Of a stretch of DNA of 64,000 nucleotides, positions 1 through 64,000 are shown piece by piece. Each line of letters starts with the position of its first letter. The stretch's first letter is position 1. Position numbers and translations under genes: made by a program. The notes under the pieces were generated by a model. It was not told where the DNA came from. It did no database searches and saw only the letters and a list, made by a program, of their open reading frames with translations. Source of the DNA: Prochlorococcus marinus str. GP2 (GTDB taxonomy: Bacteria; Cyanobacteriota; Cyanobacteriia; PCC-6307; Cyanobiaceae); the NCBI RefSeq assembly GCF_000759885.1, contig NZ_JNAH01000007.1, positions 62,001-126,000 on the forward strand, written 5' to 3'.

Positions 1-686
1 GATGAATATCCAAGTACATCTCTTGGAAAAAATTTATAAATCACTTTATTCTTATTATCTAAGATAAAAGAAGCCCCCCTTTGTGGAAGATATTTTTCAT
101 TAAGTATATAATCATTCCAATTTTGTATAATTTCATTCATATTATTTAATCTAAATGTTGCTAGTTCAAAGGGTCTTAAATAACCTTCCCCAAAAACCTT
201 TTTGAAAGAACTACCTGAAAATTTGAGAAATTTTAAAACTTCAATTTTTTTAAATTCTGAATAAATTTGATTTGATTCACGATCTCCTGTATAACCTCTA
301 ATAACCTCTTTGATTGTCTTAAAAGAATTTATTCCAGAAAGCATCAACAACATATTGATCCATCCACCAAAACCTATATCTAATCCTCTGGAAACTTTTA
401 AATTATTATGAATCTGGTTATCAGAAACAATTTCTAAATTTTCTTCTCTAAAACCAGTAAAGTTGCAGAATTTCTTTTTCCCATTTTTGTTTCCAATAGC
501 AATTGCGAAAATATCTAAATTTGCATCTGGATTATTATCGATAAAATTTTTCAGATTTATTGCATATTCAAAGCTATCAAAATCACCTAATAAACCAAAT
601 AAAACAATTAATTTTAATTTTTTTTCACCTTTAAAGTTAAATTCTTTAACGAGATAATCGATTTTATTTTGCAATTTGTCAGTCAC
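1..686 (-). CDS. Peroxiredoxin-like AhpC/TSA-family protein (3' end cut by window)
   Basis: A long open frame runs from a GTG at 686 down to base 1 without a stop, so the C-terminus lies outside the window. The visible ~228 residues begin VTDKLQNKIDYLV and contain a thioredoxin-like beta strand (LKLIVLFGLLGDF), a KFCNFTGF segment, and near the end a RGASFIL strand. That order resembles the AhpC/TSA_2 peroxiredoxin-like family common in cyanobacteria. I do not see a classical peroxidatic PxxxTxxC motif, so catalytic activity is uncertain. GTG was chosen because no ATG lies upstream in frame near the coding signal. It is divergent from flavodoxin (142 bases between starts), which fits a shared redox or iron-stress context, but that is inference. 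Confidence 0.7.
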   Translation of the reverse strand, partial: MTDKLQNKIDYLVKEFNFKGEKKLKLIVLFGLLGDFDSFEYAINLKNFIDNNPDANLDIFAIAIGNKNGKKKFCNFTGFREENLEIVSDNQIHNNLKVSRGLDIGFGGWINMLLMLSGINSFKTIKEVIRGYTGDRESNQIYSEFKKIEVLKFLKFSGSSFKKVFGEGYLRPFELATFRLNNMNEIIQNWNDYILNEKYLPQRGASFILDNKNKVIYKFFPRDVLGYS

Positions 687-827
687 GATTTTTAAAATGT
701 TTTTAAAGATTATTCCCAAAAAATTTTTCTTACCTTAATTAGTATAAAATTTTACATGAAAAGGTTTTTAAAGAAATTAATTTATTGTTTCTAGATTTTA
801 TTATCTTAATGTAAACATTTTGAAGTT

Positions 828-1352
828 ATGACTGTAGGAATTTATTACGCGACTACAACTGGAAAAACTGAAGACGTTGCTGATCGTCTTCACAACTTTA
901 TTTCTTCAGCAGAGGCACCTAAAGATGTATCTGATGTGGATGATCTTTCAGAATTTGAAGGTCTTGATGGAATTATCTGCGGTATACCTACTTGGAACAC
1001 TGGAGCAGATGAAGAAAGATCAGGAACTGCATGGGATTCAATCTTAGAGGATATTGGTGAACTTAGTTTATCAGGAAAAAAAGTTGCAATTTTTGGTTTA
1101 GGAGATTCTTCTACTTACACGGAAAATTATTGTGATGCTATGGAAGAACTACATAGCTACTTCTCTAAAGCAGGCGCCGAAATGGTCGGTTATGTAGATA
1201 AATCTTCTTACACATTTGATGAGTCTAAAAGTGTCATTGGAGAAAGCTTTTGTGGATTACCTCTTGATGAGGATAGTGAATCTGATTTGACCGATTCTCG
1301 TCTTGAAACATGGGCTTCTCAACTAAAGAGCGAAATCCCTTCATTGGCGTAA
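828..1352 (+). CDS. isiB: Flavodoxin (long-chain, iron-stress)
   Basis: A 174-residue FMN-binding electron carrier that replaces ferredoxin at photosystem I when iron is scarce. The phosphate-binding loop ATTTGKTE is at residues 8-15 (usual form TxTGxTE). A tryptophan-bearing loop PTWNTGADEE follows at about 55-64, and the loop GLGDSSTYTENYCDA near 90-104 matches the second FMN-contact region. Length and the ~20-residue insertion after it fit long-chain cyanobacterial flavodoxins. ATG at 828 is the first start in a frame with clear N-terminal homology. The next gene, 144 bases downstream on the same strand, encodes an IsiA/Pcb antenna protein, recalling the isiAB operon. No clear Fur box could be identified by eye in the short upstream gap. 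Confidence 0.95.
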   Translation: MTVGIYYATTTGKTEDVADRLHNFISSAEAPKDVSDVDDLSEFEGLDGIICGIPTWNTGADEERSGTAWDSILEDIGELSLSGKKVAIFGLGDSSTYTENYCDAMEELHSYFSKAGAEMVGYVDKSSYTFDESKSVIGESFCGLPLDEDSESDLTDSRLETWASQLKSEIPSLA

Positions 1353-1495
1353 TCTTTAAAGATATTTCTTCCTCTATTTTGTAACATTTGTTCTTTCTCA
1401 ATATGTTTTTTTTACATAAGTAATTAAATCTGTAAAGAACATGTAAAAACAATACTGATAAGCAATATGCTCAATTTGCTGTTTACTTAAATCAA

Positions 1496-2554
1496 GTGTT
1501 ACAAACTTACGGAAAATCTGATGTCACCTATGACTGGTATGCAGGGAATTCTGGTGTTGTTGGCCGTTCAGGTAAATTCATAGCTGCTCATGCTGCTCAT
1601 GCAGGTCTAATGATGTTCTGGGCAGGAGCTTTTGGATTATTTGAATTGGCTCGTTATGACGCCAGTATTCCAATGGGTGCACAGAAAGCAATTGTTTTGC
1701 CTCACCTAGCAGGTATTGGAATTGGTGGTATTGAAAATGGTGTTATTACAGAACCATATGGAATTGTTGTAATTTGTACATTACATCTAATTTTCTCAGC
1801 AGTATTAGGTGCTGGAGGATTATTACATTCCAACAAATTTGCAGGTGATCTTGGAGACTACCCAGAAAATAGTAAGCCACAAAAATTTGATTTTGAATGG
1901 GATGACCCAGATAAATTAACTTTTATTCTTGGCCATCATTTAATCTTTCTTGGGCTTGGAGCAATTATGTTCGTTGAATGGGCTCGTATTCATGGAATTT
2001 ATGACCCAGCAATAGGATCTACAAGACAAGTTATTTACAATTTAGATATTGCCGCTATTTGGAATCATCAATTTGATTTTTTAAAAATAGATAGTCTAGA
2101 AGATGTTATGGGAGGACATGCCTTTCTAGCTTTCCTCGAAATAATTGGGGGGGTTTTCCATATTTGTACTAAGCAATTTGGAGAATATACAGAATTTAAA
2201 GGCAAAGGATTACTTGGAGCTGAGGCAATTCTGTCATACTCAGTTGTAGGTGTTTCTTATATGGCTTTTGTTGCTGCTTTTTGGTGTGCTTCAAATACAA
2301 CCATATATCCAGTTGATCTATATGGAGAACCCTTAAAGCTTCAATTTGAATTTGCTCCTTATTTTACTGATACAGTAGATTTAGGCTCAGGAGCATACAG
2401 CTCAAGAGCTTGGCTTGCAAATACACATTTCTACTTGGGTTTCTTTTTCTTACAAGGTCATCTTTGGCACGCACTAAGAGCAATGGGATTTGACTTTAAG
2501 AAAATTGGTCAAGCTTTTGACAACATTGAAAATACAAAAATTACCCAAAACTAG
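1496..2554 (+). CDS. pcb: Pcb/IsiA-family chlorophyll-binding antenna protein
   Basis: A 352-residue, six-helix thylakoid membrane protein of the CP43/IsiA/Pcb family, which binds chlorophyll and forms antenna around photosystems. Hallmarks are the N-terminal YDWYAGNSGVVGRSGKF, histidine pairs such as AAHAAHAG, the conserved block LTFILGHHLIFLGLGA, and the C-terminal QGHLWHALRAMGFDF. It lacks the large lumenal loop of PsbC, as Pcb/IsiA proteins do. The start is GTG at 1496; the following residues MLQTYGKSDVTYDW match the usual Pcb N-terminus. Position directly after flavodoxin suggests the iron-stress PSI-associated Pcb type rather than the constitutive PSII-type PcbA; the specific paralogue name is not certain. 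A strong terminator follows. Confidence 0.93.
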   Translation: MLQTYGKSDVTYDWYAGNSGVVGRSGKFIAAHAAHAGLMMFWAGAFGLFELARYDASIPMGAQKAIVLPHLAGIGIGGIENGVITEPYGIVVICTLHLIFSAVLGAGGLLHSNKFAGDLGDYPENSKPQKFDFEWDDPDKLTFILGHHLIFLGLGAIMFVEWARIHGIYDPAIGSTRQVIYNLDIAAIWNHQFDFLKIDSLEDVMGGHAFLAFLEIIGGVFHICTKQFGEYTEFKGKGLLGAEAILSYSVVGVSYMAFVAAFWCASNTTIYPVDLYGEPLKLQFEFAPYFTDTVDLGSGAYSSRAWLANTHFYLGFFFLQGHLWHALRAMGFDFKKIGQAFDNIENTKITQN

Positions 2555-2567
2555 TTTAATCTAATAA

Positions 2568-2600
2568 AAAACCTCTCCTTTAACAGGGAGGTTTTTTTTT
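2568..2600 (+). terminator. Rho-independent terminator after pcb
   Basis: ACCTCTCC pairs with GGGAGGT around a short loop (one T-G wobble), and a run of nine to ten T follows. It sits 14 bases after the pcb stop, so it ends the flavodoxin/pcb transcription unit. Confidence 0.85.
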
Positions 2601-2630
2601 GTAGAATTATTTCAAATATTCACAAAATTA

Positions 2631-3284
2631 ATGGATAATTTAAAAGAAATTAATTGTAAGGAGATTTTCAGAAAGGCTTATGAAAATCGGTACACCTGGA
2701 AAAATGATTTTCATGGTTACCGAGGAAGATGTATTTTTTTGACTGATAATAATATTCATAAAGGTAACTTTGTATTGGGTAAGGACTTTAAACCAAATAT
2801 CCAAAAAATAGAAGATGAGAAAGTTGTTAAAAGTATTGCTTCTCAGTTATTTGAAGTGTGTATACATAGGGTAAAAAGAGACTTCGAATTAGTGCACTCA
2901 GAAAATAACTTTAATTTACTGAAAAATTCTGAAAATGGGATTGAAATGAGTGTTTCAGGTAAGAATCACGGCGATAAATATAGAGTTAAAAATAACTGTA
3001 TTAATATGGTCTACAGAAAAATTCATGGAATTATAATTGAAATTTTTGTTGAAGAATTTTTAGATACTGGAACCGGTTCCCTTAGCAAAAAATACAGTAG
3101 TCAACAAATTAATCCAGATACATTTGAGGTAAATTCTCAAAAATTGGAATATGAGGATGAATTTCTAAATATTGGTAAAGACGATTATTGGATATTAAAT
3201 TCGAGGACAATAAAATATATAAACCAAAATCAAGAAGAAGAAACACAAAAGTTTGTTTTCGAGGATCTATGCTTATTAAATTAG
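2631..3284 (+). CDS. DUF3386 family protein
   Basis: A 217-residue soluble protein. The N-terminal KEIFRKAYENRYTWKNDFHGYRG is the typical opening of the cyanobacterial DUF3386 family (AARALFRAAYENRYTW-like). No signal peptide, membrane helix or catalytic motif is visible. The family's function is unknown. It starts 31 bases after the pcb terminator, so it probably has its own promoter or relies on read-through. The gene end is 6 bases from the convergent gene at 3291. Confidence 0.8.
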   Translation: MDNLKEINCKEIFRKAYENRYTWKNDFHGYRGRCIFLTDNNIHKGNFVLGKDFKPNIQKIEDEKVVKSIASQLFEVCIHRVKRDFELVHSENNFNLLKNSENGIEMSVSGKNHGDKYRVKNNCINMVYRKIHGIIIEIFVEEFLDTGTGSLSKKYSSQQINPDTFEVNSQKLEYEDEFLNIGKDDYWILNSRTIKYINQNQEEETQKFVFEDLCLLN

Positions 3285-3290
3285 GGTTTT

Positions 3291-3536
3291 TTATTCAACC
3301 AATCTAAAACCTTTATCAAGTAGTTTTTGATAAAGGAGTCTTGCTCTAAAAGCAAGAATTTGCTCCTCATTTTCATTACTAATTACATGAAAATAATTAT
3401 TATCTAATTTGTTTTTGCTAAAGCATACATTTGCTTCCCCTAATCTTAAAGTCCAGTTCTCTTCTTTGGCTAAATGTTGATTAGGCCCAAGATCCCAAGG
3501 ACATTTTTCAGGATATTTTTCTCTTTTAGAACCCAT
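3291..3536 (-). CDS. Small conserved hypothetical protein
   Basis: An 81-residue protein with a basic, proline-containing N-terminus (MGSKREKYPEKCPWDLGPN) and a C-terminal helix RARLLYQKLLDKGFRLVE. The ending resembles the A-x-x-L-Y-x-x-L-L-x-x-G-W/F tail of the DUF1651-type proteins found elsewhere in this window, although the rest does not. No signal peptide or membrane span. I do not recognise a function. ATG at 3536 is the only good start. Confidence 0.65.
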   Translation of the reverse strand: MGSKREKYPEKCPWDLGPNQHLAKEENWTLRLGEANVCFSKNKLDNNYFHVISNENEEQILAFRARLLYQKLLDKGFRLVE

Positions 3537-3632
3537 ATAGATAATTTTAACTACCCAATATTAGTAAAAATTTAAAAGTATGGCTATGGAGACTTTTTTC
3601 TAAATTTGTTAGCAAATGTGTAAAGGAATAAT

Positions 3633-4271
3633 TTACTCTTTAGTCGCAATTAAGCAATAAAAAGGATCTTTTTTAAAAAAATTTAAGATATTAAGAGGTG
3701 GTTGATTAAACTTTTTAATTATTTTAGGTTCACTAAATCCGTTCGTGATTAAAACTTTTCTCACATATTTGACTCTCTCTTCCTCAGTAGAAGAAATCCA
3801 TATATTAGGAGCTTTATGCCAAAACGCTCTATTAGAAAAAGCGATTAAAAACTTTCCTTGATTACTTAAAATCCTTGCTATTTCTCTAGTTAACTTTTCT
3901 GGATATTGTAAATATTGCCATGCTGCAACCATTAAACAATAATCAACACTTTTACTTGCAAGAGGAATTACTTGATTTGAATTGAAATTTTGTATCCAAT
4001 AAGTATTAAAAATTTTGTTTTTTTCAAGTTCTTGTTTGTTCAATCCATGCCCAATTACCTTTTTATATTTTTTCTCTTCAGGTAAATAACTATCCCAACT
4101 AGACATTAAATCAAGAACAGTTGAATTATTTGCAATTTCATTTTTATATATATTTGATAAATATTGCCTAAAATTTTCATCTAAATGATAAACAAATTTT
4201 GGATCAGAATAAAATTCCTCATCGTTACTCTCATCAAGTTTTTTTCTTTGATAATTATTTAAAACTTCCAA
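3633..4271 (-). CDS. Class I SAM-dependent methyltransferase
   Basis: A 212-residue protein with a degenerate class I methyltransferase fold. Motif I is altered to STVLDLMSSWDSYLP (about residues 52-66), the post-I acidic region is replaced by VIGHGLNKQEL, and the motif IV-like segment is SVDYCLMVAAWQYLQYPEKLTREIARIL with the following strand GKFLIAFSNRAFW. This pattern resembles UbiE/type 11 methyltransferases. The substrate cannot be told. It stands alone, between convergent and divergent neighbours. Confidence 0.75.
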   Translation of the reverse strand: MEVLNNYQRKKLDESNDEEFYSDPKFVYHLDENFRQYLSNIYKNEIANNSTVLDLMSSWDSYLPEEKKYKKVIGHGLNKQELEKNKIFNTYWIQNFNSNQVIPLASKSVDYCLMVAAWQYLQYPEKLTREIARILSNQGKFLIAFSNRAFWHKAPNIWISSTEEERVKYVRKVLITNGFSEPKIIKKFNQPPLNILNFFKKDPFYCLIATKE

Positions 4272-4422
4272 AAGAATTCCTAATCAATACACTTTAAATT
4301 TAGTAAATGTATAATCATATTGTGTTTTAAATATTTATTTCGTTTTGCATTAATAAAAATTTTTAAAAAACCTAGACATATATTCAAAAAAAGTTAAATT
4401 ATTAATTAATAATTTAATTAAA

Positions 4423-4593
4423 ATGATTGGATTCAAAAAGGGTAAAAAAAATAGGTCTAAAAATTCCCTTTTCAATCCCTATAAAAACGGAATAAGTCCT
4501 TACGACATGGCATACCTTTCATCAAAAAAAGTTATAAAAACAAAATCTAATAATATTAAAAGTGATACTCAAAAAGATTATTTGGCTGCATAA
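4423..4593 (+). CDS. Small basic hypothetical protein
   Basis: A 56-codon frame, MIGFKKGKKNRSKNS..., ending QKDYLAA. It is rich in lysine, asparagine and serine with no membrane segment. The stop at 4591-4593 is 2 bases before the ATG of the tautomerase gene, suggesting cotranscription. Its codon use matches the neighbours. No function can be given. Confidence 0.5.
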   Translation: MIGFKKGKKNRSKNSLFNPYKNGISPYDMAYLSSKKVIKTKSNNIKSDTQKDYLAA

Positions 4594-4595
4594 AT

Positions 4596-4928
4596 ATGCC
4601 TTACATTAATTTATCCACTTCAATAAAAGTAGATGATAAGGAAAAATTACTTAAAGAAATTTCAATATTAGTTTCATCTTTAACAAATAAATCAGAAAAA
4701 TTTGTTATGGCAAAATTAGAGGATGAAACCAAGATGTTTTTCGGAGATGAAAGCCCATGTTGCTTTTTAGAGATAAAGTCGATAGGTTCGATAAACCCTT
4801 CAGAAATGGCTAACCCAATATCTAATTTTGTATATGAGAAAATGGGAATTCCAATAGATAAGATTTATATTTCATTCGAGGATCTTCCAGCTTCAATGTG
4901 GGCTTGGAATGGAAGACCCTTTGGTTGA
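4596..4928 (+). CDS. MIF-like tautomerase (phenylpyruvate tautomerase family)
   Basis: A 110-residue homologue of macrophage migration inhibitory factor. The catalytic proline is residue 2 after the initiator Met (MPYINLSTS), which becomes N-terminal after Met removal. The conserved region CCFLEIKSIGSINPSEMANP and the C-terminal IYISFEDLPASMWAWNGRPFG match the family. Family members tautomerise phenylpyruvate-like substrates; the natural substrate in cyanobacteria is not known. The gene begins 2 bases after the small ORF at 4423 and is followed 26 bases later by a DUF1824 gene. Confidence 0.88.
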   Translation: MPYINLSTSIKVDDKEKLLKEISILVSSLTNKSEKFVMAKLEDETKMFFGDESPCCFLEIKSIGSINPSEMANPISNFVYEKMGIPIDKIYISFEDLPASMWAWNGRPFG

Positions 4929-4954
4929 GAATTATTTTTTAGGTTATTAATTTA

Positions 4955-5341
4955 ATGGAAATAAATAAGTTAGTCGATTTCAACATTTTTAGAACGGCTC
5001 CTGAATTAACTAAGAGTCAAGTAAAAACACTATTAGCAGAACTTGAAGTTAAGGTTTATAAAGCTGATTGGATCACAATTGGAATAATGGCACCTAGTGA
5101 TACCAGGGCTAAAGAAGCATTGAAATCAATTTCTAGAAAATATTCTTCAATTAAATTTGGGAATTTAGATTCTATCTATGCTGATGGGAGTGTTTTTTTA
5201 AAAGGTAATCAAAAAACTGGTAATGTTTTTATTAGATCTGAAAATGGTCTTGGAGAAGGTATTTTAATAACATGTCAGTATGATGCAGACTCAGAAGAAT
5301 CTAATACTTTTGGACCATTGCCGTTAGACTTTTTTACATAA
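4955..5341 (+). CDS. DUF1824 family protein
   Basis: A 128-residue protein. The phrase RTAPELTKSQVKTLLAEL (residues 13-30) followed by ADWITIGIMAPS fits the cyanobacterial DUF1824 family, whose role is unknown. The C-terminus LLITCQYDADSEESNTFGPLPLDFF-type ending is also typical. No signal peptide or membrane helix. It is the third gene of a tightly packed same-strand set (4423-5341). Confidence 0.75.
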   Translation: MEINKLVDFNIFRTAPELTKSQVKTLLAELEVKVYKADWITIGIMAPSDTRAKEALKSISRKYSSIKFGNLDSIYADGSVFLKGNQKTGNVFIRSENGLGEGILITCQYDADSEESNTFGPLPLDFFT

Positions 5342-5492
5342 AAATTTCAAATTTATGTCTTTATATTTGATTTAATTTATTTCAGCTTTTTACTAAGTAA
5401 CACTTTGCAGAAATTAGATTTGAATTGTTTTTTAAAGCTTTGTTATTATATTTATCGGCATTGATCTAAATTTTCCCACTTTGTAAAATTTG

Positions 5493-6362
5493 ATGTTTTT
5501 TCAGGATATAATTAAAAATCTAAATAATTTTTGGTCCAAAGAAGGTTGTTTGATTATGCAGCCTTACGATACAGAAAAAGGTGCTGGTACAATGAACCCT
5601 CATACTTTTTTGAGGGCCATTGGCCCTGAACCATGGTCGGTTGCATATGTTGAGCCTTGTAGAAGACCCACAGATGGAAGATTTGGGGATAATCCGAATC
5701 GTGCGCAACATTATTTTCAATATCAAGTAATAATTAAGCCTTCCCCGGATGAGATTCAAGAAAAATATTTAAAATCTCTGGAGTCTCTTGGAATAGATCC
5801 TAAAAATCATGACATAAGATTTGTTGAAGATAATTGGGAGTCACCAACTCTCGGAGCTTGGGGCGTAGGCTGGGAAGTCTGGTTGGATGGAATGGAAGTT
5901 ACCCAATTTACTTATTTCCAACAATGCGGAGGATTAGATTGTAATCCAATTCCCATCGAGATCACTTATGGATTAGAGCGTATTGGAATGTTCTTACAGG
6001 ACAAAGAAAGTATTTGGGACTTAAATTGGAACGACTCTTTGAAATATAGTGATATTTGGCTTCAATTTGAGAAAAGTCAATGTTCATATAATTTTAATGA
6101 ATCTAGTCCTGATAATCTCAGGAAATTATTTGTAATTTACCAAGATGAATCACTTAATTTAATCGAAAAGAAATTAACTTACCCTGCACTTGATTATGTT
6201 CTGAAATGTAGTCATATATTTAATTTGCTTGATGCGAGAGGAGTTATTTCAGTTACAGATCGTGCTCAATTTATTGAGAAGATTCGAAACTTAGCGAGAG
6301 ATGTCGCATCATCTTGGATCGAGGGAAGAGAATTCTTGGGATATCCATTAACAAAAAAATAA
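5493..6362 (+). CDS. glyQ: Glycyl-tRNA synthetase alpha subunit
   Basis: Encodes the 289-residue catalytic alpha subunit of the bacterial alpha2-beta2 glycyl-tRNA synthetase, which charges tRNA-Gly in the cytoplasm. Class II signatures are visible: [20 protein letters not shown] near the N-terminus, the motif 2 region [20 protein letters not shown], and motif 3-like [13 protein letters not shown]. The end [12 protein letters not shown] is also characteristic. I use ATG at 5493 rather than the TTG one codon upstream, because MFFQDII matches the usual N-terminus. The beta subunit gene glyS is not in this window, as is normal when glyQ and glyS are unlinked. Confidence 0.96.
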
Positions 6363-6472
6363 ATTTAATTTTAAGAAATTTACCCCCACTTTATAAGCGA
6401 CATTTTTGAGTATCAAAAGTTACACCTTATTGAAACTTTTATCCCAATTCCAATTGGATACATCCGATACAG

Positions 6473-6503
6473 TATAAATATCCCATTTAATGGGTTTTTT
6501 TCA
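6473..6503 (+). promoter_or_regulatory. Porin promoter/leader with terminator-like hairpin
   Basis: TATAAA at 6473-6478 is a good -10 candidate. Immediately after it CCCATT-T-AATGGG (6482-6494) forms a 6-bp hairpin followed by seven T, just 15 bases before the porin ATG. The Shine-Dalgarno GAGG lies between the T run and the ATG. This may be the glyQ terminator superimposed on the porin promoter, or a hairpin gating porin transcription. Confidence 0.5.
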
Positions 6504-6515
6504 GTGTGAGGTAAA

Positions 6516-7802
6516 ATGAAACTCTTCCAACAAATGTTGGTGGCAGGAACGGCTTTGAGCTTGATAGCTCCAATTGCTGCTCAAGCTTCCGACTTTGTCA
6601 ATATTGAAGAAATGAGCAGCTACATTCGTAGCAAAAAAAAATCTTCAAGACTTGACAGTAAATCATTCACTAACAAAGTTAGTGCAAATATTGAAAACCC
6701 TAAAGGAGGTTTTGATAGCCTTCAGGTTAAACCAAATCAATTTGAGGCCGGCGGCTTTTCAGATACTACTACCCTAGACGGGAAAGCAGTTATGTGGATA
6801 GGAGCTGTTGATGGAGCTGATGAAATAGGTGAAAGTGAAGCTTTATCGACAGGTTATACATACACAATGAACTTGAATACAAGTTTCACAGGTGATGATA
6901 ATCTTTATATTCGACTTAAATCTGGTGCCAATGCTGATGTATGGGATGAAAGGTCTACTTACCATATAGAAACCAAAGATAACAATGATCAATTTAGGCT
7001 CGATAAAATGTGGTATACATTTCCTGTGGGCGACAAAATTACTGCTTTCGTTGGTCCAAGGATTGAAAACTATTACATGTACATCACTCCTTCTATATAC
7101 AAACCAGGTGCACTAAAATCATTTAAGCTTGGTGGAAATAGCAACTTTGGAGCAAGTACTGACGTAGGTTTTGGATTTAAGTATGAGACCGATGGAGGAT
7201 TTGGTTTTGCTTCCAATTTGGTTGATAAGGGTGCTGATGATCCTACTCAGGGTATGTTAACTCAAGAAACCGTGAGAAAATGGGATACACAAATTGCCTA
7301 TACTGCTGATAGATGGCATATTTCAGCATTTGTATCAGATGAACAAAACTGGTCTTCGCATTCATACAACGCTACTACACTAGCTAGGCAAGTAGCTACA
7401 GACTCAATCGGATATTCTCTAAGAGGATATTGGATGCCAGAGGAATCAGGAACTGCCGTACCCGAAATCACTGTTGGTTATGATGTTAAATCTTATGATG
7501 ATGTAGTTGCTCCAAACACCGTGACAGAAGCAAGTAGTTACATGGTGGGGTTGACTTGGAAAGATATGATCCAACCTGATGACAGAATTGGTTTAGCATT
7601 CACACAGCCGCTCAAAGCCACTGAATTTAGGGCTGGAGCTGCACAAAATGAAGTTGATCCTTTCATTTGGGAACTTTATTATGCTTTTAAACCAAATGAT
7701 TCAATGGAAATAAGACCTGCTATCTTTGGTGGTACTGACGTAATGACGGATGAAGAAGATGACATCTTTGGTATTCTCACTACAGCAACTTTCAAATTCT
7801 AA
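6516..7802 (+). CDS. Outer-membrane porin (cyanobacterial iron/solute porin type)
   Basis: A 428-residue outer-membrane beta-barrel protein. Residues 1-24 form a signal peptide ending AAQA-SDF. The next stretch (VNIEEMSSYIRSKK) resembles a shortened SLH-like periplasmic domain that tethers cyanobacterial porins to peptidoglycan. The remainder alternates polar and aromatic residues as in beta strands (for example DNLYIRLKSGANAD, FGFGFKYETDGGFGFASN) and ends in TTATFKF, with the C-terminal phenylalanine that many outer-membrane proteins use for insertion. Such porins in marine picocyanobacteria are often induced by iron or phosphate stress; iron genes nearby favour the first, by inference. GAGG precedes the ATG. 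Confidence 0.85.
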   Translation: MKLFQQMLVAGTALSLIAPIAAQASDFVNIEEMSSYIRSKKKSSRLDSKSFTNKVSANIENPKGGFDSLQVKPNQFEAGGFSDTTTLDGKAVMWIGAVDGADEIGESEALSTGYTYTMNLNTSFTGDDNLYIRLKSGANADVWDERSTYHIETKDNNDQFRLDKMWYTFPVGDKITAFVGPRIENYYMYITPSIYKPGALKSFKLGGNSNFGASTDVGFGFKYETDGGFGFASNLVDKGADDPTQGMLTQETVRKWDTQIAYTADRWHISAFVSDEQNWSSHSYNATTLARQVATDSIGYSLRGYWMPEESGTAVPEITVGYDVKSYDDVVAPNTVTEASSYMVGLTWKDMIQPDDRIGLAFTQPLKATEFRAGAAQNEVDPFIWELYYAFKPNDSMEIRPAIFGGTDVMTDEEDDIFGILTTATFKF

Positions 7803-7833
7803 TTATCAGTTTTACTTACAAACTTATTTCTTT

Positions 7834-7862
7834 AAAACACCCTTATGGGGTGTTTTTTTTTG
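7834..7862 (+). terminator. Terminator after porin
   Basis: AACACCC-TTAT-GGGGTGTT hairpin followed by eight or more T, 32 bases after the porin stop and facing the convergent gene at 7882. Confidence 0.88.
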
Positions 7863-7881
7863 ACTTTTTAAACTTAATAAT

Positions 7882-8121
7882 TTACCAACAATTCTCTCCT
7901 TCACCGATAGGAATACAAATACTTGATTCTTTTGCTTCATCCGCCAATTCTTGCGCTCTAGCATCTAATTTGTAGTCAGCATCTAATGGCATATCAGTAT
8001 TCCATTCTTTTAAACCCCCTAAATCATTCTCTGCAGCTTTTAGGTTTGTATTTTCTAAAGATGATATAGCTAGAGCGCTAGTTGCTGCTAAAAATATAGC
8101 GATTGAGCTTTTATTTTGCAT
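7882..8121 (-). CDS. Small exported hypothetical protein
   Basis: A 79-residue protein with a clear signal peptide: basic start MQNKSS, hydrophobic core IAIFLAATSALAISSL, and a likely cleavage near NLKA-AEN. The mature part is acidic and contains two cysteines near the end (SICIPIGEGENCW), which could form a disulfide. It lies between the porin and the PiuC gene, in the same iron-rich neighbourhood. Function unknown. Confidence 0.75.
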   Translation of the reverse strand: MQNKSSIAIFLAATSALAISSLENTNLKAAENDLGGLKEWNTDMPLDADYKLDARAQELADEAKESSICIPIGEGENCW

Positions 8122-8199
8122 TGAAAATATAAGAAATAATAAATTAATTCTAAGTATTAAAAGAAATTTTTTCTATCTAATGTATAAAATGATTCTAAT

Positions 8200-8865
8200 C
8201 TAGCTTCCTAGTAATCTTAGAAAGTTTGAATAAGATTTAAAAATAAGATCTAATTCATCAGATCTCCCATTTTTCGCTAAGATCCCTCTCGCACCTGCAT
8301 CAAGATCAAATAAATATTCTCTCTCTTCAATACTTTTGACATAACTTTCAATCCAACCAATAAATACAAGTCTTTCTCCCTGAGTAACTTCTTGTATAGA
8401 GTGAAGATATGTACTTGGGTATATTAATATTTGGCCAGCATTTAGTTTAAATGTATTTTTGGAATTAATATTTTCAATTATTAGTTCGCCCCCTTCATAT
8501 GAATCTACATTACTTAGAAAGAGTGTAAATGATAAATCCGCTCTACCAGTAGACATAAAAGTGTTGTCTATATGTCGACCATATTTCATTCCCTTTTTTG
8601 ATTTAGTAAAAATTGTTCCATGTATTTTCTTACTAAGTGAAAAACTTTTTATAAGTTGATCTTTATTTAACTTTTCAATTATGAATTTAGTAAATTTTTT
8701 TGAAACTTCAGATTCTCTACTAAGTTGGATATTATTCTTGACTTTAGATGCATGAGATCCTGCAGTTTTTCTTCCATCTTCCCAATCTTGATTATATTTA
8801 TCTAATTCTTTTTTTATCAAATTTATTTCTTCAGTGGTCAAAAACTGATGAGTCAAATAGTTCAT
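8200..8865 (-). CDS. piuC: Fe(II)/2-oxoglutarate-dependent PKHX-type dioxygenase (PiuC family)
   Basis: A 221-residue dioxygenase of the PiuC/YbiX family, associated in many bacteria with iron uptake systems. The iron-binding facial triad is visible as H-x-D in YGRHIDNTFM and a distal H in YLHSIQEV, with the 2-oxoglutarate-binding arginine in GERLVFIGW. The N-terminus NYLTHQFLTTEEINLIKKEL and DGRKTAGSHASKVKNNIQL block are family-typical. It is divergently arranged with the iron-binding protein gene at 8966 (100 bases apart), so they may share a regulatory region. The natural substrate is not established. Confidence 0.9.
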   Translation of the reverse strand: MNYLTHQFLTTEEINLIKKELDKYNQDWEDGRKTAGSHASKVKNNIQLSRESEVSKKFTKFIIEKLNKDQLIKSFSLSKKIHGTIFTKSKKGMKYGRHIDNTFMSTGRADLSFTLFLSNVDSYEGGELIIENINSKNTFKLNAGQILIYPSTYLHSIQEVTQGERLVFIGWIESYVKSIEEREYLFDLDAGARGILAKNGRSDELDLIFKSYSNFLRLLGS

Positions 8866-8965
8866 ATTTTATATAAAATGATACAAGTTAATGTATAGAA
8901 GATAGCTTTAAAGATTCTTACTGTGTTGGTAGGTATAAAGTAACCATAGATACTAATTTAAAAAA

Positions 8966-9988
8966 GTGCAAAAACTTAAAAAATTTATTTATTCTGCTTT
9001 AGCTTGTACTTTTCTAGTGAATGTTTATTTACCTGCTAATTCAACAGAAAAAGAAGTTAGAGTTTATTCAGGCAGACATTACAATACAGATAGAAATGTT
9101 TATAAAAAATTTGCAGAGGAAACTGGCATTAAAGTTCGATTAATTGAGGCAGCTGGGATCTCATTATTAGAGAGATTAAAAAGAGAAGGTAGAAACTCCC
9201 AAGCTGACTTAATTTTGCTAGTTGATGCAGCAAGAATAACTAACGCCGCAAAAGCTGGTTTATTACAGAGCATTAATTCAACTAGTCTGGAAGATGATGT
9301 CCCTAATGGACTAAAAGATCCAAGAAAGCAATGGTACGCTTTAACAAGAAGAGTAAGAGTTATGGTGGCCAATCCAAAAGTTGTGGATGTGAGTAAAATA
9401 AAAGATTATACCGATTTGGCGGACCCTTCTTTAAAAGGAAAAGTATGTTTAAGGAATAGAAAAAGTCCTTATAATCAATCTTTAGTATCTAATCAAATAA
9501 TTAATAAAGGTACAGAGTCTACAAAAAATTGGCTTAATGGGATGATTTCAAATGTTTCACAACCTTTTTTCCCAGGTGATATTTCAATTGTTAGAGCAGT
9601 TTCTAAAAGAAAATGTGGTATTGGAATTGTTAATCACTACTATGTAGCACGAATGTTAGCAGGCGTTAATGGCAGAAGAGATGCTTTATATGCAAAAAAA
9701 ACAACAGTACTTACTCCTAACCCCGCGCATGTAAATATTAGTGCTGGAGGAATTGCAAAATATGCAGCAAATAAAGATAACGCAATTAAGTTACTTGAAT
9801 TCTTAGCCTCTCCGGTAGGAAGTACAGGTTTAGCTGCTCCAACTTTTGAACATCCTTTGAGGGAAGTTAATCAGAATGAAATAGTAAAAAACTTTGGAGA
9901 TTTTATGCCTGATAATGTGTCTATGGAAGAACTTGGAGAAAAGAATTCACTTGCAATTAAAATGATGAAAGACGCAGGTTGGGAATAA
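8966..9988 (+). CDS. futA: Iron(III) ABC transporter substrate-binding protein FutA/IdiA
   Basis: A 340-residue periplasmic ferric-iron binding protein. Residues 1-27 are a signal peptide (KKFIYSALACTFLVNVYLPANS). The mature start VRVYSGRHYNTDRNVYKKFAEETGIKVRLIEA is diagnostic of the FutA/IdiA/FbpA family; the tyrosine-rich region VNHYYVARMLAG holds the paired iron-ligand tyrosines. It starts at GTG 8966, the only start before the signal peptide. Permease and ATPase genes are not adjacent, as is common in Prochlorococcus. Expression is known to rise under iron limitation in this family. Confidence 0.94.
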   Translation: MQKLKKFIYSALACTFLVNVYLPANSTEKEVRVYSGRHYNTDRNVYKKFAEETGIKVRLIEAAGISLLERLKREGRNSQADLILLVDAARITNAAKAGLLQSINSTSLEDDVPNGLKDPRKQWYALTRRVRVMVANPKVVDVSKIKDYTDLADPSLKGKVCLRNRKSPYNQSLVSNQIINKGTESTKNWLNGMISNVSQPFFPGDISIVRAVSKRKCGIGIVNHYYVARMLAGVNGRRDALYAKKTTVLTPNPAHVNISAGGIAKYAANKDNAIKLLEFLASPVGSTGLAAPTFEHPLREVNQNEIVKNFGDFMPDNVSMEELGEKNSLAIKMMKDAGWE

Positions 9989-10050
9989 ACCTAATCATTA
10001 GATAAAGTTAGGATTGTAAATATTAATTTTTTATATAGTTGTTGAATTTT

Positions 10051-10135
10051 GGAGAGGTGGCTGAGTGGTCGAAAGCGAACGACTCGAAATCGTTTAATAG
10101 GAAACTATTCGTGGGTTCGAATCCCACCCTCTCCG
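10051..10135 (+). tRNA. tRNA-Ser (anticodon CGA)
   Basis: An 85-base class II tRNA. The acceptor arm pairs GGAGAGG (10051-10057) with CCTCTCC (10128-10134), with discriminator G. The anticodon stem AACGA/TCGTT encloses the loop CTCGAAA, giving anticodon CGA at 10085-10087. A long variable arm and the T-loop GGTTCGAATCC follow, as in serine tRNAs. CCA is not encoded. A degenerate copy of its 3' end lies at 11120-11147. Confidence 0.97.
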
Positions 10136-10144
10136 TATTAATAA

Positions 10145-10984
10145 TTAATTCCTTATGTACCAGGAATCAAATTGAGTTTGCTGAGGGAAAAATCTTTTAT
10201 AGTTGTTTTCCTTAAATAAATTATCTAGATTTTTTTGTGCAGATGTGAAATTATGTTCCACAGTTACAATTTTAGGACCATATTTTTCAAAGTTAAATTT
10301 TGACAGAATTAATAGCTCACTGCCCTCTGTGTCAACAGACATATAGTCTATTTTTTCACCGTTAAAGTGTTTAATGAAAACATCATTTAGTGAAATTGTC
10401 GGAACTTTTACTGTAAAGCCTTCTTCATTTCTTGCTTTTGTATTGCCTGGCATTGATTCAATGTCTGACTCTTTAAATTCGTTGATAGTTGAAAAAACCC
10501 CTTTGTTTGAAACAAAAAAGTCTATCATTTCTCCACTTTCTGAGTATATACATTCATTTATTATTTTTGTTCTTGGACGATTTTCTTTTAAGCTTTTTTT
10601 CCATTGAGGACTAGGTTCTGCAAGGACACCTTCCCATTCAAAGTTTTTTTCAAGTAAATAGCTATTTGAAAGCTCTTTGCCATTTGTTGCTCCAAATTCT
10701 AAAAATCTGCCCTTTCTCTTATTCCCTAATTTAAAAAGTACAAAGAGATCTTGAAATAATTGTGAATGGGATATTTCCCTATTTTTAAATATGAAACTAT
10801 AAAAATCTAATAACTCTTGATTATACTTATTTAATGATTTAGTTAAATCATAGAATTTGGGAATGAATATTTGATTTTTTAATGCATTTTGCAAATTAAT
10901 AATATATTTCAGAGTATTTTCATCAATGAAAGATGATTTCCCATCATTAAAGTTTATTTTGAATTTTTTAGCTTTTTTATCCAT
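10145..10984 (-). CDS. FkbM-family methyltransferase
   Basis: About 279 residues, a class I methyltransferase of the FkbM family. SAM-binding motif I appears as RFLEFGATNGKELSNSYLLEK, followed by WEGVLAEPSPQW, and the family hallmark IDYMSVDTEGSELLILSKF then IVTVEHNF lies near the C-terminus. FkbM enzymes O-methylate sugars or polyketides; in picocyanobacteria they sit mostly in surface-polysaccharide or variable islands. I chose ATG at 10984 over the TTG eight codons upstream. The gene lies between tRNA-Ser and a degenerate tRNA-Ser 3' copy, which suggests acquisition as a small island; it is convergent to the tRNA. Confidence 0.85.
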   Translation of the reverse strand: MDKKAKKFKINFNDGKSSFIDENTLKYIINLQNALKNQIFIPKFYDLTKSLNKYNQELLDFYSFIFKNREISHSQLFQDLFVLFKLGNKRKGRFLEFGATNGKELSNSYLLEKNFEWEGVLAEPSPQWKKSLKENRPRTKIINECIYSESGEMIDFFVSNKGVFSTINEFKESDIESMPGNTKARNEEGFTVKVPTISLNDVFIKHFNGEKIDYMSVDTEGSELLILSKFNFEKYGPKIVTVEHNFTSAQKNLDNLFKENNYKRFFPQQTQFDSWYIRN

Positions 10985-11119
10985 TTCAACTCTATTAATA
11001 AATAACAATAATGATATACCAACCTTATAGGTGAAAAGTTTTTTATGAAGTATGTTGTGGGATTATCAAATATGAGTTGATTTTCTTTCATTAATGTTCC
11101 CATAATTGATTATTTGTTC

Positions 11120-11147
11120 TGAGTTCTACTTCTAAACTCTCCGTATT
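11120..11147 (+). repeat. Degenerate direct repeat of the tRNA-Ser 3' end
   Basis: This 28-base stretch matches 10112-10139 (T arm, acceptor end and first flanking bases of tRNA-Ser) at 21 of 28 positions without gaps. The last 11 bases, CTCTCCGTATT, are identical. Such partial tRNA copies mark the far end of tRNA-targeted integrations. The surrounding 10985-11368 gap otherwise shows no gene. Confidence 0.6.
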
Positions 11148-11368
11148 TATATAAAGGCAAATTTAGTAAAATATAGTTTAGTCCAGCTTCTAAAATAATT
11201 GGTATGGAAAAGGAAAATCAGTAAATTGCCTAAGTCAGGCAAACATAAAACAAATCACAACTAATATTAAGAGTCTCAGAAGTAATATTATAGTATTAGA
11301 GAAATTTTTGAATACTAATATTTTGATTGGTTTTCTATTTTTCTTGCGATATTATTTTAAAATCTGAA

Positions 11369-12094
11369 ATGAAAAATAAAGGGGAAGTCCTTACTCAAAA
11401 TAGAATTGGATTTGAGAACATAAATGTTGCATTGGGTGTTCTTTATAGAGAGTGGTATGAACTTATAGCGCAACAACTTTCTAATGAACAGGGCATGAAC
11501 CTTGAATTAGGTTGCGGAGCAAGCTTTATAGACGAAATAATTAAAAATATTAAAAAATCAGATATTTTTTTAAACTCAAATACTGATTTAAAAATAGATG
11601 CAATGGAGGTAGGAATAAGATTTGAGAATGAAATATCGAACTTAATTTTAATTAATGTTTTTCATCACATAAGTAATCCTGAATTATTTTTAAGGTCAGC
11701 AGAAAAATCTCTTGTTTCAGGCGGAAGAATAATTATGGTTGAACCTAGCAATAATATTTGGAGTAGATTGATCTATAAATTAGTTGGACACGAAAAGTTT
11801 GATACAGAACAAAAAACTTGGAAGTTTGAATCAAATGATCCTTTATTAGATTCAAATCAAGCACTTTCATGGATAATTTTTAAAAGAGACTTTAAAAAAT
11901 TTAAAAAATTATTTCCTAAATTTTCTCTTCTCAAAAAGAAAAGTATGATGCCTTTTTCTTATTTATTAAGTGGAGGACATACTTATAATTCGAAAGTTGG
12001 TAAAGTGTTTATCAAAATAATTAGAAAAATAGAACAAATTCTTTTTGACAAGAAATTTGGAATTTTTGACCTTATATGCATAGAAAAGCACTGA
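11369..12094 (+). CDS. Class I SAM-dependent methyltransferase
   Basis: About 241 residues. Motif I is the clear NLELGCGASFIDEIIK, the motif IV/V region is SNLILINVFHHISNPELFLRSAEKSLVSGGRIIMVEPS, as in type 11 methyltransferases acting on small molecules or lipids. I start it at ATG 11369 (MKNKGEVLTQ); the open frame extends 14 codons upstream without a better signal. Its 3' end overlaps the next gene by 19 bases in another frame, implying cotranslation. It lies just beyond the tRNA-Ser remnant, so it may belong to the same variable region. Substrate unknown. Confidence 0.8.
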   Translation: MKNKGEVLTQNRIGFENINVALGVLYREWYELIAQQLSNEQGMNLELGCGASFIDEIIKNIKKSDIFLNSNTDLKIDAMEVGIRFENEISNLILINVFHHISNPELFLRSAEKSLVSGGRIIMVEPSNNIWSRLIYKLVGHEKFDTEQKTWKFESNDPLLDSNQALSWIIFKRDFKKFKKLFPKFSLLKKKSMMPFSYLLSGGHTYNSKVGKVFIKIIRKIEQILFDKKFGIFDLICIEKH

Positions 12095-12627
12095 ATTTGA
12101 AATCGATAATCTTTAAGACCCTTTTTTTGTATTTAGTTATTTATTTTGTTGCACTTATATTTAGATATAGTTACGATTTTGATTCTTTATTAAATAATTT
12201 TCAATATAAATATTTAATATTTTTGAATGTGATCTCTATATCTTTAGGTTTACCTTTATCAATTATTTTTGACATTATATTAATTAAGTTTTTTGGTTTA
12301 GATTATGTTTTCTTTTTTTCTCCTGTATTAACATTTTTAGGAGTAGTTCAAGTTTTGATTTTAAGAAAAATTAAGTTTAAGATTTCTAGGAGCATATTAT
12401 TTTTTAAAAATCCTAAAAAAAATAGCCTTTATAAATTTTTTAAAAAAGTTACCTTTAAACCGCTTTATATCTTAATCATAAGAACTTTCCCGGTTTTACC
12501 TTTCTTCTTAGGTAGTTATTTTATTGCCTCTTCTAAAAGTAAAAAAAGGATCATATTAATAAATTCATTTTTGGGTTCATTTTTTTATTATCTTTTTTTG
12601 TTTTTTATAATTTGGAGTGCTAACTAA
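12076..12627 (+). CDS. Integral membrane protein, possibly VTT/DedA-like
   Basis: A 183-residue, strongly hydrophobic protein with about five transmembrane segments (roughly residues 12-30, 46-66, 72-93, 130-150, 160-180). The arrangement of a small-residue loop GLPLSIIFDIIL and later IIRTFPVLPFFLGSYFIAS, with an R-x-x-P-x-x-P-like element, recalls the VTT domain of DedA/TVP38 membrane proteins, known as lipid scramblases or transporters. That match is weak. It overlaps the upstream methyltransferase by 19 bases, so the two probably act in one pathway, perhaps on a membrane lipid. Confidence 0.65.
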   Translation: MHRKALNLKSIIFKTLFLYLVIYFVALIFRYSYDFDSLLNNFQYKYLIFLNVISISLGLPLSIIFDIILIKFFGLDYVFFFSPVLTFLGVVQVLILRKIKFKISRSILFFKNPKKNSLYKFFKKVTFKPLYILIIRTFPVLPFFLGSYFIASSKSKKRIILINSFLGSFFYYLFLFFIIWSAN

Positions 12628-12860
12628 TGATTTATTCATGAAAATCTTTTGATTTTTGTTATTAATAATTAACCATGTGGAACTTTTTTTATTAATTGAT
12701 ATGTTCAACATTAATAAAAAATTGGTCATTATAAAATCTAATTTGAGAATGAATGAATAGGGACCGCATTAAACTTATCCATAGCTAATAGAAATAGCTC
12801 TGCTAAAGAGATATTCAACCTAGTTATAATTAATATTATGACTTTGTAAGTATAGGAAAA
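12628..12860. other. Intergenic region with GAATAGGGA motif
   Basis: This 233-base gap has no convincing gene. At about 12751-12770 ATGAATGAATAGGGACCG forms a three-codon ORF (M-N-E-stop) and resembles the leader at 51337-51357, where ATG-ACA-TGG-GAA-TAG-GGA-ACG occurs. No terminator for the 12076 gene is obvious. Confidence 0.35.
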
Positions 12861-13112
12861 TTAGTTTTCCCAAAAGGGATCTGTGGTTAAAGACACGCTT
12901 AAAATAGATTTGTTTTTACTTTTAATATCATTTATACAAGCCCTTATCGTCTCGCCATTAACATCTATTTCACAGGCACCACAACTTCCTGTTAAACAGC
13001 CAGAAGGAATTTCTAAACCTGCTTTTTTTGCAGTAGAGAACCAATCATCTCCCTCAGAAGCGTATGTCTCGTTATTATTTGGCCATCTGATCTTAATTTT
13101 TATTTTTTTCAA
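12861..13112 (-). CDS. Small 2Fe-2S ferredoxin
   Basis: An 83-residue soluble protein with a plant-type ferredoxin fold. The cluster ligands are C39, C44, C47 and C59 (GCLTGSCGAC...RACI). C-x4-C-x2-C is standard, but the last spacer is only 11 residues instead of about 29 in photosynthetic ferredoxin, closer to the spacing in SdhB-like iron-sulfur domains. The start ATG overlaps the cobQ stop by 4 bases (ATGA), so it is translated from the cobQ message. An electron-donor role linked to cobalamin chemistry is possible but not shown. Confidence 0.85.
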   Translation of the reverse strand: MKKIKIKIRWPNNNETYASEGDDWFSTAKKAGLEIPSGCLTGSCGACEIDVNGETIRACINDIKSKNKSILSVSLTTDPFWEN

Positions 13113-14638
13113 CTTTGTAAGGATGAGATATTTAAATGTTTATCAAATTCATTCGCAAGTTTATTAATAATCAATTCCCTTTTCATTTTATAAGATATAG
13201 ATTTTTCATTTAATATTGGTAGTTTTCTATGCCTTTTAATTAAATTTATGTATTGGTCTCTCCATTTGTCATTTTCAAAAATCCCGTGGATATATGTGCC
13301 AGCAACAGTACCGCCATCATTATTTTCTTTGTACCAACCTAGATCTAAGTCCTTGAAAATAGGATTAATCTTTGATGAATTTTGCTTTTTATCAAATTCA
13401 GTTTGACCATTATGAATTTCAAATCCATTAATTTTTGATCGGCATGGCCAAATTGATTCGGATTTTATTTGACGCGTTAATTTTTTTTCAAAAAAAGTCG
13501 TTTTTAATGGCAGTAACCCAATGCCTTTAATTTTTTGTTCAGAATAACTTTTGGGACCCTCCTTGCAATAAGGATCTTCTAGTGTTGTTCCTAACATTTG
13601 TAACCCTCCACATATACCAATAATATTTCCTTTGTTATTTGAATATTCCCTTATGTCCTTAGATAAGCCAGAATTTTCAAGAAATATTTGATCTTTAATA
13701 GTTTGTTTACTACCAGGCAGAATAATGAAGTCATACTTACTCAAGTTTTGTGATTCCCTAATCCATTCAATTAAAATTGTTTCTTCATTCTCCAATGGAT
13801 CGAAATCTGAGAAGTTACTTATAGATGGTAATTTTATAATTCCTACTTTGATATCAGGATTTTTGAAAAGTGATTTTTTTTCTAGTAAATCTAGAGAATC
13901 CTCTGGAGGAAATGAATCATTCAGCCATGGAATAATTCCAATAACAGGGATTTTAGTTTTATTCTCTATCCATTTTTTCCCGTCTTCAAATAATGAGAGG
14001 TCTCCTCTGAATCTATTTATAATAATTCCTTTAATAAGTTTTTTTTCTTCTGGCTTCATTAATTCAAGAGTTCCGATTATTTGTGCAAATACTCCTCCCC
14101 TTTCAATATCAGTAACTAAAATACAATTTGCCTTTAAATACGTTGCAATTCTTAAATTAGTAAGATCTCTATGAATTAAATTCATTTCCACTGGACTGCC
14201 AGCTCCTTCGATAATCAAACGACAATTTGGGCTTTTTTTATAAATAGAATATAGACTTTTTTTAATAACTTCCCAACCTGGGATAAACCAATCTTGGTAG
14301 TAATTTATGGCGGTTGTTATTCCCACACTTTTTCCAAGGTGAATCACCTCGCTTATTGAATTGCCTTGAGGTTTTAATAAAATGGGATTCATCTCTGCAG
14401 AGGGATTAATACCACAGGCAAAAGCTTGAAGTGCTTGTGAATATGCCATCTCCCCACCTTCCCAGTCAACCCATGCGTTGTTACTCATGTTTTGACCTTT
14501 AAAAGGTATTGGTTCTTCTCCTGAATTTTTAAGAATCCTGCAAATAGCAGTAACTGTTAACGATTTTCCCGCTCCACTTGAAGTGCCTAGGACCATTATT
14601 GGTTTCTTTATTTCATGTAATTGTTCGTCTAATTCCAT
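13109..14638 (-). CDS. cobQ: Cobyric acid synthase
   Basis: A 509-residue ATP-dependent amidotransferase that amidates four carboxylates of adenosylcobyrinic acid diamide in B12 synthesis. The N-terminal P-loop-like segment is VLGTSSGAGKSLTVTAICRIL, followed by KGQNMSNNAWV and the characteristic ILLKPQGNSISEVI. The C-terminal type 1 glutaminase domain has the nucleophile in GNIIGICGGLQMLG and the histidine in AGTYIHGIFEND. Prochlorococcus makes pseudocobalamin, so this is expected core metabolism. The downstream ferredoxin overlaps its stop. Confidence 0.96.
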   Translation of the reverse strand: MELDEQLHEIKKPIMVLGTSSGAGKSLTVTAICRILKNSGEEPIPFKGQNMSNNAWVDWEGGEMAYSQALQAFACGINPSAEMNPILLKPQGNSISEVIHLGKSVGITTAINYYQDWFIPGWEVIKKSLYSIYKKSPNCRLIIEGAGSPVEMNLIHRDLTNLRIATYLKANCILVTDIERGGVFAQIIGTLELMKPEEKKLIKGIIINRFRGDLSLFEDGKKWIENKTKIPVIGIIPWLNDSFPPEDSLDLLEKKSLFKNPDIKVGIIKLPSISNFSDFDPLENEETILIEWIRESQNLSKYDFIILPGSKQTIKDQIFLENSGLSKDIREYSNNKGNIIGICGGLQMLGTTLEDPYCKEGPKSYSEQKIKGIGLLPLKTTFFEKKLTRQIKSESIWPCRSKINGFEIHNGQTEFDKKQNSSKINPIFKDLDLGWYKENNDGGTVAGTYIHGIFENDKWRDQYINLIKRHRKLPILNEKSISYKMKRELIINKLANEFDKHLNISSLQS

Positions 14639-14704
14639 TAGTAATTTATATTAATTTTACAAATTATTAATTAGTAAATTGAATTATAATTTGATTAAAA
14701 ATTT

Positions 14705-15316
14705 GTGTTAATTCTAGCCTCTGCTTCCCAATCTAGAAAGAAATTACTTGAAAATTGTCAAATTGAATTTATACAAATTTCAAGTGACTTTGATGAAACT
14801 ACTATTAAAGAAAAGAATATATTTAATTTAGCTTTGGAATTATCTTTTCAAAAGGCTAATAGATTATCTGAAAATATTCAAAACATATCATTGCCCGAAG
14901 AATTTAATTATGGTCCTTTGGAAATACTTGGGTGTGATTCAATTTTTGAATTTAAAGGAGAAGCTTATGGAAAACCATCAAATAAAGAGGAGGCATTTAT
15001 TAGATGGAAAAAAATGTCTGGAGAATCTGGATTTTTACATACTGGTCATACTTTAATAATTGGTAGTTTTAATTCAACTTCCAAAATTTTTAAAATTACT
15101 GAAATAAGAAAAAAAACAGTAAGTTCAAGAGTTTATTTTTCTTATTTGGAAGATTGGGAAATCAAGAGTTATATAGATACAAATGAACCTTTATATTGCG
15201 CAGGAGGATTTGCCTTGGAAGGGATAGGCGGCAGATATATAGAAAAAATTGAGGGTTGTTTCAGTAATGTAATGGGTTTAAGCCTGCCATGGCTCAGAGA
15301 AAATTTATATAGATAA
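14705..15316 (+). CDS. maf: Maf-like nucleoside triphosphate pyrophosphatase
   Basis: A 203-residue Maf/YceF-type protein that hydrolyses non-canonical or modified NTPs to monophosphates. The N-terminus [16 protein letters not shown] carries the conserved S-x-S-x-R-x-x-L-L motif. The region [23 protein letters not shown] matches the D-x-x-G-KP block, and C-terminal [31 protein letters not shown] is typical. Start is GTG at 14705, since the motif begins right after it. Divergent from cobQ, convergent with psbC. Confidence 0.92.
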
Positions 15317-15327
15317 TAAAATTGAGC

Positions 15328-15360
15328 AAAAAAAAACCCTATCTATAGATAGGGTTTTTA
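15328..15360. terminator. Bidirectional terminator between maf and psbC
   Basis: A perfect palindrome, AAAACCCTATCTAT/ATAGATAGGGTTTT, with an A run on one side and a T run on the other, can end transcription from both convergent genes. Confidence 0.9.
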
Positions 15361-15375
15361 AAATTGAGATAGAAA

Positions 15376-16758
15376 TTAATCTAAATCTGGCATTTCTAGA
15401 GCCGGTTCACTCTTTCTGTCGATTCCTTTTTCAAAACCAGCAGCGGCTGCTCTAGCACGTCCAGCATGCCAAAGGTGACCAATGAAAGTAAACCATCCTA
15501 GGAAGAATTGAGCTGCAGCTAACCACTGTCTTAAGTTAACGAAGTTAACAGCATTTGGCTCTGTAATGATTCCACCAACGGAATTGATGGAAGCGTTAGG
15601 AGCATGAGTCATATATTCAGCAGCTCTTCTTACCTGCCAAGGCTGAATATCATTCTGGATTTTCTCAAGGCTCAATCCGTTAGGTCCTCTTAAGGGCTCT
15701 AACCATGGGCCTCTGAAATCCCAAAATCTCATTGTTTCACCACCAAATATAATTTCACCAGTTGGAGATCTCATGAGATACTTACCTAGACCTGTTGGTC
15801 CCATGGTTGAACCTACGTTAGCTCCAATTCTTTGGTCTCTCACTAGGAAAGTAAAGCTTTGAGCTTGCGAAGCTTCAGCATTTGTTGGGCCATAAAACTC
15901 TGATGGGTAAGCAGTGTTGTTAAACCAGATGAATGTTGAAGCAATAAAACTTGCTACACAAATTCCACCGAGAGCGTAACTTAATAGTCCTTCACCATTC
16001 CAGATGAATGCTCTTCTTGCCCATCCAAATGGTTTAGTAAAGATATGGAATATTCCTCCAATAATTGCAGTAATACCCACATAAACATGACCACCCACAA
16101 TATCTTCTATGGAGTTAACACCGATTATTGAACCAGCGCCTCCCCATGGAGATCTGAATAGATAACCAAGAATAACTCTTGGATCTAACGTTGGGTTTAC
16201 AAGTCTGACTTCCCCACCACCAGGTGCCCATGTGTCATATGCACCGCCAATAAAACACCAGTTTATTGACCATGCTAGTGCACCCACACCTAAAACAATC
16301 AAATGATATCCAAGGATATTTGTCATTTGATTTTTATCTCTCCAATCAGTAGAGAAAAATGGAAAATCTTCTTCAAGTTTTTCTGGACCTGCTAATGAAT
16401 GGTAAATACCACCAAAACCAAGTACAGCGGAAGCTATCAAGTGAACCACGCCTGCTTGGAAGAAAGGCATAATATCAGTAACTTCACCACCTGGGCCTAT
16501 TCCATAGCCAAACATTGCAACGTGTGGCATACAGATTAAACCTTGCTCCCACATAGGCTTATCAAAAGTAAAATGATTAACCTCAAAGAGCATCATTGCT
16601 CCCGCCCAAAAGACTATTAGTCCAGAGTGAGCAATGTGAGCTCCTAATAAACGTCCAGATAAATTGATTAATCTAGCGTTGCCTACATACCAGGCATAAC
16701 CAGTTTCCTCAATACTTTGGTTTGGAGCTCTTAATAAATTATTAAAGGGCGTTTCCAC
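15376..16758 (-). CDS. psbC: Photosystem II CP43 chlorophyll apoprotein
   Basis: A 460-residue core antenna subunit of photosystem II that binds chlorophyll in six helices. Clear elements are [29 protein letters not shown], the large lumenal loop with [24 protein letters not shown] (the arginine in this block contacts the oxygen-evolving cluster), and the C-terminal [22 protein letters not shown] place the start at GTG 16758 (VETPFNN). A strong GAGGAGG lies 9 bases upstream, and the frame's upstream TTG has no such site. The start lies inside psbD, giving a 17-base overlap, as in plastids and cyanobacteria. Confidence 0.97.
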
Positions 16759-17818
16759 GTGGAAGAACCTCCTCAGGGAATACAAAGTTTTCGTGTGGTT
16801 GATCCACAGAAGACATCCATGCTCGCATACCTTCGTTCAAAAGTATATTTTTTGTATAGAAAGTTTCAAATTCTGGATCTTCTGCTGCACGGATTTCTTG
16901 ACTTACGAAATCATAAGCTCTTAAGTTTAGTGCTAATCCGACAATACCAATTGAAGATGTCCACATGCCCATAACAGGTACGAACAACATCAAGAAATGT
17001 AAGAAACGCTTGTTTGAGAAAGCAATACCGAAGATTTGACTCCAGAATCTATTTGCTGTAATCATTGAATAAGTTTCTTCTTCTTGAGTTGGGTCAAAAG
17101 CTCTAAATGTTGAACTTTGAACCTTACCATCAGTGTAAATACTTGTATCTTCATACAAAGTATTTTGTACTGTAGCTCCATGGATAGCGCAAAGTAGAGC
17201 ACCACCAAGAATCCCAGCAACTCCCATCATGTGGAATGGATTTAAAGTGATATTATGAAAACCTTGAATGAACAGTATGTAACGGAAGATTGCTGCAACA
17301 CCGAATGAAGGTGCGAAGAACCAACTATGCTGTCCTAAAGGATAAATAAGGAAAATACTTGTGAATACTGCAATTACTGCTGAGAAAGCTAATGCATTGT
17401 ATGGTCTAATTCCAACAAGGCCAGCAATTTCAAACTGACGAAGCATAAAACCAATTAGGCCAAATACTCCATGTAATGCAACGAAGTTCCAAAGACCACC
17501 AAGTTGTAGCCATCTTACGAAACTACCTTGGGCTTCAGGACCCCATAAAAATAGAAGACTGTGTCCCATGGCATCGCCAGGGGTGCTTACAGCTGCTGTT
17601 AAAAAGTTGCAACCTTCAAGGTATGAGCTTGCAACTCCGTGTGTGTACCATGAGGTAACAAATGTTGTTCCGACGAACCAACCGCCTATAGCAAGATATG
17701 CACAAGGAAGTAGAAGTAATCCGGACCAACCAATAAATACAAAGCGGTCGCGCTTCAACCAATCATCAAGGACATCAAACCATCCTCTTTGTGGGGCGCT
17801 TCCAACTGCGATCGTCAT
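16742..17818 (-). CDS. psbD: Photosystem II D2 reaction-centre protein
   Basis: A 358-residue, five-helix reaction-centre subunit that pairs with D1 and carries the QA plastoquinone site. The N-terminus [32 protein letters not shown], the chlorophyll/iron histidine regions ([35 protein letters not shown]) and [18 protein letters not shown] are all standard. It is full length, with the psbC start embedded in its last codons. The ~180-base divergent gap to ycf4 holds its promoter and leader; TTTACA near 17910 is a possible -35 on this strand. Confidence 0.98.
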
Positions 17819-17996
17819 GAGAAATCGTTTTTAGCTTCGGGATACGCAGTGACTGTAACAAAGATTGAGAGTAATGTGGGGAAATATTCGTATATCTGAA
17901 ATGCCTTGTAAAGCTTTCCTGACTTTTTTATTAAAAATTAGGTAAGAATACCCCCTTAATTTGTTAAGTTATCTTAATTAGGCTCTAAAAATAAAA

Positions 17997-18554
17997 ATGA
18001 ATTCAGACCTTAAGTCATTCGATAAAATCGAGCAAAAAATTGGTGGATCAAGAAAAATTTCAAATTACATTATTGGTGGAATGCTGACGATAGGAGGAAT
18101 TGGTTTTGTATTGGCCTCTATATCTAGCTATACAGGAAGGGATCTATTACCTTTAGGAAATCCTTCAAGTTTATTATTTATACCTCAAGGAATAATAATG
18201 GGAGCATACGGAGTAATAGCCAATTTATTGAATTTTTACTTATGGTATTTGGTTTACATAAACTTTGGTTCGGGAAGTAATTCTTTTGATAAATCATCAA
18301 AATCTGTTGAAATAAAAAGAAAAGGTTTTTTTAAAGATATTGAAGTTAAATTGAATTTCGATGAAATAAAATCAGTAAAGTTGGATATAAGTGAGGGATT
18401 CAATCCTAGGAGGAGAATTGCATTAGTTCTCAAAGGTAGAAAAAAACCTCTCCCTCTAAGCGGAGCAGGTGAACTTAAACCACTACTTCAAGTTGAAGAA
18501 GAAGGAGCTCGGCTGGCTAAATTTTTGAATGTTAATTTGGAGGGTCTAAAATAA
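17997..18554 (+). CDS. ycf4: Photosystem I assembly protein Ycf4
   Basis: A 185-residue thylakoid protein with two adjacent transmembrane helices (about residues 26-46 and 60-90) and a stromal C-terminal domain. The segment GGMLTIGGIGFVLASISSYTGRDLLPLGNPSSLLFIPQG is diagnostic, as is the later LVLKGRKKPLPLSGAGE. Ycf4 is an assembly factor for the PSI complex. Its stop overlaps the possible leader of the following cyclophilin-like lipoprotein gene, pointing to cotranscription. Confidence 0.95.
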   Translation: MNSDLKSFDKIEQKIGGSRKISNYIIGGMLTIGGIGFVLASISSYTGRDLLPLGNPSSLLFIPQGIIMGAYGVIANLLNFYLWYLVYINFGSGSNSFDKSSKSVEIKRKGFFKDIEVKLNFDEIKSVKLDISEGFNPRRRIALVLKGRKKPLPLSGAGELKPLLQVEEEGARLAKFLNVNLEGLK

Positions 18555-18601
18555 AAAAAAATTATTTATTAAAAGCATTTGCTTATATACAAGTTTTAAT
18601 T

Positions 18602-19207
18602 TTGTTGCCAGCATGTAGTAATAAAAATGAGATTATTTCAAATTACCACTGCCAAAAACTTCAATTAACTTGCATCAAAAAAAATAAAATAGCTCTTTTT
18701 AAGACTTCAAAAGGTAATTTTGAGGTCAAATTATTTGGAAAGGATAACCCATTAACAGTATCAAATTTTGTAGAAAACATAGAAAAAAATATTTATGAAA
18801 ACCAAAAATTTTATAAAATAATAAATTATCCTCAACTAAAATTTGTTCATAGTGGTGTTAATCCTAAAAATACATTTTATATTGAAGGAAATAAGAAACT
18901 AAATAAGAAAAATCCTTCAATCCCCTTAGAAATAAAATTCCAAAAAGAAATTAAACCCAGATATAGCTATCAAATAAAAAATCCTTCCGAAACTGAGAAT
19001 TTAGTTAATTCTTTTGAGAGAGGTTCTATCGCAATGGTAAAAAGCGGTAAAAATAACTCTTCTTCTACTGAATTTTTTTTTGTAACTAATAAGCTTCCAG
19101 AACTAGATGGAAGATATTCAATTTTTGGAAAAGTTATTAAAGGAATAGATATACTTGAAAAAATTAAGAAAGAAGACTTTATTAAAGAAGTCAAGATAAC
19201 TAATTAA
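18602..19207 (+). CDS. Cyclophilin-type peptidyl-prolyl isomerase, probable lipoprotein
   Basis: About 201 residues from the TTG at 18602. The cyclophilin core is visible: [75 protein letters not shown]. The usual FHR catalytic arginine region is altered to FYKIINYPQ, so activity may be low. The same frame is open upstream to the ycf4 stop and encodes [22 protein letters not shown], a classic lipoprotein signal with lipobox LPAC. No ATG, GTG or TTG exists upstream; an ATA at 18551, placed 7 bases after GGAGG, could be the true start. The chosen start is therefore provisional. Confidence 0.8.
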
Positions 19208-19728
19208 ATTTCTAGAGAATATTTGTTGATTTTTAACATTTCTGTATTAACACCTGAAGAACGTTTTAGAGCTACTTTACCAGTTCTTGCAATTTCAAGT
19301 ATTCCATAAGGTTCGAGTAATTTCTCTAAAGCAACTAATTTTCCGGGGTCTCCAACAACTTCAAGGGTCAATGCTATATCTGAAACGTCAACAACTTTTG
19401 CTCGAAATATTTGAACTATATCTAGGATATTACTTCTAGTATCTTCTTTCGATGAAACTTTTAGTAACATCAATTCTCTTTCCACAGCAGCTAGATTAGT
19501 GAAATCAACAACTCCAAGAACATTAAATAACTTGTTAAGTTGCTTAGTCATTTGTTGAAGAGTTTCGTCGTCACCTTCTACAACCATAGTTAATCTCGAA
19601 ATCCCTTTGGACTCTGCAGGCCCTACTGCAAGACTATCTATGTTGAATCCCCTTCTAGCAAAAAGACCTGAGATTCTACTCAAAGCTCCAGATTCGTCTT
19701 CTACAAGAACCGAAAGTGTATGTTTCAT
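19204..19728 (-). CDS. ilvH: Acetolactate synthase small (regulatory) subunit
   Basis: A 174-residue regulatory subunit of acetohydroxyacid synthase, first step of branched-chain amino acid synthesis. The N-terminal ACT domain is clear: [35 protein letters not shown], then [31 protein letters not shown]. It confers valine feedback. The stop overlaps the end of the convergent cyclophilin gene by 4 bases. An alpha/beta hydrolase gene lies 3 bases upstream on the same strand. Confidence 0.96.
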
Positions 19729-19731
19729 ATT

Positions 19732-20673
19732 TTAAAAGGTTTTTAAATCTCTAATCCATTCATAAGAAATCTTATTGAAGACTGAAGGATCTTCATCATG
19801 GATACAATGTCCTGAATTGGATACTATTTTTAATTTTACCCATCTATGGAAATTTGCAATCTTTTTACCAAGAAACAAAGGTATGAAATTATCTTTATCC
19901 CCCCAAATCAATAGAAAAGGGACCTTTTTTGAGGTGCTAAGTTTTCTTAAAAGGTATGAAGATTTTAATTTTTCATCTCTTGTGGACATTCCAATACACA
20001 TTGCCCTCAATGATCTAGCTGAAGTTCTCCTTAAAACTGGTTTTTTCACCAAATCTATTAGTTCGCCATCAATATTGTCTTTTTTGAAATAGGCAGAATT
20101 TAATCCCAGTTTTATAACCCCTAATTTAGTTATTAAAAATAAAATAATCTCCAAAGGGAAAAACAAAAAAAATATTGTTATTAATCCATCTTGAAATTTC
20201 TTTAGTGGTGATTTTTTTATTTTTGACTTTTTATTTTCTTGAATTTGATCTGGCAAAGGCGATGCAATAACAGTTGCAATCTGATCCTCTAATGAAACAG
20301 CACATGTTAAAGCAACTAGTGATCCAAGGGAATTGCCAATAAGAATTACTTTCCCAGAATTCTTTGGTCTTATTACCTGTGCAATAAAGTCTTTCACTTG
20401 ATCACACCAAATCTCATTATTTAATTTTCCAATTTGTCTAATCCCAGGTTGATCTGAATCCCCAAATCCTATTAAATCCAATGAATAAGAGGCAAAATTC
20501 TTTTTCGCAAAATACTCTAAATTGTTTCTCCAATGTTTTCGACTTGCTCCAAATCCATGGAGAAAGATAATTGGAATCTCATTCTCTTCGCCTGTAACAC
20601 TCCAACAAATTTTAAAACCATTCCAATTCCAGTAGTTAGGAATGTTTATATTTTTTTTAAAATTATTATTCAT
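19732..20673 (-). CDS. Alpha/beta hydrolase
   Basis: About 313 residues. The fold shows the oxyanion region IIFLHGFGASRKHWRNNLEYFAKK, the nucleophile elbow VILIGNSLGSLVALTCAV (G-N-S-L-G, Ser as nucleophile), the acid in LLIWGDKDNFIPL and the histidine in SNSGHCIHDEDP. This is close to the Synechocystis-like hydrolases that often sit in photosynthesis gene neighbourhoods. I start at ATG 20673 (MNNNFKKN) rather than the TTG six codons upstream. Substrate unknown. It is cotranscribed with ilvH (3-base gap). Confidence 0.88.
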   Translation of the reverse strand: MNNNFKKNINIPNYWNWNGFKICWSVTGEENEIPIIFLHGFGASRKHWRNNLEYFAKKNFASYSLDLIGFGDSDQPGIRQIGKLNNEIWCDQVKDFIAQVIRPKNSGKVILIGNSLGSLVALTCAVSLEDQIATVIASPLPDQIQENKKSKIKKSPLKKFQDGLITIFFLFFPLEIILFLITKLGVIKLGLNSAYFKKDNIDGELIDLVKKPVLRRTSARSLRAMCIGMSTRDEKLKSSYLLRKLSTSKKVPFLLIWGDKDNFIPLFLGKKIANFHRWVKLKIVSNSGHCIHDEDPSVFNKISYEWIRDLKTF

Positions 20674-20766
20674 ATATTCAAAAATTTTCAAGATATTTGA
20701 ATTATCTACATTTTTAACAAATAAATGTATTTTGAATGTAAATTATAGTAATGATTCAATTTTACT

Positions 20767-20865
20767 ATGGCTAAAGAAATTTTTAGTATTGCAGCAGTTT
20801 TTTGGATACTGATACCAATAGGATTAGTTGGTGGCGCTTTGTTATTAAAGTTTCAGGGAGACTGA
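20767..20865 (+). CDS. petM: Cytochrome b6f complex subunit PetM
   Basis: A 32-residue single-helix protein, [16 protein letters not shown]... ending LLLKFQGD. The pattern [AV]FW[VI]LIPIGL[VL]GGALLLK is diagnostic of PetM (subunit VII), a peripheral helix of the cytochrome b6f complex in the thylakoid. It lies between the divergent hydrolase and ycf39. Confidence 0.93.
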
Positions 20866-20922
20866 TTCTCACGGATACATCACAATTTGAGTTATGGTCT
20901 TAAAGTTAAGTAAATCTTAAGT

Positions 20923-21885
20923 ATGAAGATTCTTTTAGTAGGAGCAACAGGTACACTTGGTAGACAAATAGCGAAGCAAGCTATAGAAGAGGGACATGAA
21001 GTAAGATGCTTTGTAAGAAATCCAAGAAAAGCTTCCTTTCTACAAGAATGGGGTTGTGAACTAACAAAAGGTAATTTATTAAATTCTTCTGATATCGAAT
21101 ATGCATTGCAAGATATTGAAGTAGTTATTGATGCAGCGACTAGTAGGCCAGATGATCCTAAAAGTATTTATGAAATTGATTGGGATGGAAAACTTAATTT
21201 ATTCAATGCTTGCGAATCTTTAAACGTAAAAAGGGTAATATTCCTTTCTATCCTCTTAACAGAAAAGTTTAGAAATGTTCCTTTAATGGACATTAAATTT
21301 TGCACTGAAAAACTTCTTGAAAAATCTGATTTAGACTATACAATTTTCAAATGTGCTGCTTTTATGCAAGGAGTTATTGGTCAATTCGCAATCCCAATCT
21401 TGGATAGCCAGGCAGTTTGGATGAGTGGGACTCCAACTAAAATTGCTTATATGAATACTCAAGATATGGCGAAAGTTGTTGTAGCAGCAGTAAATAATCC
21501 AAAAACTCACAAAACATCATTACCATTAGTAGGTCCCAAAGCATGGGATTCAAATGAAGTTATATCTTTATGTGAAAAATTTAGTGAAAAAAAAGCGAAA
21601 ATTTTTAGAGTTTCCCCCTTCCTTATAAGTGTCACTCAAAAAGTAGTTTCCTTTTTCCAAGATTCTCTTAATGTTGCTGAGAGATTGGCTTTCGCTGAAG
21701 TAACTAGTAGTGGTGAATCATTAGATGCTGACATGAGCAAAACTTACGAAATATTGGAACTTAAAAAAGAGGATATGACCTCACTAGAGAGTTATATAAA
21801 GGAGTACTATCAACAAATACTTAAAAGATTAAGGGAAATGGAAGCAGATCTTAATATTGAGGAAAAAAAGAGATTACCTTTTTAA
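20923..21885 (+). CDS. ycf39: NAD(P)-binding atypical SDR, Ycf39-like PSII assembly factor
   Basis: A 320-residue atypical short-chain dehydrogenase. The Rossmann motif GATGTLGRQIAKQA is at residues 7-20, followed by VRCFVRNPRKASFLQEWGCELTKGNL as in Ycf39/HCF244. Ycf39 works with Hli proteins to deliver chlorophyll to newly made D1. Its presence near petM, ycf4 and psbD fits a photosynthesis assembly neighbourhood. The C-terminal tail (EMEADLNIEEKKRLPF) is charged. Full length. Confidence 0.92.
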   Translation: MKILLVGATGTLGRQIAKQAIEEGHEVRCFVRNPRKASFLQEWGCELTKGNLLNSSDIEYALQDIEVVIDAATSRPDDPKSIYEIDWDGKLNLFNACESLNVKRVIFLSILLTEKFRNVPLMDIKFCTEKLLEKSDLDYTIFKCAAFMQGVIGQFAIPILDSQAVWMSGTPTKIAYMNTQDMAKVVVAAVNNPKTHKTSLPLVGPKAWDSNEVISLCEKFSEKKAKIFRVSPFLISVTQKVVSFFQDSLNVAERLAFAEVTSSGESLDADMSKTYEILELKKEDMTSLESYIKEYYQQILKRLREMEADLNIEEKKRLPF

Positions 21886-21941
21886 TGTTGCAATTTTAGA
21901 ATCAGATAGTATATTTGTACTATATTAAAATTTATTTACCT

Positions 21942-22154
21942 ATGTCTGTTTCTAAGTCTAAAAACCTTGAACGAAAACTAGATAATTTTGCAAAAGAAGC
22001 AAAAAATGAATTGAATAATGTTTGCGGATCTTCATTATGGGAAAGCCTTGGGTTTGTTTTTTTTGATCAATTAGAAGATTCTGAAAAAATTGCGAAAGCA
22101 AATTTTTACTATGGACAACTTCAAATAATTAATGAAATTAAATTTTCAATTTGA
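21942..22154 (+). CDS. Small hypothetical protein
   Basis: A 70-residue acidic/basic helical protein, MSVSKSKNLERKLDNF..., with a single cysteine (NVCGSSLWESLGF). I use ATG at 21942; the frame is open upstream to a TTG at 21915, but that has no supporting signal. No membrane helix. Conserved-looking but not recognised. Confidence 0.6.
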   Translation: MSVSKSKNLERKLDNFAKEAKNELNNVCGSSLWESLGFVFFDQLEDSEKIAKANFYYGQLQIINEIKFSI

Positions 22155-22245
22155 ATTGAATTGCATATTTTTACGTATGTAATTTTTTTTAATCAATTTT
22201 GGCCAATCTTTTTCTGATAATATGTACTTAGTAAAAGATTAATTA

Positions 22246-22512
22246 ATGATTGAAACTTCAGGTGTAATAGAAAAAGAGCAGGGGAATGGATTTTATTTGG
22301 TTACCTTAGAACAACCTGAAGGACATCAATGTTTATGTCGAGCTGCAGGTAAATTGACTAAATTTAGAATTAAATTATTAGCTGGAGACAAAGTGTTAGT
22401 TGAGATAAGTCCTTATGATCTTTCTAGAGGAAGGATAACTTATAGAGAGAGGAATGCAGGCGGTGCTAGACCTACTACTAATAAAAATAATCCCAAGAGA
22501 AATAATAAATAA
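22246..22512 (+). CDS. infA: Translation initiation factor IF-1-like protein
   Basis: An 88-residue OB-fold protein. MIETSGVIEKEQGNGFYLVTLEQPEGHQCLCRAAGKLTKFRIKLLAGDKVLVEISPYDLSRGRITYRER matches IF-1 throughout, though CLCRAAGK replaces the usual ILAHISGK, and there is a basic C-terminal extension (NAGGARPTTNKNNPKRNNK). That pattern is seen in a second, divergent IF-1 type of marine picocyanobacteria. A ribosome-binding role is likely. Confidence 0.85.
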   Translation: MIETSGVIEKEQGNGFYLVTLEQPEGHQCLCRAAGKLTKFRIKLLAGDKVLVEISPYDLSRGRITYRERNAGGARPTTNKNNPKRNNK

Positions 22513-22521
22513 AAAGTTAAT

Positions 22522-23898
22522 TTAGATAATATTTTTTATCGCTTCTTTAAACTCACTTCTTTGTTTAACACCTTGCCATTGTTTTTTTAATAATTTTTCT
22601 TTAAAAAGTTGAACTGTTGGTGTGCCATTAATACCAGCTTGTTTTGCAATATCTTGATCTTTTTCAATATCTATTTCAACGCCAAGAACTGCACCATCAA
22701 GTTCTTTAATTACCCTTTTTAGCTGAGGTTTCAAAACATGACATGGACCGCAACTTGGAGAACTAAAAATTACTAAGATAGGTTTTTTACTCTCGTGATA
22801 AAGTTTCCTTAATGCATAACTGCCTTTTTGCCATTCAGAATTTGAATTGAAAGTATCTTCATTAACTTCTTCTTCATTAAAATCTGATGAATTAAGCTTT
22901 TTTTCTGGTTCTGGTGTTTCTCTGACTATAGTTTTTGCTAAGTTTTTCTCGGCTAGCCATCTTTCAGTAGCTAATGCTGCCATGCATCCAGTTCCTGCAG
23001 CGGTAACTCCTTGTCTCCACTCAGAATCAACAACATCACCTGCAGCATAGATGCCTTCAATAGATGTTTCTGGCCTTCCTGATTTGCAAGCAATATAGCC
23101 TTTATTATCTAAATCAATTTTGTTGCCCAAGAATTTCGTATTAGGTGTGTGCCCTATCGCGTAAAAAAGACCTTTTATATTGATTTCCCCTTTACCTTCT
23201 TGAGAGTTAATAGTTTCTATTCTCTCAAGCCATTCAGTACCATCCGCTTTATCAACTTTTGTGTTCCAATGAATTTCTATCTTCGGATTAGCTTTTACTC
23301 TATCAACCATTGCTGCGCTAGCCCTTAATTTTTCTGATCGAACAATCAAATGCACCTTGCTTCCATACTTTGTGAGATATGCTGCTTCTTCACATGCAGA
23401 GTCGCCCCCTCCAATAACAGCTAATTCTTCATCTCTAAATTGTGGGGTGGCTCCATCACATATTGCACAAGCACTTATTCCTTTACTCCAGAATTTATCT
23501 TCATTAATTACGCCTAATCTATTTGCACTTGCTCCAGTTGCAATAATAATTGAGTTAGATTTTATAGTTCCTTCTAAAGTTTTTAATTCAAAGGGATGTG
23601 AATCGGTATTAATTGAGACTACATCACTTTCGTATAAATTAGTGCCCCATCTTTCTGCTTGAGCCTTCATTAGATCCATCAATTCAGGACCCAGTACACC
23701 ATCTGGGAACCCTGGATAATTTTCAACAAATGTTGTAGTCATTAATTGCCCACCAGGAATTCCACCAGAATTAAATCCTGTTACAAGTAATGGTTGAAGA
23801 TTTGCTCGTGCGGCATATATAGCAGCGGTGTATCCTGCAGGTCCCGAACCTATAATTACAACATTTTCTACGTTTGAAATCTTCTCTTTATTTTCCAT
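22522..23898 (-). CDS. trxB: NADPH-dependent thioredoxin reductase with thioredoxin domain (NTRC)
   Basis: A 458-residue fusion. Residues ~1-320 are a thioredoxin reductase with FAD motif VVIIGSGPAGYTAAIYAARANL, the redox-active CAICDG, NADP motif AVIGGGDSACEEAAYL and the C-terminal FAD motif GIYAAGDVVD. Residues ~355-458 form a thioredoxin domain with active site SPSCGPCHVLKP. NTRC reduces 2-Cys peroxiredoxins and tetrapyrrole or Calvin enzymes using NADPH, including in darkness. Convergent with infA. Confidence 0.95.
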   Translation of the reverse strand: MENKEKISNVENVVIIGSGPAGYTAAIYAARANLQPLLVTGFNSGGIPGGQLMTTTFVENYPGFPDGVLGPELMDLMKAQAERWGTNLYESDVVSINTDSHPFELKTLEGTIKSNSIIIATGASANRLGVINEDKFWSKGISACAICDGATPQFRDEELAVIGGGDSACEEAAYLTKYGSKVHLIVRSEKLRASAAMVDRVKANPKIEIHWNTKVDKADGTEWLERIETINSQEGKGEINIKGLFYAIGHTPNTKFLGNKIDLDNKGYIACKSGRPETSIEGIYAAGDVVDSEWRQGVTAAGTGCMAALATERWLAEKNLAKTIVRETPEPEKKLNSSDFNEEEVNEDTFNSNSEWQKGSYALRKLYHESKKPILVIFSSPSCGPCHVLKPQLKRVIKELDGAVLGVEIDIEKDQDIAKQAGINGTPTVQLFKEKLLKKQWQGVKQRSEFKEAIKNII

Positions 23899-23977
23899 TT
23901 ATTTGCTAATTTCTTTATTAATGATAATAAACTAACCCAAATAATGTAGGGCGGATTTCACTCGATAGATTTATTAC

Positions 23978-24202
23978 TCAATCGTTGACTTTTTGGTCTA
24001 ATAACTTTTTTAATTCCTTTGGGAAATTTAAAACAGAATCTTTTAAATTTTCCTTCTTTTCTCCAATATGTAATATCCACTCTCTAAATTCTTCTGCGAT
24101 TGCATAACTATCTTCATACCTTTCTAAAGTGTCCATTGCAGAAATTCTATTGGTTGCCCAACAGGTGGCTATGTCGATCCTTTTTCTTATGAAATTGTCC
24201 AT
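23978..24202 (-). CDS. Small conserved hypothetical protein
   Basis: A 74-residue helical protein, MDNFIRKRIDIATCWATNR..., with a conserved-looking tryptophan-rich start and a long amphipathic second half (EEFREWILHIGEKKENLKD). An upstream ATG at 24235 in the same frame would add 11 residues; neither has a good ribosome-binding site, and I prefer 24202 because the extension is compositionally unlike the rest. Function unknown. Confidence 0.65.
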   Translation of the reverse strand: MDNFIRKRIDIATCWATNRISAMDTLERYEDSYAIAEEFREWILHIGEKKENLKDSVLNFPKELKKLLDQKVND

Positions 24203-24356
24203 CGAAAGATTTAAGTTGTATATAGATAAACACATTAGAGAACCAATGTATTGTCTAATAAGTTACAACTTTGTATTTCCAAACAATAATTTAATCTTTA
24301 ATTTATATTTGAGCCAATATTTGAGTGAATTAAAAAGAAAATATAAAGAAATAGGT

Positions 24357-24935
24357 TTAAACTGCCTCGCTGTGATTTGCGAGTAATCTTTCAACTTCCT
24401 CAAAACCCTCTTTAGCTGAATTTATTGCAAGTTCCTCACTAACTTTTTCTTCTGAAATTAATTTTGCGGATATTTTTTTTAAAAGAGATTCTTTCTTTTC
24501 TCTTAATGAAATGACAATTTCCTCTTCAATGATAGATTTTATTGCTTTAGAAATTATTTTTTTGTCATTTGCTTCCTCAAATGTGCCCTGGACTAATTCC
24601 TGAATAAATAATCGATGCACCTCACTACTTCTTAGAAAGCTTTCAGTGGCATTAATAATTCCTTCAACAAGAGCTTCATCAGGTTCAGAATCATTTTCTG
24701 CGAGCTTAAATTCCCAATCTAAATGTCTTCTTTGCCAACCTGCTGAGTGGAGACTAGGCATGACTGTCTGTGAATAAGTATCAACCGACATTTCATAAAT
24801 TCTCTCTGCTAATTTTTCGCACCAGTCCTTACCATGCTTTTCTAGATTTTTCTGCATAGCTTGTCTTGGAACAGCATGACCACCATGATGACTGTGACAT
24901 ACTCCATCTGGACATTCGATTGCTTTTATACTCAT
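24357..24935 (-). CDS. Conserved cyanobacterial hypothetical protein with Cys/His-rich N-terminus
   Basis: A 192-residue protein. The first 25 residues contain CPDGVCHSHHGGHAVPRQAM, a Cys/His cluster that could bind a metal such as zinc. The rest is highly helical and charged, ending EEVERLLANHSEAV. No signal peptide. I recognise the type as conserved in picocyanobacteria but know no function. It is divergent from the pnt operon. Confidence 0.75.
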   Translation of the reverse strand: MSIKAIECPDGVCHSHHGGHAVPRQAMQKNLEKHGKDWCEKLAERIYEMSVDTYSQTVMPSLHSAGWQRRHLDWEFKLAENDSEPDEALVEGIINATESFLRSSEVHRLFIQELVQGTFEEANDKKIISKAIKSIIEEEIVISLREKKESLLKKISAKLISEEKVSEELAINSAKEGFEEVERLLANHSEAV

Positions 24936-25042
24936 TGGAATGTTTAGTACCTATATATTCTAGATAGCTATTTTTTATAGAAAAGAAAATATATTTTTAA
25001 CAAAAATCCAAGACTTTTGACTTTCTTCAATTTATATTTAGT

Positions 25043-26194
25043 ATGTTAAAAAAAATAAATAAATTGACAAAGATACTTATTCCTTCCGAAAAAAGCTCTG
25101 GTGAAAAGAGAGTTTCAGCTACTCCAGAAGCGGTAAAGAAATTAAAAAGCCTTGGATGTGATGTTTATATTGAAAGTTCAGCGGGAAAATTATCAGGATT
25201 TAGTGACTTGTCATATGAAGAATCGGGTGGAACAATAATAAGTAACTTAGATCAAAAAATTTGGGGTGAAGCTGACCTAATATTTTGTGTTCAAACTCCA
25301 TCAGAGGATAATTTAACTAAATTAAAGAAAGGTGCGGTTCTTCTTGGTCTTCTTAACCCATATGGTAATAAGGAGCTTCTCAAGATTATAAATAGTAATA
25401 AGATTTCAGCTTTATCACTAGAATTGCTTCCGAGGATTAGTAGAGCGCAATCTTCTGATGTTCTTTCTTCACAGGCCAATATCGCTGGATATAAAGCAGT
25501 TCTTTTAGCTGCAAGTGAGTTAGATAGATATTTCCCAATGCTTATGACTGCAGCAGGCACAGTACAACCTGCTAAAGTAGTGGTTCTTGGTGGTGGCGTT
25601 GCAGGATTGCAGGCAGTCGCTACAGCAAAAAGACTTGGTGCAATAGTATTTGTATCTGATATTAGACCTGCTGTTAAAGAACAAGTTGAGTCCCTCGGAG
25701 CAAGATTTATAGAACTTCCTGAAGTGGATGAAAAACCTGGAGAAGCTGGAGGTTATGCAAAAGCTGTAACACCCGAATTCCTTTCAAAACAGAAGGCTAC
25801 TTTAACTAAATATTTATCTGAAGCTGATGTTGCTATATGTACTGCACAAGTTCTAGGTAAAAAGGCCCCTGTTTTAATAGACGCTCCCATGATTGAAAAA
25901 ATGAGACCTGGTGCAGTAATTATTGATTTAGCAGTTTCTCAGGGAGGTAACTGCGTAGGAACAAAATCAAATGAAACTATTATCAAAGATGGGGTAAAAC
26001 TGATAGGAGCGGGCGAATTACCCTCTTCAGTTCCTTATGATGCAAGTTCACTTTATGCTAAGAACTTAACATCTTTGATTACACCATTTATAAAAGATGG
26101 TGTAATTAAATTAGATAAAGAGGATGAACTCATTTCTGGATGTTTATTAAGCGATGAAGGAGTTGTTCTTCAAAATAAAGTTTTTGAAAATTGA
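25043..26194 (+). CDS. pntAA: NAD(P) transhydrogenase subunit alpha part 1
   Basis: A 383-residue cytoplasmic NAD(H)-binding domain I of the proton-translocating transhydrogenase. The N-terminus KILIPSEKSSGEKRVSATPEAVKKLKSLGCDVYIES is shared with alanine dehydrogenase. The Rossmann motif is VVVLGGGVAGLQAVATAKRLGA. The helix 2-loop VDEKPGEAGGYAKAV and DLAVSQGGNC also match. Transhydrogenase uses the proton gradient to make NADPH from NADH. First gene of the pntAA-pntAB-pntB operon (13- and 9-base gaps). Confidence 0.95.
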   Translation: MLKKINKLTKILIPSEKSSGEKRVSATPEAVKKLKSLGCDVYIESSAGKLSGFSDLSYEESGGTIISNLDQKIWGEADLIFCVQTPSEDNLTKLKKGAVLLGLLNPYGNKELLKIINSNKISALSLELLPRISRAQSSDVLSSQANIAGYKAVLLAASELDRYFPMLMTAAGTVQPAKVVVLGGGVAGLQAVATAKRLGAIVFVSDIRPAVKEQVESLGARFIELPEVDEKPGEAGGYAKAVTPEFLSKQKATLTKYLSEADVAICTAQVLGKKAPVLIDAPMIEKMRPGAVIIDLAVSQGGNCVGTKSNETIIKDGVKLIGAGELPSSVPYDASSLYAKNLTSLITPFIKDGVIKLDKEDELISGCLLSDEGVVLQNKVFEN

Positions 26195-26206
26195 GGTTTT
26201 AAAATT

Positions 26207-26500
26207 ATGTCTTTTATAAGTCTTCTTTGGGTTCTTTTGCTTGGTAGTTTATTAGGCCTTGAGTTAATTGGAAAAGTTCCTCCTACTCTTCACACACCTC
26301 TAATGAGTGGAGCAAATGCCATTTCGGGAATAACAATGCTTGCAGCCTTGACTTTAATTGTAAAAGCAGAAGGTAACTTACCACTTTTAATCATTGGTTC
26401 AGTTTCTCTTGGATTTGCTCTTTTCAACGTTGTAGGCGGTTTCTTTGTAACTGATCGAATGCTCGCGATGTTTAGTCGTAAACCATCAAATAAGAAGTAA
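26207..26500 (+). CDS. pntAB: NAD(P) transhydrogenase subunit alpha part 2
   Basis: A 97-residue membrane protein with three to four helices. LEVIGKVPPTLHTPLMSGANAISGI-type sequence (here LELIGKVPPTLHTPLMSGANAISGI from about residue 19) is diagnostic for the membrane part of PntA. The C-terminus VGGFFVTDRMLAMFSRK is typical. It is split from PntAA, as in cyanobacteria and photosynthetic proteobacteria. Membrane-embedded proton channel component. Confidence 0.95.
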   Translation: MSFISLLWVLLLGSLLGLELIGKVPPTLHTPLMSGANAISGITMLAALTLIVKAEGNLPLLIIGSVSLGFALFNVVGGFFVTDRMLAMFSRKPSNKK

Positions 26501-26508
26501 TTTTTAAA

Positions 26509-27948
26509 ATGAATCTACCTGTAATCATTAAATTCGTTATTGACCTTCTAGCAGTACTTTTACTGGCTTTAGGGATAAAAGGATTGTCAAAAGTAAAATC
26601 AGCAAGGGATGCCAATAGATTAGCTGCATTTGCAATGTCGCTATCAGTAGTAGGACTACTTTCTTATTATTTAGGCACTTCTGGAATTGCTGTACAGTCT
26701 TGGATTTGGATAATAATTGGATCAATCATAGGTAGTTTATTCGGAGCAATTCTTGCAAAAAAAGTACCTATGACCTCCATGCCTGAAACAGTGGCATTAT
26801 TCAATGGCTGTGGAGGAATGTCATCACTTTTGGTGGCCTTAGGAGTAGCTATTTTCCCTATTTCTAATAGTTTAGAAAATCTTGATTTTTTTAAGTCACT
26901 GATTAACGAAGTTTCAATATCTATTTCTATATTTGTTGGTGCCATAACTTTCACAGGTTCAATTGTGGCGATGGCAAAGTTACAGGGTTGGTTGTCAACT
27001 CCAGGATGGACTCAGAGCAAAGTTAGACATTTTGTAAATATTGTTTTTGCAGTTGCTTCCTTGATAGCCTTTTTTGATTTGATAAACGGCAATACAATTT
27101 CTATTTGGCTTTTAATTATAGTTTCTTCTTTATTAGGTATTGGAGTTACTTTGCCAATTGGTGGAGCTGATATGCCAGTCGTTATATCTTTATTAAATAG
27201 TTATTCAGGGATTGCAGCAGCAGCAGCAGGTTTCGTTGTAGATAGTCAGCTTTTGATAGTAGCAGGCGCAATGGTTGGAGCGGCAGGTCTAATACTTACT
27301 CAAGTAATGTGCAAGGGTATGAATAGATCATTGGTCTCAGTTCTTTTTGGAGGATCTTTATCGGCACAAAGTACAGCCTCTTCTGGTTCAGGAGAATATA
27401 CAAATATAACTTCTTGTAGTGTTGAAGAATGCGCATTGACTTTAGAGGCAGCCAACAAGGTAATTATTGTTCCTGGTTATGGTCTGGCAGTAGCTCAAGC
27501 TCAACATACTCTAAGGGAAGTAACAAAAAAACTAGAGCAAAATGGTATTGAAGTTGTTTACGCAATTCATCCTGTAGCAGGGAGGATGCCTGGACATATG
27601 AATGTACTTTTAGCAGAAGCAGATGTTCCTTACGAACAACTTAAAGAGATGGACGTTGTAAATCCTGATTTTCCAGCAACGGATGTTGTCTTAGTTTTAG
27701 GAGCAAATGATGTGGTTAATCCTCAAGCTAAAAATGATAGCTCTTCTCCTTTATATGGCATGCCAGTTCTTGATGTGCAGGAAGCAAGAACTGTATTTGT
27801 AATTAAACGTGGTATGAGTGCAGGTTACTCCGGAATAAAAAATGATTTATTTGATCTGCCAAATACCTCAATGGTCTTTGGTGATGCAAAAAAGGTGCTG
27901 AATGATTTGATTGGAGAATTAAAGGATCTTGGAGTTGGGGAGAAATAA
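26509..27948 (+). CDS. pntB: NAD(P) transhydrogenase subunit beta
   Basis: A 479-residue subunit. The N-terminal ~270 residues contain about nine transmembrane helices with conserved GCGGMSSLLVALG and GGADMPVVISLLNSYSG. The C-terminal domain III binds NADP(H): VIIVPGYGLAVAQAQH, HPVAGRMPGHMNVLLAEA, VLGANDVVNP and KRGMSAGYSGIKNDLF. Complete and in frame. The next gene starts inside its last codons. Confidence 0.96.
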   Translation: MNLPVIIKFVIDLLAVLLLALGIKGLSKVKSARDANRLAAFAMSLSVVGLLSYYLGTSGIAVQSWIWIIIGSIIGSLFGAILAKKVPMTSMPETVALFNGCGGMSSLLVALGVAIFPISNSLENLDFFKSLINEVSISISIFVGAITFTGSIVAMAKLQGWLSTPGWTQSKVRHFVNIVFAVASLIAFFDLINGNTISIWLLIIVSSLLGIGVTLPIGGADMPVVISLLNSYSGIAAAAAGFVVDSQLLIVAGAMVGAAGLILTQVMCKGMNRSLVSVLFGGSLSAQSTASSGSGEYTNITSCSVEECALTLEAANKVIIVPGYGLAVAQAQHTLREVTKKLEQNGIEVVYAIHPVAGRMPGHMNVLLAEADVPYEQLKEMDVVNPDFPATDVVLVLGANDVVNPQAKNDSSSPLYGMPVLDVQEARTVFVIKRGMSAGYSGIKNDLFDLPNTSMVFGDAKKVLNDLIGELKDLGVGEK

Positions 27949-29017
27949 TAGTATATCTTTTAGTTTTTCAGATTACTTAAAAAATAAGCCATTTCGAGAA
28001 GTCTTACCTTGGATAGGTGGCGACTTACAAACTTTGAGAGATACTTTTGTTATTGATTTTGGTAAATCAAAAAAAAATAAAAAAATATTCTTTCCGATTA
28101 ATAAAATTCTTTCTAAAAAATTTGAATGTGATTATCTTTTAGGTTTTTTAGAATTACCTGAAAACTTAAACTTACTTAGGGGTTTTGTAATCGTTACCCA
28201 TGGTTTAGGGGGCTCAACTAAACGGTTTGGTTTAAGAAGAATATCTAGGAAATTAGCAAATAATGGTTTTGGAGTTCTTAAATTAAATCTAAGAGGATCT
28301 GGATCAGCGAGATATTTGGCTAAAGGAAATTATTGTGCTAGATGCTCCAGTGATGTTATTTCAGCAATTAATAATTTTAAAAAATTGATTAATTTAGAAT
28401 TCAAAGATCTTATGAAAAGGAATAATAATCTTCCAATTTATGGAGTTGGATTATCTTTAGGCGGAACAATTCTTTTAAATGCCTGCCTAGATTACGATGA
28501 AAACAAAGGAGAAAAACTTTTAGATGGCCTTGCCTGCGTGAGTACCCCTTTAAATTTATCTTCATGTAGTCTCTGTATTGAAAAACCTAGAAATTCTATC
28601 TACCAAAAATGGTTACTTCACCGCTTAAAAAATCAGTTATGGGAGGGATTTAATGATGAAGGCAAACTCCTTGATAACGAGAAATTAAGAATAAAAATTA
28701 GAAATTTAAAAAGTATAAGAGAATTTGATCAGAAATTTACAGCTCCTAGTTGGGGATTTAATTCTTTAGAGGATTATTATATTAAAGCTTCTCCAATTTT
28801 TAGAATCCAAAACTCAATAAAAAAGTTACCTCCAATGCTTTTTATTCATGCCAAGGATGATCCCTGGGTTCCATATAAGGATACTTTGAATTTAAGAAAA
28901 GAATCTATTGATAAATTAACTATTTTTATAACTGAAAAAGGAGGTCATAATGGTTTTCATTCGATTAATGGCTGCTGGTCAGACGAAGTCGTAAAGAACT
29001 GGTTCATAAGTATCTAG
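27929..29017 (+). CDS. YheT-type alpha/beta hydrolase
   Basis: A 362-residue protein of the YheT/EMB8 hydrolase family. PFREVLPWIGGDLQTLRDTF near the N-terminus is family-typical. The fold shows VIVTHGLGGSTKRFGLRRISRKLA, a GLSLGGTILLNA nucleophile elbow (G-L-S-L-G), the acid in LFIHAKDDPWVP, and histidine in EKGGHNGFHS. It starts at TTG 27929, overlapping the pntB end by 20 bases; another TTG two codons on is possible. Substrate unknown. Confidence 0.85.
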   Translation: MELGRNNSISFSFSDYLKNKPFREVLPWIGGDLQTLRDTFVIDFGKSKKNKKIFFPINKILSKKFECDYLLGFLELPENLNLLRGFVIVTHGLGGSTKRFGLRRISRKLANNGFGVLKLNLRGSGSARYLAKGNYCARCSSDVISAINNFKKLINLEFKDLMKRNNNLPIYGVGLSLGGTILLNACLDYDENKGEKLLDGLACVSTPLNLSSCSLCIEKPRNSIYQKWLLHRLKNQLWEGFNDEGKLLDNEKLRIKIRNLKSIREFDQKFTAPSWGFNSLEDYYIKASPIFRIQNSIKKLPPMLFIHAKDDPWVPYKDTLNLRKESIDKLTIFITEKGGHNGFHSINGCWSDEVVKNWFISI

Positions 29018-29348
29018 GACTATTTAAAAATGGTGTTTTTTTGAAAATCCATTTTTCTATTGGCTTACCGTTAATAATATGTGAGGTAAAAATTTCAGAA
29101 ATTTTTTCTGGAGAAACCTTCTCATACCAAATACCATCAGGCCAAATAAGAAGAATTGGGCCGTTCTTACATACCCTTAAACAGTCAGCTTTTGATCTTA
29201 ATATATGAACGTTTTTTGTAGAGGGATCATTTTCAAATTTTTTTAAAGTCTTTTTCAGACATTCCCATGTTTTTTGACCTTCATTGCCTTTAAAGCATTT
29301 CTGTTTTGTGGGAGTTGCGCATAGTAAAAGATGTTTTTTTATATTCAC
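29004..29348 (-). CDS. Thioredoxin-like 2Fe-2S ferredoxin domain protein
   Basis: A 114-residue protein. The opening HLLLCATPTKQKCFKGNEGQKTWECL and later KADCLRVCKNGPILLIWPDGIWYEKVSP match the thioredoxin-like [2Fe-2S] ferredoxin fold; ligand cysteines are C10, C18 (CATPTKQKC), and the C-x3-C pair in DCLRVC. These small proteins carry electrons, sometimes for hydrogenase-like or nitrogen enzymes, and partner is unknown here. It overlaps the hydrolase end by 14 bases on the opposite strand and lies 2 bases downstream of dxr, so likely cotranscribed with dxr. Confidence 0.88.
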   Translation of the reverse strand: MNIKKHLLLCATPTKQKCFKGNEGQKTWECLKKTLKKFENDPSTKNVHILRSKADCLRVCKNGPILLIWPDGIWYEKVSPEKISEIFTSHIINGKPIEKWIFKKTPFLNSPRYL

Positions 29349-29350
29349 TT

Positions 29351-30610
29351 TTATCCAATACTTACGTATTTTTTCCCTTTTTTAATTTCTTGCTCAACAA
29401 AAAGTCTGGCCCAATTGTCTACTTCAAGAATATCCTCCAATTCGGGACTCAAATTCAAATTCTCCATATGTGATTCACAAGCTTTACTTATAAAAGTTGG
29501 AATTTCTTGAAAAGAAATTTTTTCTTTGAGGAATTGTTCAACAGACATTTCATTAGCAGCATTTAATACTGCAGGCATAGTTCCAGAAGATTTTCCTGCA
29601 GCATAGGCAAGTCCCATGCATGGATATTTAAACTCGTCTGGCTCTTTAAAAGTTAATTTTCCAATTTCACTTAGGTTTAATCTTTTCCAATTTGTTTTAA
29701 ATCTCTCAGGCCAACTCATTGCATATAAAATAGGTAGTTTCATATCTGGCCAACCTAATTGAGCTAATACTGAAGAATCTTCCATCTCAATCATTGAATG
29801 AATAATACTTTGAGGGTGGATAACTATTTCGATATTTTCGTAAGAGGTCCCAAATAAATAATGAGCTTCTATAACTTCTAATCCTTTATTCATAAGAGTT
29901 GCAGAATCTACAGTTATTTTTTTCCCCATATCCCAATTAGGATGTGAAGTCGCATCTTCCACTGTGACATGCTTTAAATCCTCAACGGCCCAATCTCTGA
30001 AAGCACCACCAGAAGCTGTTAAATGTATGGCTTTTAAACCTTTAGGCATCTCTCCTGTTGAAAAATCTGTATTTTCATAATTAGGTAATCCTTGTAAACA
30101 TTGAAAGATAGCAGAGTGTTCTGAATCAGCAGGTAAAAGCCTACTATTATTTTTCTTTAGTGCAGGAATAACAATTGGTCCTGCCGCAATTAAAGTTTCT
30201 TTGTTAGCAAGTGCAATATTTTTCCCCGCATTAATTGCTGACATTGTTGGAATTAAGCCTGCACAGCCTACTATCCCTGTTATCACAGTATCTGCCTTAT
30301 CCCATGCTGCAACTGCGTTAATCCCTTGCTTTCCACCTAAAACCAAGGGAGCATCATCCAAATCTAAGTTATTAATATTATCTTTTAAATCTTCTATAAG
30401 ACTTTCATCCTGAATTGCAACTACCTCTGGTTTATGTGTTTTAACTTGTTCAGTTAATAAATTAATATTTCTTCCTGCAGAAAGAGCTACGGCTTTAAAC
30501 TTATCAGGCTGCTCACTAGCTATTTCGAGAGTTTGAGTCCCTATTGAACCAGTAGAACCAAGCACAGTAATGTATTTCAATTTTCTCTGATATTTCTTAT
30601 ATCTTCCCAT
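29351..30610 (-). CDS. dxr: 1-deoxy-D-xylulose 5-phosphate reductoisomerase
   Basis: A 419-residue enzyme of the MEP isoprenoid pathway. It converts DXP to MEP using NADPH. The NADPH motif is [17 protein letters not shown], the substrate/metal region [17 protein letters not shown] and [10 protein letters not shown], with [32 protein letters not shown]. Full length for the family (about 390-420). The ATG follows a short basic N-terminus, [12 protein letters not shown]. Confidence 0.97.
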
Positions 30611-30662
30611 TTAAAGGTGTATTTAAAAAACAAAAATTTCAAATTGGCTTTTTTCTTAAAAT

Positions 30663-32132
30663 TTAGACCCTTATCCATGTTGTTATTTCCTTTGATTGAT
30701 CAATAAGTTCAATACCTTTTTCTTTTAACAAATTTCTTATTTCATCGGCCTTCGCATAATTCTTTTCCATTTTTGCTTTCAATCTTTCATTAATAAGAGA
30801 TGATATTTCTTCTTCTGTTATTTTACTTTCTTTTACTAAAACTTCTTTTTTAAGACCAAGTACCTCTGTCAACTTCTCAAGAGTTTTAAAATTTTCAAGT
30901 AGAAAGAATTTTTGATTTGGGTCTATTTTAAAACCTTCAACCCTTTGAAATTGGTTTAAAAAGTTTTTTAATGGTTTCGCTAAATCGTAAATAATTGCAA
31001 TAGCACCTGCTGTATTGAGGTCATTTCCCAGAGCCTCAGAAAATTTAAGCTTTTTTTGTGATAATTCAAAACTTATTTTCTCTTTATATTCTTCTTCGAT
31101 AGATTCATCTTTATCAATAGATCTAAAAACACCTTTTGTAAGATCCATAAAAGAAAGGGCTACATTAATGTTTTTCCAAGCTTCTGAAGCACTCCTTAAA
31201 GCTTCTTCAGTAAAATCAAGTGGTTTTCTATAATTCACAGTCATAACAAAATATCGCAAAGTCATAGGGCTTATACCTGACTTAATTAGCTCTCTGATAG
31301 TTTTAAAATTTTTAAGGGATTTACTCATCTTTTGTCCATTTACATTCACCATCCCATTGTGTAACCAATAGTTAGCTAGCTTTTTGCCATTGGCTGCTTC
31401 TGATTGGGCGATTTCATTCTCATGATGTGGAAAAATCAAATCAGAACCACCTAAATGGATATCTATAGTATCTCCTAATTCATCTTTAACCATCGCCGAA
31501 CATTCAATATGCCATCCTGGCCTACCTTTACCCCATGGCGAATCAAAAAATGGTTCATCATCTTTGGCTTTTTTCCAGAGCGCAAAATCCTGCGGATTAA
31601 GTTTTTTACTATTTTCCTCATTAACCATTCTTCCTTGCTGATTTATATTTTGTTCTTGTAAATTTTGATTACTTAGCTTTCCATAATTTTTATTTTTGAA
31701 AACAGAATAATAAACGTCTCCATCTCTAGAGTATGCATAACCTTTGTCCTCAAGGATTGTGATGAAGGAGCAGATATTGCATATATGATTCGTTGCTCTT
31801 GGCATACTATCCGGACGCATTATCCCTAAAGAATCCATATCTTCATGAAATTCAATGATATTCTTTTCAGATACTTCCTTCATTGAACTGCGTTCTTCTT
31901 TCGCTCTTTTTAAGATCTTGTCATCAATATCTGTAAAATTTTGAACATACTTTACTTTGAAATCACTGTAAATTAAGAATCTTCTCAATACATCCCAAGC
32001 GATATAACTTCTGGCATGACCAAGATGACATAAATCATAAACAGTTACCCCACAACAATAAATTTTTACTACATCATCAATAGGCTTAAAAACCTCAACT
32101 TTTTTGCTTAAAGTATTAAAAAGTTTGATCAT
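30663..32132 (-). CDS. cysS: Cysteinyl-tRNA synthetase
   Basis: A 489-residue class I synthetase. HIGH-like motif is CHLGHARSYIAWDVLRR, the zinc-site region is YCCGVTVYD... and WHIECSAM, HENE in PHHENEIAQSEA, and KMSKS is GQKMSKSLKNF. The C-terminal coiled region ending in LLKEKGIELIDQSKEITTW is typical. Charges tRNA-Cys in the cytoplasm. It ends a three-gene block with dxr downstream and polA upstream. Confidence 0.97.
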   Translation of the reverse strand: MIKLFNTLSKKVEVFKPIDDVVKIYCCGVTVYDLCHLGHARSYIAWDVLRRFLIYSDFKVKYVQNFTDIDDKILKRAKEERSSMKEVSEKNIIEFHEDMDSLGIMRPDSMPRATNHICNICSFITILEDKGYAYSRDGDVYYSVFKNKNYGKLSNQNLQEQNINQQGRMVNEENSKKLNPQDFALWKKAKDDEPFFDSPWGKGRPGWHIECSAMVKDELGDTIDIHLGGSDLIFPHHENEIAQSEAANGKKLANYWLHNGMVNVNGQKMSKSLKNFKTIRELIKSGISPMTLRYFVMTVNYRKPLDFTEEALRSASEAWKNINVALSFMDLTKGVFRSIDKDESIEEEYKEKISFELSQKKLKFSEALGNDLNTAGAIAIIYDLAKPLKNFLNQFQRVEGFKIDPNQKFFLLENFKTLEKLTEVLGLKKEVLVKESKITEEEISSLINERLKAKMEKNYAKADEIRNLLKEKGIELIDQSKEITTWIRV

Positions 32133-32156
32133 CTTAAAATAAGTATTTCATGAGGT

Positions 32157-35087
32157 TTATTTTGTCTCCATCCAATTGTCTCCAATTCCAATATCAACTA
32201 AAAGAGGCACATTTAATTTTACACAATCTTCCATAGTCTTCTTTACTAATTTCGTCGTAATTTCCAAAGAATCTGGTTCAACTTCAAACAATAATTCATC
32301 ATGAACTTGTAAAAGCATTTTTGCTGGAACATTCATTTCTATGAATTTTTTATTTAGTTGAACCATTGCAATTTTAATAATATCTGCACTTGAACCCTGA
32401 ATTGGGGCATTGGCTGCGGCTCTAAGTGACTGTGCTTCCATGCCAGCTCTTCTTGCGGCTTGCAAGTCAATTTCGTAAGGATCTTTTCCTAGTAATCTTC
32501 CAAGTCCATTTTTATCAAACTTAAATTCTCTCTTTCTTCCAAAAATTGTTTTTACATAACCTTTTGATAAGGCAAGCCTTTCTTGAAGTTCAAGAAATTT
32601 GAAAATTTTTGAATATCTTTCTTTGTATTTTATTAGGAATTCTTTTGCTTCTGGAATACTTACTCCGGTAGAACGTGCAAACTTTTTAATTCCCATACCA
32701 TAGATAACTCCGAAATTTATTGTTTTCCCAACTCTCCTCTCATCAGAGGAAATTTCTTCTTTCTCAAAAATTAATCTTGCAGTCAAAGAATGAATGTCTT
32801 CATTTTTATGAAATGCATTTATTAGTATTTCTTCATCCGCTAAGTGAGAGAGTATTCTTAATTCGATCTGAGAATAATCAGCTGATAAAAGTTTCCAATT
32901 TTTTTCAGGTAAGAATGCTTTTCTGATTCTTCTACTAAATTCAGTCCTAACCGGGATATTTTGAAGATTAGGATTGCTACTACTTAGTCTCCCAGTCGCT
33001 GTAGCAGCTTGATTAAAGTTTGTATGAACTCTTCCTGTCTTTTCGTTAATAAGATTTGGAAGAGCATCAATATAGGTACTAAGTAATTTGCTAAGAGTTC
33101 TATGTTTTATTAAATGTTGGATTATTTCATGTTCGTCGACTAATCTTTCCAGAACTACTGCATCTGTGCTCCATCCTGTTTTTGTTTTCCGTGATTTTTT
33201 CTTATCCAAATTTAATTTTTCAAACAAGATCTCACCAAGTTGTTTTGGTGAGGATAAATTGAAACTTTCCTCTGCTAACTCATAAACTTTAATTTCAATA
33301 TCTTCTAAGGTACTTTTTAATTCTTTTGAGAGTTTATCCAAATAAGGTATGTCGATGGTTATGCCATTCATTTCCATTTGGGACAATACCGGCTCTAAAG
33401 GCAGCTCGATTTCTTCGAACAATTTGGTTAATTCATCTTTTTCCTTTGAAAAAATTTCTTTAAAAATTTTGACAATCTTAAAAGTTAGAAAAACATCATA
33501 ACCACAGTAAATACTTGCTTCATCAATATCAACAAATGAAAAGTCTTTATTTTTTCCAACTGTCTCCTTAAATGAAGGAGGCTTAAATCCAAATAATCTA
33601 AAACTAATTTCACTTAATCCATGTTTCTCCTGATTATTAAGAAGGTAGTCTGCTAACAAGGTGTCAAAGGTTACGCCTTTAAGATCAAGTCCATGATTAA
33701 AAAATATTTGCCTATCAAATTTAGAATTTTGGAGTGCCTTTTCTTTTTTTGGATCTTCTATCCAATTTCTTAGCTTTGAGAAAACATCTTCAATTGATAA
33801 TTGATTGGAGGTCTCCTTTTTTGTTTGATGACCAAGAGGTATATAAAATAAATCATCATTTTCTTCTCCAAGACATAACCCTATCCCAACAAGTTCCGCA
33901 TCGATTGGATTCAAACTATTGGTCTCTGTATCTAAAGAAACTATTTGATTAGTCTTGTCTAATCTTTGAATTAATTTATCAAGTAATTCGAAATCATTTA
34001 CAACAGTTACGTTGATTTTAGGGATTTTATTTTCACTATTTTCTAATTCACTTTTGCTTGATACCTTTGGATCTTTCTCTTCCTCTTTAGCTACATTATT
34101 TTTGTCAAAACCACCTTTGCTGAAAGTTGAATTGAAAATATCAATTTGTCTAAGAAGTGTTGATAGTTCTAATTTTTTCAGTGACTCTGAAAGTAGTTCT
34201 TGATTTATATTTTTTAATTCATAACCGTTACTTAAAATTAAAGGCACCTCAGTATTTATTTTTGCTAAATCTCTGGAAAGAAAAGCATTATGTTTATCGT
34301 TCCTGAGCTTTTCTATGACTGAACCTTTGATGAATCCTTTATATTTCTTATCGTTGTTCTGCTGAATCTTGTCCAAAGCCTGATAGATTCCATCAAGCGT
34401 GTCGTTCTCTTTTAGTAGATTAATTGCAGTTTTTGGACCTACCCCTTTAATACCTGGAATATTATCAGAACTATCACCAGTTAGGGCTTTGAGATCAACT
34501 ACTCTTTCTGGCGCAACACCTAATTTTTCTTTTACTCCATTTTCATTCATAAGAGTTGGATTTCCACTTTTCGCATATGGACCACCACCCATATAAAGTA
34601 CATAAATATCTTTTTGATCATCTACTAATTGAAATAAGTCCCTATCTCCAGAAAGAATATTCACGCACCATCCTTTAGAAGAAGCATCATTTGCAATTGT
34701 GCCTAGGAGATCATCTGCTTCGTATCCTGGAGATTTAAAAATTGGTAAATTAAGGCTTTCTTCTAAAATGATTTCTAGTTGTTCAATATCCTGAAAAAAA
34801 ACATCTGGTGCTACATCTCTATTGGCTTTATAATTTGGATCTAATTCATGTCTGAAAGTAGGTTTTTCTGTATCAAACGTAATACAAACACCCTCAGGAC
34901 TAATATTTTTACAATTATCCAGAAGGCTTTTTAGAAATCCATAAGTGACACTTGTTGGAAATCCCTCTTTAGTGGTTAAACCTCCATCAATCCCCTTGCT
35001 AAATGCATAGAAACTTCTAAAAGCAAGTGAGTGGCCATCGACTAAAAGTAAAATTGGTTTTTTAGAGTTTTCAGATTTTAAACTCAT
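32157..35087 (-). CDS. polA: DNA polymerase I
   Basis: A 976-residue polymerase for Okazaki-fragment processing and repair. The 5'-3' exonuclease domain occupies ~1-300 (LVDGHSLAFRSFYAF, SGDRDLFQLV, GDSSDNIPGIKGVGPKTA). The middle ~355-550 is a 3'-5' exonuclease that keeps acidic residues (SLDTETNSLNP, NSKFDRQIFF, YCGYDVFLTFKI), so proofreading may be intact. The polymerase domain has motif A (ADYSQIELRILSH), motif B (RRVGKTINFGVIYGMG) and motif C (LLQVHDELLFEV). The ATG overlaps the upstream HlyD gene stop by 4 bases. Confidence 0.97.
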   Translation of the reverse strand: MSLKSENSKKPILLLVDGHSLAFRSFYAFSKGIDGGLTTKEGFPTSVTYGFLKSLLDNCKNISPEGVCITFDTEKPTFRHELDPNYKANRDVAPDVFFQDIEQLEIILEESLNLPIFKSPGYEADDLLGTIANDASSKGWCVNILSGDRDLFQLVDDQKDIYVLYMGGGPYAKSGNPTLMNENGVKEKLGVAPERVVDLKALTGDSSDNIPGIKGVGPKTAINLLKENDTLDGIYQALDKIQQNNDKKYKGFIKGSVIEKLRNDKHNAFLSRDLAKINTEVPLILSNGYELKNINQELLSESLKKLELSTLLRQIDIFNSTFSKGGFDKNNVAKEEEKDPKVSSKSELENSENKIPKINVTVVNDFELLDKLIQRLDKTNQIVSLDTETNSLNPIDAELVGIGLCLGEENDDLFYIPLGHQTKKETSNQLSIEDVFSKLRNWIEDPKKEKALQNSKFDRQIFFNHGLDLKGVTFDTLLADYLLNNQEKHGLSEISFRLFGFKPPSFKETVGKNKDFSFVDIDEASIYCGYDVFLTFKIVKIFKEIFSKEKDELTKLFEEIELPLEPVLSQMEMNGITIDIPYLDKLSKELKSTLEDIEIKVYELAEESFNLSSPKQLGEILFEKLNLDKKKSRKTKTGWSTDAVVLERLVDEHEIIQHLIKHRTLSKLLSTYIDALPNLINEKTGRVHTNFNQAATATGRLSSSNPNLQNIPVRTEFSRRIRKAFLPEKNWKLLSADYSQIELRILSHLADEEILINAFHKNEDIHSLTARLIFEKEEISSDERRVGKTINFGVIYGMGIKKFARSTGVSIPEAKEFLIKYKERYSKIFKFLELQERLALSKGYVKTIFGRKREFKFDKNGLGRLLGKDPYEIDLQAARRAGMEAQSLRAAANAPIQGSSADIIKIAMVQLNKKFIEMNVPAKMLLQVHDELLFEVEPDSLEITTKLVKKTMEDCVKLNVPLLVDIGIGDNWMETK

Positions 35088-36145
35088 TTTCTCTTCTTAG
35101 CCCAAGGTGGGATATCAATAAAGATTTGCTCTCCAGGTTCTAATCCATCAATTACTGAAGTTTTATTTCCACTACTAATACCAATTTCGATTTTTTCAAA
35201 TTTGGGAGAATTGTTTTTATCAACTTTCAAAATTCCTTTTTCACCTTTTTCTGTGACAATAGAAACTGTTGGAACTAGGATTTTTTCTTCATTACCTTCG
35301 ACTCTAAATTCAAGATCTGCAGTCATTCCAATTTTGATTTCTTCAGAAATATCTCTAAAATTTAAAGTTACTTCGAATGAGGTTACATTATTATCTTTTA
35401 CAGCTCTTGTAGCTATTTTTTTAACTATGGCATTATATTTTTTTGAGGGGTAAGCCTCAATTCTTACTGAGGCTTCTTGACCTATTTTTATTCTGCCAAT
35501 GTCACTCTCAGGAACTTTAGCAACAATTTCTAGCCCCTCTGATAGTTCAAAAATAAAGTTTTTGGTTTTAGGGTCTGAACTTAAGTTTGTACTTGGTGTG
35601 ACATAAGATCCTATCTCAGCATATTTTGCAGTTATCTTTCCTCCATAAGGAGCTTTAATTAGATAGAAACTTTTTTCAGCTTTTGCATCATTAAGTTTTG
35701 CGCTACTAATGTTGTAGTTATTTTTATAACTTTCATAGTCTTCTTTACTTACCGCACCTTCTTGATATAAATATTCCCTTCTTAAAAATTCAGATTTTTG
35801 TTTTTCTACATTTAATTCAAGTTCTTCAATTTTATAGATAAAGTCTTCATCATCAAGAGAAGCTAAAACCTGATCTTTTTTCACAAGATCGCCCTCATCT
35901 ACTTTGATTTCTTTTATTACGCCTTGCTTCCGAGGCCCAATATTGCTTGTCCTTATTGCTTTTACTTCACCACTCGTATTAATTGAATCTGAGAGGATTC
36001 CTTTTTCAACTTGAACTACAAAATCAGAAATGTCTTTTGATTTATTTTTCTTGAAGGAATTGGTTATGACAACGAAGAATATAGTTAAAAAAAGTAATAT
36101 AATTCCACTTCTTAGATTTATATTTTTTTTTATTAAATCAAACAT
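35084..36145 (-). CDS. HlyD/RND-type periplasmic adaptor protein
   Basis: A 353-residue membrane-fusion protein of a tripartite or ABC (MacA-like) exporter. One N-terminal helix (residues ~13-31) anchors it. A biotinyl-lipoyl half appears as SNIGPRKQGVIKEIKVDEGDLVKKDQVLASLDDED, followed by a coiled-coil hairpin with EGAVSKEDYESYKN and the second half IKAPYGGKITAKYAEIGSYV, then the beta-barrel and GLEPGEQIFIDIP. The partner permease and ATPase are not adjacent. Four bases overlap with polA (ATGA) suggests cotranslation, unusual for these functions. Confidence 0.9.
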   Translation of the reverse strand: MFDLIKKNINLRSGIILLFLTIFFVVITNSFKKNKSKDISDFVVQVEKGILSDSINTSGEVKAIRTSNIGPRKQGVIKEIKVDEGDLVKKDQVLASLDDEDFIYKIEELELNVEKQKSEFLRREYLYQEGAVSKEDYESYKNNYNISSAKLNDAKAEKSFYLIKAPYGGKITAKYAEIGSYVTPSTNLSSDPKTKNFIFELSEGLEIVAKVPESDIGRIKIGQEASVRIEAYPSKKYNAIVKKIATRAVKDNNVTSFEVTLNFRDISEEIKIGMTADLEFRVEGNEEKILVPTVSIVTEKGEKGILKVDKNNSPKFEKIEIGISSGNKTSVIDGLEPGEQIFIDIPPWAKKRK

Positions 36146-36289
36146 TTCTTTTGAAAAAAAGTAATTGAGAATATTTGGGAACTAAATAAATAATCAAGTA
36201 GATTATAAATAACTTATCCAAGATTGGTTAAGTAAATACTATATTACTAGAAGATGTTTTCTGAATAGTTTTTCCATAAATTTTTTCAA

Positions 36290-37381
36290 ATGTTAAAAGC
36301 CGGTATTATTGGATTACCAAATGTTGGAAAATCAACTTTATTTAATGCACTTGTAGAAAATGCTAAAGCTCAAGCGGCTAATTTTCCCTTTTGTACGATA
36401 GAACCTAATAAAGGCATAGTTTCTGTCCCAGATCAAAGGTTACAAGAGCTAGGTAATTTAAGTTCAAGCCAAAATATTATCCCAACAAAAATTGAATTTG
36501 TAGATATTGCAGGATTAGTAAAAGGAGCTAGTAAAGGTGAAGGTTTGGGAAATAAATTTTTGTCAAATATCAGGGAGGTTGATGCAATAGTTCATGTTGT
36601 AAGGTGCTTTGAAGATAGTGATGTAATTCATGTTTCCGGTAAGGTAGATCCCTTGGATGACATTGAAATAATTAATCTGGAATTGAATTTAGCTGATTTA
36701 TCTCAACTCCAAAAAAGAAGAGAAAGAATTAAAAAACAGGTTAGAACTAGTAAAGAGGCAGCAAAAGAAGATAACTTACTAGAAAAAATTGAAGAAGAGC
36801 TACAGAAAGGACTTTCAGTTAGATCAATATCTTTGAGTGAAGAAGAAAATTTAATAATCAAGCAACTAGGCTTCCTTACTGCTAAACCAATCATTTACGC
36901 AACAAATTTGAATGAAAATGATTTAGCTGAAGGTAATGATTTCTCATCAAAAGTTCAGAGTTTTGCAAGTAATGAAAATACAGAATGTATAAAAATTTCA
37001 GCGCAAGTCGAATCTGAATTAATAGAGTTAGAAGCAGAAGATAAAAAAGACTACCTTATTGGCTTAGGAGTAGAAGAAGGGGGATTAAGTTCATTAATTA
37101 GATCAACATATAAATTATTGGGATTAAAAACTTATTTCACTACCGGAGAAAAGGAGACAAAAGCTTGGACAATAAAAGATGGGATGACTGCGCCACAGGC
37201 AGCAGGAGTAATTCATACTGATTTCGAAAAAGGATTTATAAGAGCTCAGACTATTTCTTATCAAAATTTAATTGATTCAGGTTCAATTGCCAATGCAAAA
37301 ACTAAAGGTCTTTTAAGAAGTGAAGGTAAGGAATATATTGTTAACGAAGGTGATGTAATGGAGTTCTTATTTAACGTTTAG
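36290..37381 (+). CDS. ychF: YchF-type P-loop ATPase/GTPase
   Basis: A 363-residue Obg-family protein. G1 is AGIIGLPNVGKSTLFNAL, G3 is VDIAGLVKGASKGEGLGNKFLSNIREVDAIVHVVRCF, G4-like is YATNLNEND (N-x-x-E rather than NKxD, which is why YchF prefers ATP). A coiled-coil insert spans ~130-190 and a TGS domain ends the protein (TFFTTGEKETKAW... VMEFLFNV). YchF (OLA1) binds ribosomes and tunes stress responses. Complete. Confidence 0.96.
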   Translation: MLKAGIIGLPNVGKSTLFNALVENAKAQAANFPFCTIEPNKGIVSVPDQRLQELGNLSSSQNIIPTKIEFVDIAGLVKGASKGEGLGNKFLSNIREVDAIVHVVRCFEDSDVIHVSGKVDPLDDIEIINLELNLADLSQLQKRRERIKKQVRTSKEAAKEDNLLEKIEEELQKGLSVRSISLSEEENLIIKQLGFLTAKPIIYATNLNENDLAEGNDFSSKVQSFASNENTECIKISAQVESELIELEAEDKKDYLIGLGVEEGGLSSLIRSTYKLLGLKTYFTTGEKETKAWTIKDGMTAPQAAGVIHTDFEKGFIRAQTISYQNLIDSGSIANAKTKGLLRSEGKEYIVNEGDVMEFLFNV

Positions 37382-37399
37382 TAAGTCTCTTAAGGCTTA

Positions 37400-37549
37400 C
37401 TATTTTGCTTTTTTGAATTTAAATTCAAAAAATGAAATTAATAAAATTAAGATACATCCTAAGCAGCTTCCTATTAACCCAAAAACAATGGTTGTAAAGC
37501 CATCATCGTAGCCATATTGTAGTTGTGGTAAGTGAGGGGGTATTGGCAT
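37400..37549 (-). CDS. Small single-helix membrane protein
   Basis: A 49-residue frame, MPIPPHLPQLQYGYDDGF..., with one transmembrane helix (TTIVFGLIGSCLGCILILLISF) and a basic C-terminus. Its ATG overlaps the stop of the upstream small gene (TAATG at 37547-37551), so the two are translationally coupled. Codon use fits. Function unknown. Confidence 0.55.
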   Translation of the reverse strand: MPIPPHLPQLQYGYDDGFTTIVFGLIGSCLGCILILLISFFEFKFKKAK

Positions 37550-37677
37550 TATTTTTCAACAGAATTTTCAATATCTTCTAGTAAATGTTTAGTTGATCTA
37601 CTAAAACCATTAGTTTTTAAATAGTTTTGAGCCTCTCTAAATTTTTCAGCTACTCTTTTTGCATAAGGAGTATTCAT
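37549..37677 (-). CDS. Small hypothetical protein
   Basis: A 42-residue, charged, helical frame, MNTPYAKRVAEKFREAQ..., ending ENSVEK. It resembles tiny conserved picocyanobacterial proteins. It shares a stop/start overlap with the downstream single-helix gene. Confidence 0.55.
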   Translation of the reverse strand: MNTPYAKRVAEKFREAQNYLKTNGFSRSTKHLLEDIENSVEK

Positions 37678-37853
37678 GGAATTTTGAATCATGTTGAAAA
37701 TGCGACTGATTTTATAATCTGATTTAGGTAACCCCTTGATAAGTATTCAAAAATACAAGAATATAAAAATAGGATTTTTTACTTACTAAGCAATTTATTG
37801 TGAAAAGTTCTTGATTCTCCAAATAAAGTTTTTTCAAATTAGAAAAATTGACA

Positions 37854-38138
37854 ATGACAAATATATTATTAATTCTTTTTTTTGTACTTTTATTTTTATT
37901 ACTTTTTTATTCAAAACGAAATAGAGGGTTAGCTCAAAAAACAACAACTAGTCCAACTTATGTACCTTTCTTAAAAGAACAAGAATTTAATCCTGACATA
38001 AGCACTGATAATTGGGATTTACACAAACTTAGATTAGATAAATTTAAAAGATCACAATATAAGGGATTAACTTTCTTCGTAAGTTCAGAAAATAAAATTT
38101 ACTATCTTTCTGAAGAAGGGGATAAGGTTTATTGCTAA
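37854..38138 (+). CDS. Small membrane-anchored hypothetical protein
   Basis: A 94-residue protein with an N-terminal signal-anchor (TNILLILFFVLLFLLLFY, residues 2-19) then a basic, soluble tail with WDLHKLRLDKFKRSQYKGL and a final YYLSEEGDKVYC. I use ATG at 37854; the frame also has a TTG two codons upstream. No recognised domain. Confidence 0.65.
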   Translation: MTNILLILFFVLLFLLLFYSKRNRGLAQKTTTSPTYVPFLKEQEFNPDISTDNWDLHKLRLDKFKRSQYKGLTFFVSSENKIYYLSEEGDKVYC

Positions 38139-38191
38139 CAGGTGAAATTAATTTTATAAATAAGAAAAGCTGATAGAAATTAATAATATTA

Positions 38192-38443
38192 ATGAAGTAT
38201 TTTTTTTTATTATCAGAAAAGTTCTATAAGTTTATTGAATGGGAGTGGAATACTTTAAAAAATCTAAGAAGAACAAAAAGAAAGAATTTTTTTCTAAGAG
38301 GATCATTTGCGTTATTTAGTTTATTCTCTATTCTTTTTGTAATATTTTCTCCACCTATTGCTTTTGGATTGTTATTTGGAGAGGGATTGAAATTTAGTAC
38401 TTTTTTTATTTGGATATGGATTTTAAATTTAAAGTTTTTTTGA
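38192..38443 (+). CDS. Small membrane protein
   Basis: An 83-residue protein. A basic amphipathic N-terminal half (KFIEWEWNTLKNLRRTKRKNF) is followed by two hydrophobic segments (ALFSLFSILFVIFSPPIAFG and FSTFFIWIWILNLKFF). Not recognised. Confidence 0.55.
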   Translation: MKYFFLLSEKFYKFIEWEWNTLKNLRRTKRKNFFLRGSFALFSLFSILFVIFSPPIAFGLLFGEGLKFSTFFIWIWILNLKFF

Positions 38444-38501
38444 AAATGTATAATTTATTTCCCGAGATTATTTAAAATTAAGAATATAAAAAATTTATTT
38501 T

Positions 38502-38717
38502 ATGCCAAAAATATTCAAACAAAATAAGTTCGCTTTGCTGGGAGCAAATATATTAATAATTTTACTTTGGGTAACTATATCTTCCTTTTTGATGAATTTA
38601 TTTCAAAGTGAAAATGCCCCATTTTATATTTATAAAATTTCTTTTTTAATCAGATTCCTTCCTCCTATTTGGGTTACATGGTTCCTTTGGATAAAAAGAG
38701 GTGGTTTAAAAAGATAA
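38502..38717 (+). CDS. Small two-helix membrane protein
   Basis: A 71-residue frame, MPKIFKQNKFALLGANIL..., with two hydrophobic segments (about 11-29 and 43-61) and a basic C-terminus WIKRGGLKR, consistent with N-in or positive-inside topology. Function unknown. Confidence 0.6.
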   Translation: MPKIFKQNKFALLGANILIILLWVTISSFLMNLFQSENAPFYIYKISFLIRFLPPIWVTWFLWIKRGGLKR

Positions 38718-38810
38718 ATTACAAAAGCATTTTTACGGATTTACTATAAAAACAAATCAGTTAAGCTTTGAAAGCTTACTTGAAATTTTCATGTAAAAAT
38801 TAGGTAATTG

Positions 38811-38850
38811 AGAGATTGTTTTTAGCTAAGAAACAATCTCTTTTTTTTTA
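38811..38850 (+). terminator. Terminator with 11-bp stem
   Basis: AGAGATTGTTT (38811-38821) pairs perfectly with AAACAATCTCT (38831-38841), followed by nine T. It ends the rightward small-gene transcript before the leftward hli genes. Confidence 0.88.
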
Positions 38851-38872
38851 CAATTATTTTTTCTCATAAAGA

Positions 38873-38904
38873 AGTGTTTGTCAGTATCCCTATTGACAAA
38901 CACT
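38873..38904. other. Perfect 11-bp stem-loop downstream of hli operon
   Basis: AGTGTTTGTCA (38873-38883) and TGACAAACACT (38894-38904) enclose a 10-base loop. It lies 24 bases beyond the stop of the leftward gene at 38928. There is no long T run on either side, so it is not a classical terminator; an RNA-stability or processing hairpin is possible. Confidence 0.6.
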
Positions 38905-38927
38905 CATGACGATCATTTTCTTAAAAA

Positions 38928-39107
38928 TTAAACGGGCAATCTATTATCAATTTCTACTACTCCAGAATCCATAAGACGGCCGATCTTAATAACTAAAGCC
39001 ATATCTAACCTTGAAAATTCAGATTGATGGTTAGTTATCCAATCAAGTTCAGAAAGAGTTATAACTCCCAAAGTATTTACTTTAAGAAAAAGTAAGCCTA
39101 AATTCAT
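38928..39107 (-). CDS. Small conserved hypothetical protein of the hli neighbourhood
   Basis: A 59-residue frame, MNLGLLFLKVNTLGVITL..., then SELDWITNHQSEFSRLDMALVIKIGRLMDSG. Soluble, no Hli motif. It starts 1 base after the downstream hli gene's stop codon ends (39109), so it is part of that operon. Such proteins recur near hli genes in Prochlorococcus, but function is unknown. Confidence 0.65.
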   Translation of the reverse strand: MNLGLLFLKVNTLGVITLSELDWITNHQSEFSRLDMALVIKIGRLMDSGVVEIDNRLPV

Positions 39108-39108
39108 T

Positions 39109-39237
39109 TTAAAAAATTCCTGGGATTATCCATCCGAATAAGCCATAATTTACAACTAATGCAAATAAGCCCATCATTGCCATTCTTCCATTAGTTCTCT
39201 CGGCGTTTTGCCAATAAGTTGTTTTTGAATTTTCCAT
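39109..39237 (-). CDS. hli: High-light-inducible protein
   Basis: A 42-residue single-helix chlorophyll-binding protein. The Lhc motif is AERTNGRMAMMGLFALVVNYG (E-x-x-N-G-R-x-A-M-x-G), with the HL-type tail GWIIPGIF. Hli proteins protect photosystems and chlorophyll-delivery complexes under light or nutrient stress. Member of a four-gene leftward operon. Confidence 0.92.
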   Translation of the reverse strand: MENSKTTYWQNAERTNGRMAMMGLFALVVNYGLFGWIIPGIF

Positions 39238-39272
39238 TTTTCTGATTTGTTGAAATGTTAAATAGTAGGTTT

Positions 39273-39533
39273 TTAAACGAAACCAGGAATTATTTGACCT
39301 GTTGTTAGGTATGCTCCAACAGCAGCAATTAATCCAAGCATTGCGAATCTGCCGTTAAGAGTTTCAGCAACAACTTTTTCTTTTTCGATTGTTTTGACTT
39401 TTGTGTTTGTGTTTTTCATTTGATTAGAAGATGAATAGTTTAAATTTTCTTTTTGAAATTGCTTGGTTAAATAAGCAACGAGGATGGCTGTAAAGAATAC
39501 AATTACGGCTAAGAAACCTGAAAGTGGACTCAT
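39273..39533 (-). CDS. hli: High-light-inducible protein with extra N-terminal helix
   Basis: An 86-residue protein from ATG 39533. An N-terminal hydrophobic segment (LSGFLAVIVFFTAILVAYL) precedes a polar linker and the Lhc motif VVAETLNGRFAMLGLIAAVGAYLTTGQIIPGFV. Two predicted helices instead of one. The longer open frame upstream is a shadow of the neighbouring hli. Its ATG overlaps the upstream gene's stop (TAATG at 39531-39535). Confidence 0.9.
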   Translation of the reverse strand: MSPLSGFLAVIVFFTAILVAYLTKQFQKENLNYSSSNQMKNTNTKVKTIEKEKVVAETLNGRFAMLGLIAAVGAYLTTGQIIPGFV

Positions 39534-39739
39534 TAAAAAATCCCAGGAATAATTTGCCCGGTTGAAACGTAAGCACCTACTAACGCAACAAGGCCAATCA
39601 TTGCCCAACGACCGTTAACTTTTTCTGCATTTTGTGGGTAGCTGTCGTAAGAAACAGACTCATCTATGTAAGGACGTGTCTCAGTAGGAAACATATTCTG
39701 TCTGCCACCTGATTCAGTAGTAACGTTTGAATTAGCCAT
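39533..39739 (-). CDS. hli: High-light-inducible protein
   Basis: A 68-residue Hli protein. A polar N-terminus (MANSNVTTESGGRQNMFP) is followed by the Lhc helix AEKVNGRWAMIGLVALVGAYVSTGQIIPGIF. First gene of the leftward operon; its promoter lies in the gap to the divergent hli at 40044. Stop/start overlap with the next gene. Confidence 0.93.
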   Translation of the reverse strand: MANSNVTTESGGRQNMFPTETRPYIDESVSYDSYPQNAEKVNGRWAMIGLVALVGAYVSTGQIIPGIF

Positions 39740-40043
39740 TAAAGTTGTGTAATTGTTAATTAATGTAACACTTCTATTAATAAATGTAAAGTATTAAGCT
39801 AAAACTAAGTTATTTTCAAGATATTTACTACATAAATGTTACAGATCAGTGACATATACATTTAAATAGTTGTTTTTTAGGCTTGCTACGCTTTACATAT
39901 TTGCTGGAACTCTATTAAGAGTTCAATTCGTTGTTTAAGTATTTTATTTAAAATCCTTAGAAAGATATCAATTTGGTAGAAAAAACTACATCATTCTAAA
40001 ATTTGAATAATTAGTTTTTAGATATAATTTATTTCACTTTGTT
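39740..40043. promoter_or_regulatory. Divergent hli promoter region with palindrome
   Basis: A 304-base gap between two divergent hli genes. It holds GAACTCT-ATTA-AGAGTTC (39907-39924), a perfect 7-bp inverted repeat that could be an operator or RNA hairpin. TTTACA-like elements occur near 39890. No ORF of note. Confidence 0.45.
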
Positions 40044-40172
40044 ATGGAATTCGCAAAAAAAATCATGACCGAAAAAGCTGAAAAGCTTAATGGTAAAGCA
40101 GCAATGCTTGGAATGTTCGCTCTTGTGGGGGCTTATTATTTTACTGGTCAAATTCTTCCAGGAATTTTCTAG
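40044..40172 (+). CDS. hli: High-light-inducible protein
   Basis: A 42-residue Hli, MEFAKKIMTEKAEKLNGKAAM... then LGMFALVGAYYFTGQILPGIF. The motif has K in place of the usual R (N-G-K-A-A-M). Divergent from the four-gene operon and followed by its own terminator. Confidence 0.92.
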   Translation: MEFAKKIMTEKAEKLNGKAAMLGMFALVGAYYFTGQILPGIF

Positions 40173-40197
40173 GTGAATTCCTTTTTAATTTTTTTTC

Positions 40198-40220
40198 AGG
40201 GCTTTATCAAGCCCTTTTTA
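40198..40220 (+). terminator. Terminator after hli
   Basis: GGGCTT-TATC-AAGCCC hairpin followed by TTTTT, 26 bases after the hli stop. Confidence 0.85.
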
Positions 40221-40244
40221 CTGGATGATTATATTATTCCCTTT

Positions 40245-40982
40245 TTAATTATCTAATAATTCAAATAATTTATTTATTAAAAGCTTTCTTTTGAAAAAAG
40301 TTTTATCAATATATTTTTTATTCTCTTCTTTTAAAATTTCCTGACCATTCGAGCCCAATCCTTTAAAGACAAATTCTTTATCTTCTTTAATCCACTTATT
40401 TATCATTCCTCCCATTGTCTCTATATGGAATTGTAATCCATAAGCAAAATTACCAATCCTAAAAAATTGTTCCTTACAACGTGCACTACTAGCAATGAGT
40501 ACTGCTTTATTAGGTAATAAAATCCTATCTCCATGCCAATGCAGTACATGAAAAGGATCTTCAAATAGTGCTTTAAAGTCTTTATTCGATTTGTCTATAA
40601 AAATTTGAGACCATCCAATTTCTGGTAATGCTTTTGGAGGTGATCCATATTTAAGAATTTCTACATCTCCTCCAGCAGCACTCGCAAGTAACTGAGCACC
40701 TAAGCAAACACCGATTATAGGTCTCTCATTTTCTAATTCTTTTTTTATAAAATCTCTTTCTAACTTAAGCCATGGATATCTGTCACTTCCAATATCTTTA
40801 ACTCCCATTGGTCCACCCATAATTAAAATTAAGTCACCATTTTTTGTTTGAGGCAGAGGATTTTTATTATCTAAACGAATTATTTCAATTTTTAAATTTC
40901 TTTCTTTAGCAAATTGTTCAAAAAGACCTGGCCCCTCTATTTCTAAATGCTGCAAAACTAATAGGCGTCTTATTCCCTTCAT
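40245..40982 (-). CDS. Type 1 glutamine amidotransferase (GATase1)
   Basis: A 245-residue stand-alone glutaminase-like protein. The nucleophile elbow is PIIGVCLGAQLLASA, the catalytic histidine and acid lie in YGLQFHIETMGGMI, and HWHGDRILLP and LILMGGPMGV are also typical of GMP-synthase-like GATases. The N-terminus RRLLVLQHLEIEGPGLFEQ matches this subgroup. It may act on glutamine or gamma-glutamyl compounds. Its start overlaps the upstream gene by 4 bases. Confidence 0.88.
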   Translation of the reverse strand: MKGIRRLLVLQHLEIEGPGLFEQFAKERNLKIEIIRLDNKNPLPQTKNGDLILIMGGPMGVKDIGSDRYPWLKLERDFIKKELENERPIIGVCLGAQLLASAAGGDVEILKYGSPPKALPEIGWSQIFIDKSNKDFKALFEDPFHVLHWHGDRILLPNKAVLIASSARCKEQFFRIGNFAYGLQFHIETMGGMINKWIKEDKEFVFKGLGSNGQEILKEENKKYIDKTFFKRKLLINKLFELLDN

Positions 40983-41275
40983 TCACTTTCCATTATTTCA
41001 GCTGATTCAGAACAGACATTAACGCTAAACCACTTAATTGCCGTCCAAGCATCTTCTTGGTATGTACCTGCTGCAATACTTACAAAACAATCATTTTCAT
41101 ACCAACTTCGATAACTGGGGGTTACTCCCGTTCCTTTTAATCTATTTTCTAGGCCTTTTCCATATTTTTTAATGACAAGATTTATAGCTTCATTTTCAAT
41201 TTCTCTTTGCTTTTCATCAGCAAAACCTCCTAGTGGTATAAAAAAAAGAATTGATGCAATAAGTAAACGTATCAT
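40979..41275 (-). CDS. Small exported hypothetical protein
   Basis: A 98-residue protein from ATG 41275, with signal peptide MIRLLIASILFFIPLGGFA-DEK. The mature part carries two cysteines (NDCFVSIAAG and NVCSESAEIMESE) that may form a disulfide. A longer start at 41305 would overlap the upstream gene. ATGA overlap with the amidotransferase implies cotranslation. Function unknown. Confidence 0.65.
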   Translation of the reverse strand: MIRLLIASILFFIPLGGFADEKQREIENEAINLVIKKYGKGLENRLKGTGVTPSYRSWYENDCFVSIAAGTYQEDAWTAIKWFSVNVCSESAEIMESE

Positions 41276-41285
41276 TGAGTCTTTT

Positions 41286-41576
41286 TTATATGTAGCTGAT
41301 TTCATTTAGATTAATTAGTTTTTTAAAATCATCAACTCTATTTTGTCCATTTTTTAATGGTCTTGAGGAGTCAAGAACTGCTGCACAGCATAAATGCCAA
41401 CAAGATTTTTCATCTAGTCCTAATTTCTTGCATATTTTTTTAGGGGCTTTGATTACTGTATTTATTTCTGCGATATGTTGCGTAGTTTCCCATAATTCTC
41501 CTTCAAGAAAGTCAAGTTCAATATTTGATAATAATTCTGTAGCAACATAATCCCTAATTAGCTCAGTTAATTCCAC
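41286..41576 (-). CDS. Small hypothetical protein, paralogue of 46896-47195
   Basis: A 96-residue soluble protein. Its C-terminal half, APKKICKKLGLDEKS then LCCAAVLDSSRPLKNGQ, aligns with APSHICEGLNLKKDT and MCLAEILDLHKPPQFGK of the 46896 protein (A-P-x-x-I-C, L-x-L, W-x-x-C-x-A, L-D, P, G, V, F). This indicates a shared family. Cysteine-rich, perhaps metal-binding, function unknown. Confidence 0.65.
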   Translation of the reverse strand: MELTELIRDYVATELLSNIELDFLEGELWETTQHIAEINTVIKAPKKICKKLGLDEKSCWHLCCAAVLDSSRPLKNGQNRVDDFKKLINLNEISYI

Positions 41577-41632
41577 AATATTTCATTGAAGCAGAAGAAG
41601 TTAAATCATCTTTTATTATTTGTATAGCAAGA

Positions 41633-41661
41633 TAAAAAAAAAGGAGCTATTTTGCACCTCT
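41633..41661 (-). terminator. Terminator for the leftward gene at 41694
   Basis: On the minus strand an imperfect hairpin, AGGTGC/GCTCCT with one mismatch, precedes nine T. Confidence 0.55.
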
Positions 41662-41693
41662 CATCTATAAAGGCTTTTTCTTGCCTGGATCAC

Positions 41694-41963
41694 TTATCCG
41701 TAATTATGAGATACTTCAGTCCATCCTTTTTGGTGCAGTTCGTGCCACTTTTCCCAGGCTGAGTCTATGTTGAGTTTTTCAGAGGATTTATACCCACCTG
41801 GTTCGCCAAGGTGATTTGTAAAGAAAAGATGAGTATGAATTTTTGAATTAGGTTCAAGAGAATTTTTGCATTCTTCGAAAAAGATAAGTCTGCTACCTTC
41901 AGGATTTAGTAAGCATCCGTTGGGTTTGCTCGTGCTACAACCAAATGAGTACCTAGGCTCCAT
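41694..41963 (-). CDS. Small hypothetical protein with DUF1651-like tail
   Basis: An 89-residue protein with three cysteines (FGCSTSKPNGCLLNP, EECKNSL) and a C-terminal helix SAWEKWHELHQKGWTEVSHNYG that recalls the ending of DUF1651 proteins. No signal peptide. A short AT-rich gap separates it from the divergent gene at 42113. Confidence 0.65.
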   Translation of the reverse strand: MEPRYSFGCSTSKPNGCLLNPEGSRLIFFEECKNSLEPNSKIHTHLFFTNHLGEPGGYKSSEKLNIDSAWEKWHELHQKGWTEVSHNYG

Positions 41964-42112
41964 ACTTTACTCTTAATTGGCTGGTTGATTATTAATACGT
42001 TTGTACTATAAATTATATCCTCCTTGTTTTGCTGTCAATCCTTTTAAGGTTAAGTACTTATTTACTAATAATTATTTTGTTTTTTAATAAATAAGATAAT
42101 TTCTTTAAGCTT

Positions 42113-42295
42113 ATGAATTACAGGGAAGATCTAGAAATCAAACTACAAAAAGTAACACTTGCAATACAGGAAGTTGTAGATGATATCCATAAAACAGATC
42201 CTGAGAAGCAAAGAATAATTTCCAAACTTATTGAATTTAAAGAAGCAATTATTTCAAAGGGAATTGAACTTAACATTGAATTAGAGGCAGCCTAG
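42113..42295 (+). CDS. Small helical hypothetical protein
   Basis: A 60-residue, fully helical, charged protein (MNYREDLEIKLQKVTLAIQ..., ending NIELEAA), possibly a coiled coil. No known motif. Confidence 0.6.
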   Translation: MNYREDLEIKLQKVTLAIQEVVDDIHKTDPEKQRIISKLIEFKEAIISKGIELNIELEAA

Positions 42296-42369
42296 AAATA
42301 TTGAATATCTCATGAATGTTTAATAACTTTTAGAATAATATTTTTTAGCAAAGAAGAATTATTTATCAA

Positions 42370-42531
42370 ATGCAGCCTGGTACTTTTGAATTATTGATCC
42401 TAGTATTTATCTTTTTAGGTCTTCAAGCCTGGTGGATTATCCCAATAGTTATTAAAAATAATAAATTTAATAAGAGAGGTAAGGATTTAACAGAAGAAAT
42501 TAAGCAATTAGAAAAGTTATATAAAAAATAA
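42370..42531 (+). CDS. Small single-helix membrane protein
   Basis: A 53-residue frame with an N-terminal helix (FELLILVFIFLGLQAWWIIPIVI) and a charged C-terminal tail (KKGKDLTEEIKQLEKLYKK-like). Conserved-looking topology, function unknown. Confidence 0.55.
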   Translation: MQPGTFELLILVFIFLGLQAWWIIPIVIKNNKFNKRGKDLTEEIKQLEKLYKK

Positions 42532-42566
42532 ATTAGTTATTATTTTTGCAAAATACCTATTATTTA

Positions 42567-43005
42567 TGAAAATCAAATATCTAATGAAATTAAAAAATTT
42601 ATTCCATTTTGCTTCCTTTTTATTGCGAATTTAGCTTTACCACAACCTTCTTTTGCTGAAGAAAAGATTGAAGTTATACCTATTATTCAAAGTTCAAAAG
42701 GACTTAGTGGGAAAAATTTTAATTATCTCGAGGGTAAGCCTGAATTAAGACTCTTAAAAGTAAACATTCCAGTTGGCTTGAAAACTCCGATTCATACTCA
42801 TCCTTCCCCAATGTTGATTCATGTCACCAGAGGAAGATTAAAACATGTGAGGGGTGAAGAAATTAATTTCTTTAAAGCGGGTGATGCATTTATAGAGAGT
42901 AATAATGGAGGGAGCCACTATGTGAAAAATGTTGGGAAGAAGCCGGCCATACTTCAAGTGGGAGTTGTATCTGTTGTTGGAATGCCTACGGCCATAAATG
43001 ATTAA
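42567..43005 (+). CDS. Exported cupin-domain protein with apparent frameshift in the signal peptide
   Basis: The cupin core is open from about 42532 to 43005: TPIHTHPSPMLIHVTRGRLKHVRGEE, then GDAFIESNNGGSHYVKNVGKKPAILQVGVVSV, with metal-ligand-like histidines H-x-H and a distal H. Upstream in this frame IANLALPQPSFA-EEK forms the end of a signal peptide but no ATG, GTG or TTG lies before it. An ATG at 42567 in another frame encodes MKIKYLMKLKNLFHFASFLL, a normal signal-peptide start. A one-base change in the T run near 42616-42621 would join the two. Either natural decay or a consensus error; the part from TTG 42778 could still be made. Confidence 0.6.
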
Positions 43006-43049
43006 AATTTTCTCTAAGTTATTCAATCTGCATTTTTAGGATTCACCTT

Positions 43050-44756
43050 TTACGAAGAACAACTGTAATGAGATACTCCTCCATAGTTAAAATACTGGCT
43101 TGGCTTTAGTCGATTATATTTTTGATCTATTTCTGGGGGTTGTTCTACATATGGATTGCTAAAGACATCCTGTAGCTCTTTTATTTTTTTGTAATTTCCC
43201 TTCTCAGCTTCTTCATATGCGGAAACGACAATCCATTCGCGCCAAGTATAGACTGGATTAAGGGATTTCATTAATGCCGATTTTGCTTTAATATTTCCCT
43301 CTTTCTTCAAGACTGATTGCCAGTTTTTAAGCCATACTTCCCACCTATTATTGAGCTCGTCATTAATTGGTAAATAGAAACAGTCTTTTAAAGAATCTAA
43401 GTTATCCGGGATTTCAGAGAGTTTACGGAACAAAATTGTATAGTCTGCTTTTGAAATGACCATGAGATTAAAAAATTCATTTATTAGAGTTTCGTTGTAA
43501 TGTTCTAAACCAAGCTTGTTTGCCCACATTTTCATCAATTCATTATTCATTAATTCTGAAAAGTCCTTTTCGATTTGTTCTAGCTTTTCAAAATCATGTT
43601 TACTTTCTGAGAGTAACGGGCTAAGAGAAGAACAAAATGTTTTAAAGTTAATTTCCGCAGCAGAAGGTTGGTTAAAAAATGAGAAATGCTCACCTCCTCC
43701 TGTCCATGGTTGAAATCTTGGATCAAATAATTCGCAGAATCCAAAGGGTCCATAGTCCAATGTGTAGCCACCAGCAGCACAATTATCACTATTGAAATTA
43801 CCCTGGCAATAACCAACTCGCATCCAGTTAGTTACAAGAGATATAAGTCTGGATCTATACAAGCAAGCCAGTTTTATTACCTTACTTTCAAGTGAAATCT
43901 CATATTCAATTTCATCTTTATAGTTTCTATCAATAAGATGTTGAACTATCATCTTTAGTTCATTAAGAGCTTCATCATGAATATTATTGCGAACTCGTCT
44001 TGAAAAAAGTTCAAGCTGTCCAACTCGTAAAAAAGATGGAGCGACTCTTGTAGTAATTGCAGCTTGATTATCAATCATGATGTCAGGTTCAAAATATCTA
44101 GAGCCTTTGGAATACCATGGCCTCCTAACTTTTTCTGATCTTGATACAAAAAGTGTTAAAGACCTTGAGGTAGGAATTCCAAAGGCATCCATTAATTCCT
44201 GTGCAAGAAATTCTCTAACGCTAGATCTTAAGACAGCCCTACCATCTGCTCCACGACAGTAGGGAGTTGGACCCCCTCCTTTAAGTTGCATCTCCATTCT
44301 TTTCCCATTGAATAAACCTTCAAAAACAGAAATTGCTCTGCCATCACCATAACCATTCCCTGTGCCAAAAGGACATTGTTGGGTATATTCAGTCCCGTAA
44401 ATTGATAATGCATAACCTGTTGCCCAACCAACAGGACTCATTGGATGATTAGCGGCAGAAATATCACCTGAGAAAAAACGACAAAAATTCTTGTCTTTAG
44501 TGAGATCTGAGCTTAGTCTTAGTTCTTTAAAAAGTTTTTTGCTATGGGCAATATATTCTGGTTCTGGAATAGCGGTTGGAACAACTGGTACGTAATGACC
44601 TGAATATACTGAACGCGGTTTATGATCATATCCATCTTTTGTTGATTGAGGATCTGCTTTAAGAGAATTCATAAAAGAATAGTCAGATAGTTGAGAAAAT
44701 TCAGAAAAATTTTCTATAAGTTTTTCTTTTAATGAATCAGATTTGGTTGACATCAA
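43050..44756 (-). CDS. selO: Protein adenylyltransferase SelO (YdiU/UPF0061)
   Basis: A 568-residue pseudokinase-fold enzyme that transfers AMP to proteins in oxidative-stress control. Hallmarks: YVPVVPTAIPEPEYIAHSKKL, FFSGDISAANHPMSPVGWATGY, QLKGGGPTPYCRGADGRAVLRSSVREFLAQE, and the GVGYCQGNFNSDNCAAGGYTLDYGPFGF region with active-site residues. Full length compared with bacterial SelO. ATG chosen at 44756 (a second ATG follows immediately). Confidence 0.95.
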   Translation of the reverse strand: MMSTKSDSLKEKLIENFSEFSQLSDYSFMNSLKADPQSTKDGYDHKPRSVYSGHYVPVVPTAIPEPEYIAHSKKLFKELRLSSDLTKDKNFCRFFSGDISAANHPMSPVGWATGYALSIYGTEYTQQCPFGTGNGYGDGRAISVFEGLFNGKRMEMQLKGGGPTPYCRGADGRAVLRSSVREFLAQELMDAFGIPTSRSLTLFVSRSEKVRRPWYSKGSRYFEPDIMIDNQAAITTRVAPSFLRVGQLELFSRRVRNNIHDEALNELKMIVQHLIDRNYKDEIEYEISLESKVIKLACLYRSRLISLVTNWMRVGYCQGNFNSDNCAAGGYTLDYGPFGFCELFDPRFQPWTGGGEHFSFFNQPSAAEINFKTFCSSLSPLLSESKHDFEKLEQIEKDFSELMNNELMKMWANKLGLEHYNETLINEFFNLMVISKADYTILFRKLSEIPDNLDSLKDCFYLPINDELNNRWEVWLKNWQSVLKKEGNIKAKSALMKSLNPVYTWREWIVVSAYEEAEKGNYKKIKELQDVFSNPYVEQPPEIDQKYNRLKPSQYFNYGGVSHYSCSS

Positions 44757-45120
44757 ATTTTTATCTATTCTTGTCGGTGTTGTAATTTCTTTAAATTAAA
44801 CACCTAAATGTATCTTATATAGATTCTATTAGGGATTGTTTTTGCTAGAACTTTTTAGATAAAATAGAAGTTAAAATTTAATATTAAAAAAAAGGTTCCA
44901 AAGAATAACATTTTTTTTGGAAAAATTTTAGACTTTTAAAAACAAAAATAATTTCTCCTTTTTATTAACTCTTAAAACATGAAGCAATTGCAAATATAAA
45001 TTTATTGACGAGTATTTTTTAATTTTGCTTAAAGATAATGTGAAAAGTTCAAAAATTAAATTTTTATCGACTTATAGGTCCCCCCTTTATTCCTACACTA
45101 TATTACTTTTAAAAACTTTT
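44757..45120. other. AT-rich intergenic region
   Basis: A 364-base gap upstream of selO and downstream of the sodium symporter (both leftward). It contains TTCCAAA...TTTGGAA near 44896-44923, a loose inverted repeat, and several A/T runs. I see no gene. Confidence 0.4.
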
Positions 45121-46464
45121 CTAACTAACCCAGCCTTTTAGCAAATCAAACACACTAATAAATAATCCAAAACCAATAATTGGGGGCGCAACCCATCTTG
45201 TCATGAATTTCAAATAACGTGTCGTTTTGGTTCCAACTTTTGAACCACTAAGTTCTTCATTAAATTTTCCAGGGACTACCCATCCCATGAAGAAAGTAAC
45301 TAAGAATCCACCAAAGATTAGCAATACCCCTCCAAAAATCGAATCAACTGTTCCAAGAATATTTAAATTTAATGCGGAAGGGATGCCTGCTAAGAATAGG
45401 AAAAGAGTTATCAACCAAACCGCTTTTTCTCTTTTGAAGCCGAATTTATCCATTAAAGAGGAAACTGGAACCTCTAATAATGAAACAGATGAAGTTATTG
45501 CTGCGATATAAGCTAGTGCAAAAAAAGCAACAGCTACGATTCTTCCAGCTGTACCATATGAACCTAGACCTGTTGGAATTGAGATGAATAAAGCACCAAC
45601 AGTTGATTCAGAAATAGCGTCACTTAAACCGAATGTTAAAACTATTGGGAAAGTTATAAATCCAGCCATAAGTCCAACCAAAGTATCTAGTGATGCAACT
45701 CCAACACTTAGTTTTGGGAGATTACTTTTTTTATTCAAATAGGATGCGTAGGTAACCATAATTCCAATCCCTAAGCTTAATGAAAAGAATGCTTGTGTAA
45801 AAGCGTTTCTTATTGTTTGAGGATTTCTCAATTCATTAAAATCAAACTTAAGTAGAAATGTTTTATATCCTTCCCATGCTCCTGAAAGTGAAGTAGCCCA
45901 AATAGCAAGAATCACAATAATTATGAAAAGTATTGGCATGAAATATCTAGTAACTTTTTCTATTCCTTTTTTTATACCTGATGAAACTATTATTGCTGTA
46001 AGTACAAGACTTAATAAGTGCCCCAACAAAACACTGCTGCCACTACTAATAGAACCAAAGAAGGTTTCTGCTTCAGTTAAATTCTTCGGTAATCCAAAAA
46101 ATAAAGAATGGAACAAAGTATCTGCAGTCCATCCCATTATCACTGAATAATATGATGCTATTCCTAGGGGAGCTATGAAGAAAAGAATTCCTAATGGATA
46201 CCAATTCTTACCAGCCAACTTAACAGGAGCAAGCAATGTGCTTGCTAATGCGTTTCTCCCTAGAGCCATTTCAGCAACAAATACTGGAAGACATACAATT
46301 AAAACGATCAATATATATAAAAGTACAAAGGCCGCACCTCCACCTTGAGATGCTCTATAAGCAAAACCCCAAAGGTTGCCTAGGCCTACTGCACTCCCAG
46401 CAGCAGCGAGAATGAATCCTAGCTTACTAGTCCATTGTTCTCTCTGAGAAATTTTTGAGTCCAA
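45121..46464 (-). CDS. Sodium-dependent transporter, NSS (SNF) family
   Basis: A 447-residue polytopic membrane protein of the neurotransmitter:sodium symporter family (LeuT fold). The N-terminal REQWTSKLGFILAAAGSAVGLGNLWGFAYRASQGGGAAFVLLYILIVLIVCLPVF is diagnostic and carries the unwound helix-1 sodium/substrate site. About eleven to twelve helices follow. The substrate (amino acid or osmolyte) is not predictable. Divergent from the gene at 46599. Confidence 0.93.
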   Translation of the reverse strand: MDSKISQREQWTSKLGFILAAAGSAVGLGNLWGFAYRASQGGGAAFVLLYILIVLIVCLPVFVAEMALGRNALASTLLAPVKLAGKNWYPLGILFFIAPLGIASYYSVIMGWTADTLFHSLFFGLPKNLTEAETFFGSISSGSSVLLGHLLSLVLTAIIVSSGIKKGIEKVTRYFMPILFIIIVILAIWATSLSGAWEGYKTFLLKFDFNELRNPQTIRNAFTQAFFSLSLGIGIMVTYASYLNKKSNLPKLSVGVASLDTLVGLMAGFITFPIVLTFGLSDAISESTVGALFISIPTGLGSYGTAGRIVAVAFFALAYIAAITSSVSLLEVPVSSLMDKFGFKREKAVWLITLFLFLAGIPSALNLNILGTVDSIFGGVLLIFGGFLVTFFMGWVVPGKFNEELSGSKVGTKTTRYLKFMTRWVAPPIIGFGLFISVFDLLKGWVS

Positions 46465-46598
46465 AATTAAAATCGTTTTTTATAGTTGATTTATAACTCA
46501 TAAATGAAAATTAGTTAACACTTTGCTTAATAAAAACTAATTTTTTTAGGTTAATTTTTTTGTTAAAGATTTAGAATTAAAAAAATTTTATTATTCTT

Positions 46599-46880
46599 AT
46601 GACTATTGAAACGACTATTTTAGATTTTCAACTAAGTAATACCTATGAGGAGTATGAGTCTCATATGAATGCAAAAGAACAGCAGAAGATGTTTAAAGAA
46701 ATGGGAGTTAAAACATTTTATATTGGCAAATCATTAGATGATCCTCAAAGGGCGACTGTAATTTTTCAAGGACCAGAAAATGTTTTATACGATATTTTTA
46801 TGAATCCCGAAACAAAACCTATAGTTGAAGCTTCAGGACATATTTATGTGGGGACAAAAATCACTCGCTGGATTTCTTGA
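46599..46880 (+). CDS. DUF3764-like small protein
   Basis: A 93-residue protein, MTIETTILDFQLSNTYEEY..., with a dimeric alpha-beta barrel-like pattern (TFYIGKSLDDPQRATVIFQGPENVLYDIFM). It resembles the DUF3764 proteins of marine picocyanobacteria. Function unknown. Followed 15 bases later by a paralogue of the 41286 protein. Confidence 0.65.
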   Translation: MTIETTILDFQLSNTYEEYESHMNAKEQQKMFKEMGVKTFYIGKSLDDPQRATVIFQGPENVLYDIFMNPETKPIVEASGHIYVGTKITRWIS

Positions 46881-46895
46881 AAAAATAAATCTTTT

Positions 46896-47195
46896 ATGAA
46901 TTATCAACTTTTAATTGAATCATATTCTTTTGGGTCATCCCTTTCTGAGCAGGAAATAGAACTCTTAAGCCTGGAACTTGAAACTCAAATTATGAACATT
47001 AATATATCAACAGAATTTGGCTGTTTTAAATCGGCTCCATCGCATATTTGCGAAGGTCTTAATTTAAAAAAAGATACTTATTGGATAATGTGCCTTGCCG
47101 AAATATTAGATCTACATAAGCCCCCCCAATTCGGCAAAACGAAAAGTGTGGAGGTTTTCGATTTACTTCTTGAAAAAGGACTTGTTATTGGCTAA
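46896..47195 (+). CDS. Small hypothetical protein, paralogue of 41286-41576
   Basis: A 99-residue soluble protein. C-terminal block APSHICEGLNLKKDT then MCLAEILDLHKPPQFGK matches the 41286 family (see there). The acidic N-terminus (SEQEIELLSLELETQIMN) differs. Cotranscribed with the DUF3764-like gene. Confidence 0.65.
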   Translation: MNYQLLIESYSFGSSLSEQEIELLSLELETQIMNINISTEFGCFKSAPSHICEGLNLKKDTYWIMCLAEILDLHKPPQFGKTKSVEVFDLLLEKGLVIG

Positions 47196-47282
47196 TTAAT
47201 TATTTATTTGATTATCAAAAATGAATTCTTTTTTTTCTTTATGCTGATAGGATTAATTTTAGGTTAGAAAAAAAAAAAAAAA

Positions 47283-47639
47283 ATGGAAGATTCTGGGCGA
47301 TTGTTATTGAAAAATCTTATTAAGCTATCTAGATCAAGTGAAAATAAATTTAAACGAGGAAATTTTAAAGGCGCTTTAGACGACAAAATTATGGCTAATG
47401 CAATATTGAAATCTAAATCTTGTGATGAAAAAATGATTGAAAAATATAGAAAAGAATTATCTAGTTTGTATTCCTCAAAATTCGATCTTATATTCGATCA
47501 TAAACTGAAAATTGATGAAATAAGGATAAATGAAATAGTGAAAATGTTGGAAAGTAAAAGTGAGGAAAAATTAAAAAATCTTGATTATAGAGGTGCGATA
47601 AAAGCATTAAGAAGGGCAGAAAAATATATATCAAATTAA
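47283..47639 (+). CDS. Basic helical hypothetical protein after an A16 tract
   Basis: A 118-residue, lysine-rich, mostly helical protein (MEDSGRLLLKNLIKLS..., RGNFKGALDDKIMANAIL, LDYRGAIKALRRAEKYI). Two G-x-x-x-G-A-x-D/K-x-[AL] repeats at about 30-42 and 100-112 look like half TPR-like helices. The ATG is directly fused to sixteen A (47268-47283), leaving no usual ribosome-binding site. Function unknown. Confidence 0.6.
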   Translation: MEDSGRLLLKNLIKLSRSSENKFKRGNFKGALDDKIMANAILKSKSCDEKMIEKYRKELSSLYSSKFDLIFDHKLKIDEIRINEIVKMLESKSEEKLKNLDYRGAIKALRRAEKYISN

Positions 47640-47729
47640 AAAAATCCAAACTACGTTGAGTTTTAAGAAGTTTTGCTTATTGTGTTTTTTTTAGCTCATT
47701 TTAAAGTTAAAATACTTTAGTAATAATTT

Positions 47730-47849
47730 ATGCAAAAACAAAATAAAAATAAAATAAAAAGTTTAAAAAAAAAGGAATTAGATGTTTTAGATAGGTTTTT
47801 GATGATCTTATGGAGAAAAGAGGTTGAATACAAAATAAATATCTCATAA
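47730..47849 (+). CDS. Tiny basic hypothetical protein
   Basis: A 39-residue frame, MQKQNKNKIKSLKKKELD..., very lysine-rich at the start, then DRFLMILWRKEVEYKINIS. No signal peptide. Weakly supported. Confidence 0.35.
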   Translation: MQKQNKNKIKSLKKKELDVLDRFLMILWRKEVEYKINIS

Positions 47850-47873
47850 AAGCATATTTAAAGGAGATATCTT

Positions 47874-47984
47874 ATGAAGGTTCAAATAGGATTACTAATT
47901 ATAATTTTAATTTTTCACTCATTATCACTTTTTGGGGTTAAAAAAAGAGTATTAATAAATAATTTAGAAGGGCTCAAAAAGTAA
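47874..47984 (+). CDS. Tiny single-helix membrane protein
   Basis: A 36-residue frame, MKVQIGLLIIILIFHSL..., with one hydrophobic helix and a basic tail. AAGGAG lies 7 bases before the ATG, a good ribosome-binding site. Ends 22 bases before the Nramp-like gene. Confidence 0.5.
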   Translation: MKVQIGLLIIILIFHSLSLFGVKKRVLINNLEGLKK

Positions 47985-48006
47985 ATTAAATCATTTGATT
48001 AAAATC

Positions 48007-49311
48007 ATGAATTTAACAAAAGGAATACAAAAAAGTTTAGGTCCAGGAATTTTGCTAGCTGGAGCAGCAATTGGGGGTTCTCATTTATTGTCTTCAACTA
48101 CTGCTGGTGCGAGGTTTGGATTTTCATTAGTTGGCCTCATCCTTCTTACTAATCTTTTAAAATATCCATTTTTGTTGGTTGGGACTAGATTTACAGCATC
48201 TACTGGTAAATCATTATTAGAAGGTTTTAAAGAAAAGAATACTTTATATCTTCCTTTATTTCTAATAGTTAGTCTAATTACAGGTACTTTCACAATAGCG
48301 GCTGTAAGTTTTGTTTCTGGTGTTCTATTAACTAATATCCCCTTTTTCTCAGGGTTCCCAGCGATGGATTTGTCTATAGGAATCCTAATTGTTTCTGGAA
48401 TGATATTAATTCTTGGAAAATACAAAGCCCTTGATAGAATTTCAAAATTTTTAGTATCTCTTCTAACTTTTTTAACATTATTCGCAGTTTTATCGCTTTT
48501 GTTCAAAGGTTCAATAAATGAGTCTCTTAATAAAAGTTTTTTTGAGCCAGAAATCAGTCCATGGAAATTAACAAATTTAGCTTTTTTGATCCCTCTAATG
48601 GGATGGATGCCTTGCCCAGTAGAGTTATGTGTTTGGCCTTCTTTATGGATGTTTTCTCGAGCAAAAGATTCAAATCATAAACCAAATATTAGTGAAGCAG
48701 AATTTGATTTTAATCTCGGTTACGTAATAACTGTTGTAACTGCTATTTTCTTCCTTACTCTTGGAGCTATAACAATGTATGGTACCGGGGATGGAATGCT
48801 TTCCGGAAGTGGAGTCTCCTTTGCTCAAAAATTAATACTCCTTTACACTAAATCCATTGGTAGTTGGGCTAAATGGATCATTATACCTGCAGCATTTGCC
48901 GCAATGTTTAGTACCACAATTACTTGTCTAGATGCATACCCAAGAAGTATTTCTGCTATTCAAGGTTTATTGAGAGGAACTGATTTTGGACATATGGATT
49001 CCAACGCAGAGCGAAATAGATTTCAACTTTGGATGATTGTACATATCTTTGCATCATTAATAGCTTTGCTGATTGCAAGGTCTGGAGGTATAGGAGTAAA
49101 AGATTTTGTATTTGCTGCAATGACTGGAAGTTTTCTAACTGCCCCTTTATTTGCATGGATGGCAATGGATACTATAAATAGCAAATTAGTACCAATTAAA
49201 AATAGATATGGATTTTTTCTACAAACAATAAGTTGGATAGGATTAATTTTTTTAACATTATTTAGTTTATTGTTTATTGCAAATTCATTCTTTGGGATTG
49301 GGATTTATTAA
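48007..49311 (+). CDS. Nramp-family-like metal transporter with altered metal-site motifs
   Basis: A 434-residue protein with about eleven transmembrane helices, APC/Nramp fold. Helix 1 reads LGPGILLAGAAIGGSHLLSSTTAGARFGF; canonical Nramp has GPG...IDPGN, so the DPGN is replaced by GGSH. Helix 6, normally MPHN, reads MGWMPCPVELCVWPSLW. This is the GxSHL-type Nramp-related subgroup seen in various bacteria, whose substrate is not settled. I use ATG 48007 instead of TTG 47995. Confidence 0.82.
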   Translation: MNLTKGIQKSLGPGILLAGAAIGGSHLLSSTTAGARFGFSLVGLILLTNLLKYPFLLVGTRFTASTGKSLLEGFKEKNTLYLPLFLIVSLITGTFTIAAVSFVSGVLLTNIPFFSGFPAMDLSIGILIVSGMILILGKYKALDRISKFLVSLLTFLTLFAVLSLLFKGSINESLNKSFFEPEISPWKLTNLAFLIPLMGWMPCPVELCVWPSLWMFSRAKDSNHKPNISEAEFDFNLGYVITVVTAIFFLTLGAITMYGTGDGMLSGSGVSFAQKLILLYTKSIGSWAKWIIIPAAFAAMFSTTITCLDAYPRSISAIQGLLRGTDFGHMDSNAERNRFQLWMIVHIFASLIALLIARSGGIGVKDFVFAAMTGSFLTAPLFAWMAMDTINSKLVPIKNRYGFFLQTISWIGLIFLTLFSLLFIANSFFGIGIY

Positions 49312-49392
49312 TATGGAAATAAAAAATAATTAAAGGGTTGATTTTTCCTCAGAATTCGTTTTTGTAGAAATGTATTATTTTTGGTACTTATT

Positions 49393-49506
49393 ATGGTTAT
49401 GCCTCAATCTACTTTAGAGAGCTTATTATTTTTTTTAATACTATCTCTTATTGCAACTTACATTGTTAATTTAAAGTACTCTTCAAAGTTAAAAGTACAA
49501 AAGTAG
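49393..49506 (+). CDS. Tiny single-helix membrane protein
   Basis: A 37-residue frame, MVMPQSTLESLLFFLIL..., with one hydrophobic helix (LLFFLILSLIATYIVNL) and a basic tail. Resembles the small helical proteins common in this region. Confidence 0.45.
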   Translation: MVMPQSTLESLLFFLILSLIATYIVNLKYSSKLKVQK

Positions 49507-49536
49507 ATTTTATCTATTAATCTTTTTTAATTGATT

Positions 49537-49734
49537 TTATTTACTTGGATCACTCCAAGTATCTTGGTATAACCAACTCAAAAAAGTAAGAGTGAGTATA
49601 TTTCCAAATGCATAAAGTATTGCTAATAATGGGTCATAAATATTGGCAATAATCGTCGACATTATAAAGATTATTAACCCTGAAACAACCAAATCCTGAA
49701 TAGGCAAATGGTTGAAATTTACCGAATTTATCAT
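49537..49734 (-). CDS. Small two-helix membrane protein
   Basis: A 65-residue protein with two hydrophobic segments (about 16-32 and 36-53), ending WLYQDTWSDPSK. Not recognised. Confidence 0.55.
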   Translation of the reverse strand: MINSVNFNHLPIQDLVVSGLIIFIMSTIIANIYDPLLAILYAFGNILTLTFLSWLYQDTWSDPSK

Positions 49735-49811
49735 TTAATAATTGTTTTAATGGATTAAGTTAATTATAAAACCAAAAAGTAACTTTTTTATTAAGCCATA
49801 TCATATAAGAT

Positions 49812-50042
49812 ATGAATAGTTTTAGAATTGCAAAAATAATCATAGTTTTTTCATCATTATCGTATTTGAGTGTTTCTTTTTTAAGAAATTATAATTCTCC
49901 AGAAAATATAGAAAAAAGATGTATTCTTAAATTTGAAAAAGATTTTGAAAATAATTTGGAAGCATCTCATGAAGAATGGAATCAAATTTTAGATTTTGCT
50001 GATATCAATTATTTAAAATGTATGGGAATACCTCATTATTAA
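49812..50042 (+). CDS. Small membrane-anchored hypothetical protein
   Basis: A 76-residue protein with an N-terminal signal-anchor (IAKIIIVFSSLSYLSVSFL) and an acidic mature part with two cysteines (EKRCILKFEKD, LKCMGIPHY). Ends 2 bases before the next gene's ATG. Confidence 0.55.
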   Translation: MNSFRIAKIIIVFSSLSYLSVSFLRNYNSPENIEKRCILKFEKDFENNLEASHEEWNQILDFADINYLKCMGIPHY

Positions 50043-50044
50043 TT

Positions 50045-50260
50045 ATGGGAGAGGCAAAAAGAAGAAAAAATTTAGGTATTCCGCCTAGAGAAAAAACTGA
50101 AGATATGAAGTTACCTCAACTTGATAAAAAAGCCATACAACAAAAAGTTAGGTCTACATTATATAAATATCCAATTATCCCTTTTCTTTTTTATGGAGCT
50201 GCAATATTGATCCTAATCGGAGGTTTATTTTATGTTTTCAAACTCTTTAATATTTCTTAA
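50045..50260 (+). CDS. DUF2839 family protein (MGEAKRR-type)
   Basis: A 71-residue protein from ATG 50045. MGEAKRRKNLGIPPRE is the hallmark N-terminus of the cyanobacterial DUF2839 family, followed by a C-terminal hydrophobic helix (YPIIPFLFYGAAILILIGGLFYVFKLF). A second member is at 52467. Membrane-anchored, function unknown. The open frame upstream to 50018 is not needed. Confidence 0.8.
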   Translation: MGEAKRRKNLGIPPREKTEDMKLPQLDKKAIQQKVRSTLYKYPIIPFLFYGAAILILIGGLFYVFKLFNIS

Positions 50261-50441
50261 TTATGAGTATTATTAATGTTGATATTTATGTTTCTTTGGC
50301 ATCATAAATTCAAAAGACTTTAAGGATAATAAATGAACAATTTTTATAGTGCAAAAATAATCAAAGAAATAATAGTATGAGAATTATTTACGATTGACAT
50401 CATCATATGGTGTTGTAATTTTGGAATAATTAAAACAATTT

Positions 50442-50576
50442 ATGAAAAACATAAATAAGAAATATGCTGAAATAATGCGTCAAGCTGATAGTGCAGTTGG
50501 AAGAAAAGAAGTAATTAGTTTATTAAAAAAAGCTGCAATTATTATGTCTAAATCAGAGGAAAACTTAGCTGCTTAA
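50442..50576 (+). CDS. Tiny helical hypothetical protein
   Basis: A 44-residue frame, MKNINKKYAEIMRQADSAV..., ending SKSEENLAA. Helical, basic, with coding-like composition. Function unknown. Confidence 0.5.
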   Translation: MKNINKKYAEIMRQADSAVGRKEVISLLKKAAIIMSKSEENLAA

Positions 50577-50585
50577 ATGTGAAAG

Positions 50586-50717
50586 CTATTTTATTACGAA
50601 AAATAAAACACAATAAAGAATGATAGATGAGGATGCAGCCATGAAAATAAATGGTAATATCATGCCTGAGTTTAACCATCTTAAAAGTCTAATTTTTTTG
50701 TTAATTACTCTTGGCAT
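50586..50717 (-). CDS. Tiny membrane protein
   Basis: A 43-residue frame, MPRVINKKIRLLRWLN..., then a hydrophobic helix ILPFIFMAASSSIILYCVLFFVIK. The basic N-terminus followed by a helix is typical of a small membrane protein. A TTG eight codons upstream could extend it. The opposite-strand ORF is less protein-like. Confidence 0.45.
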   Translation of the reverse strand: MPRVINKKIRLLRWLNSGMILPFIFMAASSSIILYCVLFFVIK

Positions 50718-50915
50718 TTTCCCTGAAGCTCTTATTTGCAAATTAACAATTAAATAAATTCTGTAAATGATTAATTAATCTTTTTAAATTAAATTTCTAA
50801 AAAAAATATTTTAATTTCATACGAATTTTTTTTATTTTGAAAGAAATTTTTAGGTAATTAATACATTGCATTATTCAAATTTCTCAAGCAAGATTTAGAA
50901 ACATTATATTTCTAA

Positions 50916-51194
50916 ATGATGATTGAAAAATTCCAAGAGAGCACTAAAGAATTTATAGATTATGATTCCGAACTTTTACTTAAGATTTTAAACAAGACAT
51001 CACTTCAGACTAGAAAAGGTGATGATAAAGAACTATTTGTAGATGAAAATTGGAAAATTAATACAAAAAATATGAGTAATACAATTCCTTCAGATAATTC
51101 AAATTTGAAAAAAATATTATCAGATATTTTCCCAAATAAAAAAATAGTAATTCAGGATAATAATGATGGATCGCAAACAATTTTCTTATCCTAA
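50916..51194 (+). CDS. Small hypothetical protein
   Basis: A 92-residue soluble protein (MMIEKFQESTKEFIDYDSE...), rich in lysine, aspartate and asparagine, with VIQDNNDGSQTIFLS at the end. Two adjacent ATGs could serve as the start. Not recognised. Confidence 0.55.
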   Translation: MMIEKFQESTKEFIDYDSELLLKILNKTSLQTRKGDDKELFVDENWKINTKNMSNTIPSDNSNLKKILSDIFPNKKIVIQDNNDGSQTIFLS

Positions 51195-51299
51195 TGTACT
51201 TAATATATAAATTAATTTTTTCCAATTAATACAGTCTTTATTTTTGAGAAAAATAATTAGTAAAAATTACTCTCGCGTTATTTTTTTGAAGGTGTTATT

Positions 51300-51383
51300 G
51301 TTCATTTACGTTCATCCAAGTTTATAATTCTGGACGCATGACATGGGAATAGGGAACGGGATTCACATTAACTGCAAAAGACA
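51300..51383 (+). promoter_or_regulatory. Leader with short uORF upstream of 51384
   Basis: The ~85 bases before the small gene include TCTGGACGCATGACATGG and GAATAGGGAACGGG. ATG at 51337 begins a four-codon uORF (M-T-W-E-TAG); the frame after the TAG continues GTGFTLTAKDNE to TAA. A related GAATAGGGACCG element is at 12758-12769. This looks conserved or regulatory, but its role is unknown. Confidence 0.35.
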
Positions 51384-51545
51384 ATGAATAACCTCTTACA
51401 AATAAGAGAAAAAATCAAAAGAGCCAATAGGCTTTATGATGCCCAACTTTTGGCAACTAAAAATGGAGAAGTTACTCCTTACAGACGATCCTTCTTTGAA
51501 GAAAGAATCAGAAAAACACAAAAAGAAATGAAATTGACAGACTAA
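51384..51545 (+). CDS. Small basic helical protein
   Basis: A 53-residue frame, MNNLLQIREKIKRANRLYDA..., then LLATKNGEVTPYRRSFFEERIRKTQKEMKLTD. Strongly coding-like: arginine-rich, amphipathic. Followed by a terminator, so a monocistronic unit. Function unknown. Confidence 0.7.
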   Translation: MNNLLQIREKIKRANRLYDAQLLATKNGEVTPYRRSFFEERIRKTQKEMKLTD

Positions 51546-51573
51546 AATTTTAATTCTTATTTGGAACTGATTA

Positions 51574-51603
51574 AAAAAAGAGGGATTATACCCTCTTTTT
51601 TTA
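51574..51603 (+). terminator. Terminator after 51384-51545
   Basis: AAAGAGGG-ATTATA-CCCTCTTT hairpin followed by TTTTT. Confidence 0.88.
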
Positions 51604-51740
51604 TAAAGAAATACGATAATGTAAAATGCATTTCTTTTTCCGATTCTCGATTATTAAAAGAAAATTATTTTGATGCTTTTACTATTGATTAAAAGTATAA
51701 AAATGGCAAATTTAATTTAGTAATAAAGAGGTAAATAAAG

Positions 51741-52031
51741 ATGTTTAAAAAGAAATATAAACAATTTAATAACTCAACCAATAAATCAAAGTTAGATCAA
51801 GTCTTATGGTTTATAGAAAATTATTTGCCACAGAAGAAAGATCGAGGTGTACAAAAAAAATCGTATATGGATAATCTAGAAGCAGAGACTATTAAGAAAT
51901 TCTCTAAATTAACCTCTATTCGTTCTAAAACATTATTCCCAACTACAAAAAATACGACAATCTCTTTTACATTTGGTAATTGGGCCTTGCCTTACCTGAA
52001 ATTGCTTAAGAAAATAGGAATAGCTAAGTAA
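51741..52031 (+). CDS. Basic hypothetical protein
   Basis: A 96-residue protein, MFKKKYKQFNNSTNKSKLDQV..., strongly basic (many Lys) with a tryptophan in the C-terminal FTFGNWALPYLKLLKKIGIAK. Possibly nucleic-acid binding. A tandem 29-base repeat follows its stop. Confidence 0.6.
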   Translation: MFKKKYKQFNNSTNKSKLDQVLWFIENYLPQKKDRGVQKKSYMDNLEAETIKKFSKLTSIRSKTLFPTTKNTTISFTFGNWALPYLKLLKKIGIAK

Positions 52032-52052
52032 GAAAATTTTCATTTTTTAAGA

Positions 52053-52114
52053 AAAGATTTATCCAGATAATACAAATAAGTAAAGATTTATCCAGATAAT
52101 AGAAATAAGTAAAG
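52053..52114 (+). repeat. Two-copy 29-bp tandem repeat
   Basis: The unit AAAGATTTATCCAGATAATA + C/G + AAATAAGT-like sequence occurs twice (52053-52081 and 52082-52110), differing at a single base (C to G), and a four-base start of a third copy follows. It lies 22 bases after the 51741 gene. Confidence 0.85.
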
Positions 52115-52214
52115 TGTATGAAGTTTCAATTAGTTCTTTTCGAAATTTAAGGAGGAATACTTACTTTACATAAAAATTAAAATTGCTAAATTTAAAATAA
52201 GAGAACTATTGATT

Positions 52215-52361
52215 ATGTTTCTAAATTATCTGCCTAGTGAGATGGTTGAAGTTGTTGGTTTAACAATGATTTTTTCATTTCTAGTTGGAACTATATTAAT
52301 TTTGTTATTTACATCAGATCAGGCAAATACAAAGAATCTATATTTAAAGAAGGCTAAATAA
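52215..52361 (+). CDS. Small single-helix membrane protein
   Basis: A 48-residue frame, MFLNYLPSEMVEVVGLTMI..., with a helix (MIFSFLVGTILILLF) and a tail TSDQANTKNLYLKKAK. Function unknown. Confidence 0.5.
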   Translation: MFLNYLPSEMVEVVGLTMIFSFLVGTILILLFTSDQANTKNLYLKKAK

Positions 52362-52466
52362 ATTTTAAATAAATTTTTATCTAAAAAAGACCTCTGTTTT
52401 TAATAAAGATAACTCGCAGGTGTAGAACATTATTTTTAATATTGATACATTAACAAATTTAAGATT

Positions 52467-52667
52467 ATGGGCGAAGCTAAAAGAAGAGAAGAATTAGGAT
52501 TGCCACCTAGACAAAAAAAAGTTGAATTAAATAAATCTGATAGATATCTTTCATGGCTTCCAATTACTAAATCAAGAATTAAGAAGTACCCTTATATGGG
52601 TGTAGCAACAATGGCACTAGGAGCGATAATTTTCTTAGTAAGTGGGGGAGCAAATAGTATTAATTAG
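52467..52667 (+). CDS. DUF2839 family protein (MGEAKRR-type)
   Basis: A 66-residue protein with MGEAKRREELGLPPRQKK and a C-terminal helix (YPYMGVATMALGAIIFLVSGG). Paralogue of 50045-50260: both start with MGEAKRR and a G-x-P-P-R element. Membrane-anchored, function unknown. Confidence 0.8.
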   Translation: MGEAKRREELGLPPRQKKVELNKSDRYLSWLPITKSRIKKYPYMGVATMALGAIIFLVSGGANSIN

Positions 52668-52695
52668 TAAGATTTTGGCTTGGCTGAGAATATAT

Positions 52696-52956
52696 CTAAG
52701 ATTTTTTTTGTAATAGTTTAACGCCAGATATTATTGAGATTATTGAAGCTATACCAAGAAATATCGAGTAAAAAGGTTGCAAATTAATAATGCCAAAATT
52801 ACCTGTATGCCATTTTATTAACCAAAAAGCATTTATTCCTAGTGGTTGAAGAATACTATAAATAGTCCCAGATACAATAGTAATTAGTAAAGGGATAGCA
52901 GAAATTGCAGTTATTTTTCTGTGAATTTTTCTTTGATTTGGTTTTAATTTTTTCAT
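52696..52956 (-). CDS. PepSY-associated membrane-helix protein
   Basis: An 86-residue, two-to-three-helix protein: KPNQRKIHRKITAISAIPLLITIVSGTIYSIL, then WHTGNFGIINLQPFYSIFLGIASIISIISGVKLL. The RKIHR...G-x-I/L-Y and H-T-G pattern matches the membrane part of PepSY-type proteins, often tied to metal or heme redox. Last gene of the leftward 54.7-52.7 kb cluster. Confidence 0.7.
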   Translation of the reverse strand: MKKLKPNQRKIHRKITAISAIPLLITIVSGTIYSILQPLGINAFWLIKWHTGNFGIINLQPFYSIFLGIASIISIISGVKLLQKKS

Positions 52957-53178
52957 CTATTTCCTCAAATAGATATGTAATTCTTTTTCGTTTTTGCATG
53001 GCATCCATTTATCTTTATTCTTATGTATTCCTTCGCAACCAAGTTCTAAAGATCTATTTTCGGCTTCCTCTTCAGAAAGAAATGTACCCCTCATATGTGC
53101 ATGCGAATAACTATTGAAATTTAGAGATAAGGAAAATAAAAAAATAAAAAATTTAAAATTTCTAACAAAAATATACAT
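52957..53178 (-). CDS. DUF3721 family exported protein
   Basis: A 73-residue protein with signal peptide MYIFVRNFKFFIFLFSLSLNF-NSYSHA. The mature motif MRGTFLSEEEAENRSLELGCEGIHKNKDKWMPCKNEKE (one Cys in GCEG, another in MPC) matches the marine-cyanobacterial DUF3721 proteins (AEAEAAAxxFGCxGAHxMGDxWMxC). The two cysteines could bind metal or form a disulfide. It is followed without a gap by the PepSY-type gene. Confidence 0.75.
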   Translation of the reverse strand: MYIFVRNFKFFIFLFSLSLNFNSYSHAHMRGTFLSEEEAENRSLELGCEGIHKNKDKWMPCKNEKELHIYLRK

Positions 53179-53200
53179 AAATTTTAAATAAGCATTTGTC

Positions 53201-53698
53201 TTAAGGGGAGATTTTATCAAATATTTTTGTTTTGCCAGTTTTACTAAATGAAACTACTTTGTAGTTCTTATAATCGTGAGAGTGCGATTCGTGAGAATGC
53301 ATTTCCATCCCTGGAGAGCCAAGTGGCATGCCAGGAACTGCTATACCATTGATATTTGGTGTTTCTCTAAAAAGTTTGTTGATTGATTCAATCGGGACAT
53401 GTCCTTCAATCGTATAGTTAGCTATTTGAGCAGAATGACATGATCTCAGATTATTGGGAATTTGATATTGGTTTTTAATTACTGAAACATCCTCAACTAT
53501 TTTATCAACAACTTCTAATCCATTATCTCTTAAATGATTAATCCATTTTTTGCAACAACCACATGATGCTGATCTGTAAGAAATAACTTTTAGGATATCT
53601 ATATTTTCTTTAGTTAAAGCAATACTCTTATTTGGATTAATTATATTTGTAAAAAGAATTCCAGAAAAAATTAGATAATTTAAAAATCCTCTTTTCAT
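53201..53698 (-). CDS. DUF411 metal-binding protein
   Basis: A 165-residue exported protein from ATG 53698, signal peptide then a DUF411 domain. Key motif ISYRSASCGCCKKWINHLRDNGLEV (Cys-Gly-Cys-Cys), then RSCHSAQIANYTIEGHVP and IAVPGMPLGSPGMEMHSHESHSH, a Cys/Met/His-rich tail. DUF411 (CopG-like) proteins occur in copper resistance operons and bind metal. Central member of the cluster. Confidence 0.85.
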   Translation of the reverse strand: MKRGFLNYLIFSGILFTNIINPNKSIALTKENIDILKVISYRSASCGCCKKWINHLRDNGLEVVDKIVEDVSVIKNQYQIPNNLRSCHSAQIANYTIEGHVPIESINKLFRETPNINGIAVPGMPLGSPGMEMHSHESHSHDYKNYKVVSFSKTGKTKIFDKISP

Positions 53699-53767
53699 AT
53701 ATATTTTTTTTAGTACCATACTAATTACTATGATTAAATTTAAAATAAATGAAAATTTATTAAATCG

Positions 53768-54220
53768 CTAATTAATTAAAATTATGACACTCATAATTGC
53801 CATTAAAAGATTTTCGATAAAACTAATAATTCCCAAAGGAGTTTTTGCATATCCACCAATACATGCACAATTTAATTTTAGTTTATCCAAATAAACAGCC
53901 TTAAATACTGAAATCATTCCAGAAATTCCTAAAATTAGAGCAATAAAAATAATTAAAGAGGGTGGATAAGAATTAAGAAAACTTATCCCAATTAATAATT
54001 CGCAAAAAGGATAAATATATATCCAGCCATCAAATTTAGAAGATATTAAATCATATTTCTTATAACTTGTTCCAAAAGCTTCAACATCCATAAGCTTGAG
54101 CATCGCTAAAAGACAAATTGATATCCCCATATAAATTTGGAAACTTTTAAGTAATGAGATGGTTATTAGAAATGAAGTACCAAAGACTGCAATTAATGGG
54201 GTAAATGACTTAATATTCAT
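53768..54220 (-). CDS. MauE/DoxX-like redox-associated membrane protein
   Basis: A 150-residue, four-helix protein: FGTSFLITISLLKSFQIYMGISICLLAMLKLMDVEAF, YPFCELLIGISFL, and the motif LNCACIGGYAKTPLGIISFIEN. The C-x-C-x-G-G loop is typical of MauE-like proteins, which handle disulfide or heavy-metal redox chemistry. Divergent spacing of 69 bases from the DUF411 gene, same strand, so likely one operon. Confidence 0.75.
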   Translation of the reverse strand: MNIKSFTPLIAVFGTSFLITISLLKSFQIYMGISICLLAMLKLMDVEAFGTSYKKYDLISSKFDGWIYIYPFCELLIGISFLNSYPPSLIIFIALILGISGMISVFKAVYLDKLKLNCACIGGYAKTPLGIISFIENLLMAIMSVIILIN

Positions 54221-54222
54221 TT

Positions 54223-54453
54223 TTAACTTTTAAGGATAGAGTCACAAATACTAGATGGATTTGCTTGTTTAACTATTTTTAGTCTTCTGATAAGTTTGTC
54301 TCGATTTATTTGATGTTTTAAATATTTAATACATAAATTTTTTTCCTGATATACCTCTGCTATTGGAGCAATCTTTAAAGCAATAGCAAAAGTACCAATA
54401 ACTAAAAGAATGTTTGTAGCTAGTCGAATATTTGGTCGAAAATTTGATCTCAT
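54223..54453 (-). CDS. Small membrane-anchored hypothetical protein
   Basis: A 76-residue protein with an N-terminal signal-anchor (LATNILLVIGTFAIALKIAPIAE) and a basic tail with two cysteines (NLCIKYLK, SSICDSILKS). ATG overlaps the stop of the frameshifted upstream gene by 4 bases (ATGA). Function unknown. Confidence 0.6.
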   Translation of the reverse strand: MRSNFRPNIRLATNILLVIGTFAIALKIAPIAEVYQEKNLCIKYLKHQINRDKLIRRLKIVKQANPSSICDSILKS

Positions 54454-54708
54454 TCGTATTCTTTATTTTTGTCAATAACTTCCCTTAAATATATATCTTT
54501 TAGCTCGTGATTGTATCCATTTCTTTTGCAAATTTCTCTAATTATTTCAACTCTTTTTCTGTCATTAAGCAGATTTTGAGATATTGTTTTTCATATCTTC
54601 AATTTGGTTGATTAATTCATCTAACCACTCTGTATTATTTTCGGATCTTTTCTGAAAATATGTAATTTTAGGTTGATTGATTTCTAGTGTCTCATAATCT
54701 CCACTCAT
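54450..54708 (-). pseudogene. Small helical protein gene with a probable frameshift
   Basis: From ATG 54708 the frame codes for MSGDYETLEINQPKITY... to IEDMKNNISKSA and stops at 54565. A second frame continues from the same point, SQNLLNDRKRVEIIREICKRNGYNHELKDIYLREVIDKNKEYE, and stops at 54450, overlapping the next gene start. Deleting one A from the A5 run near 54588 joins the two into a continuous protein of about 85 residues. The overlap with the next gene supports a once-intact gene. A sequencing error is equally possible. Confidence 0.6.
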
Positions 54709-54853
54709 AAATTTCCCCTGAATTTATACTCTGCATAATTTATCTAGCGAAATTATGCCAATCAATAGGCTCAAATACTTATTTGACATTTGCTATGGGT
54801 AACAAGTTACTTTTTTAATAGTATAAATATCAAGAAATTTATCTCCCAAAAAT

Positions 54854-54958
54854 ATGGCAACTAATGAAGAACTAGAAAAAAGAATTGAGACTTTAGAAAA
54901 AGAAGTACAACACCTAAAAGCTTTTCTGCAATATCAAATGAGAAATAAAAAAAAGTGA
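54854..54958 (+). CDS. Tiny coiled-coil protein
   Basis: A 34-residue frame, MATNEELEKRIETLEKEV..., with heptad leucines (L-x6-L), a perfect short coiled coil, ending AFLQYQMRNKKK. Resembles SlyX-like or conserved tiny picocyanobacterial proteins. Confidence 0.5.
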   Translation: MATNEELEKRIETLEKEVQHLKAFLQYQMRNKKK

Positions 54959-55054
54959 TTTATTATTATTAAATAGAAATTTCTTTCGATCTTCAAAAGT
55001 TTCAAATACTCTAATCCTCGATCAGTCTTTATTGATTAAAGTAAATTTTTCCAT

Positions 55055-55130
55055 AAAAAAAGGGCGTTAGCTTCGCCCCAATTAAAAGCAGGATAATCCC
55101 CATCACCCAGCTCTTTAAAATCCTAGCACT
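55055..55130 (-). ncRNA. Candidate small RNA, leftward, with terminator
   Basis: On the minus strand AGGAT (near 55130) can pair with ATCCT (near 55090), enclosing a loop with GGTGATGGGGA. A strong terminator GGGCG-AAGCTAA-CGCCC with seven T (55079 to 55055) follows. No gene reads into it, so an independent transcript is plausible. Confidence 0.45.
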
Positions 55131-55139
55131 ATATATGGT

Positions 55140-55243
55140 GTTTGTAAGTAATAAAAATTACCTATTTATGGGGTTGTTTGTTTCTGTTTAATTTGTCATG
55201 ATAGGAGTCCCCATCACCTAGGCTCGCAAGAGTCTTTTTTTTT
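55140..55243 (+). ncRNA. Candidate small RNA, rightward, with terminator
   Basis: The region ends with GGCTC-GCAA-GAGTC and nine T (55221-55243). Just before, TAGG...CCTA encloses TCCCCATCACCTAG (55208-55221). The same motif, TCCCCATCACCCAG, occurs in the other element at 55097-55110. No ORF explains it. Confidence 0.45.
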
Positions 55244-55337
55244 GCATTTATGCCGTAAGTTTTTATAAATTAGTATTTAAAGATTTTTTATTTAATTTTT
55301 AGATTTGATTAATAATAATAAAGAAAATATTTTAGTT

Positions 55338-55643
55338 ATGCAAACATATATTATTCACTGGCAATTCCCAGATCAAGAAAGTCATATGCAAGGTGCAGAA
55401 ACTTTCGCTAGTTTTGTAGAAGGGGGTTGCGAGGGTGATGAATTTGATGGGTTTAAAGTTGTCAATCGAGTGGTAAACCCAGAAGGAGCCAATGGCTGGG
55501 CAATTGTTGAATCTTCTAATCATCAAAATATTTGGAAATGGAGTAATATTTGGGTGGATAATTTTGGTGTAGAAATTGAAGTCACGCCAGTTTTAACAGA
55601 TCAAGAATTTCTTGCTGTTCATAAAGATATTGCTGCAACCTAG
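55338..55643 (+). CDS. DUF3303 family protein
   Basis: A 101-residue protein starting MQTYIIHWQFPDQESHMQGAE. The sequence EFDGFKVVNRVVNPEGANGWAIVESSNHQNIWKWSNIW and EIEVTPVLTDQEF fit the cyanobacterial DUF3303 family. Small alpha-beta barrel-like protein, function unknown. The open frame extends 11 codons upstream, but this ATG matches the family. Confidence 0.82.
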   Translation: MQTYIIHWQFPDQESHMQGAETFASFVEGGCEGDEFDGFKVVNRVVNPEGANGWAIVESSNHQNIWKWSNIWVDNFGVEIEVTPVLTDQEFLAVHKDIAAT

Positions 55644-55785
55644 GATTAAGCTTTGATCCTGCAAGGTTTTACAGTCATTTTATAGTAGGGGTATTTTTTT
55701 TTCCGAGATAATCCTTGTCTCTCTTATATGAGGATATATAACTGTTTTTCTATTAAATTCATAACTAGCAATATATTTGTAAATA

Positions 55786-55950
55786 CTAACCAAGAGAATC
55801 TAAATCTCTCCTATGATGAACTGTATTAACTTCATCATTTGAGCTCTTCTGTTCTTTCATTAAATCTGCAATAGTTGGATAATCTTTTTCATTATCAAGA
55901 TTTCTATAATTTTTATCTTGGATTAAGAATGGTGATACTTTGAAATTCAT
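55786..55950 (-). CDS. Small hypothetical protein
   Basis: A 54-residue frame, MNFKVSPFLIQDKNYRNLDN..., soluble and charged, ending VHHRRDLDSLG. Codon use fits. Separated by 11 bases from the upstream gene at 55962. Confidence 0.5.
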   Translation of the reverse strand: MNFKVSPFLIQDKNYRNLDNEKDYPTIADLMKEQKSSNDEVNTVHHRRDLDSLG

Positions 55951-55961
55951 AGTTAAATACC

Positions 55962-56147
55962 TCAAAATTTTTGTTGGATTCTGATTACAGACCCTGGGTT
56001 TTCATTGACGTAGGGGTTGGACTCTCTTATTAGCATTAAACACTCGTAAGCGTCTCGAGCATAGAATCCAACATGATGTGTATTACATGATAAATCTCTG
56101 TAACTCAAAACATATTTATTACAAGATTTGATAGGCGTTGACGGCAT
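55962..56147 (-). CDS. Small hypothetical protein
   Basis: A 61-residue protein with three cysteines (KSCNKYVLSYRDLSCNTHHVG, YECLMLIRES) and a tail GSVIRIQQKF. Looks conserved in picocyanobacteria. Function unknown. Confidence 0.6.
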   Translation of the reverse strand: MPSTPIKSCNKYVLSYRDLSCNTHHVGFYARDAYECLMLIRESNPYVNENPGSVIRIQQKF

Positions 56148-56470
56148 TTGACATATAATACTTACTATTATTTTCTAACTAAATACACCTAGTAAACGAC
56201 TAATAAATGTGTACGGTTTGAGCTACAAAGATATACGGATTGAGGACCAACAAATAAATTTAAAATTGGATAAAATAACAAAAATTTTAATATCTTTAAT
56301 AAACTTTATTATTTAATCGTAAAAATTTAAGGCCTTTGTGAAATCTAATAGAAATAAAAGAATTGTTTATCATGACATTACTTTTAATATTTTCTTATAA
56401 AAATACTTCAACGCTAAATTAAGCATCTTTTGCTCGCATATTTAATATAAATAAAGGGTAACTTTGACAA
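56148..56470. other. AT-rich intergenic region
   Basis: A 323-base gap upstream of both the leftward gene at 55962 and the rightward rluF. It should carry divergent promoters, but no clear box, hairpin or gene is seen. Confidence 0.35.
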
Positions 56471-57193
56471 ATGGCTACCAGAATAAATAAATATTTAAGT
56501 GAAGTCGGTTATTGCTCCAGAAGAGTAGCCGATAGACTAATTGAAGAAGGGAAAGTAACCATTAATGGTAAGATTCCAGAAATAGGTACTAAGGTAGAGG
56601 AAGGAGATTATGTGGAAGTTGATGGACAAAGAATAAAGAAATTAAAGAAACAAAAAAACATATATTTAATCTTTAACAAACCTGTAGGAATTGTTTGTAC
56701 TACTGATATAAAAGTAGAACCTGACAATATTATTGAATTCATTAACTATCCTATAAGAATCTTTCCAGTAGGAAGATTAGATAAAATGAGCGAAGGATTA
56801 ATTTTTTTAACTAATGATGGAGAAATCGTAAATAAAATACTTAGAGCAAGAAATAATCATGAGAAGGAATATATCGTAAATGTTAATCGTCCAATAAATA
56901 AAGACTTTATTCAAAGAATGAGTAATGGAGTTGAAATATTAGAAACCAGAACTAAAAATTGTTTTGTAGAACAATTGGGGCTAAAAAAATTTAAAATCAT
57001 ACTTACTCAGGGACTTAATAGACAGATTAGAAGAATGTGTGAGACCTTAGGCTACAGAGTAAAATCATTAAAGCGTATAAGAATTATGAATATTAAGCTA
57101 GATTTACCGACAGGTAAGTACCGCGAATTTACTAAAGAAGAACTTTTTGAATTAAAAGAGTTACTTAAAAACTCTTCAAAAACATTTGACTAA
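56471..57193 (+). CDS. rluF: Pseudouridine synthase, RsuA/RluF family
   Basis: A 240-residue RNA pseudouridine synthase. N-terminal S4 domain ATRINKYLSEVGYCSRRVADRLIEEGKVTINGKIPEIGTKV. The catalytic motif is FPVGRLDKMSEGLIFLTNDGEI (G-R-L-D, catalytic Asp). The C-terminal LTQGLNRQIRRMCETLGYRVKSLKRIRIMNIKL matches RluF (23S U2604) rather than RsuA or RluB. Exact target position is inferred. Confidence 0.88.
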   Translation: MATRINKYLSEVGYCSRRVADRLIEEGKVTINGKIPEIGTKVEEGDYVEVDGQRIKKLKKQKNIYLIFNKPVGIVCTTDIKVEPDNIIEFINYPIRIFPVGRLDKMSEGLIFLTNDGEIVNKILRARNNHEKEYIVNVNRPINKDFIQRMSNGVEILETRTKNCFVEQLGLKKFKIILTQGLNRQIRRMCETLGYRVKSLKRIRIMNIKLDLPTGKYREFTKEELFELKELLKNSSKTFD

Positions 57194-57268
57194 AAATTAT
57201 TACTTATTCAGATGAAACATCTGCTCCATATCAATTATGAAATTCTTACTTCAAAATTCGGTTAAACA

Positions 57269-57514
57269 ATGGCTACATCCTTTTGGTTAATTAATTCAAA
57301 CAGAACAGAAGTAAAAAGATTTATAAAAAACGGTAAAAGTATTGATGGAGTATTTGAGTATATGTTCGTAGAGACTGGTAAAATTGTTGGTGTACTAGGA
57401 AAAGAACCACCTATAATTACAACTACAGTTTCTGTAGATATTGAGTTAGCAAGAGAAATATATGAAAGATTACTTTCTCAGGGATGGAGGAAAACTGAAG
57501 AAGTTTGGAAATAA
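57269..57514 (+). CDS. DUF1651 family protein
   Basis: An 81-residue protein, SFWLINSNRTEVKRFIKNGKSIDGVF..., ending VDIELAREIYERLLSQGWRKTEEVWK. This opening and the A-R-x-x-Y-x-x-L-L-x-x-G-W tail match the DUF1651 family of marine cyanobacteria. Function unknown. Another member is at 58948. Confidence 0.8.
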   Translation: MATSFWLINSNRTEVKRFIKNGKSIDGVFEYMFVETGKIVGVLGKEPPIITTTVSVDIELAREIYERLLSQGWRKTEEVWK

Positions 57515-57634
57515 AAAAGGAAATACAAGATTATTAGATAAAAAAATAATTATTAATTTTTATCTTAGAAATTTTGCTATTCAATAATTAAGAGAAAATA
57601 TAGATATTTAAAAGTTTCCTCAAATTAAATTTAA

Positions 57635-57796
57635 ATGGTTGAAAATAAAGGAATGTTGGATCCAATTCTTTATTTATCAATGTTTTTAGGGCTTGGGGGA
57701 GTTTATGTATTAATCTCTTCTTTCCATGATGATGATGATAGTGATGATGGTGAAAAATATATTTATAATTTAAAATACACTAAATTAGTTAGGTAG
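57635..57796 (+). CDS. Small membrane protein with acidic loop
   Basis: A 53-residue frame, MVENKGMLDPILYLSMF..., one helix (ILYLSMFLGLGGVYVLISSF), then HDDDDSDDGE and a basic tail. The Asp run could bind divalent cations. Function unknown. Confidence 0.5.
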   Translation: MVENKGMLDPILYLSMFLGLGGVYVLISSFHDDDDSDDGEKYIYNLKYTKLVR

Positions 57797-58001
57797 TTTG
57801 AAAAAGATAAAAGCTAATAGTTAAATAGAAGGTCTCATTTAAACCTGTACATCTTCAAACTCTCTTAGCAAACGAAATCATCATAATATTTTGCAATAGT
57901 TGAGCTTTTATCTCTGTAGACCAATTGCCTATGTTTGTTTATTAATTTGCGCTATTTTGGTTTATCTGATCTGCAGAAAAAGTCTTATTTGGTTAAAGAT
58001 T

Positions 58002-58259
58002 ATGGGTAAATTTTTTGAAAAGAACTTAACAATTGTTCTTCTCGCCATAACAGGTTATTTTTTGTTCTCTATTTCAAACAGTTTGAAAGAATCAGCAAAA
58101 TATGATTCAGATATTAGAGCATGTGCAAAGATGAAAGCTTTTTTTAATGATAAAGAGTTATCAAAGTTCTATCAAAAAGAGGCGTCTGCAATCGCAGGTG
58201 TAGAAGTTACGTTTATTGGTGAATATTGTAAAAAATTAACTCAACAAAACATTTTTTGA
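58002..58259 (+). CDS. Small membrane-anchored hypothetical protein
   Basis: An 85-residue protein from ATG 58002 with a signal-anchor (NLTIVLLAITGYFLFSISNSL) and a soluble tail with two cysteines (DIRACAKMKAFF, GEYCKKLTQQ). The long open frame upstream is not needed. It is followed after 1 base by the next gene, likely an operon. Confidence 0.55.
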   Translation: MGKFFEKNLTIVLLAITGYFLFSISNSLKESAKYDSDIRACAKMKAFFNDKELSKFYQKEASAIAGVEVTFIGEYCKKLTQQNIF

Positions 58260-58260
58260 T

Positions 58261-58536
58261 ATGAGTAAGAAAAAATTTTATAAAGATCTTTATTTTAGAA
58301 TAATACCAACAATTTTTTTTGGTTTTGCTTTAGGTGTTATTTTGATTTGGCCTGGTATTATTTCTGGAAATAGCAGAAAATGTTTTTTCAATATTCTTAA
58401 AGATGGAAGTGATGGGGATATCGAATTAAAAACTATTCTCTCAATTAATTCTAATTATTTACTAAAAATTAAAAATGCTAGAAATAATTATTTAAAGATT
58501 TTGCTTGTTGGCGATTCATGTTTTAGGAGGTTTTAA
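58261..58536 (+). CDS. Small membrane-anchored hypothetical protein
   Basis: A 91-residue protein, signal-anchor IIPTIFFGFALGVILIWPGII near residues 14-34, and a basic tail with cysteines (SRKCFFNILKDG, GDSCFRRF). Function unknown. Confidence 0.55.
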   Translation: MSKKKFYKDLYFRIIPTIFFGFALGVILIWPGIISGNSRKCFFNILKDGSDGDIELKTILSINSNYLLKIKNARNNYLKILLVGDSCFRRF

Positions 58537-58947
58537 ATTTGCAATTTGCAACTAAAAAAGGTTTTTAAGTGAAATATTAGGGCTTGATTTATTGAGGGGA
58601 TATTGTTATTACCAAGACTATAGCTCTAATAAAATCTGGGCGATAGGATTACAACAAGCATCATATTGCTTCCAAATTATCTTCAAAACAGTGTCATAAC
58701 TATTATTTATGGTTATCTCAATCAGTACTCTCTAAAATCTATAAATGAACGGTTTAAACTCTTTTCCTGATTCTTATTCCCTTCAGTGAACTTAAAAAGT
58801 TATTAATAAATACCTTATATTTTTTTGGAGGTGAATTATTTATGTATTGGAACGCTAGAGAATTTTTTTAAAAACAAATTTGTCAGTAATCTCTATTATT
58901 CTGAAATCAATTATTTTGAGGGGGTTCTAGTAAAGCCTCTTTTGTTT
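58537..58947. other. Intergenic region with a tiny ORF
   Basis: A 411-base gap. TTGGAGGTGAATTATTTATG (about 58821-58842) offers a good ribosome-binding site before a nine-codon ORF, MYWNAREFF, ending at a TAA. The longer frame from GTG 58825 overlaps the DUF1651 gene and looks spurious. No other gene seen. Confidence 0.35.
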
Positions 58948-59208
58948 TCAAAGATGCCCCTCGAAGTAGTTTTTGAAGATACTTGTTTTCTTCCATCCTT
59001 CATCTAACAACTGCTTATATTCCTTCCTAGCTTCTTCAATAGTCTCTACTCTCGAACCTTTCATGACTGGTTTACTTGATCTCTTATAAACACAACCATA
59101 AGAAATCATCATTGCATTAATACTAGTTCTAGGCTTTGATACATCTTCAAATGGCTCAAAAACTTTAATTCTGCTCCTGTCCATATTTATAAGAATAAAT
59201 TTCTCCAT
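58948..59208 (-). CDS. DUF1651 family protein
   Basis: An 86-residue protein, MEKFILINMDRSRIKVFEPF..., with the tail EEARKEYKQLLDEGWKKTSIFK that matches DUF1651 (A-x-x-x-Y-x-x-L-L-x-x-G-W). Its ATG overlaps the upstream stop by one base (TAATG). Paralogue of 57269. Confidence 0.8.
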   Translation of the reverse strand: MEKFILINMDRSRIKVFEPFEDVSKPRTSINAMMISYGCVYKRSSKPVMKGSRVETIEEARKEYKQLLDEGWKKTSIFKNYFEGHL

Positions 59209-59477
59209 TACTCACCTTTGGATAAAAGATAGTTCAATAAGATACCTCCAAAGACTAATAAACAGCCCAAAACTAAAAAAACAAATAAATCTATTAATGA
59301 TTTATTAGTATTTATTTTTAGAAACGTCAAAATAAAAGCAATTAGTGGTAACAATAATATTGTTTTTGAAATAAGTGCATGATTCCATTTCCTTATATCA
59401 GTTTCTTCTGTATTTAATTCTTGATACATCTTTTCTAGCTTTTTTCTTTCTTCTTCCATCAAATAAGTAATAGACAA
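59208..59477 (-). CDS. Small membrane protein with coiled-coil N-terminus
   Basis: An 89-residue protein: charged helix EEERKKLEKMYQELNTEETD, then two helices (TILLLPLIAFILTFL and SLIDLFVFLVLGCLLVFGGILLNYLL). Translationally coupled with the downstream DUF1651 gene. Function unknown. Confidence 0.55.
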   Translation of the reverse strand: MSITYLMEEERKKLEKMYQELNTEETDIRKWNHALISKTILLLPLIAFILTFLKINTNKSLIDLFVFLVLGCLLVFGGILLNYLLSKGE

Positions 59478-59589
59478 ATCATTGCTCCAATACTAAAAAT
59501 TAAGCTCCAACCCTGCGAATTAATAGTCATTAAAATTAGACCTTTTATTTAAAGAGTAAATAATTTTGAAACTTATGCTATAAGTTAAT

Positions 59590-59697
59590 TCAAAGATTTC
59601 TATCAAAATTAATCTCTATATTAGTAAATTCACTATTTGCATTTAATGCAGTAGGTAAAACGATGGATGCTACAAGTGGGAGTAGAAACCGTTTCAT
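59590..59697 (-). CDS. Tiny signal-peptide protein, possibly truncated
   Basis: A 35-residue frame, MKRFLLPLVASIVLPTAL..., a complete signal peptide (cleavage near NA-NSE) with only ~14 residues after it (FTNIEINFDRNL). Many picocyanobacterial exported proteins share the MKRxLLPLxAxxxLPTAxxA leader, so this may be a truncated relic. It overlaps the upstream stop (ATGA). Confidence 0.45.
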   Translation of the reverse strand: MKRFLLPLVASIVLPTALNANSEFTNIEINFDRNL

Positions 59698-59981
59698 TTT
59701 ATGCCTAAATATCTCTCGCAGTAATAATTAGCTAACTCCCGATTATTATAATTTTTTATTTTCTTAAGATTAAGCTTCTTCATCGCTTCATCGCCTGTAA
59801 TTTGATAACTTGAATTTAATTTCGCACAGGTATCTTTCACTTTCGTTTCATTATGAAAAGGGGTTCCTAAATAAAAAGCAAAAATAAATAGAAATAAATT
59901 AAAGGTTACAATTCTTCTATGATTTCTCCACCATTCATAAGAATTTAAGTTAAAAACTTTTTTTAATTCTTTTTTAGCCAT
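59694..59981 (-). CDS. Small membrane-anchored hypothetical protein
   Basis: A 95-residue protein from ATG 59981: basic N-terminus (MAKKELKKVFNLNSYEWWRNHRRI), helix IVTFNLFLFIFAFYLG, then a tail with two cysteines (VKDTCAKLNSSY, NYYCERYLGIK). The frame extends upstream, but this start matches the signal-anchor layout. Function unknown. Confidence 0.55.
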   Translation of the reverse strand: MAKKELKKVFNLNSYEWWRNHRRIVTFNLFLFIFAFYLGTPFHNETKVKDTCAKLNSSYQITGDEAMKKLNLKKIKNYNNRELANYYCERYLGIK

Positions 59982-60078
59982 AAAAAAATAAGGTTTTATC
60001 CCTCTTAGTTTAGATCGACTGTCAATCACAGAAGTGCTATTTTGAATTAAATAGTTCTAACAACGTGCCACTAGATTA

Positions 60079-60198
60079 ATGAAGACTATGGAATATTTAG
60101 ACGAAATCATTAAAGAAATTAGAGGCAAAACATATGATAATAAGCATGCTGACATATATGTAAGAGAGCTTTTAGATCAAGATAAAGAATATGATTAA
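60079..60198 (+). CDS. Tiny acidic hypothetical protein
   Basis: A 39-residue frame, MKTMEYLDEIIKEIRGKTYD..., ending LLDQDKEYD. Overlaps the next tiny ORF by 8 bases in another frame. Coding-like composition. Confidence 0.45.
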   Translation: MKTMEYLDEIIKEIRGKTYDNKHADIYVRELLDQDKEYD

Positions 60199-60325
60199 CT
60201 TTTCAATTTTTATAGAAGGTATATTCAAGCCTTTATTCGGTTAAGGTTTATTTGTTTTTTATAAGAGATCAAAGAGAAAGAAAAGAAAATTATATGCACC
60301 ACCTACTCATCAAATACCTTGTTAA
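60191..60325 (+). pseudogene. Tiny membrane-protein ORF with in-frame stop
   Basis: From ATG 60191 the frame gives MINFSIFIEGIFKPLFG, then TAA at 60242-60244, then continues open as GLFVFYKRSKRKKRKLYAPP... to a TAA at 60323. Both halves together look like a 44-residue hydrophobic-then-basic protein. The next gene starts directly after (60326). Nonsense mutation, read error or two mini-ORFs are all possible. Confidence 0.4.
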
Positions 60326-60421
60326 ATGATCGGAAGTTTACCAAAACTAATTGCAATTATTATGGTTTTGTTAATTGTAGGAAGCACTTTTATTGGTGGA
60401 ATTATTTATTTTGTTAGATAA
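60326..60421 (+). CDS. Tiny single-helix membrane protein
   Basis: A 31-residue frame, MIGSLPKLIAIIMVLL..., almost entirely one transmembrane helix (IAIIMVLLIVGSTFIGGIIYF) with a final R. Starts right after the upstream TAA. Confidence 0.5.
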   Translation: MIGSLPKLIAIIMVLLIVGSTFIGGIIYFVR

Positions 60422-60440
60422 AGTAAGTAGCTGTTTTTGA

Positions 60441-60614
60441 TTATGAAAAATTTAAAGGGTAATCAATATTTTTTGGTTCTAAATGTTTTATATAGCAAGC
60501 TGTTGTGCAGTCGACTCCTTCACTATTGATACTACAGGATGTTATACATTCAAAGAAACTTTTCAAAGCATCTGCATCTGATTCTTTCATATTTGTATAA
60601 ATGTCGTTTTTCAT
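60441..60614 (-). CDS. Small cysteine-rich protein
   Basis: A 57-residue frame, MKNDIYTNMKESDADALKSF..., with four cysteines as C-x4-C...C-x4-C-type spacing (FECITSCSINSEGVDCTTACYIKH). No signal peptide, so metal binding rather than disulfides is plausible. Function unknown. Confidence 0.6.
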   Translation of the reverse strand: MKNDIYTNMKESDADALKSFFECITSCSINSEGVDCTTACYIKHLEPKNIDYPLNFS

Positions 60615-60707
60615 TGTTAATCCTCAAATCTTAAGCTTATCTAGCAATTTCTTCTAAAGAGTGTCAAATTTTAGGTAAAGTACCTATTCACCTTTTTATG
60701 AAAAAAA

Positions 60708-60821
60708 CTATTGATATATATCGAGTAATTTTATATAAATTCCCAAAAATACTAATGTTGCAATACCCACTCCAATAACCGTACTTGGTTGATAAAGCCA
60801 AAGCTCCTTAAAAAATTCCAT
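60708..60821 (-). CDS. Tiny single-helix membrane protein
   Basis: A 37-residue frame, MEFFKELWLYQPSTVIGVG..., with a helix (VIGVGIATLVFLGIYIKLL). It starts 6 bases after the upstream gene's stop. Function unknown. Confidence 0.5.
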   Translation of the reverse strand: MEFFKELWLYQPSTVIGVGIATLVFLGIYIKLLDIYQ

Positions 60822-60827
60822 TTAACT

Positions 60828-60977
60828 TTAAAAAGTAAATTGGTAGTTTTTATACATTTTTCTATAGTCTTCATGCAATCTTTCAGTTGCTAATTTTCTT
60901 TTATTAATTACATCTTTATTTAAATCGATCTCGTTGAAATTTCGATTGAAAATAATTAATGGGGTAGTTAGTTTCAT
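60828..60977 (-). CDS. Small basic hypothetical protein
   Basis: A 49-residue frame, MKLTTPLIIFNRNFNEIDL..., then KRKLATERLHEDYRKMYKNYQFTF. GGAGG lies 5 bases before the ATG, a strong ribosome-binding site. Upstream operon partner of 60708. Confidence 0.6.
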   Translation of the reverse strand: MKLTTPLIIFNRNFNEIDLNKDVINKRKLATERLHEDYRKMYKNYQFTF

Positions 60978-61014
60978 AAAACCTCCTTATTTAATAAAGA
61001 CAAAAATTAATAAT

Positions 61015-61197
61015 TCAGTCACAGTAAATTAAACAATTTTGATTTGTTGGATGTTCTTTACATTCTTTCTCCCAAAAGTTTTGAAACTCAGGAGTAAATT
61101 TCTCAAGTTCTTTTGGAGTCTCATTAAGATTTAGCCCTGCATAGTTAAACGCAGTTAAGTATCTTTGGAGAACATTGAATTGATTGAATAGTTTCAT
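61015..61197 (-). CDS. Small hypothetical protein
   Basis: A 60-residue protein, MKLFNQFNVLQRYLTAFNY..., with three cysteines near the end (KECKEHPTNQNCLIYCD). AGGAGG is 6 bases before the ATG. Function unknown; leader resembles that of 60828 (MKL start, same SD spacing). Confidence 0.65.
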   Translation of the reverse strand: MKLFNQFNVLQRYLTAFNYAGLNLNETPKELEKFTPEFQNFWEKECKEHPTNQNCLIYCD

Positions 61198-61390
61198 AAT
61201 ACCTCCTGGATCTATACCTAATATTGTCCTCCTTTTGACTAGAAATTCATAGAGTATTATTACCCGAGTAAAAGTGCTTTGTGGTTGTCAAGACTATCCT
61301 TTTGCATTCATTTGTGAAGTAAAAATACTCAAATCGAATATATTTTAAATACTTGTAAGTTATTTTTAACTATTAAATTAAATCTAGAAA

Positions 61391-63286
61391 TTATTTATAC
61401 ATTCTCAAAATATTTTCATAAACTTCCTCTAAATTTTTTGTAAAAACTTTTTGATTAAAAAATACACCAGATTTTTTCTGACTATTAATTTTATTTTTTA
61501 ATACTTCTAATTTTCGTTTGTTTGAGGAGTAAAAAACTACTTTTTCTATATATTCTTCAATTGATTTGCAAATGAGTTCATCTAAATCTAGAGAATGTAA
61601 GATACTTCCACCTACTCTTGAAGAAAAACTTTTTCCTACAAGAGTTACGAAAGGAAGCTCTGACCAAATACATTCTACTAAAGTGGAATGCCCGTTATAA
61701 TTAAAAGTGTCTAAAAAGATATCAGCTGAATTATATCTAGAAACATGTTCTTCGTAAGAACTTACATTTTCTGCAAATAAGATTCTTTCTTTGTCAATTT
61801 TTCGAGTAGCGAAGAAAGACAATATATTTTCTCTAGCAATATCTAATGGTTTTTTTAACCATAAATATGTATTTTCTGATTTTATAAGAATATTTGCCCA
61901 TGCATCTACTACTTCTTCAGATAATTTGGAAGTTTTGTGAAAAGCTGCGAGAACTATTGATTCGTTAGGTAAAGAATTGATCTGCGCAACTTTTTTTGTA
62001 GCATGGTAATCATACTTGATGGAATTTATAAATGAATTAGGCATTTGAATAATTTTCTCAGAATAATATTTATGAAATTTTTTTGGAATAACAAATTCAT
62101 CACCTAAAAGAAAGTCAATGTTTGATATACCTGTTGTTCCAGGGAACCCTAAATAATTAATCTGTATTGGAGCAATTCTCTGATTAAATATGTTTATCAT
62201 ATTTTTACTTGTATATCCCATTAAATCTACTGCTATATCTAAATTCTCTGAGCGTATTTTAATGACTGCTTCTTTTACAGATAAGGATGAAATACAACTG
62301 AAAGAGTTAAAATTAATTTTTAGATTTTTAGTAATATTATCTTCTACATTATTTAATGAGTAAGCATGTATTTCAAACTTTTTTTTATCATGATACATGA
62401 ATATAGTTTCCATAATTTTGGAAACTGGATGATCATTAAAATTTGCTGAAATATATCCAATTTTGATTTTTTTATTTTTTTTTAATCGAAGGTTATTTTT
62501 AAACATTCCTCCCAATCTTTTACTTAAATTTAAGGCTCTTTTATATTGTTTATTGGGAGAACAATCTAAATAAAAGAAAGTTAATAAATTAGATATTTCA
62601 TCTTCTTCATTCAATCCAGCATTATCAATATAATTTTTTAACTTCTTAATAGATTTGATATTAAATGTATTTAGATAAGTTTCTAATAACCCTATCTTTG
62701 CCAGGTTAAAGTTTTTATTACATTCTAGAGCACTTTTATAATTTTTTTCTGCATCAATGAAGTTTTTTTCAAGTGCATAGATCGTTCCAATATTATAAAA
62801 AGTCATAGGTATATTATTATCTATCTCTAATGACTTTTTGAAATATTTCATTGCCTCCACAAGATCCCCTAATTTCTGATAAATAGTTCCAATATTTATG
62901 TAGGCTCCTAATAATTTGGGATTGTACTCGAGAGCTTTTGCAAAATAATTTAAAGCGCTTTTTATATCTCTGGAATCAATCAAATATCTGCCAATATCAC
63001 AATAAGCTTCAGCATAATTTTTTTTTACATTAATTGCTTTTTGCAAGCACTCAAATGCCTCTTTTCTTTTCCCAAGTCTTTCATATATACCTGCGAGTCT
63101 GTGAAAAGTAAGATGATTAAAATTCCCTTTGTAAATTAAATCATTATAAATCTTTGCAGATTCTAAAAATTTTCCTTCTCTAGCTAAAATTATTGCTTTT
63201 TTTGTTTGGGAAGATAACTCAATATCTTTAACTAAAAAATTCTCATTGTTTTTTTTATAAAAATTATTACCAAATCCTTTATTCAT
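61391..63286 (-). CDS. TPR-domain O-GlcNAc-transferase-like glycosyltransferase (GT41)
   Basis: A 631-residue protein. About residues 30-240 are tetratricopeptide repeats (GKFLESAKIYNDLIYKGNF, YAEAYCDIGRYLIDSRDIKSALNYFAKALEYNP, GAYINIGTIYQKLGDLVEAMKYFKKSLEID). The C-terminal catalytic region matches SPINDLY/OGT: IKIGYISANFNDHPVSKIMETIF, QINYLGFPGTTGISNIDFLLGDEFVIP, ADIFLDTFNYNGHSTLVECIWSELPFVTLVG. Known relatives transfer GlcNAc or other sugars to proteins. In cyanobacteria targets are unknown. Lone gene, possibly horizontally acquired. Confidence 0.9.
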   Translation of the reverse strand: MNKGFGNNFYKKNNENFLVKDIELSSQTKKAIILAREGKFLESAKIYNDLIYKGNFNHLTFHRLAGIYERLGKRKEAFECLQKAINVKKNYAEAYCDIGRYLIDSRDIKSALNYFAKALEYNPKLLGAYINIGTIYQKLGDLVEAMKYFKKSLEIDNNIPMTFYNIGTIYALEKNFIDAEKNYKSALECNKNFNLAKIGLLETYLNTFNIKSIKKLKNYIDNAGLNEEDEISNLLTFFYLDCSPNKQYKRALNLSKRLGGMFKNNLRLKKNKKIKIGYISANFNDHPVSKIMETIFMYHDKKKFEIHAYSLNNVEDNITKNLKINFNSFSCISSLSVKEAVIKIRSENLDIAVDLMGYTSKNMINIFNQRIAPIQINYLGFPGTTGISNIDFLLGDEFVIPKKFHKYYSEKIIQMPNSFINSIKYDYHATKKVAQINSLPNESIVLAAFHKTSKLSEEVVDAWANILIKSENTYLWLKKPLDIARENILSFFATRKIDKERILFAENVSSYEEHVSRYNSADIFLDTFNYNGHSTLVECIWSELPFVTLVGKSFSSRVGGSILHSLDLDELICKSIEEYIEKVVFYSSNKRKLEVLKNKINSQKKSGVFFNQKVFTKNLEEVYENILRMYK

Positions 63287-63737
63287 ATACTTTATTATGT
63301 GTATCCAAAAGAGAGGTAATGAAAATTAATTAATATAACTAACTATATCTTTTTTATTTTAAAAATCATAGGAAATCTTAAAAAAAATAATTCCTGAAAA
63401 TAAATAATTTTAATTGCCACTTACTTTAGATCAACTTTCAATTAATTTGTCTACTTTTTATCAAAGTAGTAATTAAGTAAGGCCTTCTTAATAAACCAAG
63501 AAAAGTTAATTTTCATGAATCTTTAAAAAAACCTAAATTTGTTAGAAAACCTTATATAGATCTTGATTGTATATAAGTTATTCAAATCATCTTAAGTAGC
63601 AGAAATTACCAAATACGTTTGTGTATTTTGAAATCAATATTTTTGCGTACGAAAACACCCTAAAACAAACTTTTTCTTGAAATAAAGATTGACAAGACAT
63701 TCATAAAAAAAACTTCTATAAAACATTAACTTCTTTT
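63287..63737. other. AT-rich intergenic region upstream of 63738
   Basis: A 451-base gap between two divergent genes. TTGACA at 63689-63694 and a TATAAA near 63717-63722 are weak promoter elements, but the 22-base spacing is too long for a standard sigma-70 site. No gene seen. Confidence 0.35.
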
Positions 63738-64000
63738 ATGAATATGTTTCTAACAAACAAGACTCGTTTAAAAATTAAGGATATCGTTAGGAGGATTTCA
63801 ATAGATGAGCCAGTCTCATTGGAGGAAAGGATTTATGTGGAAAAGTTTGCAAAACATAATTCAACTATATGGACATGGTTAAAGAAAGCAAACAGCTTAA
63901 GAAGATATGGAAAACAACATTCAGATGGAATTAATGGACTGATCCAATCACTTGGACTTGATGGCTTGGAAGTTGAAAGTCATTTTGATCCTAAAAATGA
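63738..64000 (+). CDS. Conserved hypothetical protein (5' part, cut by window)
   Basis: The first 87 codons, MNMFLTNKTRLKIKDIVRRIS..., DEPVSLEERIYVEKFAKHNSTIWTWLKKANS, SLGLDGLEVESHFDPKN. Basic, helical, no signal peptide. The style matches a conserved picocyanobacterial protein of unknown function. The stop lies outside the window. Confidence 0.65.
   Translation, partial: MNMFLTNKTRLKIKDIVRRISIDEPVSLEERIYVEKFAKHNSTIWTWLKKANSLRRYGKQHSDGINGLIQSLGLDGLEVESHFDPKN

Follow-up and report, generated by a model that had tools for sequence, protein, structure and literature searches.

The FkbM methyltransferase gene that lies behind a serine tRNA gene of Prochlorococcus marinus str. GP2 probably belongs to a worn cassette, one of an array of small cassettes that use site-specific recombination to insert at the 3' end of tRNA-Ser(CGA). 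The gene is located in a stretch of 64,000 nucleotides from this genome (G000), referred to here as the window, and the tRNA gene beside it, flanked by futA on one side and ferredoxin or cobQ on the other, is an integration hot spot in Prochlorococcus. In the mechanism we propose, a tyrosine recombinase of the kinds encoded in three other genomes (G142, G224 and G220) would recombine the attachment (att) site of a cassette with the final 7-11 bases of the tRNA gene. The incoming cassette would rebuild the tRNA and leave a copy of the tRNA 3' end at its own far end, and older cassettes would presumably be displaced downstream. Many cassettes would amount to little besides recognised ends and zero to two genes, and would depend for their movement on an integrase acting in trans. 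The window would accordingly contain two units: the FkbM unit, which would have kept its right end and att copy and lost its left end, and a second unit carrying a methyltransferase/membrane-protein gene pair (Table 1).

Table 1. Features of the tRNA-Ser(CGA) site in the window.
Feature	Position	Strand	Basis or remark
futA-like solute-binding protein gene	8966..9988	+	Pfam SBP matches; constant upstream neighbour of the tRNA
tRNA-Ser (anticodon CGA), integration target	10050..10136	+	ARAGORN; last 7-11 bases are the attachment core
First unit: FkbM cargo and right end	10137..11143	+	Left-end region absent
FkbM methyltransferase-domain gene, cargo	10145..11008	-	PF05050, E 1.6e-18
Right end of RE-alpha class, including att copy	11053..11143	+	G050 match; ungapped profile
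Attachment core CTCTCCG of the distal copy	11137..11143	+	Sequence; core enrichment in inserts
Left end of second unit	11144..11265	+	Alignment with G129 DNA after the tRNA
Methyltransferase-like gene, probable ATG at 11369	11327..12094	+	Named from sequence look; no Pfam match
Membrane-protein-like gene, second cargo gene	12076..12627	+	No Pfam match
2Fe-2S ferredoxin gene	12861..13112	-	Pfam Fer2; first constant gene downstream of the insert

The site was followed across the genus with window positions 10000-11330 as the query, which gave matches in 198 of 200 genomes; among the matches listed, coverage comprised the tRNA and its near flanks only, except in G000 itself and in one FkbM match in G086. 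The loci were collapsed to 109 distinct tRNA loci, later 115, and many of the genomes compared are incomplete single-cell or metagenome assemblies. The immediate upstream neighbour of the tRNA is futA in 107 of the 109 loci. In 93 of them the insert is closed by ferredoxin or cobQ, at lengths between 36 bp and 16.8 kb; in the larger set this closure was seen in 98 of 115 loci, the others not being closed within the DNA examined. The original prediction had read the repeat as a trace of tRNA-targeted integration and expected some genomes to lack the insert or to carry other cargo, and this is what the alignment of the locus in many genomes yielded. The site is empty in G004 (L076), where ferredoxin follows 36 bp after the tRNA, and in other genomes it is occupied by different cargo together with tRNA 3' copies. 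In the window, the distance from the tRNA end to ferredoxin is 2.7 kb, with the intact tRNA at one end of the insert and a tRNA 3' copy at the other, and the 16 closest named relatives of the window FutA are all Prochlorococcus records (79-89% identity). A literature search that had the original tycheposon study outside its scope returned no paper recognised as dealing with the Prochlorococcus tRNA-Ser(CGA) site, and we do not claim that the site is undescribed. Elsewhere in the window, a 60-aa ORF (61015-61197, minus strand) has a similar counterpart at L090 (14336-14518) and represents a small protein family recurrent in islands; the 394-nt stretch around it has a match at E ≤ 1e-4 in 59 of the other 114 tRNA-Ser inserts.

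The inserts contain strongly oriented copies of the attachment sequence. CACCCTCTCCG occurs exactly 49 times on the tRNA strand of the inserts (456 kb, 109 loci) and 0 times on the opposite strand, while occurrences with one mismatch number 14 and 2, respectively; 1.4 Mb of flanks contain no exact occurrence on either strand and four with one mismatch. Shuffled 11-mers give 0.02 exact occurrences on average, with a maximum of 2. The strict att definition, which allows CACCCTCTCCG a single mismatch, does not capture the class to which the window copy belongs and was therefore widened to CTCTCCG. This core appears in the 115 loci 72 times on the tRNA strand of the inserts, 7 times on the opposite strand and 14 times in the flanks on both strands. 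Copies are present in 50 of 115 loci by the strict definition and in 54 by CTCTCCG, and the corresponding module counts are 70 and 80. The 70 modules delimited by att copies span 58 bp to 9.3 kb, with a median of 1.56 kb. Of the 80 recognised by the wider definition, 27 have no ORF of at least 80 aa, 30 have one, 14 have two and 9 have three or more. Among the genes they carry are restriction-modification genes of types I, III and IIG, one for a polysaccharide lyase and many unknown ones. Some 6-mer is present in at least three copies in 19 of the 70 right ends, against 0.8 expected from shuffles, and repeated 6-mers were found in 5 of 59 control stretches located 300 bp further left, which suggests that the repeated 6-mers in right ends may be integrase arm sites.

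Within the window, the 28-base repeat described in the original prediction is real, with 21 of 28 identities between 10112-10139 and 11120-11147 and CTCTCCGTATT shared exactly by both copies. One FkbM gene does lie between the copies, as had been proposed, but the repeat encloses just the first of two units, since the attachment copy ends at base 11143, not 11147, and the following bases start the next unit. Positions 11137-11265 align with a stretch of G129 DNA that starts in the final bases of the tRNA (70%, E 1.9e-7); because that DNA directly follows an intact tRNA, 11143 is taken as a unit boundary, and because the DNA after 11143 is tRNA-proximal DNA elsewhere, two units appear to be stacked in the window. 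A weaker match (70% over 77 bp, E 8e-4) links the left end of the second unit to that of the integrase-coding G220 element. The gene pair of the second unit forms an att-bounded module in G106 and G127, which are 96% alike there against 80% at futA, and G106 has a stop within the frame of the first gene. This first gene was found at 80% identity or more in ten genomes including G000, seven of them with the gene behind tRNA-Ser(CGA); the other three are two short contig ends and a tmRNA stretch in G018, where no tRNA was found. In that genome (L433), the methyltransferase/membrane-protein pair lies near the tmRNA gene, and its second gene is apparently broken. That no integrase remains in the segment agrees with a Pfam scan of eight window proteins, including the ORFs at 10145-11008, 11327-12094 and 12076-12627, among which no integrase was found.

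The FkbM gene is far from being fixed at this place in all strains. At E ≤ 1e-3, relatives occur in just 18 of the 266 genus genomes, G000 included, and close relatives are present solely in G086 (69%) and G228 (65%). The G086 gene is located elsewhere, with no tRNA in the 17 kb examined. In G228 the gene lies behind the same tRNA within a larger glycan cluster, whose neighbouring genes look glycosyltransferase-like and epimerase-like from their sequences, and no att copy was recognised there. G024 has a different short gene where the window has FkbM, along with the same second unit (87%) and an att remnant homologous to the window copy (70%, E 3e-7). The FkbM unit (10137-11143) was not found as a unit in any other genome, and a search of viral contigs gave no relative of the window FkbM protein.

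This distribution bears on a different history, in which FkbM would be the leftover of a larger glycan cluster at the same tRNA and a deletion would have joined it to the real right end of an older cassette. We consider this unlikely, while acknowledging that several observations fit it: the 65% relative in G228 stands behind the same tRNA among glycan-type genes, a different gene occupies this place in G024, and the first unit has no left end, the FkbM stop codon being about 8 bases from the tRNA. However, units in which the att core and the start of a gene are no more than about 30 bases apart do exist (L087 at 227; tRNA-proximal relative), so that a short left side is no proof of deletion. 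According to the cassette reading, which we prefer, the FkbM gene itself would have arrived as a cassette, and the window segment looks like a modest, worn example of a cassette stack. Counting against this reading are the absence of the FkbM unit from the other genomes, its missing left end, the setting of the FkbM relatives in G228 and G086, the lower scores of the window right end in the gapped and the shortened profiles, and two module pairs that are less alike than futA.

The wider set of modules indicates how such stacks may grow and spread. Among the 70 internal left ends, 47 belong to families, 17 in number, that are found directly after an intact tRNA elsewhere; since internal left ends thus represent tRNA-proximal families, new units seem to enter beside the tRNA and to push older ones downstream. 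Sixteen pairs of related modules were compared, the G142/G224 integrase element being one of them. In 14 pairs the modules resemble each other more closely than do the futA regions of their hosts, and in 8 of those 14 the modules are 93-99.8% alike against 70-92% for the futA region. Pairs of a 1919-bp module reach 99.6-99.8% (futA region 82-92%), and two integrase-less pairs of 257 bp and 215 bp reach 97.3% and 93.5%, each against 70% for the futA region. The trend is reversed in L074/L136 (77% against 91% for futA) and L158/L341 (79% against 85%). In all 16 pairs, the 90 bp beyond the module gave no alignment. Judging from these identities, integrase-less modules, some of only 215-257 bp, have evidently moved between divergent hosts.

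Homologous recombination could in principle exchange such DNA, with the tRNA as an anchor and the repeats as passive marks. The tRNA and the flanking core genes are conserved and would supply the homology, and L083 and L141 differ over the initial 150 bp of the module, as they would after recombination inside modules. We nevertheless regard this explanation as quite improbable, given that in the four module groups examined identity climbs at the tRNA end and vanishes at the att copy; in the 1919-bp trio, for example, identical columns make up 0.72 of the 400 preceding the tRNA, 0.996 of the module itself and 0.11 of those beyond the att copy. Moreover, homology on the right-hand side amounts to 7-11 bases, the att copies are strongly oriented, and integrase elements occupy the same site.

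Site-specific insertion of cassettes, by comparison, is consistent with the right end of the FkbM unit. The 91 bp at 11053-11143 match a right end in G050 (78%, E 1.3e-14) and constitute the sole match in G000. The genus-wide search located this end class, termed RE-alpha, in 23 of 266 genomes, at 24 places in total; tRNA-Ser(CGA) lies approximately 0.1-10.4 kb upstream on the same strand at 23 of these places, the window included, and the remaining one is in G264 on an 8.7-kb contig without a tRNA. Aligned RE-alpha members mostly end in TAGACTCTCCG or near variants, the window having TAAACTCTCCG, so the copy that the original prediction called a degenerate tRNA 3' end is better described as belonging, nearly intact, to an attachment-end class whose core is TAGACTCTCCG. 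An ungapped profile of 63 other right ends ranked the window place first of 127782 (25.7 bits; next -1.8, the tRNA excepted). The place was still first after removal of the 11-base core (19.0 against 14.0) and fifth after removal of the last 25 columns. With a gapped profile (nhmmer), the window right end was not significant (E 4.5); the case for it rests on the ungapped profile and the RE-alpha BLAST matches, not on nhmmer. At one of the 23 places, L425 (G099), the tRNA-Ser(CGA) stands in another neighbourhood, adjoined by a tRNA-Ala; neither futA nor ferredoxin was found in the 11 kb examined there.

As for the repeat itself, the next best match of the 28-mer in the 64-kb window, on either strand, has 17 of 28 identities; when the 2 kb behind the tRNA was dinucleotide-shuffled 500 times, the best 28-mer match did not exceed 19 of 28, and the shared 11-mer was present in 0 of 2000 shuffles. 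That the 21/28 similarity arose by chance is so improbable as to be negligible: although a query of the whole tRNA plus 24 bases had its observed local score reached in 3 of 500 shuffles, so that the raw repeat alone is not overwhelming, the 28-mer and 11-mer shuffle nulls argue against chance, as does the recurrence of the 91 bp at the copy at 23 other places, 22 of them shown behind the same tRNA.

Integrase genes are rare in the modules, having been detected by tblastn with two integrase types in 3 of 70. A Pfam scan of 60 of the 72 module ORF families found no integrase family matched by two or more members; since the integrase of G220 was in the scanned set, the other 59 ORF families had no integrase match at E ≤ 0.001. 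The elements of G142 (5016 bp) and G224 (5476 bp) at tRNA-Ser(CGA) encode a tyrosine integrase and a serine recombinase, the G142 element matching PF00589, PF13356 and PF00239, and both have a small ORF that we take to resemble AlpA. G220 has a 9331-bp element with a different integrase at the same tRNA. Its left end matches those of L087, L126, L118 and L081 at 82-85% and its right end matches the same four modules at 75-79%; these modules, of 227, 5032, 2010 and 1814 bp, respectively, thus share both ends with the G220 element, and no integrase was found in them. The G142 right end matches five integrase-less modules, and in L129 only, part of the left end matches as well. Regarding mobilisation by a partner integrase, what is observed is this sharing of ends with integrase elements and the spread of integrase-less modules.

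Among the matches listed, PF00589 occurs in at least 229 of 266 genomes, many of these matches being an open frame near 389 aa, a figure that is not a census. Relatives of the G142 integrase are present in 22 of 266 genomes. Among 13 integrase regions, tRNA-Ser(CGA) is present in those of G142, G224 and G220, tRNA-Ser(GCT) in two and tRNA-Asn(GTT) in two, and six have no tRNA. G142-related integrases are found in regions holding tRNA-Ser(GCT) or tRNA-Asn(GTT) at L326 (G034), L332 (G165), L329 (G082) and L335 (G180), so that other tRNAs may have similar arrays. Two integrase-element proteins, a 226-aa protein of L324 (15660-16337) and a 209-aa protein of L333 (7434-8060), had no Pfam match, and the former had no PHROGs match either; from the look of their sequences, they are possibly replication initiators. 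In viral contigs, the G142 integrase gave one weak relative (22%), and two module-end patterns gave no matches, the search for circular forms there being confined to short patterns. A 14-base att pattern was discarded as unspecific for its too many matches, and the single viral-contig match of a 17-base pattern, whose surrounding ORFs look like those of a G+C-rich tailed phage, was taken as chance.

The evidence from the sequences covers the site, its variability, the oriented att copies, the exchange of whole modules and the ends held in common with integrase elements. Beyond this, we lean slightly towards a broader proposal, in which the whole genus would share a pool of non-autonomous cassettes dedicated to a single tRNA gene. 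Most would have zero to two genes, and the smallest, of about 215-280 bp, would be roughly two integrase-binding ends. Rare tyrosine integrases of the P4 type would mobilise them in trans, and they would be stacked in an integron-like manner, with several end classes serving different integrases; the window would hold a two-cassette relic of this pool. Prochlorococcus cells differ greatly in gene content, and the routes by which genes enter such small genomes are partly known. If the proposal is true, part of this gene turnover would be accounted for by a tRNA site at which gene-sized cassettes without an integrase accumulate. It also raises the testable question of whether one integrase moves many unlinked cassettes, gene-free ones included, and defined cassette ends offer a handle for finding cassettes in metagenomes.

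The comparisons with known systems draw on parts of the cited sources. Tycheposons of Prochlorococcus, attributed to Hackl et al. 2023, reportedly have a deep-branching tyrosine recombinase as their hallmark, and the window segment resembles them in genus, in integration at a tRNA 3' end and in island cargo. In the part of the source consulted, seven tRNA genes are reported for tycheposons and their size is given as 4-200 kb (PMC10872708), unlike the window units, which measure 1-2.7 kb in all and in which no recombinase was found. The suggestion of a tycheposon-type element therefore holds as far as integration at a tRNA is concerned, while membership is not established for a 2.7-kb segment in which no recombinase was found; small integrase-less cassettes are the nearer likeness. 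In Prochlorococcus MIT9313, a variable island with five tRNA-segment copies lies beside an intact tRNA-Met; this is a different tRNA, and the excerpted account discusses it with the attachment site of a siphovirus (P-SS2) and relic transposases (PMC2784084).

The ssrA islands of Dehalococcoides also stand in tandem behind one RNA gene, and the available part of their description presents them as possible cis-mobilizable elements that grow by accretion, each ended by a 20-bp copy of the RNA gene 3' end, with 15 of 31 lacking an integration module and with a conserved motif before the repeat that is unmatched in the RNA gene (PMC3146451). The FkbM unit resembles a cis-mobilizable element in being att-bounded, in tandem and without an integrase, yet only one of its ends is complete. 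As far as that description extends, the Dehalococcoides islands have a serine-type CcrB-like integrase, a tmRNA target and reductase cargo (PMC3146451), whereas in the Prochlorococcus array the target is a tRNA, the integrases are of the tyrosine type, and units as small as 215 bp lack an 80-aa ORF. In other streamlined aquatic bacteria, tRNA 3' repeats likewise mark cassettes of variable size, according to the portions compared: Methylopumilus fGI-2 at tRNA-Lys is an additive island with cassettes of 330 bp to 42 kb (PMC10872708), and Actinomarinales carry cassettes at tRNAs (PMC7771536). At tRNA-Ser(CGA), too, repeated insertion extends the island, at another tRNA and in another phylum. Compared with an integron, the sites here are tRNA 3' cores. 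Relative to the fGI-2 and Actinomarinales descriptions as consulted, the Prochlorococcus array adds gene-free units and ends held in common with integrase elements, and modules with few or no genes whose left and right ends both match those of an integrase-coding element at a single tRNA go beyond the known-system descriptions compared here.
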